Shown: piece by piece, positions 1 through 64,000 of the stretch | Position numbering within the stretch: the first letter of the stretch is position 1 | Layout of the letters: the number at the start of each line of letters is the position of its first letter | Program-made: the position numbers and the translations under genes | Notes under the pieces: model-generated | What the model was told of the DNA's origin: nothing | The model's database searches: none | Seen by the model: only the letters and a program-made list of their open reading frames with translations | DNA from: Chondrosia reniformis | Taxonomy: Eukaryota > Porifera > Demospongiae > Chondrillida > Chondrillidae | Direction of reading: 5' to 3' | Assembly (NCBI GenBank): GCA_947172415.1 | Contig: OX359197.1 | Span: 868,001-932,000, forward strand | DNA: 64,000 nt

Positions 1-695
1 ACTTTGCTGACATGGGAAGAGAACTGTCTATTGAACTTGCATATGAAGACATTCGGACAATAGCTGAAAAGCAGTTTGGATTTTCATTTTTGGTAATTCT
101 GTGAATGTTAATGCTATTATATATTCATCGATTGTAAGGAAGGTCAACTTATTTCATAATATTTCCTAGATGCCTTTATCATACAGATGTCATATTATTA
201 TAACATACTCAATAAAGTAGGTTTGTAAATTATAGCCACTTTTACCTAAATTCAAAAAATTCTGCGATAGTCTATTTTCATAGCTGACTGACAAAGTCAT
301 CAGTCAGCCATTTTTATAATGACCCTGTTGGCCATTAATTAGTTGCTGACATTTGAATATTTTATGTATCAGTATGTGAGAAGAATACCGTGGCAGCTCT
401 ATAATGGCAGGTGTGCAATCTAATACAAGCTCTGGCATGTGTTATAATAATATTGTGTAGGAGTCCACATATGTTAATCCAACCTTTGTTTTCACCTTTC
501 ACAAGATCTCATATTCTCTTCATCTGTAGTTTTGAGAAAGAGCTTTGTTCGTACTATTGAATTTGTTTTTATTTCTTCTTCCTCTTGACACAGAAGGAGC
601 TGACATCTGTTAACTGCAGCTACCTCACAGATCCCAATTGCATGATGCAGACATTCTACAAGTGTGTCTTCTCCGTTGCAAAGAAACCCCTATGA
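1..695 (+). CDS. CARNMT1: 3' end of an N2227-domain / carnosine N-methyltransferase-like gene (partial)
   Basis: Two exons are visible: 1-92 (entered mid-codon, donor gtaatt at 93) and 594-695 (acceptor cacag, stop TGA at 693). The splice is phase 0. The joined tail reads SIELAYEDI..., then CMMQTFYKCVFSVAKKP and stop. This matches the C-terminal end of N2227 (UPF0586) SAM-dependent methyltransferases, where a 'SIELS-E-I' strand is followed by a 'smm-yYkCVF-vArKP' strand. Carnosine N-methyltransferase makes anserine from carnosine. The SAM-binding core lies left of the window, so the call rests on about 63 residues. A related seven-beta-strand methyltransferase is the main alternative. Confidence 0.62.
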
Positions 696-985
696 ATGTG
701 ATTTTCGTTCATGTACGTATCTCGTTTGTGTAACAGATGGTGCATGCTTTTTATTTCTTTTTATTAAAATTTTTTGTTGGAGTGAATTTCATCGATAGCC
801 CACACTCATGAATATCATTTAAGAGTTATTCTAGGGCCCTATGAATATGACCTTGGCTTGCTAAGGATTCTATGAATAACGTTAAAAGGTCGTAGTTCTG
901 TCGTAAATCCATTTAGGGAATTGAGATTTTCGCAGCATCGCACAGATTTCGACTAAAACCTTCAAATTGTGTACTAAGGGCAGAC

Positions 986-3900
986 ATGTCAAACGAACAA
1001 ACTAAACAGTTAACTCCCGAACAAGAAGAACAGTATCGCAAGATGGAAGAAGCTACTCGAAAGGAAGCTGCCAAGCTGGTGGACGGGGAGATGGAGGAAG
1101 AGAGAAAGAGACGGATCAGTGAGATGGGAAAGGAGATTACAGACCAGGAGCGGGTTGCAGCGATGGATCGCCTCGTTCACGTACAGGAATCCCTGCTACG
1201 ACAAGTAAACTATCTCAAGGTGGGTCAGCGTGAAGCCGTATAGTTGATAGGCAAAAGTGCCGAATAGACAGTTAAACGACTCCTTAATCTATGGTCAGAC
1301 TACCCTTAACTGGCTGTTTGTCCATCACACGTGATTAATAAGTGCTGACTCTTATCTTATCATAGATAGTCTGTGTTGAAGGGAAGGGTATGGACGAATA
1401 TGGTAGTATATTGGCCTGGATGGTCTATAAATGTATATATATGTACTTAAACAACTAATGCTTATACAACTAATATGTACCTGATACCATACCTAACATA
1501 TTAGCATATATGGCTGTAGGCTATTAAAAGTAGCACATCCAAGAATACACTAATTATAAATGCATTTGATCTGTATGATTTGACTTCTGTAATCATTTCT
1601 GTTCAAAATGTAAGCACTCACTATTAGAGCCACATTTCTGTCCAAAATGTAAGCATTCACTATTAAAGCTACATTTCTGTCCAAAATGTAAGCACGCACT
1701 ATTAAAGCCACATTTCTGTCCAAAATGTAAGCACTCACTATTAAAGCTACAATTCTGTCCAAAATGTAAGCACTCACTATTAAAGCTACAATTCTGTCCA
1801 AAATGTAAGCACTCACTATTAAAGCTACATTTCTGTCCAAGATGTATGAATATACTACGACTTGGAAGTATTGAGAATTTGAAATGAATAGAAAAAACAG
1901 TCTGTTGATGCACCTAGTGTGTATGGCTTCCAAGGTCAGGTCGTAGCCTTATTACTGCATATCCAGTTACATACACTGGTATGGTCTCATTATGTTGAGA
2001 TGACCTAGTTTTCATATCTGTAATGGACATTTAATCAAATATAGATATATAACATTAGAGTATCCATTCAGCAGGGAATGCAATGTATAAATCTCACCTT
2101 CCATGCAATGTATCATCTAGTGTATCAAGACATTGGTTATGCATACAGTATAGCACCTGTTAATGTGAATACTATGATGAATTCCCATCTTAAGGCTTTG
2201 TAAGTGCTTAATAATCTTTTAGATTATATACATACATACATGGACAAAGTTTGTGGAATTGAAGGAGTAAGCCATAAAGATATAAATGTAGTCATCTAAG
2301 ACATAAAGTTTAGGGCCAGTAGTTAAGGCCAGTAGTTAAGGCCAGTAGTTAAGGCCAGTAGTTTAGGCCAGTAGTTAAGGCCAGTAGTTAAGGCCAGTAG
2401 TTTAGGCCAGTAGTTAAGGCCAGTAGTTAAGGCCAAGGTAGACTGCCTCTGTCTGAAATTATAAGGAATATCTGTTGTCTTCCTAATTAGCCTTTAGTAA
2501 TAACATACTAGCTCCTTCCATTCCTATATCCTGAAGCAGGTGTGTCTGTGTGTTTACACAACACAGAGATGGTTATGTTTGGAGCAAGAAATTGTAGCTA
2601 AATCAGCAGTTTGTTCCCTGTTCAGACTCATTAAACTTGTATTGGACAAACACCATTGTTTGGTAATCAGTTATAGAGTGTTTCTTATGGATGGATGGAA
2701 TTTTGACCAGTCCTTGATTAGAGTATAGTACTGAAGATGTCTCACATTTTCTACCAATTTTCAATATTTAATTATTAATAATAGTCTAGACAATGGTTAA
2801 CTTACAAATTATGGCATTTTCTTTTGAAGATATTGGCCTTTTAAAAAGCCTTATCTATTAAATTGAACTTTGCTGTAAATAGGGAATTTGATTTTCTACA
2901 TTTTAAATTCTCTATCTCTCTGTACATTTATTCTAAAGCTGTCAGCTTGTCACAAGCATTACACCTGCATAGCCCAAAAAACGTATTCTGTAACAACAAG
3001 CTGTTACTAACTGTTACCAGTGGAGAAGAAGAGAAGTAGAAGGAGAAAACTCTTGTATCCTCATCCAAAGCTCTCACTAGGTTTAGTTCCCTATAGGCCT
3101 TTACTCTAAAGATGTAGCATGTAAGAAAAATGGTGTGTTATGTATGCGTTCGTTTTAGGAGGTACCAGTTGTCTGATAGAAATGGTACATTCATGCACAC
3201 ATCTGTCCATCTTCACGACAGCCTTGGTATGCTGGTACCTGTTGGTTTAACGTTGTTAGCCTCTCAATTGTGAATAACTTCCTAATGTCTATGGTTACCA
3301 ATTGATATAGGAAAGGGTACTGTCAACATTTTATCCTATTAAGGTGTAGCTAGAACTGTAATAGCAGCATGGCAAATAGCAGGCATTCTTTGTAGCCAAT
3401 ATTTTATACTCTCAAGTAACCATCTTGCTCTTAGAAAGAATGTTTGAGTTATTGAGTACTTCCCGGTTCACAGTCACTAGTCACTAGTCCTGTCACTGTG
3501 TTCACGGTTAGTTTCTCGTTGAGCATATCAGGTTTGTGTTAGCTGCTTCTATTAGTATATGAACTGTGCTATATGAACTGTACTACTGTATATGAACTGT
3601 ACTAGTATATGAAGTGTACTACTGTATATGAAGTGTACTACTGTATATGAACTGTACTAGTATATGAAGTGTACTACTGTATATGAACTGTACTAGTATA
3701 TGAAGTGTACTACTGTATATGAAGTGTACTACTGTATATGAAGTGTACTACTGTATATGAAGTGTACTACTGTATATGAACTGTACTAGTATATGAAGTG
3801 TACTACTGTATATGAACTGTACTATATGAACTGTATTGTTAGGTCTAGTTAAGGTTCTTGACTGTTGAGGTTCTTGACTGATTCTTGTTGTACATAATTG

Positions 3901-6900
3901 TGAACAACACTTAAGAGTTATCAACTTGTCCTATGTATTGTGTATGAGTTAGATTGCTCTATAGTATAGTAGTATAGTATTGCTTTGAATAGAGGCCCAG
4001 GTCTACTTGTGTGAATAGAGGCCCAGGTCTACTTGTGTGAATAGAGGCCCAGGTCTATTTGTGTGAATAGAGGCCCAGGTCTACTTGTGTGAATAGAGGC
4101 TCGGGTCTACTTGTGTGAATAGAGTATGTATTTACATATATGTACGTATTTGTTTACCAATGGCTTAACTATGAATTTATGTATTTCAGTTAGTCAAGTA
4201 CACTTTTACTACGAACTCTTCCGAGCACTATAATGTCACTTATAATACATTATCCATCTCCTCTCTGGAATGTCATTATCATCGCTATGTACTATAGCTT
4301 GTTTTCATGATATTTTAATGAAATGAGAAGGAATTTTAGAATGTGTTATTTATAAAGTTACCATGTTTGTATTCATATCTACGTATTGTTAGTTTTTTCA
4401 CTTTCTGTATATAGTAGCTTAAATACAAATATATCAGATATTCTTCCTCCTATGTATGTAAATATGTAAGTGTACACTAAATGACCAAATGATGGTGTAC
4501 AGTAACACCATTCTCTTGCTGGCCATCTTGTCATTTCCTGATACTATTTTGTATTAATTAAAGCCATGTAGTACAATTCAAAATCTCTTGTGCCGAGTTA
4601 CTTTTAGAACACACTTCACATACAGTATTTATATAAATGGGTATATTGTATAACTAGAATGTTTCCACTTAATGTAATTTGACTTACGTAGGTATGTCTT
4701 GTTGCACTTTCTGATTCACAATTAATGCTCTTTCAACTTCATGTACTGTATATACAGTATGCTGTATGTCAGTGATGTCTGAAGAATGTTTATAATGTCC
4801 ACCTACTGTAGAATAAAGAGCGTATCTGTGTAAAATGAATGTGCAACATACAAAATAGCCTGTATTTCCAAGTTTAGTGTGATAATGTTATAATACTTCC
4901 AGTGATTGGTTGCTCCTATTTATTAAGAGTCTTAGACTTACAATCAGGAGTTACTCATCAAGTACAGTGCATAATATTCTCATTGTAACTACGTATGTAG
5001 AATAGAGGGTTATTGTTATTGTCTTCTGAAAGGATAATCTTTTGACTTTTAGAGCGTCTAATAATATAAAGACGCAGTTTTGTTGTCAGTTAGAAGAAAT
5101 CCTTATTTTATTATTGTTATTGTGTTGAGGTACACAGTACACGAGAGTGACTTATTGTTATTTATGTTCTTTAAATATAGGCCAAGAAAACTGCTTTGGA
5201 TGAACAGAGCCAACTGATTCAAGAACGAGAAGCGGCCGAGAAGAAGGAAATTATGCAACAACAGCTCAAGAGGAAGGCGGCAGGAAAAGCCGTAAGAAGC
5301 ATAGTTATAAAACAGCCCATTAATCAGACCTCTTTCTTTATAGAATCTAACTTAGCTTCTAAATGTGAAACTGTATTATCCTGTTTACAATAACCTAGTT
5401 TAAGAGGTCCGGCACAGCTATTGCATCATCAGCCAGTTAGAGACTGGTTATGTGAACAAGAACATTCCACCTAGTGCAAGTTCAACTTGGCCAACAAATT
5501 GTGGTTGTGAATGATATATGTAGTATACACACAATAGATTTTTTTAATTCGATCATAGCCAATTGTTCACAAGCAGGAGACTGATACAGACCCAATACTT
5601 GTGGTCACTGAACCTAAACACATTATTTGGTCTTCTGATAACGTTTTACAAGTGTATTTGAGAGAAGCAATTATTAAAGTTAAAATCAATTTTTTGTGAA
5701 CTGACAGGTGTATAAACACAAATAACCATTTGCCTATAGATATGGTAGTCATTGTCTGTGAGGCTAAGTTATAATAATAAGATTGACTAAAACACTACTT
5801 TCCTAGTCTTACATTACTTAGGGAAAACCTATAGAGCTTTGGATGAGGATGCACTTTTCCTAATAATTTCTCTCTTTCTTTCTCCTCTGGACCATATACA
5901 ACTTTACTTGATGGTTTCTCAATTTAATACAGCAAGCCTGTTGTACCTTGTACATTATATCCTCTTTTCTCCACTTCTGTCTCATGAATAGTCCTCTTGT
6001 GTGTAATGACTTCTTTTTGTCCTTGCAGACAGCTGAGGAAGAAGAAGAAGAGAGGAGGAGAAGAATGGAAGAGGATAAGCAAGACACCGAACACAATAGG
6101 ATTCTCTTTAACTCTCTTATAACAGTACAGGAAGAGCTATTGAAACAAATGAGATTGAAACAAGTGAGGTTTTGATATTTTTACAAATAGTGGCATTTGG
6201 GAAACTTAAATTAACTAAGCTTTGTTTCCTTTCTTATAACATTTGATGTAATTAAATATTTAATGTTGTTATAATACAAGGATACTTAACAGATTAAGAT
6301 TACAACTATAAGCCTAAGAAAGGACTAATAAATTGGCACAGCAGGTTTTTAATTCTAATCATTTGTCAATATTTTATTGATCTATAATTTCTTTACTTTG
6401 AACCTGTTTAGATAGTCAAAAAATCAAATTGAGTTAATATTCAAATTAGGAAGATCAGTTAGAGGATTAGTGTATTGTTGTGTGAATGTAGGTTGCTCAA
6501 CAAGAGAAGTTTGAGCAACAAAGACGTGTGCAAGAAGACACAAAATCGAAGATGCAATCTGAACTTCTCCACAAGGTATGTAAGAGGTTAGGTTACCTCT
6601 CTTTGGCCTCCTCCATTTTGGCAGTGTCTCCGGTCCCTTTTAAATTATTCTGTAAGAGGTGCATCTTGCACTAATAGCCAATGCACGAAACGAGTGCAGC
6701 TTGAATTAAAGAGAGACTATTCCATCACTGCCATGTATGTACATATAGCAAGTGAAATAGTCTTTGTCTTTGATTATATACATATAATCCACAACACCAC
6801 TTTTCTTACATGCGTGCTGTATCTACTTAGTAGTAAAGGCCTATAGGGAACTAAACCTAGTGAGAATTTGAATAAGGAAATAAGTGTTTTCTTCTCCTTT

Positions 6901-8823
6901 TGCTCCACTGGGCCAGACAGCTGTTTCTGGGAATTCCACCCTTCATCAGTGACCTTGACTTCTTCTTGATCCTGGGAATCTATGCATTTGTGTAGTGTTT
7001 GTTGATGTTCTGATTAACCGTTGGCTATATACAAAGAGAGGCTAATCATATTCTTGTGTAAATGATACCATCATTCATAAAGATAAATCTTCCTCCATTT
7101 CTCGAACATTTCCGTAGGTTCATGAGAAGGAGGTTAAGAAAGCAGTTGATGATGAGAGGGAGAGACAGACCAAGGAGATGACAGAAGAGGAGATTGAGAG
7201 GAGGGTTGCCATCTCAGATAAGCTTGTGACGGTTCACAAGGAGCTTTTGACAAAGAGACAGGCTGCCAAGGTACGCACTGTACCTCCCTGTCAGGTCAAA
7301 CACTATGCTATTGTACATGCCTTTAGAAATTGTATAAAATAGCCATAGATATTTGTTTAAAAATGGCTGTCATATATGTACGTATATATTTTTGGTATAG
7401 CATGCATTGTCATATTCTTATAAAATAGCCATAAGGATCAAATTGTTCAGATTTTAGACATACATTTTCTAAGGGCCATATGAATGTACAGTGCATACAT
7501 ACATATATACATTTCACGGAAAGAAGTCAATTTCCACTGCATTTCCTGGGATTCTTGTACTCTCATGTATGTATGGGAGTTGAGCATACGTACATATTAT
7601 ACTTAGTATTGTTTGTGCTGCCAAGGTACGTACATCCATGTCAGGTCAACACTGCTACATACGCTAGTAGAAATTGTATATCATTCCTGTAGCCAATTAA
7701 TCCCAAACTAACAGCTGAAGTTTTAGAAGAGGCAAAGTTTCACATGCAGGAGGAACTGGTCAGAAAGAAGAACCAGAAAATAGCTGATAAAGCTATGGAT
7801 GATGAAAAGAAGCGCCGAGTCAGTGAATCTGCAGAACCATCAAAAGATATTGATGAGAAACACACAACATATCAAGAGGAATTGACAAGAAAAGGTGGGA
7901 ATGGATGATGGATGAGTCTATGCATCCAAGCTGAGGGATGAAAACGATGAATTTAAAATTCATAATCATCTTTTAGATAGATCATCCTTTGACTTTTTGT
8001 ACATCTAGAGACGCAGTTCAACAATATATTGAAAGATGATCCCTGTAAATAAATAAGGTTGATGCAGTTAAAAGAAATCCTTACTGAGTGTATAAGAATT
8101 CTTAAATAGTTGTGATGTGAAAAATGACCTCTTCCACCTCTGATGATAGCTCATTGATTAGCCCAATAAGCGGAGGTGCCTGGCAGGCAAATAATGACAT
8201 CAGCAAAGAATAATATTTCATGTGTACATGTGTATAATGATTAAGATGGTATTCTTGTAATTTTATTGTAGCAAGTGTGAAAGAGGCTAAAAGACTTCAA
8301 GAGGAGGCAAAGAAGGAATACGAACACGAAGAGCAGAGGACAAGACTGCAGGAAGATGCTATTAGACAGGCAAACCAAAAAATGGCCGACAAGATGGCTA
8401 CTGTAAGTTGCAATAATACATATACATATGTATGTTGTACGTATATGGATTATGCTAATTGGTACAAGTATAATAAAAATAGAGGAGAAATGGAAAATTA
8501 CATGATTTCGAGTAGGCTTCTGAAATGAATGCAGTCAATTCCTCTATAGCAATTGCTTCTTTTGTGTTTTCCTTCTTCATGATGTTTGGGAATGATCACT
8601 TGTGGTTTGATTATCACTTTGATTCTTAATCATACAATAATGACTAATTTATATTAGGTACATATTATATGTAATACTGATAGTCACTTTTAATTGATTT
8701 CTAATATTCTAATATCAGGCTGAACAAAAGACTCGTGTTGAGGAAAATCAAGGAAAGGATTCACCCCACATTGATCCCAAACTGAAATCGGAAATTGAAA
8801 AGCATGTAAAACCAGAATTGTAG
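986..8823 (+). CDS. Repeat-built coiled-coil protein, eight exons, about 384 aa, unrecognised
   Basis: Exons are 986-1219, 5181-5291, 6029-6163, 6492-6575, 7118-7270, 7693-7894, 8272-8402 and 8719-8823 (TAG). All junctions are GT-AG, and all are phase 0 except the exon 6/7 junction (phase 1). The start MSNEQTKQLTPEQ follows a stop-containing leader. The protein is almost wholly charged helix (E, K, R, Q) with no membrane span or signal peptide. A module recurs in exons 1, 3, 5 and 6: an acidic/basic start such as MEEERKRRISEMG or VDDERERQTKEM, then a 'VQESLLRQ / VQEELLKQ / VHKELLTKR / YQEELTRK' ending. Exons 2, 4 and 7 encode Gln/Lys-rich linkers. This points to growth by exon-pair duplication. 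It could be a cytoskeletal or ciliary coiled coil, but I recognise no family. Intron 1 is about 4 kb and full of minisatellites. Confidence 0.72.
1600..1845. repeat. 39-bp minisatellite, about 6 units, intron 1
   Basis: The unit begins gtccaaaatgtaagcactca and ends with a cttta/acatttct-type tail. The period is 39 bp with scattered substitutions. Because 39 is a multiple of three, long repetitive open frames appear on the minus strand. They are not genes. Confidence 0.9.
2311..2435. repeat. 13-bp tandem repeat, about 9 units
   Basis: The unit is ggccagtagttaa, with a few units carrying 'tttag' in place of 'ttaag'. It lies in intron 1 of the coiled-coil gene. Confidence 0.9.
3545..3840. repeat. 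Compound 16-20 bp repeat array
   Basis: Tandem tatatgaactgtactac-type units alternate with 'aagtgtactactg' variants, which suggests repeated unequal exchange. Intron 1. Confidence 0.85.
3985..4122. repeat. 26-bp tandem repeat, about 5 units
   Basis: The unit begins gaatagaggcccaggtctac and continues ttgtgt. The last unit has a 'ctcggg' variant. Intron 1. Confidence 0.9.
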
Positions 8824-9143
8824 ATAAACCCTTCAGATACTGTAACATTTCTTAGTTTACTATACAGCTATGACTATAAAGTGCTTTAATGTTTGAAAGT
8901 GTTCTGTTAGCTTTAGATGAAATATATAAAAATTCAGTATTGTATATACATATGTACATTACGTCAAAGCTACAGAGCTCAGAAAAGCATGTTCAAACTA
9001 TCAGTATAACACAGATGATGTAAAAACAGTGTTTGATAGTCAATTGCAAGTTTATATGCACTATAAATATTATGATGATATGTGCACATGTATACGTATA
9101 TACGTACAAGTATATACATTTGATATTTAAAAGGTTAAACCAG

Positions 9144-12100
9144 CTATATATGTATAAGTTTTAGCTGGACTCTCTTCAATTTTCTCTTCATCTCTTGATG
9201 CAACTCATCAGGTACACCCCATAGTCTCACCTCCTTAACATGATCATTACGTGCTAACCCATCACTGACTGCTCTCCAAAATATGGCTGCCATTGAACTG
9301 AAGTTGCTCATTATCCCAATCCTTTTAATCTTGGCTTTACTGAAAGCTGCAGTGACAGTCTCTACTGGCCAGTTTCTCTACATATATATGAAAGTGGTCT
9401 GAGAATATCAGCCTGTTCTGATGTATGAAATCACTATTAATTAGTAATTAGTATGAATGGCAAATATAAAAACTTAGTTTGTAGCTATAGATACATACGC
9501 ATGTAGTTAGATATTAGTGGTAACTTTAATGGACCTTTGCTGTGATAATTGTACATGTATGTAGCTCAGTGTCTGAGTATATATTGGTCATAACCAGCTA
9601 ATTTGGTTCCATTCCCTGTATATTGATACTTTCATGTTTTTCCCTCTTTTGAATTCATGATGATTGATGTCTATTATATATATACTCTAGCTTGGTTTGA
9701 ATATCACTTCTATAATTATTCTACGTATACATGTACATCTGTCAAGCAGCTTCAAAGCTTGTAGTGCATAGCTCAGATAGATAAGAAGACTATTTTGGCA
9801 TAAGTCGCTATAACTGATTTATACCCCATTGCCATGACATTTGGGAGTGAAATGACTATATATAATGAGGGAATGTGTAAGATTTGATACACAAACTAAA
9901 AAAACGCTAGCAACAAAGAAGCAAATGTGTAAGAATAAATATACTTCCTGTTTAGACATGATCATGCTGTATATATCCCATTAATCAGCAATTCACTTTG
10001 TATCAGCTCATTGCCATGGCAATGGGGTACAAACAAACAAAGCTACGTATATACCTAAAAACTAAACATTAATTTACCAAATGCATCCAAAAAGTCAAAA
10101 GATGATCCATACATCAATAAATTCACACAGTTTGTAACAAAACTAATCATTTTTAGAGACCTGAGTATCAATATCAATTGTGTGTAACCCATATATATTC
10201 GTATATATATGTAGATATATATACATAGACAGTGTGTAATACGTATGTATATATAATTGTTTCACTTCGAATTCTACTGTTAATTTATCTTAGTCAAACA
10301 TATGCTTACATAATTTGGTGGATTACATATCTCAAGACATTCAAAAGCATCTTCTCTCTGACACAAGCCATCTAAAACTGGCAAAGGGTCCGTCTCCCAC
10401 AACTCCAACCAACTCAATTGTGTCATGTTGAATACAGGTAAAATCTCATATCCATTAGCATCTATGTAATATATACAAACAAACACAATATTATAACATT
10501 TTAACTATTGCAGGACAATATAACACTTTAGTTTACATTCATTATATTATATGGGTCCGGAACTTACACCACACATCCAATCTAGTAATAGATGTATTCA
10601 TTTGCAATACTTGGTAGAAGAGGAGTGGTACTGTGCCCCTAATATCCAAACTCTTCAATGTACATTTTTCAAAAAGAAATGTAGTCAATTGACTGTATTC
10701 AGAATTCTGTAAGTACACAAGTATAATAGTACTGATATATAGGTGTACATATACGTATAATGTGTGTGTATATACATATATATACGGTATAAGATCAGTC
10801 TATATATGTATGTATATAAGTCCATTAATCCGTATCAAAACAGGTATCATGTAAAGGGTAAAACGAAGGTATATATATAGCTTTACAAAATTATCATAAA
10901 TAACTGATTCCATACTTCACTGAAATAAAATAAAAAATAATAATTGAGACATACTGTAATATAAGTTTAATCGGTATATATGTACATAACACCTGAACCA
11001 TTCTACTGCATCATCAAGCATATTTATGTACAACAATAGACTGTTATGACTCACTGTTATGGTACACTTGTAGACCAGAAGGGCTAGCTCTTCCAAGCCT
11101 TTGACTGAGATTAGCTCAGTTAGAGCATGTACACCTGTACTCTTTATAATACTAACTTCAAGTTTCTCTAAGCCCTTTAGTAAACGTTTAGCTGACCTGA
11201 CATCTAAAATTAATAATAAAACGTTTGTAAACTTGTAAAATTGTGCAAGTAAAAACAGAAACACACAAAAAATCCAATTTTACAATAAATATATGTATAT
11301 TGCATGCAGAGCCAATGTATAAGGTTATAATGAGTTGATGATTTTTAGGTATATACATGTATATATACGTATACATATATTTAGCTATATATAGCCTGAC
11401 TTTGGGGTTTTCTAAAATTTTCTATGTACTTCATATAGACAACTAGAAAGCACTTATACGTATATACATTTGCTAAATTCTATAGTGATACTATTAAATA
11501 CATATAGCATAGCATACCTTCTTCTGACAAGTGTTCAACAATTAAGGGCGAAGGAGGGGGGATACCCTTGTTGGCTTTAATAATGGTCTTCCAGTGTTTC
11601 AGAGGAAACGGTGCATCACCAAAGCTCAGAGCTGTCAGGTGACTGCACTGTGAAAGGCAGTATGACACTACCATAGCATCAAAGGGGGAGAGATGATCAT
11701 GAAATTTAATTGATTTATCCAAATTTTTGAGAATGTTTTCAGTGAGTTGTCTGTTCTGTGATTCATAAAGCGCATGAAAGAGGAAGAGGAGCTGTGGATT
11801 GGAACAATCACATTCAGATGGTAGTGTTATGGTGAACAGAGAAAGGAATTTCTTGAAGAGACCAACTTGATTATGAGGCTTTGTCAACTGCTTCACCAAC
11901 TCCCTTGATGACAGACCAGTAAGACCAGCAAAGAATCGCAAAACAATGGAAAATGTTGGATTCATTAGATGCATTTTCCAAAACTCGGTGTGGTATCGCT
12001 GAGGCAGTTCTTGAAGATGAAAAGCAGCCAGGAACTCTTGAAGAGTGACATGAGAGAAGCTGAAGGTGCTAGCTAAATTGTAACCTTTCTTGCCAGCATG

Positions 12101-14659
12101 GACCTGGAGGAGACCTTTGAAGTAGGATTCAGATATCTTTTCATTGCCAAGAGATGGAAAGATCCTTCGAATGGTATTCTCAGAGAAAATGAAGCAAGAC
12201 GGATTAGCAGCGAGACCATCAAATGACAGTTTACCAAGGCACGTAAGAAGGTGAGAAAGGTCTTCTGGTAAAGTAGAGAGGTCGGAATTGATGTGACACT
12301 CTCTCCCTTCCTTTTTACATTCCCTGAGTAGTACCTGACTTACATAGTTACTGTAGCAGCTGGTCATGGTAGGTGGGAAGTAGGATTGCCCAGGCTCATA
12401 GATTGAGCAAAAGATGAAGAGATTCATTGGCACATAAGCTCCTGCCATCAGATCTGGCCGTTCCTCAAGAGCTTTCAGCATGTCTTCACCTTTTTGGGGA
12501 TCCTCCATGAAAAAGCTTTCTACAAAAGCTTTGATGGCTACTGAATCAAATCCCTGGATTTCATAAAAGGTGGAACAGAGATTCTGAAGGTCAGGGCATA
12601 CTCCAGGTCTACTGGAGAGGATGATGGATGCCTCTGGAAGGATCCTACCCTTCAGCAAAGGTAGCAGCACATTTGGTGAACCCTCTCTTATTAGCTCTTT
12701 TGCCTCATCTGCCCCATCAAACACCAAGAGGACATCTTTACCTCTTCTATCTAAGAGATCCTTCTCCGCAGAAGCAATATCGCAATCTGACCCATAGTAG
12801 CTAAGGAGGCCTTTCAGATCAGTGGCACTACCTACAGTGCCATCTCGTATTGGGAAATACAGGATTAGAGTGAAATCGCTTTCATACTTTTGAATAGCTA
12901 CTTGCTGGGCTATGTGTTGAAGGGCAGTTGTTTTGCCCATACCGGCATGGCCATAGAGTACACTTATTCTATTAGCGCTCTTTTTCAATAATTCCTCCGG
13001 ATTTATAAACCTATCTATTTCCCCTTTTGATCCGCAGTCTCTGAAACTATCTAGAACTGCTATATTGTCTCCAGTGGTAGACTTAGCTGAGGGCTTGTTC
13101 TTCAGGATGGCTAGTTTGACATATTTTATGTCAGTTGTTCCAGCACCCAATTTGAATTTGCGATAATCGGAGTAAGCATTCTCCTTCAATGGAACCACAG
13201 ATTTCTGAGAAAATGAAATAAGAACAATCATTTACTATAATTCTGTTCTTGTAAAGTATCAGTATATATATCCAAAGAATATATATACGTACTGTTTTAT
13301 CAATCCACTGTAGTGCATTATACCAAAATTTTTATAATATTATTATACGTATACAAGTTTTGACATATACAATGCTATACTGAGTTAACTGCTATTACTG
13401 TATATATATATATATATTATGAACATATTATGAGACTGTCACTTGCTATATATATACGTATATAAGCATTAGTTAGCACTAAATGTTATATAAATATCAA
13501 AATCTTTAAATTTGATAAACTTGTCTTATTAATTATTCAGCTCTACTGTCAACTGTCATACTATATTTGCTTCTTAACAGAGATATAATCATACAGAATT
13601 AAAGATATGAGAATTAATTTGGGTCTTGCAGTCCATTTTCATTATAAAATAAAGCACTCACTGGAAGTTGTGATGTACAGTTCATGTCATCATCGGGAGC
13701 ACTGTTATTCAAACCTATACGTATTATATATAGAGTAGCATACCTATAATACAAACATAATATATGCATTTGCATAAATACAAGCAAAACACTCTTGTGG
13801 TACCCTTATCGGTTAATGAATGTTCCATAATTGTTTAGAGCTATGTCACTATAGTAACGTTACTGGAGGTGTTACAGATTACATTCCAGCCCATGTTAGT
13901 ACAATGTGTAAATTTAGAATCTATATCTATATGTATACAACTGACAAGATTACATAAACTGCAGCACATGTAAGGAGAATGTGTTAATTTACTATATCTA
14001 AAACTTACTAGATTGAGACAGAGCTTTAACTAAGCCCTCAGCTTCATCTCTACAATCGCGGTCAACCAGAATATCTCGGACTGTTTCTAAAGTCCTTCTC
14101 TTCTCTCCAGTTCCATGAGCCCATTTCAGCCATTCTGTGAACACATCCAACAGTCGATCTTCATTCGTTTGTTTGTTAGCTTCAATTGTCATGTACTTGT
14201 TGACAGTAAATCCCAGAGCAATCGCAATCTCCTTCCATTTGTAGGACACCTCATCAATGACACATCTCTGCAGTGTGTCTAAATGTTGCTCAGTAGTGAG
14301 CTGCAGACTGAATACATCATATGAAATAAGAAAAACAGAATTGTCAATTCTGTCAGAAAAGATATGTTATATATAAACCCAATTCAGTCACATTGGTGTC
14401 TAATTATTGTACATTCGATTCAGTGACATATGGTTAACAGTCATGACAACTTAATTAAGCCCAATTTTATCAAGATGCCATAGAATGGTTTCACCATGGG
14501 AGATTAGCTGAAGGAGGTCACACTAATAGTCAGGTGACGGTTACAGTTAATTATATTCATAGCAGTGTCCTGTAGAGCTGCCTTACCTCATATTCTCAGT
14601 TACTGTTCTTTCTGATTGGATCACTGGAACAGCTTTATGAGTCGGGTTATTTATTTCCT
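9144..14659 (-). CDS. NLR receptor: Death + NACHT + degenerate leucine-rich repeats
   Basis: Exons in 5'-3' order: 14659-14587, 14307-14009, 13714-13662, 13204-11518, 11203-11055, 10706-10568, 10461-10310, 9377-9144 (stop at 9144-9146). All splice phases agree, giving about 930 aa. Exon 2 is a Death domain (YKWKEIAIALGF, then TEWLKWAHG and a terminal AEGLVKAL helix). Exon 4 holds the NACHT ATPase: Walker A GHAGMGKTT at 12952-12926, Walker B LLVFDGADEA near 12736-12701 and sensor-1 IILSSRP. The last exons have spaced Leu motifs (LKSLDIRG, ITRLDVW, LSWLELWE, VKEVRLWG) typical of weak LRRs. Such proteins are cytosolic microbe or stress sensors, and sponges have large NLR families with this order. 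The true start exon was not found: the 73-nt first exon listed begins inside a codon. Confidence 0.85.
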
Positions 14660-15814
14660 CTAAAAATGAACCAAAAATAAATCATCTCTCATAACTCTTA
14701 ATGACTTAACTTTAGCTATGCTGTTGTTAATAAATATGTGAATATAAGAGCACATCATATTACCACACTGTATATATTATAACTCTATGACTAAACTAGC
14801 TATGCTGTTGTTAAGTAAGTAATTAAGGAGACCTGTCACGAAAAATTCAAACCATCTCCAAAAGCGGACCCCTTTGGCAAAAAACGCACCCTTCTACCCA
14901 TGCACTTCTGGGAGAGGTGGCTCTTTTGCTTCTTGGCCAAAAATGGACCCCTGTCACTACCAAAAACGCACCCCCGGGGAGTCAGTATTTGGTAGAGCGC
15001 GAAATTGCTGTCACAGACCCCAATCTCCGGTGTTCTGGGGGTGCTACAACCCCTCATTTTCTACGCAAGTGACTGTGAAGCACTTCTTATAACAGTTACT
15101 TTTAAAGTTCTAAACAGAATCTCACCTTCTGTTAGTGCCACTGCCATTGTAGATCTACTTGACTACTTGATCAGGCGATGTGCGGGGTTTGTGGGTGATT
15201 GGTAGAGGGAGAATGTGCGGGGGTGGACTATATTGAAAGGTAGGCACCTTGTTACGTTTACGGGTCAGTTCCTGTACTTGTAACAGGCAGATCACAGACT
15301 GAATGTGTAACATCTACAACAATTACATGGCCGTAGCCTGGTGCTCATAATAGCGAGCTATTTCGGCTCGTGGAACGCAGATCAATACCTATATGTTTCT
15401 TTTTTTAATCAATTAATGTCATAGACATTATTTATTTAAATTCTAGCTTGTGTTATTAGTAATGTGTGACTGTCCATGCGTGAAAAGGGTACATTTTCAA
15501 TATTACTGCACATATCATTTCACATTTAATTTCAATTCCTGCAGATGTTAGTGCAGTGTGATGTCCGCTATATATGTCCCCATGCATGTCATGCCCATTG
15601 GGCACGGTGCACTCTAATAATATTGATTGATTGATTGATTGATATATGTTTCCCCTCTCATATGTACCAGCTACAAAGTAATTAGCTACCATTTACTTTA
15701 ATATGCAATGATTTCTTATATCAGAACTAGTCAAAAACCTAGCCCAATGTATAACTTGGGTGTTGTATATGCACCATGTTAGTGAATTATGTTTCCAAAG
15801 TAAATTTGACTTGC
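14660..15814. other. Intergenic between NLR and NFRKB-like genes
   Basis: No supported gene, though the 5' exon of the NLR is probably here. At 14830-15060 there is a GC-richer patch with repeated 'aaaacgcaccc' and 'ggacccc' words on a locally different base composition, perhaps an old element. A short gattgatt microsatellite lies near 15622-15642. Confidence 0.5.
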
Positions 15815-17117
15815 TCACTCTGAAAATTGCTTGGCAGCTTTCAGTTCCAGTGATTCCCTCAAGGATTTCCTCTTTTTGGGGCTAACAGTCTCCAATCCTA
15901 GACCATCTCCCAACAAAGACTAAAATGTATAAGAAGCTATGTTAATGTACGTACCATAACTGGGTAATAAAAACAGTAAAATATTTAAACTCTTCTATAC
16001 AAGTTTGATCGACAGAATTATGTACCTAAGAAATAGTATTAAAATTGCATTGTACTAGAATCATATAATAACTTGATAATAAGATAATCTTCAGAAAAAG
16101 AGATTCAAATCTTTACTTATAAAGAAGTACTCTAAATAATGCAAACTATGTATAAATGGTTATGTTGGGAATGTGGTACTTGCATAGTGTCAATTAAAGA
16201 GAACTTCAAACATTTTTAAGTAATACAGTCTCTCCTTCTGCTCCGTCAATCTGTCTCTCTTTTCTTGCACCTCTGTCTTCTCTTCAGTCGATCTCAGGGA
16301 CAGCCAGACCCTCTTCAGAGGAGTCTCAAACTGGAAGCTTTCTTCAGAAAAGAGCTTCTGGATGCACTCTGTTTGATATCTGTCATTCTCAGATGCATCA
16401 TCAGACATTTTGGGCAAAAATGCCTAAAATAAGATTAAAATGCATATTATTGTGCAATGGGTGACAGAATAAAAATGTTTTACAGCACCAAAATTACACA
16501 GATTACATATACTAGTGAACTACATTAAATATATATATACAATACAAGTTACAATATACCAAGGTAATTAATATATATATACTATATATATCTAAATTTG
16601 TTGAAGTGTTTGAAGAGAAGATGGCAAAGGGGAAGCCAGCTTTTGCCAATGAGCCTCTGAAGGTTGGAGATGGTCTCCCCGAAAAGTTGCTAAATTACGA
16701 GTTCAAAGACATTGAGCTAGATAAGATAATAAGTCTGAAAGAAATCTTGTCTCAATCCAAGAAACTCTTTTCACTCTCCTTCGCTCAATAATACAATGAT
16801 GTCGATACTAGCTGTATCATAATTCCATGGGTACCTGTAATGCTATCTCCTCTTCTGTGAGAACATTCTTCCACGTGTCCAAGCAAAAGACTTTACGAAA
16901 CACTTTAAACTATAAAATTAAACAAATTATAGTTTTCATACATTTAATGAATCACTAGCTATATAGGCAGCTGAACTTGTAACACCACTGCTTGCTTTGC
17001 GAGAAACTAAGATTTATTGTAGGCATTAAGACAGAATCAATAATATGCTACAATTGTTCATACATCTTCGATCAATGGTTGTGGGACATTCATCCTCCTC
17101 TCACTCATGTCCGCCAT
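15815..17117 (-). CDS. NFRKB-like DEUBAD-domain gene, short
   Basis: Exon 1 is 17117-17064 (MADMSERRMNVPQPLIED, strong donor). Exon 2 is 16909-16835 (FKVFRKVFCLDTWKNVLTEE). Exon 3 is 16423-16190 (AFLPKMSDD, then IQKLFSEESFQFETPLKRVW). A further exon, 15919-15815, reads SLLGDGLGLETVSPKKRK and stops at TGA. The pattern 'F-v-slsTW--vL-e-----Lq-fLP---------i--Lf--enF-F-nPL' is that of the DEUBAD domain of NFRKB, an INO80 subunit that inhibits the deubiquitinase UCH37/UCHL5. Exons 1-3 join in phase 0. Exon 3 stays open to a stop at 16190, and the only in-phase donor towards exon 4 is a weak gttctc, so the 3' structure is uncertain. Even if spliced, the protein is about 150 aa, far shorter than vertebrate NFRKB (over 1200 aa). 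It is either a truncated paralog or a stand-alone DEUBAD protein. Confidence 0.5.
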
Positions 17118-18059
17118 ATTTACGACGATTGTGCAAACATGTATGGCGTTATGCAATTACATCTAATGAAACAAATGTATAGATTAGTGGTTTTGATAGA
17201 GTAATATTACTTGATCCATATAACTTTTCTAAGAATGCTTTATTTTATAGTCACAAAATTGTGAATCAGTGAATATTTGTCAATGACTTAAAGTTTACAT
17301 TCAAATAATGTAAGTTTATATTAAAAATTAGCAGCAGAGTTAAAATATAGTCACTGTTGGAAACTTGAAAGCACAATCCAGTGAGTTCATCTACGTAGTT
17401 TACCGAGTCCATTTCTAGACACTTTTCATCAAAATGGATTCAATCTGTGCATGTAAATATATACAAGAACAAATCAAATCTGACAAACATACAGCAAGCT
17501 AAACACTATGTACAAAATGTACATATATATATTCCAAGTCACAATGACTAAACTTCCAACTACAGGCCAACAACTAGCTTTTAAAATTGCTGCAAGTCTA
17601 AACATATGAGGGACAGTGGCAGCTAATGACCAGTCAGAGAGTGATATGGCCATGCAGACTACTAACACTGCAGGACACAATTAAACTTGACAAGTTAGAA
17701 TAAAGCTATAGCTAGCTTGAAAATGACAAATCAAACCAGGCCAAAAATTTGTCAAATTAGGCCAAGGATGGCCTGTTTTCTGGATGAATTCTATAATTCC
17801 AGTAAATTCATAAGGGTTATACAACTTACTTTACAAAGAGCCTGCATGCATATGCTATTCAGCTGGTAAATTGAAGTTTAGAATGTCTCCAAACAGTGCA
17901 GCCTTTAAAGTAGGGACTTTTTGATGAACTGAACACAGTGAGAAAGAGAAAATATAAAATGAGAATATTTAGAGTTTTATATACATAATGGTAAATCTGA
18001 ATCTGAACTCACTTGAGAATAATTCATCTTCAGTTTGGTTTTGTACTCCTCTTAGTATC
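17118..18059. other. Intergenic, no gene seen
   Basis: AT-rich sequence with no open frame having coding character or splice pattern. From about 17700 the words 'ccagctc' and 'caaattag' begin to recur, the edge of the repeat field that continues to about 22.8 kb. Confidence 0.5.
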
Positions 18060-18375
18060 AACTTCCAACCATGAAAAAGTTGAATCCGGGGCACACCACG
18101 CGGAGGTGGGAGTACATCGTGCCCCCCACTCCGCCCAGTAGTGCTCCACGTTCCCAGCTAGGAGGGGAGGAAGATGCGCGGGAACGGCTCGGCGTACCTA
18201 GCCGCCCTGTGACCAGTTACTAGATCAAGGTACAAATGCTACGTGTACAATGACCCGACCCTGGCGGACCTCAAACCTTCTTCATTGAGAATCATGACAC
18301 ACCGGCGTAGCACCAGAGAACAGTGCGTCACTTTACCTCAAATCAGACCTGCCTTCGTATGAGATAGGGACCACT
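18060..18375. other. GC-rich island of unknown nature (left)
   Basis: About 300 bp is sharply richer in G+C than its surroundings (for example ggggcacaccacgcggaggt, then runs of cccc and gggg). It has no long open frame and no tRNA or rRNA signature that I recognise. A second island of similar character lies at 21805-22125, and the two bracket 3.5 kb of AT-rich repeats. Confidence 0.4.
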
Positions 18376-19109
18376 AAAAAAAAGAATGGAATTTAAAGGA
18401 TATCGTATTAAATAATGGCTATATACAAGTAAAATATGGCTAAACAACACATGCACACAGTCTAACACACTATGCATGGTAGGAGAAAATTAATAGGACA
18501 TGACAACCAGCTCAAATGACTATAAACATGACCAAATAGACCAGAGGCAACTCGCACAAAGTGATTGTGCCACAAGCAAGCTCATAGTTGTAAATCCAAG
18601 AACAGACCAGGAACAGGAACCACCAGCTCAAAATGACAAGTCCGAAAATGGATGAAAGTAGATGAAGTATAGTCAGGAACTAAAATGAATCCATGCAAAA
18701 GTAGCCTATAGAATGTAGGAGATACTATAAATACAACTGAATATTGTACATATAAATATGGCAAACCTTCAAAAGACAAGATCAAGTGCTGATATAACTC
18801 TTCAGTTAAATTGTTTGTAAATTGTTATTTTTACTCTTGCTCCTGGCATTACATCAATGTACAAAGAATGTAATTTTACATTCAGAGATGACATTTGGAA
18901 CTGCCAGCTGAAATTTGCAAAATCCACGATATCCAGCTCAAAGTAGAAGAGAAAAGTAGAAAATTTGCCAAGTCAAATATAAATTAACCTTGCAGAACCT
19001 GTAGAATGTAAAAAATACTATAATACATGCAACTGAAAAAATATAAATATGTCAAACCTTCATGACAAAGATCCAGCTGGTTGCTTGATATCTTTTCTGT
19101 TCTGAATTG

Positions 19110-19345
19110 GCCGTGATGCATTCTGAAGTTAAATTGACTTGATGCGTTCTGAAGTTAAATTGACTTGATGCGTTCTGAAGTTAAATTGACTTGATGCGTT
19201 CTGAAGTTAAATTGACTTGATGCGTTCTGAAGTTAAATTGACTAGATGCGTTCTGAAGTTAAATTGACTTGATGCGTTCTGAAGTTAAATTGACTTGATG
19301 CGTAAACTTGATGTATCTTTCTGTTCTGAAGTTAAATTGATTTGG
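19110..19345. repeat. 26-bp tandem repeat, about 8 units
   Basis: The unit is ttgatgcgttctgaagttaa plus attgac, nearly identical between copies, so it is a recent expansion inside the older repeat field. Confidence 0.9.
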
Positions 19346-19614
19346 AATTTACATTACTCCATTTTAACTGTGACATACTGTCTTTACAGTTTACTTGTGT
19401 AAGTTTTGTGATTTTTATTTCTTGTTACTGCATGGCACTAAGTTGAAGTTGGAATTAGTTATTATAAATTCCAAAGATGAAATTAAGTGACTATATTCAA
19501 AGTCCTCCATGGTTTCTTCCTGAAATTGCCAATCTTGCTGAATATATATACCAAAATAATGTCTTAAAGACATTAATGCAAAAATGCCAAAATATCAATC
19601 TTGCTTAGTGTAAT

Positions 19615-20110
19615 AATGCCAATTACCAATGTCTGAGCAAACTGTTGCAATACAAAAGGCAAATCAAGCAAACTGTTGCAGTCCAAACTGTTGCAATACA
19701 AAAGGCAAATCAAGCAAACTGTTGCAATGCGTGCGCAAAAGTCCAATCTTGCCAGCTCAAAGCGGCAATTAAAAAAAAATAGAATAGACAGCCAGCTCAA
19801 AGCGGCAATTCAAAAAAACAGACAGACAGCTCAAAGTGGAAATTAAAGAAAACAGAATAGACAGCTAATTCAAAGTGGCAATTCAAAAACAGAACAGACA
19901 GCCAGCTCAAAGTGGTAATTCAAACACAGAACAGACAGCCAGCTCAAAGCAGCAATTAAAACACAGAACAGACAGCTAGTTCGAAGCGGCAATTCAAACA
20001 CAGAACAGATAGCCAGCTCAAAATGTTAACTTAAAAAACAGACCAGGGACTGCCAGCTCAGTGGCAAGTCAAAAATGGAATCGGGGCAGCCAGTTCAAAG
20101 TTGGACATCC
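19615..20110. repeat. Two adjoining diverged arrays
   Basis: At 19615-19740 there are repeated 'gcaaactgttgcaa' and 'aaggcaaatcaa' words. At 19745-20110 units of roughly 35-40 bp are built on gacagccagctcaaagcggc and aattcaaaaacag. Units differ in length and sequence. Confidence 0.75.
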
Positions 20111-20489
20111 AGCATAATTAAGTCAAAGTTGAAGAAAAAGTCCAAAAATTGTCATATCAAATGGAAAACTTGCATGTGCAGAACCTGAAGAATGTATAAA
20201 ATATAATAAATAGAGCCGAACAGTGTGCATATATATAAACATGTCAAACCTTTAAAAGATTGCTTGTTGCATCTTTCTGTTCTTGAAGGTAAATTTCTGT
20301 TCATTAAGTTGAAATTTCTGTTCAAGTTGAAAAATTGTCACGTTGAAAAATTTAAAATTTCAAAATTTCAGTAAGTTGAGTTGAAATTTCTGTTGAAGTT
20401 AATTTGAAATTTCTAAGTTATGTTAAATTAAATTAAGTGACCATTCTTAAGTCATCCAGGCCCTGTTTTCTTCTTGAAGCAAACTTAAA

Positions 20490-20665
20490 ATTAAAATGCA
20501 AAAATGCCAATCTTGATGAATTGTTAGAATTAAAATGCAAAAATGCCGATTTTGATGAATTGTTAGAATTAAAATGCAAAAATGCCAATCTTGATGAATT
20601 GTTAGAAATAAAATGCAAAAATGCCTTTGTGCTGAATTGTTAGAAATAAAATTCAAAAATGCCAA
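20490..20665. repeat. 39-bp tandem repeat, about 4.5 units
   Basis: The unit contains aaatgcaaaaatgccaatct and tgatgaattgttag. Open frames run through it on both strands because the period is divisible by three. Confidence 0.85.
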
Positions 20666-21339
20666 TCTTGCTGCATTTATAAATGCAATTTACTGAGTAT
20701 TTAAGCCAAAAGCCAATGTCTGAGCAAACCGTTGCAATGCACAAGGCCAAATTAATCTCGTATGCATGCCTTGGGTTTACTAATCCATCAATATATAGCC
20801 AGCTCAAAGTGGCAAGTTTAAAATAGCTAGGATATTAAGAACTATTTTAAAGTAACAAGTCAAAAAAACAGACCATGGACTGCCAGCTCAGTGGCAAGTC
20901 AAAAATGGAACAGGGTAGCCAATTCAAAGTTGCAACTCCACAGAAACGTGGACATCCAATTCAAATTATGTCTTAGAAAATGAGTCCCGAAAGATTGCAT
21001 TTCAAAGATTGCAGAACCTGTAGAATATAGAAAAATAATATAATACAACCGAATGTACGTATATAAAAATATGACAAACCTTCAAAAGGCGAAGATCTGG
21101 CTGCCTTGCAATTGGTGATAAATTACTGTTCTGAAGTCATGAATTGAAGTTCAGTTGATTTTATTATTCTGAAGTCATGAATATACATGAAGTTCAGTTG
21201 TTTTTTTTTAAATTTTCTTTACTCTATTTGAACACTGGCATCCAATCTTTTTGCAGTTGAGTTATAAGTTATTTTTTTCATTTATGTTGCAATTTTTACA
21301 CTTGCTGCTGATATTACATTGACTTCAGTATTTTTTCTT

Positions 21340-21640
21340 AAAACGCAAATCTTGAAAAAATGCAAATCCTGAAAAAATGCAAATCCTGAAAAAATGCAAA
21401 TCCTGAAAAAATGCAAATCCTGAAAAAATGCAAATCCTGAAAAAAATGCAAATCCTGAAAAATGCAAATCCTGAAAAAAATGCAAATCCTGAAAAAATGC
21501 AAATCCTGAAAAAATGCAAATCCTGAAAAAATGCAAATCCTGAAAAAATGCAAATCCTGAAAAAAATGCAAATCCTGAAAAAAATGCAAATCCTGAAAAA
21601 ATGCAAATCCTGAATCTTGAAAAAATGCAAATTAACCTAA
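21340..21640. repeat. 17-18 bp tandem repeat, about 16 units
   Basis: The unit is tgcaaatcctgaaaaaa, with 5, 6 or 7 A residues. Slippage in the A-run gives stop-free frames on the minus strand in all three phases, which are artefacts. Confidence 0.92.
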
Positions 21641-21804
21641 AAAATGCCAAACTTACCTTAACTCCACATATATACTACCCTTAAATCACATACACCTGTG
21701 CAAACCAATGCAGACGTTTGTAAAATGCCTAAATGATAACCAAATTCCAAGTGTATGCAAATGCCTGTGGTGTATGCAATGCAATTACCTTAAAATGGGC
21801 AGCC

Positions 21805-22125
21805 TAAAACAGGGACTCCGGTCAGAGCTTCTCTTCGCCGAGTCGGTGGGTACTGGTCCCACGCACTGCTTCCAGACCATCAGCCTCGATCTTTGGGAGA
21901 ACAAACGCACAAAGGCGAGTTTGTAGGGAGGAACAACCCCGGATCCTAGGCCATAATGGAGAAGACCATCCCCCTCAGAGAAACCTCAGATCCTTCAGCA
22001 GCACATGGTCCCATGACCGTACTCCAAGCCATGGTTGTCGCACCAAATTCCCGGAGGCTGGCGAACCGTATACTCCGGCGCTGGAGCGGAGTGGGGCCCG
22101 AAGGCCAAAGAATGAAATTTGCTAG
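21805..22125. other. GC-rich island of unknown nature (right)
   Basis: About 320 bp of balanced, GC-rich sequence in an AT-rich field. It has short open frames on both strands, none with recognisable motifs, and no splice structure that I can support. Its left edge ('gcagcctaaaacagggact') resembles 'gcagcctttaaagtagggac' at 17901-17920, near the left island, so the two islands may be parts of one disrupted unit. Confidence 0.35.
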
Positions 22126-22494
22126 GGTCTATTTATATTAAACGTCTTTTTTACGAACGATCTTCTGGTAGCAAGTTCGAGAACAATGAGTACGTGTAGT
22201 ACACCCATTCAGCTATTCAGCAAAGAAAGAACAATGAGTACGTGTAGTACATCTATTCAGCTATTCAGCAAAGAATAGTCAAAACAGCTCAGCAAAACCT
22301 TCCTCCATTGAAAGAACATCTTCAGGCGAAAAGTCACAACAGCTCAGCCACGAACTTCTCTATAGACTCATTCTTCCGTAGTATACATCTATTGTACCCA
22401 GTACAACAACATGTAATCAATTACAATCGAACACTATTTATACACACACATCTATAGCAAGTTATATAGAACATTCTTATAAGTCCATACATCG

Positions 22495-22795
22495 CAGCAA
22501 TTCAAACATTAAGACAGTTTGGTATATGCAGCAATTCAAACATTAAGACAGTTTGGTATATGCAGCAATTCAAACATTAAGACAGTTTGGTATATGCAGC
22601 AATTCAAACATTAAGACAGTTTGGTATATGCAGCAATTCAAACATTAAGTATATGCAGCAATTCAAACATTAAGACAGTTTGGTATATGCAGCAATTCAA
22701 ACATTAAGACAGTTTGGTATATGCAGCAATTCAAACATTAAGACAGTTTGGTATATGCAGCAATTCAAACATTAAGACAGTTTGGTATATGCACC
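22495..22795. repeat. 34-bp tandem repeat, about 9 units
   Basis: The unit starts gcaattcaaacattaagaca and continues gtttggtatatgca. One unit is shortened. Just upstream (22180-22290) a 50-bp unit with gaacaatgagtacgtgtagt is present twice. Confidence 0.9.
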
Positions 22796-22799
22796 GTTC

Positions 22800-25334
22800 A
22801 CTCTAGGTACGTACTCTTGCTATATACCTGCATGCAGACTTAACATTCGGAGACAATGGACCATGCTTGTATATATATTAAGATGGAGCAGTTTACAGAT
22901 CGTTAATAAGCTCGTAAGAAAGTTACAAAATGTATTTTGTTTGCATCTTTGTAGCTTTCGTAATGCCTATACATGTACAAATATATATTTGACATTGTAA
23001 CTCTTTCAATTTACCAATTTAAGTGCTACATTAATTTATAGTGAGCATTGCAAAATTCGAAATCTAATGTGTACAATAACACCCGCAATCTTTACGTACG
23101 GGAAGATTTAGAGAAAGACGCAATGATGCATTGGAGATACGTCTATACTGGCAACGTGATGATAAGATGGCAGCCGTCAAGTTAAGTGAAGGTACGGCTT
23201 TATTAAAAATTTTACTTTTGCGATAACAGTTGTTTAGGAACCACAGTCCCAGCTTTCATTATACTGTCAATGGCGTTAATAAAGCACTTCTTAAGTCGTT
23301 TGAAAGATTTTGACTGAGAAATTGATAGTGGACGAAATGACGTGAGTCGTATTTTACCAAAACTACGCGGTATGTAGCTACATTGTATGTGTATATAAGA
23401 CAAGTCCAGACCAGCTAGTTATAACACTTGATCAATTATGTACACTTTCAGGTTGTTGTCATGGTAATTTATACTTGTATACTTTGATAATTTTTCTTCA
23501 AGTCAGACTGGAGTTATCTATCTCAGTCCAGGCCAATGAAAGTACATGTTTGTTCTTAGGATCAAGCTACTATAAGTTTTGTTTTAAATTTCTGAAGAAA
23601 TTATATTTATTGCATTTGATTATTTGCAGTTATTTATGTATGCTTTTAAAGAATGCTTTGATCATCGATCTTGAACCTTTGCAAAATGTTTAACCAATTG
23701 CAGCAATATATAGGTCTATTTCTGATACTTGTTTTTTCTTATGATTATAATACTTGAACTTTATTATGTGTGTTATTTTTTGAAGATGTGCTGGTCTATC
23801 TTGCCATCCCTGTACTTAATTCTAGATTTAGTTTTTAAAGCTTTTGTTTTACTTGTTTTTTGTTTATGATTGTCTACACTGTTAAATAGAAAGTGAGATA
23901 TTCAAGTATGACTTCATGGTAAAGTGATGAATATTGCCACAATAAGTAGATTCACTGGGTGCCTTAATGGTACCCCTAGTGGCTAGTGGCCATCCCCAGT
24001 TTAAATAAGATACCCCATATACCCATCTAGTTGAGAAAGTCTTTAATTTTAAGAGTGTAGACTGATTAGAGAACTTCGTTAGAAGCAGACTAGAGTCAAC
24101 ACAAGTCATGCCATATTTAGCAGTTCATTTTCAAAATAACAGCCAAGCGGCACCATTAGAATTGGAATAACAGTCATGCAAGCATATGCTGTGAAAACAA
24201 TTAGGAATTCTTGGCTAATTAGGCTTATACAAGACTTTATGAGAATATATGTAAACATGTAAGAAGTATATTACATCCATACTGCCTACCAACTGTGTAC
24301 GTATGTGTTGCATGGTTTTTATTAAAAGGATTTTGCATGTATATAATTATGTATATTATGGTACATACAGATGGTTAGGGGAATTACAGTGGAATCTCGA
24401 TTATATTATCCATATTACCTAAAAGGAAGAGGAAGATACATATATGGGGCAACTAAAATACAGTGTGTATACCTTCATCATGCACTTTTAAAGAACAAAC
24501 TATAAAATTGTTGTTTGAGCAATCATTTTTCTTTTTCTACTTTTTTCTGTCCAAGTGCCAACTAGGGGAAGCATTTGCAGTTTATTAATTATGCACACTT
24601 TTAGGCTTGACAGTTAATATTTTGTATATTATAATAGTTTTTGAATTTTAGCCTTAATGGTAGCAATGTTGTTGTGTAGATGTTGCCATGGAAATTTGTA
24701 CTTGTTAGGATCGAGCTATAGCTACTATATATAATGTATATAATAGTTGAATGTTCCAATTAGGGTTAGGCTGTTTATATATAGTTAAATAGAATTACAG
24801 TTTGAATAATTTACATAATTCATGATCATGTACAATATAAATTAAGGTATATATGGCAATATGTCTTCAAATATTTATTATTACTTTAAAGATATTGCCA
24901 TATATATACCTTAAAACTGTAATTTAACTATCTATAATAATCAATACTTATCATCAAACCACAAGTGTTTAATTTTAGATGAAGACAGTCATCCAAGGTC
25001 ATGCAGACTTGATTCAATTCGGTCAATTGATTTAGTGTCTTCTAGTGATTAAATCTATTACATCTCATAAACTTTGCATAGGCTTAGTGCTATTATATAA
25101 TTCCCATTTCATATGTAGCATAAATGAATGTAATGCAATAACACCTCATTAGCTAGCTTTGTATCCGTATCCTTTTACAAATTAAGATTTATTAAGATTA
25201 ATATTTGTATACACTCAACCAATAATTACAGTTTATATAGTATATATGGGCCACTATTACTATAAATTGACATATGTGCTCATCCTACTAATGTAAATTA
25301 AAATACAGTTTAGAAAACATCACATATACTGTAG
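22800..25334. other. Intergenic, weak exon candidates only
   Basis: Mostly AT-rich and non-coding. On the minus strand, 23380-23212 stays open and ends SFKRLKKCFINAIDSIMKAG, then VVPKQLLSQK and stop, with a possible acceptor (gcgtag) upstream. It looks somewhat protein-like but has no partner exon. On the plus strand a Kozak-like ATGGCAGCCGTC lies at 23167. A hairpin at about 24793-24940 (arms containing aattaaggtatatatggcaa and its complement) lies in the left flank of the triplicated segment. Confidence 0.35.
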
Positions 25335-25639
25335 CTACAGATTTTCAACGAAAAAGGACAAAACGGTTCCATCCATGTGTCTAGTGTTTGTTGAACTACG
25401 TACTCCATGTCTCTCTCCTGTGAAGAGCTGCACAGACAAACAAAGAGAAAGAAATCTGTAGGAACAATAACAACATAATACCCCCCTATTTTATGCGTAG
25501 TCCAACTACCTTAAACTGATAAAGTTTGAGTGTGTAAATTTCACAAATGACCAGTAACATGTACAGATGAGACATTCGCAATGTTATTGTGTGTGCACTT
25601 TACAAAAATATATTTATACTGGAAATACAGTATATTAAA

Positions 25640-25775
25640 ACTTGACTTTCAGCAATACCACCTCACATAACACATTTGGCTTTCCTCATCTATCAGCTCA
25701 CATAACACACAGTTGGCTTTCCTCATCTATCAGCTCACATAACACACAGTTGGCTTTCCTCATCTATCAGCTCAC
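25640..25775. repeat. 37-bp tandem repeat in last intron of DPP copy A
   Basis: Three units contain cagctcacataacacacagt and tggctttcctcatctat. Copies B and C have a single unit at the matching place. Confidence 0.8.
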
Positions 25776-26853
25776 ATTATTTTTAAAGGTAAAATCTCTA
25801 TAAACTAAAAAACACCCTTGCATGCATGGAGCCATTAGTAATGTCTAGTTTACATCTTATACGTATATATATATACAGTACAAGTTACAATATACTAAGG
25901 TAATCTAATATATATATAAATGTAGTTAAGTTTGTACTTATTTATTATATACTAGTAATTGGACAACACCCACCTGCAATTGATAGGGTTTTCCTTGCTT
26001 AACTAAAGCATTGATCAGCAGGGTAGAGTGTCTTAAATAGACATTATCATCATCAGTTCCATGGAATATGAGAAGACGATTTGGTCTGTACACAAAGGTC
26101 AAAGAAAGTCTTTTAATTTGGAAATATAATATACGTACGTAGGTATTAGACTGTAAACACACACACTTCATACATAAAAATTATTGCATTATAAGACCAA
26201 TTAAACAACTGTATTCAAACTACTAACTTAAAGTCAATGACAACAAAAAGCATGAAATTTTTAAAGCCACTCTTCAAACTTTGAAATCAATGATGTTTAA
26301 TGTAAAGAGTTAAACTATATTCATTGGTACCAGATTGTAGGGACTTACTCATCAGGTAGCTGGTCAACGTGTTTGATTACAGAGCTCTCATAGTATGGCT
26401 GTAATTAAAATAATTAAAATGTACAAATAATAATGTAATATACGTATATAAACATACGTACCATGTACATAAACAAAAAATATATCCACCAAATATTAAG
26501 TAATTGAAAGTTGCAATTTGAGTCTATCTAGACATAATCTCATTGATAGTGTTAACTGATGATAACTGTTGTTCTTCTCTTTCAATCTAATCCACTAGAC
26601 CACTTAGAGCTCGATTGTTAGATAAAGTCCAGCAAATAAGCCAAGTTAGGGAGAACAAGTAATATTAGTGAACTCACAGCAGCTTCTCCCTCCACCAGTC
26701 TGAGATACCTTTCAGTGTAAGCAGTGTCATAATGCTGCCAGAGAGTGACAGCTGCTCCTGGAACTGCTGCCTACATACGTATATACCAAAGATCAACTGA
26801 TGGAGATCTAGACATGCATAATTATTATTACCCATGCTAGCTCAACAACACTA

Positions 26854-27012
<159 letters not shown>

Positions 27013-27933
27013 CTAAAATTGAAATGGAAACCAAAACTGCAACAGCAATATATATGAACAAACACAGATTTTGGGATTGAAAGCAAATATGCTTGGTACC
27101 AACAAAGTCTTAGTGTTACATTTTCACCCTTTGCATCTAACATACAATTCAGCTTTAACTACTGTAAATGTACCATTTTCTCTTTGACATGTAGCTCAAA
27201 TTCCTTTCCTCTATAATAGCCTCCTCTGTTGTCAATGACAACGACACTGAATCCTGCCTTGGTCCACTGAAGCACAAACCTCAGTATAAATGAGAAACTG
27301 TTCTTTACCACCTGTTGTCATGGTAACAAGCAATACATAAGATTCATATTAAAGAACTCCAATTAGTAATGCCAACCTGTGATATATACTCTTAGCTAGA
27401 CAGTATTACAACTTTTGTTGCATAAAATTTCTATGGAGTATACTCTGTATATACATACATATAATACCGGAGTAATCAGGTTGTATGGACTAATTGCTAG
27501 TTGGGTTGAACGATTGAATGGCACAGTATGTGTAAATAATTATATAGTATATTTTCAGCAATCATCAGATAATAGCTGCAATTTTATCCAATTTCACTGT
27601 TTATTTCATTGGTCTATCTACCACTTAATCACAAATGCATCCTCTCTGATATGTACTGGACATACGCACCTGGAATCGTGGTCCTCCGTACACATATACT
27701 ATGGTCGGGTACTTCTGTCCTGACACGGCATTGAGTGGGGGATAAAAGAGGCCATACAAGTCCTCTCCAGTTGATGCTTTAAAGGTGAACAATTTGTACT
27801 TTGGCATTTCACAATCAATCTCTGTACATTGAAAACAAAAAATAAAGAATTATTTATACATAAATAATGAAGAGGCTATCACACCAGAAGTAAATATAAT
27901 CATTCACAGACATTACAAAGAGGGTAACACACG

Positions 27934-28008
27934 ACAGGAGAAATTGCTGGACATTGAACCCAGGACACCTGGTTATGACCACCAGAGCTCTGCCACTGAA
28001 CTACTACC
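27934..28008 (-). repeat. tRNA-derived SINE / tRNA-like sequence (DPP A)
   Basis: On the minus strand: box A-like agttcagtggcagagc (D-stem GTTC/GAGC), a perfect 5-bp anticodon-like stem CTGGT/ACCAG around GGTCATA, and a T-arm CTGGG-TTCAATG-TCCAG. Acceptor pairing is poor and loop position 33 is G, so a working tRNA is unlikely. Same family as 30561-30635. Confidence 0.5.
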
Positions 28009-29789
28009 TTCACTAAAAAGAAGTAACCTTCATTAAAAATGATTCTCTTTATTAGAACATGCAAGCTGATAAAAATTTCATTAACAATATTTATATTATT
28101 ATATACAAAGTGGTTTATGTATTACAGAAATGTATTAACGTATATTGTAAGTATGTGTGTATTTATATATATTCCTAGTACTCATATACAGAATGTATAT
28201 AGTTTGTACTGAAAGCTCCCTTTGAAATACCTTTTCGCTCTGTAATGTGTCTCTGCAGGTCAGCCCTTGGTTGGCCATCTTCATGATGAATTGCAAATAT
28301 ACTGTGTTGCGTAGCTTTTACAAAATTAGAGTGAGTATCATAGAAAAGGGTACAATCCTGCAATTAAAAGTGGGCATGATCAACAAGGATTTAAATACAC
28401 AAATAAAAGGGCAATGAATGATCAACAAATACAGCTAATTTTGAATTTAGGAGAGAAAACTACTTATGCATGTACCTCATTCATTGTAACACTGTGGTTA
28501 AAGTCAGCTTCAGTCAAACGAATAGGGTTCTCCTCGGGACAGTTTGCATCTTCAGCATAAGATACAACGTAGAGGTGCTGTTCTAAAGGCGTGTCCTTGT
28601 TGCCATGGAAATAAACATATTTCCTCTCTTTATCCACCCATATCTGAAATAAGAGAGAAAATGAGAGTTAATTAGAATTCTCTACAGGTGATAATGTTCG
28701 TACAGAAAGCAATTGGTTGTTTCTACTCAAGTTTGTGTTCAGTGAAGTTTGGAGACAAACAATAAACAATGAAGTGTAATGAAAGCTTTTTTATTATTAA
28801 ACTGATGTTCACTTTCAAAGTAGAGCATATTGTTAAGTTTAGGTTGCATTATCAAGATTATTACACAGCAACTTTTGGTGATGTACGTAGTCTCGTACCC
28901 ATCCCCAACTCTTCCGGCTGCCATTTTCCAAGGCACGGAAGGTGAGTCTGGGGATTACGTATGTGCATTTGTCTTGGCAGAGTCCGGCGATCCGAGGACT
29001 CTAATCAGATTGCAGATATGTGCGTAATAATGAGCAAGTCGCATGTATTGTATGTATATGCTCATCATGTGATATTGTGCAATCACCACCAAGGAATACT
29101 GTATATACTTCCGAGGCGTCAGCCATTCTTGCAGAAGTTGGGGATGGGTACGAGACTATTGCTGATGTGCCTTACCTCCGTTGGCATGACAACCCAAGGG
29201 CCTTTTGTCAGGGGTCTCCTAGTAACACTAGCTTGGTAGAGGTATCTGTTTAACCTGGTTGCTGGGGGGAAGGTGAGGGTTGCCTCTATCAGTTCAAGAT
29301 GACTGAAACCAGACCTTTCTGAGGACCAGATAAATTTCACTTTTGAAGAATCAGCACTTATAAGTGCAAAAGAATCCGTTACCTGAACAATGCAAGACAA
29401 AACACACATCACACAATCATCTTTAAAACACAATTTCATCTCTAAATATGACACTCTACATACGTACGTATATAGGTACATACGTAAGTAGGATTTCTCT
29501 GAGAAATACCACAATGTGTGATAAAACATAGGAATACATCGTGGGACAACCTACGTAGGTACATGCAGCCAGTTCAATGTACTTCTTTGCTAGTAAATAT
29601 TGGCAATTTGACTTCATTCAAGGGCAGACAAAATAATTTCAAGGAAGGGTAAATGCCCTTCTCCCTGCTGTATTCAATAAATCTACGTCTATGAGTTCAA
29701 TTTTTTATTATAAATCAGTTCTAAATATTTGCATGGCTGAGATCTGGCACTGTCTATCACCTTGGAAACTAAAACTGAGGCAGTGATTA

Positions 29790-29935
29790 ATGTCAAAATA
29801 TCTAAAGGTTTTATCCAATTCATCGTCTCAATATCTAAACATTTTACCCAATTCATTGTCTTAATATCTAAATATTTGACTCAATTCATTGTCTCAATAT
29901 CTAAACATTTGACTCAATTCATGGTCCTCATGGAA
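29790..29935. repeat. 33-bp minisatellite in DPP A intron, about 4 units
   Basis: The unit has tctcaatatctaaacatttg and actcaattcattg. Copy B has about 3 units (43400-43490) and copy C about 4 (59205-59335). Confidence 0.8.
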
Positions 29936-30185
29936 CTCGAGAGCTTGGAGAGTGTATATAATCTCCTAAGCGACAGATACTGTACATGTAACAATTTAGT
30001 GTTTAGCGTACGTTGATCCAGTCGTCCGACTTCTCCTGCAATAGCAAGTAGCCCATGGGAGCTTCACTTGGCGGACAGTCCACAGAGGTCTCGCCACCCT
30101 GGATGTCACTCACATAGAAGGCACTCAGAGGAAGAACAATCAATCTTAGTTCTGTCTGACGTCTGTTTAGCAACTGGAGCCAAAC

Positions 30186-30310
30186 ACTGCAGAATATTAT
30201 ACACAACACATGATATATGAACTCTGGTATTATACACAACACATGATATATGAACTCTGATATTATACACAAAACATGATATATGAACTCTGATATTATA
30301 CACAACATAT
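30186..30310. repeat. 33-bp minisatellite in DPP A intron, about 4 units
   Basis: The unit has tattatacacaacacatgat and atatgaactctga. It directly abuts the acceptor of the exon starting at 30186. Unit number differs in copies B and C. Confidence 0.85.
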
Positions 30311-30560
30311 TGCACACAGAATGACACAATACATGACAAATGTAATCAGATTTTGTACACAGCATATACCATCCTCCCATGGTTGAATGTGACCAGTGAC
30401 TAATTGGTTTAGATGCCCCTCCCACTGTAAACGGGCGGGGTCTTTGATTATCAGCTTGTGTTCTGACAACTGAAATATCACTAATCAGTTAGAATATAGA
30501 ATAACTACATACAGTACTTATAAGAGGGGCCACGTGAATAGAAACAAAGAATGAAGCATT

Positions 30561-30635
30561 GTTGTGGCAATTGTAGCTCAGTGGCAGAGCACTGGTGGTC
30601 ATAACCAACTGTCCTGGGTTTGATCCAAACAGTTG
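30561..30635 (+). repeat. tRNA-derived SINE (plus orientation, DPP A)
   Basis: Box A-like tgtagctcagtggcagagca (30572-30591) and box B-like gggtttgatcc (30616-30626) are at tRNA spacing. It shares the anticodon-like core with the minus-strand element at 27934-28008, so two independent insertions of one family sit in this gene. Homologous copies follow in DPP B and C. Confidence 0.5.
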
Positions 30636-31984
30636 TTTTTCTCTCTTCATGATGTTTAATTGTAATTATATGTGGTCTATCTATATACTTTAAAGTGTTA
30701 CGTATCCATTGATATAATTAACAACTGTACGTAAGTCATCAGTGTGCCATTGGATTGTCGTGATTGTCATGTGATTGTCATGTGATTGTCATGTAGTGAT
30801 CATGTGATAGTACCTTTTTCCATCGGGCATCCAATCACATCTCACAAGATACTCATAATCTGGCATAAGATCCCTCAGCTCATAGGGAAGACATCGTACA
30901 CTTCTGCCAATCTCAGATTCATTGCTTTCTTGAGAGTGCTTCTCAAACCAAAACTCAACAACTTTCAAAGAAGACTTTGAATTGCTGGTACCTGTAAGTG
31001 GTGCTTATTGGTTGAAACATATAGCCTAACACTACGTATACATACAGTAGTTTCTTATCACATTCTAATCACATGGCAAGATCATTATGATCTAATTATA
31101 TATAATATTTAATTTCCTTTGTTACACTTCTTCTCCATTTACTGTAAAACCCTTTATATTATATAATTAGTGTGCCATTAATGTTAGTGAAATTAGCAAA
31201 GTGATATCATTCGCTAACATTTATAGTCACTTAAATGTAACTTATTATGCATGCGCAGTATATAGTTTGGAGTAAGTATTTACAACAAAACACTAAATTT
31301 AATGGACGCTAATAAGTCATATATGGTAAAACGCTAAATATAATGGACGTTAATCTTAAGGGTTTTATAGTATTTATTTTAGCTTTCTACTTCACACTTA
31401 ATAGAGTAAGGATTCCTTCTAACTGTGTCGAACTTATTATAAATTCATTATTCACTGTTAATTACTAAGGGTAATACCCTTCTACAGTGGTACAGGAGAC
31501 CAAGAGTCTATTCTGACCTGCATCCGGGTACTTGTACCTCACCAACATCTGCCCACTTGGATTGAAGGTCACTTGAGATGAGACTTCAGTTTCATCTGAC
31601 TACGTACATTACAACAAGACCTTCCTTATATACAACAATACATAATATATATGTAAGGGGAGATATTAAAAAGATTATAAAATCAACTATATTTTCAATG
31701 TATAGGGAAATTATTATACAGTATATGTATGTACCATATGTACGTAGGTAAGTAAATGTATATATACTGTACAATGTACGCATGTTGAGATTGCACACTG
31801 AAATGGGAATAAGTGACTAACCTCTTCAAAGATAATCTTGTAGATTCTACCATCAAATGCTTCTTTGGTTGCCACCAAAACCCAGTAAACCTATCAAACT
31901 CCTCCTATGTACACGTAATATTATGTACTATATAGTATAAAAATATATACTGTATATTTATGTACAGATCAATCCACGTTTGTA

Positions 31985-32495
31985 CAGTGGAACCTCCATT
32001 AACGGACACCTCCCAACGGCGGACACTTGCGATAAAACGGACACTTACGCAGGTCCCGAACGATATCTCTAACCCTTAAAACGGACAACAAAATACTCCC
32101 CGTTTGACCGACACAATACAAAAGAACCTCTGATAACGGACACTGCAGACGCTTGCGCTATTTTCTCGGATACGTGATTAGCACCAGCTTATTAAAAAAA
32201 ATTGCTACTCTATTTCTACGGCATGATAAGTTCTCGGAGTCTATCAATGTAGTCTTGTGTGCCATAAAATCTATGCCATATCCTGCGCTACGATTAACAG
32301 CAGCTACAATAACTTCAACCGCGGCTTTATTAGTGCTTCTTTTCAGTAAGTGAGATACAGCCGGTGCGATTGTACGCAGTATATCTCTATCTATAAACTT
32401 AAACTTAAAACAAAAACCTCTGAATAAAGGACACCCTCCATATAATGGACACATGGCTCTGTCCCAATGGTGTCCGTCTTAGAGAGGTTCCACTG
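31985..32495. mobile_element. Non-autonomous pogo/Tigger-like element (511 bp), TA target duplication
   Basis: The left end cagtggaacctccattaacg and the right end (complement cagtggaacctctctaagac) form imperfect terminal inverted repeats flanked by TA on both sides (31983-31984 and 32496-32497). The inside has repeated 'aacggacac' words and no intact transposase. It lies just upstream of the truncated DPP copy A. Terminal CAGTGGAACC and TA duplication are typical of pogo-group mariner relatives. Confidence 0.72.
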
Positions 32496-32569
32496 TATTC
32501 AGTATAGTGAATATTCGAGATTCAACTGTATATTTATGTACACATTCATCCATGTTTGTACATATCTAT

Positions 32570-33290
32570 TAATACAATGCAAATTACAATATACTAAGGT
32601 AATCTAAATAATATAATCTAAATATATAAATAATGTAATTAAATAATTCATAATATATATATATATAATTGTCCATGTGTAGGAATAAGGAGTGTTATAT
32701 ATTATGCATGTTTAAATACAATCATGTACTACATAGTGCAAGTTACAAATTTATACACGGATGCAAGTGACTCCCAAGATAATCACACTGAGGTATATAA
32801 TATAATACAGATGCAAATGACTCCCAAAATAATCACAATCAGGTATATTAAACGCTACAAGACTTTAGTAACACTGAAATTCTCAACTTCTGCATACAGA
32901 GTAGTAGTCTCTACTGATCATATAAGGTTAAACACATGGCCTTCCAATTACCTTTTCACACCTTAGTATAGTCTGAAGAGGATGCATCTGCATACCATTA
33001 TCAGCAAAAATTCCAGTCTCATGCAGGGAGTCTCAGCCAATAACCACTGCAGATATGAGTTACCTTGACTGTGAGCTAGGAGTACTGTCGGTTGCTAGCA
33101 TATGCATTCACATAAACAACAGGGTTAGACATGATTTAGCAACTTGCACATATGCATGGGACATTGTTCAAGAAATAAATTAAAGGCCTCAGCCTTTATG
33201 TCCCTGTGTGTATATATATTATATTATTTATTTATTTATATTATATTTGATTACCTTAGTATATAACTTGTACTGTATATATCTTTCTGT
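32570..33290. mobile_element. TIR-bounded repeat of the 'caagttacaatatactaagg' family, about 715 bp
   Basis: The left end (near 32576) reads aatgcaaattacaatatac and continues taaggtaatcta. The right end (33250-33286) is its complement, gattaccttagtatataact, then tgtactgt. The inside includes the same core as the fold-back arms at 46650-47427. No open frame looks like a transposase. A homologous element is at 47568-48220. Single termini of this family also occur near 16541, 25878, 38697, 45436 and 51829. Confidence 0.6.
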
Positions 33291-33488
33291 AACATGAAGT
33301 CATACAACGTAATCGGCAAATGAAAACAATTTAAGGAAGAAGTTTCTAAAACTAGTTTCTATTTAAAAGTTTCAATTTAGTTGCTGCATTAATATATGAT
33401 TGACGTCTGCAGTGTGTGTGATCACTTTCCGACCACATACAGCGACAATAAAATATAAGGAAAAGTACATTACATCGCTACGTTCAAT

Positions 33489-36400
33489 ATGAAGAATTCA
33501 TGGTTAATAGTTGGAGTTATTGTAAGTTAGTTTGTTAGTTTGTAAGTGTACTTTGTTTTTACAAGACAACATTGTTCACCCAGATTCTTCCTGCATGGTA
33601 GTTTGTTAGATTTCTCTTCGCAGACTTTTTAAGATCTTTGAGTTGGTATATAGAAAATTTACCAAGACAAACTGCGTTTTTAAACACTCAAAAGTCGAAA
33701 GATGTACCATCTTAGAGATAAGTTCGACGCAGTTAGAAGAAATCCTTATTCTATTATCAATGTAATTATTGAAGGTATTCTAATTAACCTTGGGGGGCTT
33801 TTATGATTTTAATATTTTAATGTATACATACTTGACTAATCTTTAGTGAAATGTTCCATAATGTTACAATTTTGTCTCTTCTTATTTCTTGGCTACTATA
33901 GAGAAAATGTTATCTGTCTCAAGTTGTTAAGCGACATTGTTTATTACAGCCTACCTTTACTATATCCCAATTGTATATAGCAACAGTATAAAAAATACAA
34001 AACAGATTAGTATTGCATGTTTACACAAAGAATTAAGGGGTATCAATACTGTTTTTACTGGTGCTTGCTGATTACTATTCTCTTACATCTCTCTCTCCCT
34101 CTCTCATATCAAATGTTACTCACATCTACTGTAGACTGGTGTGCTTTTGATTGTAGCACTTCTAGGATTGATCTTATTCCTTGTTGGAGGGCTGGGGAGC
34201 CAGTTAATGTGAGTGCATGCAACAGCTTGTGGTTGTGTAATGTGTCCATGGCAACCTAAAGAGGCTGTGCTGATATATCTTTGATTTAACTTTTATGACC
34301 TTAAGGTCCACTGTCGCCTTTTTTAATGTTCATATGGATATTGCTCAATAAAGCATCTTCAATGATACCTATTTCACAGTGCTTTGCCGCATTATGTGGG
34401 AGTTACAAGAACGCAAATTAAAGCGAAAAAAAATTACGCGTGGGCGTTTCCGGTTTTCCGGTCCAAACATTGCTAAAACATGGTGACGTCATTGTAGGCT
34501 CCAGAAAAGGCGCTGAGAATATTGAGCGATGAGGGTGAACAAGATATCGTTATGTCGTGCGAGTCTTCCGCTTATGACGAAGACGAAACTTACGGAGACG
34601 ATAATGGAGATAACCCTACTGATTCTGAGATTGATCCAGGAATGCGGGGTGCGCAGCTGTACTTGTTTGAGCCATATGGTGACAAGAGCGACGAAGGACA
34701 CAAAGGATACAAAGATTCTGATGCATGAGGACGATCGCGACCCAAGACGATATCGCCTGAATAACAGCAACTGGTAAGATCTTAACATGTTTATGCTACT
34801 GGTCTAATATACCTCGTACTTAGAGTACTCGTCGATTGTTGAAGGTGCTCCTGTGGGCAGTGTATGGCAATGCTGACTGCTCGTGAAAGCATCTGCTGCA
34901 GAGAGGTCCAGGAATGCAGCTACAAGTTAGAAGAGTTAGATTTGGATGCCAGTGTTGTCTGTATAACACAGCACCCTGGATTTAATTCTGTATGTCTGGA
35001 TCCATGGGTACTAGAAACTGTCACTAACGCTGTGTGCCAGAGTTATGTATCTTCCCAAGCTGGGAATAGTCAAAATGAGTAAGTGCACATGCTATATAAT
35101 AACATGGTGCAGTCTGCATGCCTTCCATACCATTGATACTTCTTGTTACAGGCAATACCGCTATGTGGCCTACTGCCAACTGGCACTGTGGTGTTGGGGT
35201 TACCTTGGCAAGCACATACGTGTTGTGCTGCCATCTTGTGCTGTACAAAGAATACGAACAAAGTATCCTTCACCAGGCTATGCTGGATTTAAACCATCTA
35301 GCTAAATGTTTAAACTTTCCATAGCATAAATTGTATAATCATTTCTGATGTACAGGTACTTGAACTGCTCCTTCCTTCAATCTCCTTCTCTTGCTGGGTA
35401 GACCCATGCTCTCCCGTAGAAATGTCTCATCGTCGTAGCAGGTAGCCTCAAAGTGCATGCTGCACAGCATTGACATATCAGTAGGTCCTTCCCAATCCTG
35501 CCTATACCTGCCAACAGCTGCTGACCACTGCTTCCTCAGACTATCACCCTTTGGGAAATAATGCAGTGAAACGTTGTCTCCATTGGTCCTGCTAGATCCT
35601 CCAGCAATGCATTTGTAAGGCATCAGGGCGAGTTCATAAGATAGCGAGCCGTGAAAGCCAACAGACGATTGTCTTCCCAAGCCATGTGTGACCGGTTCGA
35701 TCATATTGAGCCTACTATGACGTCACAGTAAATATGGCGGATTTCTTCGTCCGAATTTCCGGAAGTGAGCTGTTATCTCGCTACCAAGGCATTTCGAAGT
35801 GCTCTAACTGTGATTCTTGGTAGTTCTAGATGATAATCTACCACATAAAGCTAACTTGTATAACCATGACAGTGGACCTTTAATCTGTTGGCATCAGACA
35901 ATTCTCCATATGCATGAGGATGGATATAGACATTTTTGCATAGTGCTCAATTACATGCCGGTAACTTGATAGTTGTTTCATCTCCTTTTAGCCAATACCT
36001 GTATTTAGACCCAGAATTCAATGGAGAAGTGGTAGTCGCTTGGATTGTGCTGGTTGCCGTGGAGATCATCTTCATGTTCATTGTGCTCTTCCTGTCAGTC
36101 CGTGGATGTGGTCGCAATGGAGAGGCCAATATTGGTGTTGGTCTGTATCTCACTGTATCCTGTGAGGTTAAAGTTTTCCACCTTGTCTTACTGAATAGTC
36201 ATGAATAATGGGCAAATCATAGTAATAAATAATCACCACAAGTTTAACCACTTTACAGGGGAAAAGAAGTCATAACTGAAAATTGAATTAGACAGCTGGT
36301 TGTAGTTATCAGCTTTCTGAGGTATAATTTAGGTCACAAAGTGATAGTGTCAGTGATTTCATGTGTCAACCCTGACTCCCTAAGAATTGTATCTCTAGGT

Positions 36401-36971
36401 GCTCAAAAGACTAGATATGAATCATGCATCTCATAGATATCTGTTCGTTATCAGAATTAATTATATATTATGTAAGCACATTTCATGTGTGTATGTATTT
36501 ATATATATTGGGAAATTCCTTGACATTTTTGCACTAGAGCATCCTAGCATGGACACTCATTGTCCTCATAGATCTCTGTATTATAGCCATGACCATCTAT
36601 ATTGGATTGAAGATCTTGTCTGAAATCTCAACTTTTGCCACCCTGGGACTGAATTATCACCTGTTAAAACTCTTTTATGCTGGTACTGTAATCACTGGGG
36701 TCTCACTAGTAAGCAGTTTTCATAAAGTTACTTCTCATTGTGTACCTCAAATGATGATGGTATAGTCAAAGCTTTACAGTTCCCTATTTTTTCAAAGTTA
36801 ATTTAGTACTATATAGGCAGATGTTACCTGCATATATAGTATATTAATACAGTCTTTAATGCATTGCCTGTTTCTCCTATATTTACCCTTCTCTTGCTAC
36901 TTCTTTAGACTCTAGCCTGTTTCATACTGCTTGGTGCTTCAATGGGGTACTATGCCAGTCTGACTCAGTAG
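33489..36971 (+). CDS. Four-transmembrane protein, copy A (about 167 aa)
   Basis: Exons are 33489-33521 (MKNSWLIVGVI), 34135-34208, 35992-36154, 36538-36708 and 36909-36971 (TAG). Exon 2 ends in phase 2 and exon 3 supplies the third base, giving ...GGLGSQLI-QYLYLDPEF. Four hydrophobic spans are clear: VLLIVALLGLILFLVGGL, VVAWIVLVAVEIIFMFIVLF, ILAWTLIVLIDLCIIAMTIY, and LFYAGTVITGVSL continuing into LACFILLGASMGYY. The exon 3 donor is ambiguous: a strong gtgagg at 36162 is out of phase with exon 4, while a weaker gtatcc at 36155 is in phase. I recognise no family. Intron 2 hosts the TTAA-flanked element. The gene is divergent from, and head-to-head with, truncated DPP copy A. Confidence 0.6.
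34522..35305 (+). CDS. P2X7 C-terminal 'ballast' domain protein, copy A
   Basis: Exons are 34522-34773, 34845-35078 and 35152-35305 (TAA), with GT-AG junctions in agreeing phases. The junction of exons 1 and 2 creates W-CSCGQCMAMLTARESICC, followed by CITQHPGFNSVCLDPWVL. Exon 3 continues YRYVAYCQLALWCWGYLGKH, then LPSCAVQRIRTKYP and GYAGFKP. This is the Cys-rich signature of the P2X7 receptor cytoplasmic ballast (zinc- and nucleotide-binding in vertebrates), here without any ion-channel part. Exon 1 has two competing frames: the acidic one from ATG 34522 (with YLFEPYGDK, a motif I associate with stand-alone ballast proteins) stops at 34728, while the frame that enters exon 2 is the next one, open from 34529. 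So exon 1 has a frameshift, an unseen mini-intron, or a different start. Confidence 0.72.
35339..35623 (-). CDS. THAP-type zinc-finger protein, copy A (about 94 aa)
   Basis: The start MPYKC is the usual THAP beginning (an upstream in-frame Met at 35704 is possible). Motifs in order: C-x-A-G-G-SSR, VSLHYFPKGDSLRKQW, then LCSMHF (the C-x2-H pair), and a basic tail KRRRLKEG. THAP domains are C2CH DNA-binding modules shared with P-element-like and Kolobok transposases. The second zinc Cys (normally 'AGCSNR') is Gly here. The whole protein is little more than the domain. It is convergent with the ballast gene inside the same TTAA-bounded element. Confidence 0.7.
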   Translation of the reverse strand: MPYKCIAGGSSRTNGDNVSLHYFPKGDSLRKQWSAAVGRYRQDWEGPTDMSMLCSMHFEATCYDDETFLRESMGLPSKRRRLKEGAVQVPVHQK

Positions 36972-38128
36972 ATCTCAGATGGCCAACTATGAATACAAGC
37001 CTCTGGCCTAACCTGGGCTTGACTGAGCATCATGCATCATTATTATATAACCTACTGTAGTTCTGTAATGCGTGCATTTTTTCAAACTGATCCAACTTTA
37101 TTACATTTGATTTGTATGATTATAGTACATACAACTAAATTGTTTCCCTTTCTTGGTAATTTCTTACTGTGGGCGTTGCACACTGTCCACATGTATGTGC
37201 TGCAAGTGCCAACCGCATGTGCCTCCTACATAACTCATATTATGACTAAATAATGACCACATGCCAAGTAGTTTCGCAGAGAACATGTGTACAATATAAA
37301 TATGTAACCTTTTTAAAAGGTTCGGTTATATATTCTCTCTCTCTCTATATATATATATCTATATATATAATACGGGTTCATATGACATACAGACACTTAT
37401 AATTTAAATCATGCTCTTCACTTCAACTGCATGCCACTTCTGAATGGTTATATGATCACTGTCTTAATGTATGGTGAGAGATACTGAAAACTGACATAAA
37501 GTTGCAGCTTCGAATATCTCCATTTGATAGAGTTACAGTTTGAATAATTTACATAATTTATGTATATATAAATTAAGGTATATAGCAATGTTATTATTTT
37601 GAGGACATATTGCCATATATATACCTTAAAACTATAATATAAAATATATTTATTATCAAACCACAAGTGTTTAACGTTTGATGGATTAATAGGTTGAAGA
37701 CAGTCATCCAAGGTCATGCAGACTTAATTCAAATCGGTCACTAGTGACCGATTTGAATTAAGTCTGCATGATTTAGTGTCTCTTGAAAGTTTGAATTAAG
37801 TCTGCGGTCGGTCAATTGATTTAGTGTCTCTTCCAGTGATTAAATCTATATTACATCTCATAAACTTTGCATATGTTTAGTGCAATTATATAATTCCTAT
37901 TTCATATGTAGCATAAATGAATATAATGCAACAACGCCTCATTAGCTAGTTTTGTATCCGTACCCTTTTATGTATATAAGATTTATTAAGATTAATATTT
38001 GTATACACTCAACCAATAATTACAGTTTATATAGTATATATGGGCCACTATTACTATAAATTGACATATGTGCTCATCCTACTAATTTAAATTAAAATAC
38101 AGTTTAGAAAACATCACATGTACTGTAG
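36972..38128. other. Intergenic between four-TM copy A and DPP copy B
   Basis: No gene. It contains a TC/TA microsatellite near 37330-37370, the hairpin with aattaaggtatatagcaatg and its complement (37565-37630), and the perfect palindrome at 37715-37770. From about 37385 it is homologous to 54020 onward, upstream of DPP copy C. Confidence 0.6.
37715..37770. repeat. 56-bp perfect palindrome
   Basis: catgcagacttaattcaaat followed by cggtcacta, then the exact complement, centred on CTAG at 37741-37744. The matching places next to copies A (near 25005) and C (near 54350) contain only one arm. Confidence 0.9.
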
Positions 38129-38727
38129 CTACAGATTTTCAACGAAAAAGGACAAAACGGTTCCATCCATGTGTCTAGTGTTGGTTGAACTACGTACTCC
38201 ATGTCTCTCTCCTGTGAAGAGCTGCACAGACAAACAAAGAGAAAGAAATCTGTAGGAACAATAACAACATAATACCCCCCTATTTTATGTGTAGTCCAAC
38301 CACCTTAAACTCAAAGTTTGAGTGTGTAAATTTCACAAAAGACCAGTAACATGTACAGATGAGACATTCGCATGGAAATGTTATTGTGTATGCACTTTAC
38401 AAAAATATATTTATACTGGAAATACAGTATATTAAAACTTGACTTTCAGCAATACCAGCTCACATAACACATTTGGCTTTCCTCATCTATATTTTCACAG
38501 TGCAATGATACCCACAAATATACTATAAACATTTCCACTGTAATTTTTTTGCATAGAAAACTTACTCCATGAGAACTATTACTTACTGTTTTCACACATT
38601 ATTTTTAAAGGTAAAATCTCTATAAACTAAAAAACACCCTTGCATACATGGAGCCATTAGTAATGTCTAGTTTACATCTTATACGTATATATACAGTACA
38701 AGTTACAATATACTAAATATATATATA

Positions 38728-39490
38728 CAGTGGGCTCTCATTTATCCGACGACATTTGTTCCCAGCAAAATGTGCTGGATAAATGAGATGTCGGATAACA
38801 AATATAGACATACAGTTACCTTTATCATGGAAGAAAGACAGAAAGACAGTGCTATATAGTACAAGCCTTGATGCCATGACGTTTCTTAAAGCCTTGCAGC
38901 CACCCGCTGGAATAGGTCAATCCAATAACTCCTAACGATTCTCCAAACACTTTGGCTTTCTCCCGCAACATATCATCTGAAATGGACAAACTTTGAGAGC
39001 GAATATTGCCGAACCAAATCCAAAGAGCCTCCTCTAGCTGCGCAAAACGTCCCTGACAGTGCTTGGTCGAGCTGGAGTCCTCAATGCTGGCCCACTTGTC
39101 TGCATCACGAAGGATATCACTAATCGTTGTTCGCCCGATATCAACAGAATCTTCTTTAAAAATAAGTGAACGAATTTCTTCTTGTGTAGCCTTTGGGTGG
39201 CTCTTCTTGTAGGCACATATCTTCTTCTTCAAAGAAACCGAGATAGAAACTCTGGCACGCTTGGAACTTGATTTTGTAGCCATACTTCAAAGTCGGACGG
39301 ATAAGTGTGAAATGTATGGAGAATCAGCGCGTGGTTCCCACGCTGCAGTGCCGGATACGGATATCCCAGTTTCGGATAACTCAGTATAATTTCCTATACT
39401 TTTGTATGGCAAAATTTTTGTTCCTAAGTTCAAACACCGGATATATGAGATTTCCGGATAAATCAGGTCCGGATAAATGAGAGCCCACTG
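38728..39490. mobile_element. Pogo-type mini-transposon (763 bp) encoding only a CENP-B-like DNA-binding domain
   Basis: The ends are inverted: cagtgggctctcatttatcc at the left and the complement of ggataaatgagagcccactg at the right, flanked by TA on both sides (38726-38727, 39491-39492). It contains one intact minus-strand gene and no DDE catalytic region. It sits in the last intron of DPP copy B and is absent from A and C at that place, so it inserted after the duplication. Confidence 0.85.
38852..39283 (-). CDS. CENP-B/pogo transposase N-terminal DNA-binding protein, 143 aa
   Basis: Two helix-turn-helix units can be seen. The first is a CENP-B N-terminal type (SLKKKICAYKKSHPKATQEE, then TTISDILRDADKW). 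The second is a CENP-B/Tc5-type HTH (RFAQLEEALWIWFGNIRSQS, then MLREKAKVFGESLG and SGWLQGFKKRHGI). The frame then ends with ACTI and a stop 125 bp before the element's left end. In full pogo transposases the DDE domain follows at this point. A complete reading frame with no lesions, between matched TIRs, suggests a stand-alone binding protein rather than random decay, though simple 3' deletion is possible. Confidence 0.8.
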   Translation of the reverse strand: MATKSSSKRARVSISVSLKKKICAYKKSHPKATQEEIRSLIFKEDSVDIGRTTISDILRDADKWASIEDSSSTKHCQGRFAQLEEALWIWFGNIRSQSLSISDDMLREKAKVFGESLGVIGLTYSSGWLQGFKKRHGIKACTI

Positions 39491-40416
39491 TATATATATA
39501 TATAAATGTAGTTAAGTTATAGTAGTAATTGGACAACACCCACCTGCAATTGATAGGGTTTTCCTTGCTTAACTAAAGCATTGATCAGCAGGGTAGAGTG
39601 TCTTAAATAGACATTGTCATCATCAGTTCCATGGAATATGAGAAGACGATTTGGTCTGTACACAAAGATCAGGAGAAAGTCTTTCAATATGGAAATATAA
39701 TATACGTATGTAGGTATTAGACTGTAAACACACACACTTCACACATAAAATTAATTGCATTATAAGACCAATTAATCGACTGTATTCAAACTACTAACTT
39801 AAAGTCAATGACAACAAAAAGCATGAAATTTTTAAAGCCACTCTTCAAACTTTGAAAAGCAAGTTGAAATGATGTTCAATGTAAAGAGTTAAACTATATT
39901 CATTGGTACCAGATTGTAGCGACTTACTCATCAGGTAGCTGGTCAACGTGTTTGATTACAGAGCTCTCATAGTAGGGCTGTAATTAAAATGTACAAATAA
40001 TGTAATATATATAAACATACCTACCATGCACGTAAACGAAAAATATATCCACCAAATATTAAGTAATTGAAAGTTGCAATTTGAGTCTATCTAGACATAA
40101 TCTCATTGATGGTGTTAACTGATGATAACTGTTGCTCTTCTCTTTCAATCTAATCCACTAGACCACTTAGAGCTCGATTGTTAGATAAGCCCAGCAAATA
40201 AAGCCAAGTTAGGGAGAACAAGTAATATTAGTGAACTCACAGCAGCTTCTCCCTCCACCAGTCCGAGATACCTTTCAGTGTAAGCGGTGTCATAATGCTG
40301 CCAGAGAGTGACAGCTGCTCCTGGAACTGCTGCCTACATACGTATATACCAAAGATCAAATGATGGAGATCTAGACATGAATAATTATCATTACCCATGC
40401 TAGCTCAACAACACTA

Positions 40417-40575
<159 letters not shown>

Positions 40576-41390
40576 CTAAAATTGAAATGGAAACCAAAAC
40601 TGCAACAGCAATATATATGAACAAACACAGATTTTGGGATTGAAAGCAAATATGCTTGGTACCAACAAAGTCTTAGTGTTACATTTTCTCACTTTGCATC
40701 TAACATACAATTCAGCTTTAACTACTGTAAGTGTACCATTTTCTCTTTGACATGTAGCTCAAATTCCTTTCCTCTATAATAGCCTCCTCTGTTGTCAATG
40801 ACAACGACACTGAATCCTGCATTGGTCCACTGAAGCACAAACCTCAGTATAAATGAGAAACTGTTCTTTACCACCTGTTGTCATGGTAACAAGCAATACA
40901 TAAGATTCATATTAAAGAACTCCAATTAGTAATGCCAGTCTGTGATAATTGTAGATCTCTTAGCTAGACAGTATTACAACTTTTGATGCATACAATTTCT
41001 ACGGAGTATACTATGTACTAGTATATTCTTCAGCAATCATCAGATAATAGCTGCAATTTTATCCAATTTCACTGTTTATTTTATTGGTCTATCTACCAAT
41101 TAATCACAAATGCATCCTCTCTGACAAGTACTGGACATACGCACCTGGAATCGTGGTCCTCCGTACACATATACTATGGTCGGGTACTTCTGTCCTGACA
41201 CTGCATTGAGTGGGGGATAAAAGAGGCCATACAAGTCCTCTCCAGTTGATGCTTTAAAGGTGAACAACTTGTGCTTTGGCATTTCACAATCAATCTCTGT
41301 ACATTGAAATTTATACATAAATAATGAAGAGGCTATCACACCAGAAGTAAATATAATCATTCACAAACATTACAAAGAAGGTAACACACG

Positions 41391-41465
41391 ACAGGAGAAA
41401 TTGCTGGACATTGAACCCAGGACAACTGGTTATGACCACCAGTGCTCTGCCTCTGAACTACTACC
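41391..41465 (-). repeat. tRNA-derived SINE (minus, DPP B)
   Basis: Homolog of 27934-28008 at the same intron position. Confidence 0.45.
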
Positions 41466-41619
41466 TTCACTAAAAAGAAGTAACCTTCATTAAAAATGAT
41501 TCTCTTTATTAGAACATGTAAGCTGATAAAAATTTCATTAACAATATTTATATTATTATATACAAAGTGGTTTTATATATTACCGAAATGTATTAACGTA
41601 TATTGTAAGTAGATGTGTA

Positions 41620-41765
41620 TTTATGAAAGACTTACTGCTGATGAAGACCTACGGGTCGAAACGTTCAATCTAGCTCAATTTTGTTGCTGATAGCTCCAAT
41701 AAACTTATCTTTCATAATGAACACAACTAAAATTACCCCCTATTATGCTTACCTATCGTTTGTAT
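41620..41765. other. Insertion with hammerhead-like core, present in DPP B and C only
   Basis: A block starting tgaaagacttactgctgatg and ending near the second 'gtatttat' copy is absent from the same intron of copy A. It contains CTGATGA (41638-41644), a 4-bp stem GACC/GGTC with loop TACG, and GAAAC (41658-41662), the order of conserved parts in a hammerhead ribozyme core. One extra A lies between CTGATGA and the stem. I could not find a convincing stem III or cleavage site. Confidence 0.4.
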
Positions 41766-43747
41766 TTATATATATATTCCTAGTACTCATATACAGAATG
41801 TATATAGTTTGTACTGAAAGCTCCCTTTGAAATACCTTTTCGCTCTGTAATGTGTCTCTGCAGGTCAGCCCTTGGTTGGCCATCTTCATGATGGATTGCA
41901 AATATACTGTGTTGCGTAGCTTTTACAAAATTAGAGTGAGTATCATAGAAAAGGGTACAATCCTGCAATTAAAAGTGGGTATGATCAACAAGGATTTAAA
42001 TACACAAATAAAAGGCAAAGAATGATCAACAAATACAGCTAATTTTGAATTTAGGAGAGAAAACTATGCATGTACCTCATTCATTGTAACACTGTGGTTA
42101 AAGTCAGCTTCAGTCAAACGAATAGGGTTCTCCTCGGGACAGTTTGCACCTTCAGCATAAGATACAACATAGAGGTGCTGTTCTAAAGGCGTGTCTTTGT
42201 TGCCATGGAAATAAACATATTTCCTCTCTTTATCCACCCATATCTGAAATAAGAGAGAAAATTAGAGTTTGGAATTCTCTACAGGTGATTATGTTCGTAC
42301 AGAAAGCAATTGGTTGTTTCTATTCAAGTTTGTGTTCAGTGAAGTTTGGAGACAAAACCAATAAACAATGAAGTGTATTGAAAGCTTTTTTATTATTAAA
42401 CTGATGTTCACTTTCAAAGTAGAGCATATGTGTTATAAGTTTAGGTTGCATTGCCAAGATTGTTATACAGCAATTATTGGTGATGTACGTAGTCTCGTAC
42501 CCATCCCCAACTCTTCCGGCTGCCATTTTCCAAGGCACGGAAGATGGGTCTGGGGATTACGTATGTGTATTTGTCTTGGCAGAGTCCGGCGATCCAAGGA
42601 CTCTAATCAGATTGCAGATACGTGCGTAATAATGAGCAAGTCACATGTATCATATGTTTGTGCCCATCATGTGATATTGTGCAATCACCACCAAGGAATA
42701 CTGTATATACTTCCGAGGCGTCAGCCATTCTTGCAGAAGCTGGGGATGGGTACGAGACTATTGCTGATGTGCCTTACCTCCGTTGGCATGACAACCCAAA
42801 AGCCTTTTGTCAGGGGTCTCCTAGTAACACTAGCTTGGTAGAGGTATCTGTTGAACATGGTTGCTGGGGGGAAGGTGAGGGTTGCCTCTATCAGTTCAAG
42901 ATGACTGAAACCAGACCTTTCTGAGGACCAGATAAATTTCACTTTTGAAGAATCAGCACTTATAAGTGCAAAAGAATCTGTTACCTGAACAATGCAAGAC
43001 AAAACACACATCACACAATCATCTTTAAAACACAATTTCATCTCTAAATATGACCACTCTACATACGTACGTATATAGGTACATACGTGAGTAGGATTTC
43101 TCTGAGAAATACCACAATGTGTGATAAAACATAGGAATACATCGTGGGACAACCTACGTAGGTACATGCAGCCAGTTCAATGTACTTCTTTGCTAGTAAA
43201 TATTGGCAATTTGACTTCATTCAAGGGAAGACAAAATAATTTCAAGGGAGCCCTTCTCCCTGCTATATTCAATAAATCTACGTCTATGAGTTCAATTTTT
43301 TATTATAAATCAGTTCTAAATATTTGCATGGCTGAGATCTGGCACTGTCTATCACCTTGGAAACTAAAACTGAGGCAGTGATTAATGTCAAAATATCTAA
43401 AGGTTTTATCCAATTCATCGTCTCAATATCTAAATATTTGACTCAATTCATTGTCTCAATATCTAAACATTTGACTCAATTCATGGTCCTCATGGAACTC
43501 GAGAGCTTGGAGAGTATATATAATCACCTAAGAGACAGATACATGTAACAATTTAGTGTCTAGCGTACGTTGATCCAGTCCTCCGACTTCTCCTGCAATA
43601 GCAAGTAGCCCATGGGAGCTTCACTTGGTGGACAGTCCACAGAGGTCTCGCCACCCTGGATGTCACTCACATAGAAGGCACTCAGAGGAAGAACAATCAA
43701 TCTTAGTTCTGTCTGACGTCTGTTCAGCAACTGGAGCCAAACACTGT

Positions 43748-43800
43748 AGAATATTATACACAACACATGATATATGAACTCTGATATTATACACAACATA
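43748..43800. repeat. 33-bp minisatellite in DPP B intron, under 2 units
   Basis: Same unit as 30186-30310 in copy A and 59600-59820 in copy C, here contracted. Confidence 0.75.
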
Positions 43801-44040
43801 TGATACACTCCCATTAATACAGAAGGAGACATTATACACAATACATGACAAGTGATGTATACAGCATATACCATCCTCCCGTGGTTGAATGTGACCAGTG
43901 ACTAATTGGTTTAGATGCCCCTCCCACTGGAAATGGGCGGGGTCTTTGATTATCAGCTTGTGTTCTGACAACTGAAATATCACTAATCAGTTTGAATATA
44001 GACTAACTACTTATAAGAGGGGCTACATGAATGGAGCGTT

Positions 44041-44120
44041 GCTGTAGCAATTGTAGCTCAGTGGCAGAGCACTGGTGGTCATAACCAACTGTCCTGGGTT
44101 TGATCCAAACAGTTGATTTT
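44041..44120 (+). repeat. tRNA-derived SINE (plus, DPP B)
   Basis: Homolog of 30561-30635. Copies B and C share an extra 'gattttgattcccaacaatt' stretch downstream that A lacks. Confidence 0.45.
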
Positions 44121-45435
44121 GATTCCCAACAATTGTTTTTCTCTCTCATGATGTTTAATTGTAATTACGTAAATGTGGTCTATCTATATACTTTAAAGTG
44201 TAACGTACCCATTGATATAATTAACAACTGTACGTATGTCATCAGTGTGCTATTGGATTGTCATTGGATTGTCATGTGATTGTCATGTGATTGTCATGTA
44301 GTAATCATGTGATAGTACCTTTTTCCATCGGGCATCCAATCACATCTCACAAGATACTCATAATCTGGCATAAGATCCCTCAGCTCATAGGGAAGACATC
44401 GTACACTTCTGCCAATCTCAGATTCATTGCTTTCTTGAGAGCGCTTCTCAAACCAAAACTCAACAACTTTCAAAGAAGACTTTGAATTGCTGGTACCTGT
44501 AAGTGGTGTTTATTGGTTGAAACATATAGCCTAACACTACGTATACATACAGTAGTTTCTTATCACATTCTAATCACATGACAAGATCATTATGATCATT
44601 ATATTTATAATATTTAATTTCCTCCGTTACACTTCTTTTCCATTTACTGGAAAACCCTTAATATTAGTGCGCCATTAATGTTAGCGAAATTAGCAAAGTG
44701 ATATCATTCGCTAACATATATGGTCACTTAAATGTTACTTATTATGCATGCGCAGTAGTGTGGAGTAAGTATTTACAACAAAACACTAAATTTAATGGAT
44801 GCTAATAAGTCATATATGGTAAAACGCTAAATATAATGGACGTTAATCTTAAGGGTTTTATAGTATTTATTTTAGCTTTCTACTTCACACTTAATAGAGT
44901 AAGGATTCCTTCTAACTGTGTCGAACTTATTATAAATTCATTATTCACTGCCCTTCTACAGTGGTACAGGATACCAAGAGTCTATTCTGACCTGCATCCG
45001 GGTAGTTGTACCTCACCAACATCTGCCCACTTGGATTGAAGGTCACTTGAGATGAGACTTCAGTTTCATCTGACTATATACGTACATTACAACAAGACCT
45101 TCCTTATATACAACAATATATACATAATATATATGTAAGGGGAGATATTAAAAAGATTATAAAATCAACTATATTTTCAATGTATATATAGGGAAATTAT
45201 TATACAGTATATGTATGTACAATATGTACGTAGGTAAGTAAATGTGTATATACTGTACAATGTACGCATGTTGAGATTGCACACTGAAATGGAAATAAGT
45301 GACTAACCTCTTCAAAGAGAATCTTGTAGATTCTACCATCAAACGCTTCCTTTGGTTGCCACCAAAACCCAGTAATTATAAAATATAAACCTATCAAACT
45401 CCTCCTACGTACACGTAGTATATGAACTATATATA

Positions 45436-47430
45436 TACAGTACAAGTTACAATATACTAAGGTAATCTAATATAAATAAATAATTAATTAATTAAATAAT
45501 TCATATGGCTCCAAGAAAGGACCTAGAAACAAAATGGGCATATCATCATAAAGTTTAGGGTATAAAACTCATTTTAAATTAAGGGATTTTTAATTTAGGC
45601 CTCCGTTTGTTAGAAAACAGAGGACAAAGTCTGCATATAAAAGGCCATAGGACTATAGAAAACCTATGGGAAATTTTTATGCAAACAATGTGTTATATTG
45701 ATAAAAAATTTCAATTTGTCAGATAACTGTGAAATCAACATATATCATGGTACATGTGTATAAGAAACGTCTGACGAAGTTTTGCTTAATTAAATGAGCA
45801 AAATAATCAAGATATAATAAAGAATTCAAAGTTACGATTGCGCAAGCTGGTGATGTATTATGATGTTTTTCTAATGCGTCACCAACACCTTCGTATGTCG
45901 CTCCGTACACACATTTTGTGAATCATGTGACGTTGCGTAAACGTCACCGACTCGTTGCTAAAGAAGATCATCCTTCGAGAACGGCTATGACAAGTCGACG
46001 CTCTCCTACGAGAAGGAGCTACCGAACAGGCGAGTTGTAGCGAAGGTTAGATAAAGCGTTTTTGTATACGTTCCCGTCAAGTTTGAGGCAGAGTTGTTCC
46101 TATATTGATGCGAAAGACTGGATTCGTTTGGTCGACCGTATTACTTTGGTAATTTAAGCTCTGTCTTTTCTTACGTTATCTGTTAATATTTTTACTTGTC
46201 CATGTGTAGGAATTAGGAGTGTTTGTTGCGATCATTACGAGAATAAAGCTTTGTTGAGTGTCAGCAACATGAATTTACTAATTTCCTATTTATACTGAAT
46301 TGTATTCCCACTCCTCATATATTGCTGATGCATGAAGACCTCTGGGTCGAAACGTCCAGAATTAGTAAATTCATATTGCTGACTTTCAACTAGGCTTTAT
46401 TCTTATCCATGTTAGTACGTTTTCCATGTGTACTACATACAGTAACGAAATTGCTTATAGCGAATGTCTATAAGTATAGTGAAATACTTTGTTAGCTAAT
46501 TACACTCAAGTACACTACACAGTGCAAGTTACTAGCAAATATATAAAATATTAAATTACAATCAAGTACTACACAGTACAAGTTACAAATTTAAGAGATC
46601 CAAGTGACTATGTAATATTAAAATTACAATCAAGTACTAGCTACACAGTGCAAGTTACAAATTTAAAGAGATCCAAGTGACCCTAGGATAATCAGTATTT
46701 TAAACAGTACAAGACTTTAGTCACACTAGTACTGTTGCAGGCTTTGAAATCCTCAACTACTGCATAGAGAGTAGTAGTTGATACAGATCATCCAATTGCA
46801 AGGTAGAACACATGGCCTACCAATTACCTTTTCACACCTTAGTATAGACTGAAGATGATGCATCTGCATGCCATATATCAACAAAGGCTCCAGTATTAAA
46901 GGGGTCTCAGCTAATAACCACAGCAGATTTGATTTGCCTTGTGAGGGAGCTAAGAACACCGACGGTTGGTTGCATGCATTGGCATAATCAACAGGGTTAG
47001 AGACCATTTTGTAACTTGTACACAAGGGACATCATATGCCTTTTATGTCCCTTGTGTACAAGTTACAAAATAGTTTCTAACCCTGTTGATTATGCCAATG
47101 CATGCAACCAACCGTCGGTGTTCTTAGCTCCCTCACAAGGCAAATCAAATCTGCTGTGGTTATTAGCTGAGACCCCTTTAATACTGGAGCCTTTGTTGAT
47201 ATATGGCATGCAGATGCATCATCTTCAGTCTATACTAAGGTGTGAAAAGGTAATTGGTAGGCCATGTGTTCTACCTTGCAATTGGATGATCTGTATCAAC
47301 TACTACTCTCTATGCAGTAGTTGAGGATTTCAAAGCCTGCAACAGTACTAGTGTGACTAAAGTCTTGTACTGTTTAAAATACTGATTATCCTAGGGGTCA
47401 CTTGGATCTCTTTAAATTTGTAACTTATAT
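45436..47430. repeat. About 2-kb composite repeat block, copy 1
   Basis: It begins with acagtacaagttacaatata and is homologous to 51829-53875. Inside are a GC-richer stretch (45900-46150) with a short plus-strand frame MTSRRSPTRRSYRTGEL, a hairpin (46240-46400) and a large fold-back (46650-47427). On the minus strand 45910-45719 an open frame with VGDALEKHHNTS is shared at 52295-52101 with many substitutions. I recognise no protein. The block lies between truncated DPP copy B and four-TM copy B. Confidence 0.55.
46650..47427. repeat. Near-perfect fold-back: two arms of about 380 bp around a 14-nt loop
   Basis: The left arm runs from cacagtgcaagttacaaatt to ...tacacaagggaca (47031), and the right arm is its complement from tgtcccttgtgtacaag (47046) outward. 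The loop is 47032-47045. Both arms give the same conceptual peptide in opposite directions, simply because they are mirror images. The arms end in the 'caagttaca' termini of the dispersed TIR family. Confidence 0.88.
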
Positions 47431-47567
47431 ATATATATATATAAATATATACTGTATATTTATGTACACATTCATCCATGTTTGTATTCAGTATAGTGAA
47501 TATTCAATAGATTCAACTGTATATTTATGTACACATTCATCCATGTTTGTACATATCTATTAATACA

Positions 47568-48220
47568 GTGCAAGTTACAATATACTAAGGTAATCTAAAT
47601 TATATAATATAAATAAATAATGTAATTAAATAATTCATAATATATATATATATTATAATTGTCCATGTGTAGGAATAAGGAGTGTTATATATTATGCATG
47701 TTTAAATACAATCATGTACTACACAGTGCAAGTTACAAAAATTTTTACACAGATGCAAGTGACTCCCAAGATAATCACAATCAGGTATATTAAATGCTAC
47801 AAGACTTTAGCCACACTGAAATTCTCAACTTCTGCATACAGAGTAGTAGTCTCTACAGATCATATATATATAGCTAAATGCATGGCCTTCCAATTACCTT
47901 TTCACACCTTAGTATAGACTGAAGATGATGCATCTGCATGCCATTATCAGCAAAAATTCCAGTCTCATGCAGGGGGTCTCAGCCAATAATCACCGCAGAT
48001 TTGACTTGCCTTGAGTGTGAGCTAGGAGTACCGTTGGTTGCTTTCATGCATTCACATAAACAACAGGGTTAGACATGATTTAGTAACTTGCACATATGCA
48101 TGGGACATTGTTCATGAAATAAATTAAAGGCCTCAGCCTTTATGTCCCTGTGTGTATATATATTATATTATTTATTAGATTAGATTACCTTAGTATATTG
48201 TAACTCGTACTGTATATATC
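47568..48220. mobile_element. TIR-bounded repeat of the 'caagttacaatatactaagg' family (copy B side)
   Basis: Left end acagtgcaagttacaatata; right end gattaccttagtatattgta and then ctcgtactgt. Homologous to 32570-33290. Confidence 0.6.
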
Positions 48221-48425
48221 TTTCCGTAACATGAAGCCATACAACGTAATCGGCAAATGAAAACAATATAAGGAAGAAGTTTCTAAAACTAGTTTCTATT
48301 TAAAAGTTTCAATTTAGTTGCTGCATTAATATATGACTGACGTCTGCAGTGTGTGTGATCACTTTTTGACCACATACAGCGACAATAAAATATAAGGAAA
48401 AGTACATTACATCGCGACGTTCAAT

Positions 48426-51400
48426 ATGAATTCGTGGTTAAAAGTTGGAGTTATTGTAAGTTATTGAAGGTATTCTAATTAACTTTGGGGGGCTTTTATA
48501 ATTTTAATATTTTAATGTATACATACTTGACTAATCTATAGTGAAATGTTCTGTACGTTACAATTTTGTCTCTTCTTATTTCTTGGCTACTATAGAGAAA
48601 ATGTTATCTGTCTCAAGTTGTTAAGTGACATTGTTTATTACAGCCTACCCTACCTTTACTATATCCCAATTGTAGCTATAATAACAGTATAAAAAAAACA
48701 GATTAGTATTTCATGTTTACACAAAAAATTAAGGAGTATCAATTCTGTTTTTACTGGTGCATGCTGATTACTATTCATCTTACATCTCTCTCTCCCTCTC
48801 TCATATCAAATGTTACTCACATCTACTGTAGACTGGTGTGCTTTTGATTGTAGCACTTCTAGGATTGATCCTATTCCTTGGTGGGGGGCTGGGGAGCCAG
48901 TTAATGTGAGTGCATGCAACAGCCTGTGGTTGTGTAATGTGTCCATGGCAACCTAAAGAGGCTGTGCTGATATACCTTTGATTTAACTTTTATGACCTTA
49001 AAGGTCCACTGTCGCCTTTTTTTAATGTTCATATGGATAGTGCTCAATAAAGCATCTTCAAGCTTTGCCGCACGATGGGGGAGTTACAAGAACACAAAGC
49101 GCCAAAAAACAATTACGCGTGTGCGTTTCCAGTTTTCCGGTCCAAACATTGCTAAAACATGGTGACGTCATTGTAGGCTCCGGAAAAGGTGGCGAGAATA
49201 ATGAGCGATGAGGGTGAACAAGATATCGTTATGTCGTGCGAGTCTTCCGCTTACGACGAAGACAAAACTTACGGAGAGTACTCGTCGATTGTTGAAGGTG
49301 CTTCTGTGGGAAGTGTATGGCAATGCTGACTGCTCGTGAAAGCATCTGCTGCAAAGAGATCCAGGAATGCAGCTACAAGTTAGAAGAGTTAGATTTGGAT
49401 GCCAGTGTTGTCTGTATAACACAGCACCCTGGATTTAATTCTGTATGTCTGGATCCATGGGTACTAGAAACTGTCACTAACACTGTGCGCCAGAGTTATG
49501 GCAGTGCTCATGTATCTTCCCAAGCTGGGAATAGTCAAAATGAGTAAGTGCACATGCTATATAATAACATGGTGCAGTCTGCATGTATTCCATACCATTG
49601 ATACTTCTTGTTACAGGCAATACCGCTATGTGGCCTACTGCCAACTGGCACTGTGGTGTTGGGGTTACCTTGGCAAGCACATACGTGTTGTGCTGCCATC
49701 TTGTGCTGTACAAAGAATACGAACAAAGTATCCTTCACCAGGCTATGCTGGATTTAAACCATCTATAGCTCAATGTTTAAACTTTCCATAGCATAAATTG
49801 TATAATCATTTCTGATGTACAGGTACTTGAATTGCTCCTTCCTTCAATCTCCTTCTCTTGCTGGGTAGACCCATGCCCTCCCGTAGAAATGTCTCATCGT
49901 CGTAGCAGGTAGCCTCAAAGTGCATGCTGCACAGCATTGACATATCAGTAGGTCCTTCCCAATCCTGCCTATACCTGCCAACAGCTGCTGACCACTGCTT
50001 CCTCAGACTATCGCCCTTTGGGAAATAATGCAGTGAAACGTTGTTTCCATTGGTCCTGCTAGATCCTCCAGCAATGCATTTGTAAGGCATCAGGGCGAGT
50101 TCATAAGATAACGAGCCGTGAAAGCCAACAGACGATTGTCTTCCCAAGCCATGTGTGACCGGTTCGATCGTATTGAGCCTACTATGACGTCACAGTAAAT
50201 ATGGCGGATTTCTTCGTCCGAATTTCTGGAAGTGAGCTGTTATCTCGCTACCAAGGCATTTCGAAGTGTTCTAACTGTGATTCTTGTTGGTTCTAGATGA
50301 TAATCTACCACATAAAGCTAACTTGTATAACCATGACAGTGGACCTTTAATCTGTTGGCGTCAGACAATTCTCCCTATGCATGAGAATGGATACAGACAT
50401 TTTTGCATAGTGCTCAATTACATGCCAGTAACTTGATAGTTGTTTCATCTCCTTTTAGCCAATACCTGTATTTAGACCCAGAATACAATGGAGAAGTGGT
50501 AGTCGCTTGGATTGTGCTGGTTGCCATGGAGATCATCCTCATGTTCATCGTGCTCTTCCTGTCAGTCCGTAGATGTGCTGGTCGCAATGGAGAGGCCAAT
50601 ATTGGTGTTGGTCTGTATCTCACTGTATCCTGTGAGGTTAAAGTTTTCCACCTTGTCTTACTGAATAGTCATGAATAATGGGCAAATCATAGTAATAAAT
50701 AATCACCACAAGTTTAACCACTTTACAGGGGAAAAGAAGTCATAACTGAAAATTGAATTAGACAGCTGGTTGTAGTTATCAGCTTTCTGAGGTATAATTT
50801 AGGTCACAAAGTGATAGTGTCAGTGATTTCATGTGTCAACCCTGACTCCCTAAGAATTGTATCTCTAGGTGCTCAAAAGACTAGATATGAATCATGCATC
50901 TCATAGATATCTGTTCATTATCAGAATTAATTATATATTATGTAAGCACATTTTTCATGTGTGTATGTATTTATAAATTGGGAAATTCCTTGACATTTTT
51001 GCACTAGATCATCCTAGCATGGGCACTCATTGCCTCCATAGAGGTCTGTATTGTATGCATGACTGTATATATTGGATTGAGGATCTGCCCGTCTGAAATC
51101 TCAACTTTTGCCACTCCGGGACTGAATTATCACCTGTTAAAACTCTTTTGTGCTGGTATTGGAATCACTGGGGTCTCACTAGTAAGCAGTTTTCATAAAG
51201 TTAATTCTCATTGTGTACCTCAAATGATGATGGTATAGTCAAAGCTTTAAGATCAGCTCCCTATTTTTTCAAAGTTAATTTAGTACTATATAGGCAGATG
51301 TTACTTGCATATAAAGTATAATAATACAGTCTTTAATGCATTGCCTGTTTCTCCTTTACCCTACTTCTTTAGTTTCTAGCCTGTCTCATACTGTTTGGTT

Positions 51401-51450
51401 TTTCAGTCGGGTACTGTTCCCGTCAGTGGATCTCAGATGGCCAACTATGA
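48426..51450 (+). CDS. Four-transmembrane protein, copy B (about 173 aa)
   Basis: Exons are 48426-48455 (MNSWLKVGVI), 48832-48905, 50459-50624, 51008-51181 and 51373-51450 (TGA). Phases match copy A. Exons 3 and 4 are each one codon longer (RRCAGRN, RICPSEI), which keeps the frame. The four spans are conserved. The last exon differs most: FLACLILFGFSVGYCSRQ, then WISDGQL, against the shorter ...MGYYASLTQ of copy A, because of a small indel that moves the stop. The same exon 3 donor ambiguity as in copy A is present. In-frame-only length changes suggest that the protein is still under selection. Confidence 0.58.
49201..49791 (+). pseudogene. P2X7 ballast-domain gene, copy B (exon 1 deleted)
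   Basis: The acidic start (ATG 49201) runs into a deletion that joins 'acttacgg' directly to 'agagtactcg', removing the rest of exon 1, its donor and most of intron 1. The acidic frame now ends at a stop near 49329 and is out of frame with the domain. The domain exons remain: CFCGKCMAMLTARESICC up to 49543, then 49617-49791 (YRYVAYCQLALWCWGYLGKH, LPSCAVQRIRTKYP). The stop after GYAGFKPS has moved, adding IAQCLNFP. An internal start at MAML (49317) would still give most of the domain but without its first Cys pair. Confidence 0.65.
49806..50090 (-). CDS. THAP-type zinc-finger protein, copy B
   Basis: Nearly identical to copy A (35339-35623): MPYKC-x-AGGSSR, LHYFPKGDSLRKQW, LCSMHF, KRRRLKEG. 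The same second zinc Cys is missing, so the loss predates the duplication. The frame is open throughout. Confidence 0.68.
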   Translation of the reverse strand: MPYKCIAGGSSRTNGNNVSLHYFPKGDSLRKQWSAAVGRYRQDWEGPTDMSMLCSMHFEATCYDDETFLREGMGLPSKRRRLKEGAIQVPVHQK

Positions 51451-54400
51451 ATACAAGCCTCTGGCCTAATATAACCTGGGCTGGACTGAGCATCATGCAT
51501 CATTATTATATAACCTACTGTAGTTCTGTATTTTTTTTCAAGCTGATCCAACTTTATTACATTTGATTTATATGATTATAGTACATGCAACTAAATTGTT
51601 TCCCTTTTTGGTAATTTCTTACTGTGGGCGTCGCACACTGTCCACATGTATGTTCTGCAAGTGCCAACCGCATGTGCCTCCTACATAACTCATATTATGA
51701 CTAAATAATGATCACATGGCCAAGTAGCTTCGCAGAGAACATGTGTACAATATAAATATATAACCTTTTTAAGAGGTTCGGTTATATATATAAGGATACG
51801 AAACATATATATATTCTCTCTCTCTATACAGTACAAGTTACAATATACTAAGGTAATATAATATAATATAAATAATATAAATAATTCATATGGCTCCAAG
51901 AAAGGACTTTAAAAAAATGGGCATATCATCATAAAGATTAGGGTATAAAACTCATTTTTAATTAAGGGATTTTTCATTTAGGTCTCCGTTTGGTAGAAAA
52001 CAGAGGACAAAGTCTGCATATAAAATGCCATAGGACTATAGAAAGCTATAGAAAATTTATATTGAAAGCATGTGTTATATTAGTAAAAATTTTCAATTTG
52101 TCAGATAACTGTGAAACCGACATATATCATGGTACATGTGTATGACAAACGTCTGGCGAAGTTTTGCTTAATTAAATGAGCAAAATAGCCAAGATATAAT
52201 GAAGAATTCAAGGCTACGATTGCGCAATCTGATGATGTATTATGATCTTTCTCTAATGCGTCACCAACACCTCTCGTATGTCGCTCCGTAAACATTTAGT
52301 GAATCTTGTGACGTTGCGAAAACGTCACCGACTCGTTGCTAAAGAAGATCATCCCTTTCGTGAACGGCTATGACAAGTCGACGCTCTCCTACGAGAAGGA
52401 GCTACCGAGCAGGCGAGTTGTAGCGAAGGTTAGATAAAGCGTTTTTGTATACGTCCCCGTCAAGTTTGAGGCAGAGTTGTTCCTATACTGATGCGAAAGA
52501 CTGAATTCGTTTGGTCGACCGTATTACTTTGGTAATTTAAGCTCTGTCTTCTCTTCTTACGTTATCTGTTAATATTTTTACTTGTCCATGTGTAGGAATA
52601 AGGAGTGTTTGTTGCGATCATTATGAGAATAAAGCCTTGTTGAGCGTCAGCAACATGAATTTACTAATTTCCTATTTATACTGAATTGTATTCCCATTCC
52701 TCATGTATTGCTGATGAAGACCTCTGTTTTGAAACGTCCCGAATTAGTAAATTCATGTTGCTGACGTTCAACAAGGCTTTATTCTTATCCATCTGTACTA
52801 CATACAGTAACGAAATTGCTCATAGCGAATGTCTATAACTACTAAAGACCATTTTGTAACTTGTACACAAGGACAAAAATGGCCAAGGCCTTTATATACA
52901 TATGTGATGTCCCTTGTGTACAAGTTACAAAATGGTCTCTAACCCTGTTGATTATGCGAATGCATGCAACCAACCGTCGGCATTCTTAGCTCACTCACAA
53001 TTAGGGCAAATCAAATCTGCTGTGGTTATTAGCTGAGACCCCTTTAATACTGGAACCTTTGTTGATATATGGCATGCAGATGCATCATCTTCAGTCTATA
53101 CTAAGGTGTGAAAAGGTAATTGGTAGGCCATGTGTTCTACCTTGCAATTGAATGATCTGTATCAACTACTACTCTCTATGCAGTAGTTGAGGATTTCAAG
53201 CCTGCGACAGTACTAGTGTGACTAAAGTCTTGTACTGTTTAAAATACTGATTATCCTAGGGATCACTTGGATCTCTTTAAATTTGTAACTTGCACTGCAT
53301 GTTTAGCTAGTACTTGATTGTAATTTTAATATTGTACAGTCACTTACACAGTACAAGTTACAAATTTATGAGGGCCAAGTGACTATACAATATTAAAATT
53401 ACAATCAAATACTAGCTACACAGTGCAAGTGACAAATGTAAGACGGCCAAGTGACTATACAATATTAAAATTACAATCAAGTACTAGCTACACAGTGCCA
53501 GTTACAAATTTAAAGAGATCCAAGTGACCCCTATAGGATAATCAGTATTTTAAATAGTACGTATAGTTGCAGACTTTGAAATCCTCAACTACTGCATAGA
53601 GAGTAGTAGTTGATACAGATCATCCAATTGCAAGGTAGAACACATGGCCTACCAATTACCTTTTCACACCTTAGTATAGACTGAAGATGATGCATCTGCA
53701 TGCCATATATCAACAAAGGTTCCAGTATTAAAGGGGTCTCAGCTAATAACCACAGCAGATTTGATTTTCCTTGTGAGTGAGCTAAGAACACCGACGGTTG
53801 GTTGCATGCATTCGCATAATCAACAGGGTTAGAGACCATTTTGTAACTTGTACACAAGGGACATCACATATGTATATTCCTAGGCCTTTATATATGTATG
53901 TCGATACGTAATTCGATTCGATCGATTAATCAAAGCGCATGCATTGATTAATTGATCGAAAAATGTTGCTGTATGAAGCCAATTAATAAGACAGTGAATT
54001 AGAGGTTAACCATTCAGAAGTGACATACTGACACTTATAATTTAAATCATGCACTTCACTTCAACTGCATGCCACTTCTGAATGGTTATATGATCACTGT
54101 CTTAATGTATGGTGAGAGATACTGAACACTGACATATAAAGTTGCAGCTTCATAATCTCCATTTGATAGAGTTACAGTTTGAATAATTTACATAATTTAT
54201 GTATATATAAATTAAGGTATATAGCAATGTCATATATATACCTTAAAACTATAATTCTTTTAACTATAATATAATCTATATTTATTATCAAACCACAAGT
54301 GTTTAACATTTGATGGATTAATAGGTTGAAGACAGTCATCCAAGGTCATGCAGACTTAATTCAAATCGGTCACTTGATTTAGTGTCTCTTGATTAAATCT

Positions 54401-54668
54401 ATTACATCTCATAAACTTTGCATATGCTTAGTGCAATTATATAATTCCCATTTCATATGTAGCATAAATAAATGTAATGCAATAACGCCTCATTGTATCC
54501 GTATCCTTTTACATATTAAGATTTATTAAGATTAATATTTGTATACACTCAACCAATAATTACAGTTTATATAGTATATATGGGCCACTATTACTGTAAA
54601 TTGACATATGTGCTCATCCTACTAATTTAAATTAAAATACAGTTTAGAAAACATCACATATACTGTAG
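51451..54668. other. Intergenic between four-TM copy B and DPP copy C: second composite repeat block
   Basis: The 51829-53875 stretch is homologous to 45436-47430. It holds the GC-richer segment (52270-52540), the hairpin at 52629-52785, and two inverted arms (52910-53300 and 53490-53865) in the opposite order to block 1, separated by about 190 bp of 'caagttacaaattta' tandem sequence. From 54000 the sequence is the homologous 3' flank of the DPP genes. No gene is supported. Confidence 0.55.
52629..52785. repeat. Hairpin with 42-bp arms around a hammerhead-like core
   Basis: Arms contain gaataaagccttgttgagcg and tcagcaacatgaatttacta, with the complement downstream. The loop of about 75 nt has CTGATGAAGACC and GAAACG. 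The homolog at 46240-46400 has a mutated core (CTGATG-CA-TGAAGACC). Confidence 0.6.
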
Positions 54669-63331
<8,663 letters not shown>

Positions 63332-64000
63332 CTGGAAAGAGAGAGAAGGGAATGAGACGGTGAACTAAGAAAAATTGGGGACTTTAACGATCTAAAGGCA
63401 AGATCTTTAAAGCTGTGATGTCTCATCATTTGACTCTGGATTTTACCCCACCCACTCATGTCCCCTGAGTCTTCACTTAGACTCTGGTCCCCATCTAGTC
63501 ATAGGCTATGCATATATTTTAGAGATTAACATAAAACTCCATTTTGAACTTAGAAATCTTACTTCAGTTTCAATTCATAGTTGCAAATTGACCAAAAAAT
63601 TAAAACATTGACTTCAGTAAAAATAAAAATGTCCCTAAAATTTCAAGAGTTTGTATCCTAACTTGGATACATTGAATCTATAACATTACACAAAATCATA
63701 AAAACTGGCTAGTTTAGATAAACATTGCTTTTAATCCAGCTCTACAGTTGACCACAAAAATGAGACCGGATTATACTTTGCAGCAAACATTTTACAAACA
63801 AGCTCCATATATTTGGAATAGCTTTTGGACAATTAATCACAAAATTCCTCAACTTCAATACCCAACTCAACTAACTAATTCAAGTATACATATGTCTACA
63901 TACGTTTGTCACTGTATAGTTTCTAAGTACCAAATAGGCGGCATATTTACATACCTGCTAGTGTTGATAAATCAGTTGTGATGAAATTTAAAATTCTACC
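63332..64000. other. Upstream intron or 5' region of DPP copy C, no exon identified
   Basis: A minus-strand stretch near 63490-63430 reads LDGDQSLSEDSGDMSGWG before a possible donor, but its phase does not fit the next exon. Otherwise AT-rich. The missing N-terminal exon(s) must lie here or beyond the window edge. Confidence 0.4.

Follow-up and report, generated by a model that had tools for sequence, protein, structure and literature searches.

An element very likely derived by internal deletion from a KolX-bearing Kolobok transposon in the sponge Chondrosia reniformis

The element at positions 34301-35883 of the window, the whole 64,000-nucleotide stretch analysed here (C9:868001-932000), is very likely an internally deleted, non-autonomous Kolobok transposon of the KolX-bearing (Kol0) type, now decayed in its sponge host. 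Kol0 Kolobok transposons encode KolX as an accessory protein with the ballast fold, and P2X7 came about when a P2X4-like gene fused with a KolX gene (Kojima & Bao 2022, PMC9587614). The parent element would have carried KolX on the plus strand at its left and a THAP-DDE transposase running convergently from its right end. Comparison with relatives showed that loss of the DDE core left KolX and the THAP front end between intact terminal inverted repeats (TIRs), and empty sites showed that copies moved into TTAA sites. Transposase was presumably supplied in trans; the analysis turned up no autonomous element with AGGTCCACTGTC ends. One copy entered a stretch of host DNA that later became duplicated, giving copies W1 and W2, both of which decayed. 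KolX itself may help the element to move, as a protein that binds DNA or the transposase.

Ends, target sites and copies of the element

The ends of W1 were as the sequence-only reading had described them, with two TTAA copies and inverted AGGTCCACTGTC repeats, and its two reading frames were likewise in the places given. The left TTAA (34301-34304) shared its last A with the left TIR (34304-34315, plus strand), and the right TIR (35868-35879, minus strand) was followed by the second TTAA (35880-35883). Copy W2 (48998-50350, plus strand) had TIRs at 49002-49013 and 50335-50346 with TTAA at both ends and, unlike W1, a full TTAA+AGGTCC. Kolobok superfamily termini are of the form 5'-RR...YY-3', with 5'-AG as the Kolobok rule (PMC9587614), and the AGG...CCT termini of the AGGTCCACTGTC family have this form.

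The AGGTCCACTGTC motif alone was not unusual in the window: with up to two mismatches it matched 7 times against 3.25 expected, a number within the chance range that 7 of 100 shuffles also reached. Perfect TTAA-bounded 12-nt inverted ends spaced 0.3-4 kb apart formed five pairs, against none in 20 block-shuffled windows. W2 was one of these pairs and the other four belonged to different inverted repeats; W1 was left out of the count because its left TTAA shares an A with the TIR. The window also held a near-perfect palindrome (46652-47426) with two 352-nt arms, 99% complementary, and TTAA borders (46663-47415). It looks like another TTAA fold-back element, and stretches akin to it lay at 47.8-48.1, 52.9-53.9 and 32.9-33.2 kb.

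The strongest support for a real element came from further copies and their empty sites. Across the 117,379,552 bases (15 contigs) searched, exact AGGTCCACTGTC occurred 22 times, and a reversed-pattern control 6 times. Thirteen occurrences directly followed TTAA, the left end of W1 shared its A, and eight were without TTAA; these eight may be chance occurrences because the control gave six. A DNA search with L021 (C9:3984410-3986293) returned 16 matches, 13 of them in seven family places and three short and weak. Besides the window copies and L021, these places were L017 (C8:1185770-1187666), two short copies of about 0.64 kb on C4 and C6, and a left-end fragment on C1, so that further loci with these ends and TTAA exist in the genome. 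They represented about five independent insertions, flanks having been compared for the places other than the C1 fragment. The C4 and C6 copies were rejected as two insertions and counted as one that was duplicated, as their flanks, in tandem-repeat DNA, matched at 89% over a 2.8-kb stretch that takes in the element and at 91% over 2.2 kb. A solitary TTAAAGGTCCACTGTCACC with a different interior (L011, position 2657) had no partner end with up to three mismatches in the 6 kb examined.

For three insertions the empty place carried one TTAA and the filled place two, as in a 4-bp target-site duplication. The window insertion had its empty site at C5:6497064, where the flanks occurred without the element and 276/293 (W1) or 282/293 (W2) aligned bases agreed with the joined flanks. 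The single-TTAA empty site of L021 was at C11:4353353 (280/300 alike), and those of L017 were at C8:1181636 and C8:1180482 (267/300 and 269/300). All of these were paralogous places within this assembly, as distinct from the same site in another individual. They bore out the proposal of a TTAA-inserting, THAP-bearing, Kolobok-type element and, with it, the suggestion that ballast genes travel on a DNA transposon. The contrary reading, that host ballast and THAP genes lie in host DNA and that the TTAA/TIR ends are coincidental, could draw on the one host context that W1 and W2 share. Coincidental ends were refuted by the copies with the same ends elsewhere and by the single-TTAA empty sites of three insertions, leaving this reading scarcely credible.

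Host DNA including W1 (33761-37333) was duplicated, with gaps, at 48455-51789, and both flanks were common to W1 and W2. Because flanks and empty site are shared, W1 and W2 are one insertion. The sequence-only reading was thus right that a second copy exists at 48998-50350, but this copy is a segmental duplicate; an independent insertion was ruled out. The two differed in KolX exon 2 by 0 synonymous and 6 nonsynonymous changes. Between W1 and L021, dS was 0.087 and dN 0.062 in exon 2, and 0.089 and 0.032 in THAP, with few sites in each comparison. Read by eye, the host insertion point would lie inside an intron. In a Pfam scan of eight proteins for a host gene, seven had no match and the eighth was a NACHT frame more than 20 kb away. 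That NLR-like frame (11483-13231, minus strand) was 583 aa long and its NACHT domain scored 80 bits. Elsewhere in the window, a tandem array (62318-63006) of units of about 45 bases showed a strong GC skew of 0.30 and was open on the minus strand (62056-63063), with no Pfam match.

KolX and THAP remnants in the window copies

The KolX gene of W1 lay on the plus strand in three parts: an acidic exon 1 remnant (34498-34773, start approximate), exon 2 (34845-35078) with the ballast segment (W)CSCGQC...CC...CIT, and exon 3 (35152-35305) with the ballast segment RYVAY...LPSC...GYAGFKP, the splice sites of exons 2 and 3 being inferred. The ballast signature (CxCxxC, CC, CIT, PSC) was readable in W1 with all of its seven Cys; in P2X7, seven Cys encircle two zinc ions (PMC9587614). 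In W2, exon 2 (49298-49543) and exon 3 (49617-49791, 3' end shifted) lay on the same strand. Against the Pfam P2RX7_C cut-off of 23.5 bits, the unjoined exon 3 pieces scored 30.4 (W1) and 29.6 bits (W2). The joined W1 protein reached 62.7 bits with inferred splicing and a hand-trimmed exon 1, and a protein joined by inferred splicing from L017 exon 1 and L021 exons 2-3 reached 59.8 bits. The profile search therefore confirmed the ballast protein, and the window copies share the P2RX7_C similarity of the KolX of Kol0 elements.

The claim of a spliced gene with the P2X7 Cys signature held for the signature but not for an intact gene. In W1 a 13-nt insertion shifted the frame of exon 1, which the inferred splice therefore no longer joins in frame to exon 2; the exon 1 donor was absent from W2, and the first ATG of exon 1 was lost in both. 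Both window copies are decayed. Related places were damaged as well: L021 had a stop in exon 1 upstream of the second ATG and a 2-nt loss after THAP, and exon 3 of L017 was replaced by other sequence. A 226-aa KolX frame with the ballast free of introns (L023 1456-2136, minus strand, on C12) adjoined a transposase fragment. Searched against the PDB, this frame matched P2X7 at E 2e-11, and the spliced L021 protein matched P2X7 at E 3e-4; a 99-aa KolX piece of L067 had no PDB match. AlphaFold models of the L023 frame had pLDDT 38.8 from one sequence and 46.8 from 16 rows, too low for a fold search.

On the minus strand, W1 carried a THAP domain (35363-35623) and W2 a THAP remnant (49833-50090). 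The profile check requested for the minus-strand protein was also positive, as W1 scored 44.9 bits against the Pfam THAP cut-off of 23.9 bits, with L017 at 57.5 bits and L067 likewise above the cut-off. In both window frames the second of the zinc-binding Cys was replaced by Ser (KCIAGGSS vs KCVAGGCS). L021 kept a transposase C-terminal tail just inside its THAP frame, 17/30 aa identical to the transposase of L068 (E 1e-8 to 1e-9); this tail was absent from W1 and W2. Because L021 keeps the tail and a relative on C5 pairs a THAP exon with a DDE transposase, the THAP frame is the N-terminal remainder of a transposase that has lost its DDE core. The convergent THAP had been taken for a gene of its own, which the same two comparisons contradict, and a separate cargo gene was ruled out by the tail inside the L021 frame. 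No transposase match, and no DDD/E plus C/DxxH arrangement, was found near W1, W2 or L021, and the window element was filed as a non-autonomous derivative because of this. The earlier suspicion that the copy might be non-autonomous was correct, the DDE core being missing.

Transposase-bearing relatives and the ballast census

The C5 relative (C5:1775845-1779273) was 3.43 kb long with perfect 14-nt TTAA/AGGGGAACTGACAC ends. A THAP exon (67.8 bits) and an uninterrupted 533-aa transposase frame lay on one strand, and KolX was convergent on the other. The motifs GDG (189), TDRH (257), DVWH (279) and LEVFHS (403) can be read as D-D-DxxH-E. In Pfam the frame had a sub-threshold Mutator match only (25.1 bits vs a cut-off of 26.5), and its probable assignment to Kolobok follows from ends, motif order, THAP and KolX rather than from a tree. 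The AGGTCCACTGTC family had the same gene order with the DDE core missing. A search for larger DDE-bearing relatives had been proposed; it succeeded for AGGGGAACTGACAC ends and found none with AGGTCCACTGTC ends. Among transposase-bearing relatives the closest was L068 (C5:2283.7-2287.9 kb), whose frames were broken. Extended to 6.2 kb, it showed no pair of 12-nt inverted ends bordered by TTAA and separated by 1.5 kb or more, with up to 4 mismatches allowed.

Genome-wide, P2RX7_C gave at least 28 matches in at least 21 places (39/39 candidates scored); L017, its exon 3 lost, falls outside these 28. At 17 of the 21 places found, a transposase piece lay 75-821 bases away, in all 17 cases convergent (tail-to-tail), a count that includes duplicates, such as C1:7698 and C3:7658 with their like scores. 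Together with the 1.5 kb around each, the 66 transposase matches take up about 0.2% of the genome, if the mean match length is set at 400. The four places with no transposase match nearby (W1, W2, L021 and L031 at C11:2266499) were TTAA-ended elements without DDE. A THAP match was nearby in only 10 of the 21.

A piggyBac-type element carrying a ballast gene and a THAP gene captured from the host would also have used TTAA target sites. The 5'-AG ends follow the Kolobok rule instead (PMC9587614), and the relatives pair ballast with THAP and a D-D-DxxH-E transposase, with transposase at 17/21 ballast places. W1 shows the seven ballast Cys, most of which piggyBac versions are said to lack, and a Pfam scan of seven proteins from these elements gave no piggyBac match. 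Such a capture is very improbable, and a Kolobok origin is preferred.

KP is a repressor in internally deleted P elements, and the DDE-less THAP product could likewise have acted as a repressor and so maintained these elements and their KolX in the population. L031 (1124-2438, on C11), which represents a second family with TTAA ends AGGGTATATGACAT (1/14 mismatched), had also lost the DDE core and kept THAP in one frame with a transposase tail, together with KolX pieces. The KolX exons 2 and 3 of L031 lie in opposite orientations, however, the window THAP is without one zinc ligand, and the frames of L017 and L021 are damaged; ordinary internal deletion yields the same structure. A repressor role is accordingly unlikely. 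DDE-less KolX and THAP elements, with at least two origins here, might even be a recurrent type in which the short THAP would regulate Kolobok and KolX would help, a proposal that we consider equally doubtful beside simple internal deletion.

Relation to known elements and implications

The sponge elements resemble the published Kol0 Kolobok elements of the Kolobok-1_XT type (PMC9587614) in their TTAA target, their 5'-RR ends, a KolX resembling the P2X7 ballast with conserved Cys, and a DDE transposase with DxxH; the hosts given there include sponges. Unlike Kol0, the window copies lack the DDE core, are decayed and have AGGTCCACTGTC ends. Xenopus XKol Kolobok elements and T2-MITEs (PMC6004289) likewise have TTAA, AG ends and THAP in the transposase; the T2-MITEs are presumed non-autonomous, like the window copies, and one XKol subfamily has AGGGGAACTATCATGA ends, close to the sponge AGGGGAACTGACAC. 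In contrast to the sponge case, the text of PMC6004289 contains no occurrence of KolX or of P2X. Vertebrate P2X7 ballast and ZCD proteins, including nanor (PMC7016195), share P2RX7_C and the Cys signature. Free-standing ballast (ZCD) proteins are known from sponge to fish, and that paper makes no mention of transposons, with 0 occurrences of 'transpos'. Unlike the ballast of vertebrate P2X7, that of the sponge element is carried by a transposon and has no P2X channel attached; the P2X match of this genome (two pieces, C5:6394884-6396740) had no ballast match beside it in the genome-wide P2RX7_C search.

The ballast had been described as otherwise known from vertebrate P2X7; the homology stands, but the domain was already published as KolX, and ballast-like proteins of diverse animals, previously unrecognised, were identified as Kolobok parts (PMC9587614). 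The proposed transposon route by which a receptor could have gained its ballast has been in print since 2022 (PMC9587614). In a literature search that covered few of the subscription journals, no publication was found on the Chondrosia reniformis family or its empty sites, on the tail-to-tail census or on the two DDE-less forms. The sponge AGGTCCACTGTC elements are a new family of a kind already published.

Each of the 21 ballast places found lies in a Kolobok-type element or in the remnant of one. One sponge chromosome assembly, with its empty sites, thereby supports what has been published, namely that ballast genes belong to transposons. Free-standing invertebrate 'P2X7-like' genes should not be taken for relatives of the receptor, nor should ancestral synteny be built on them.
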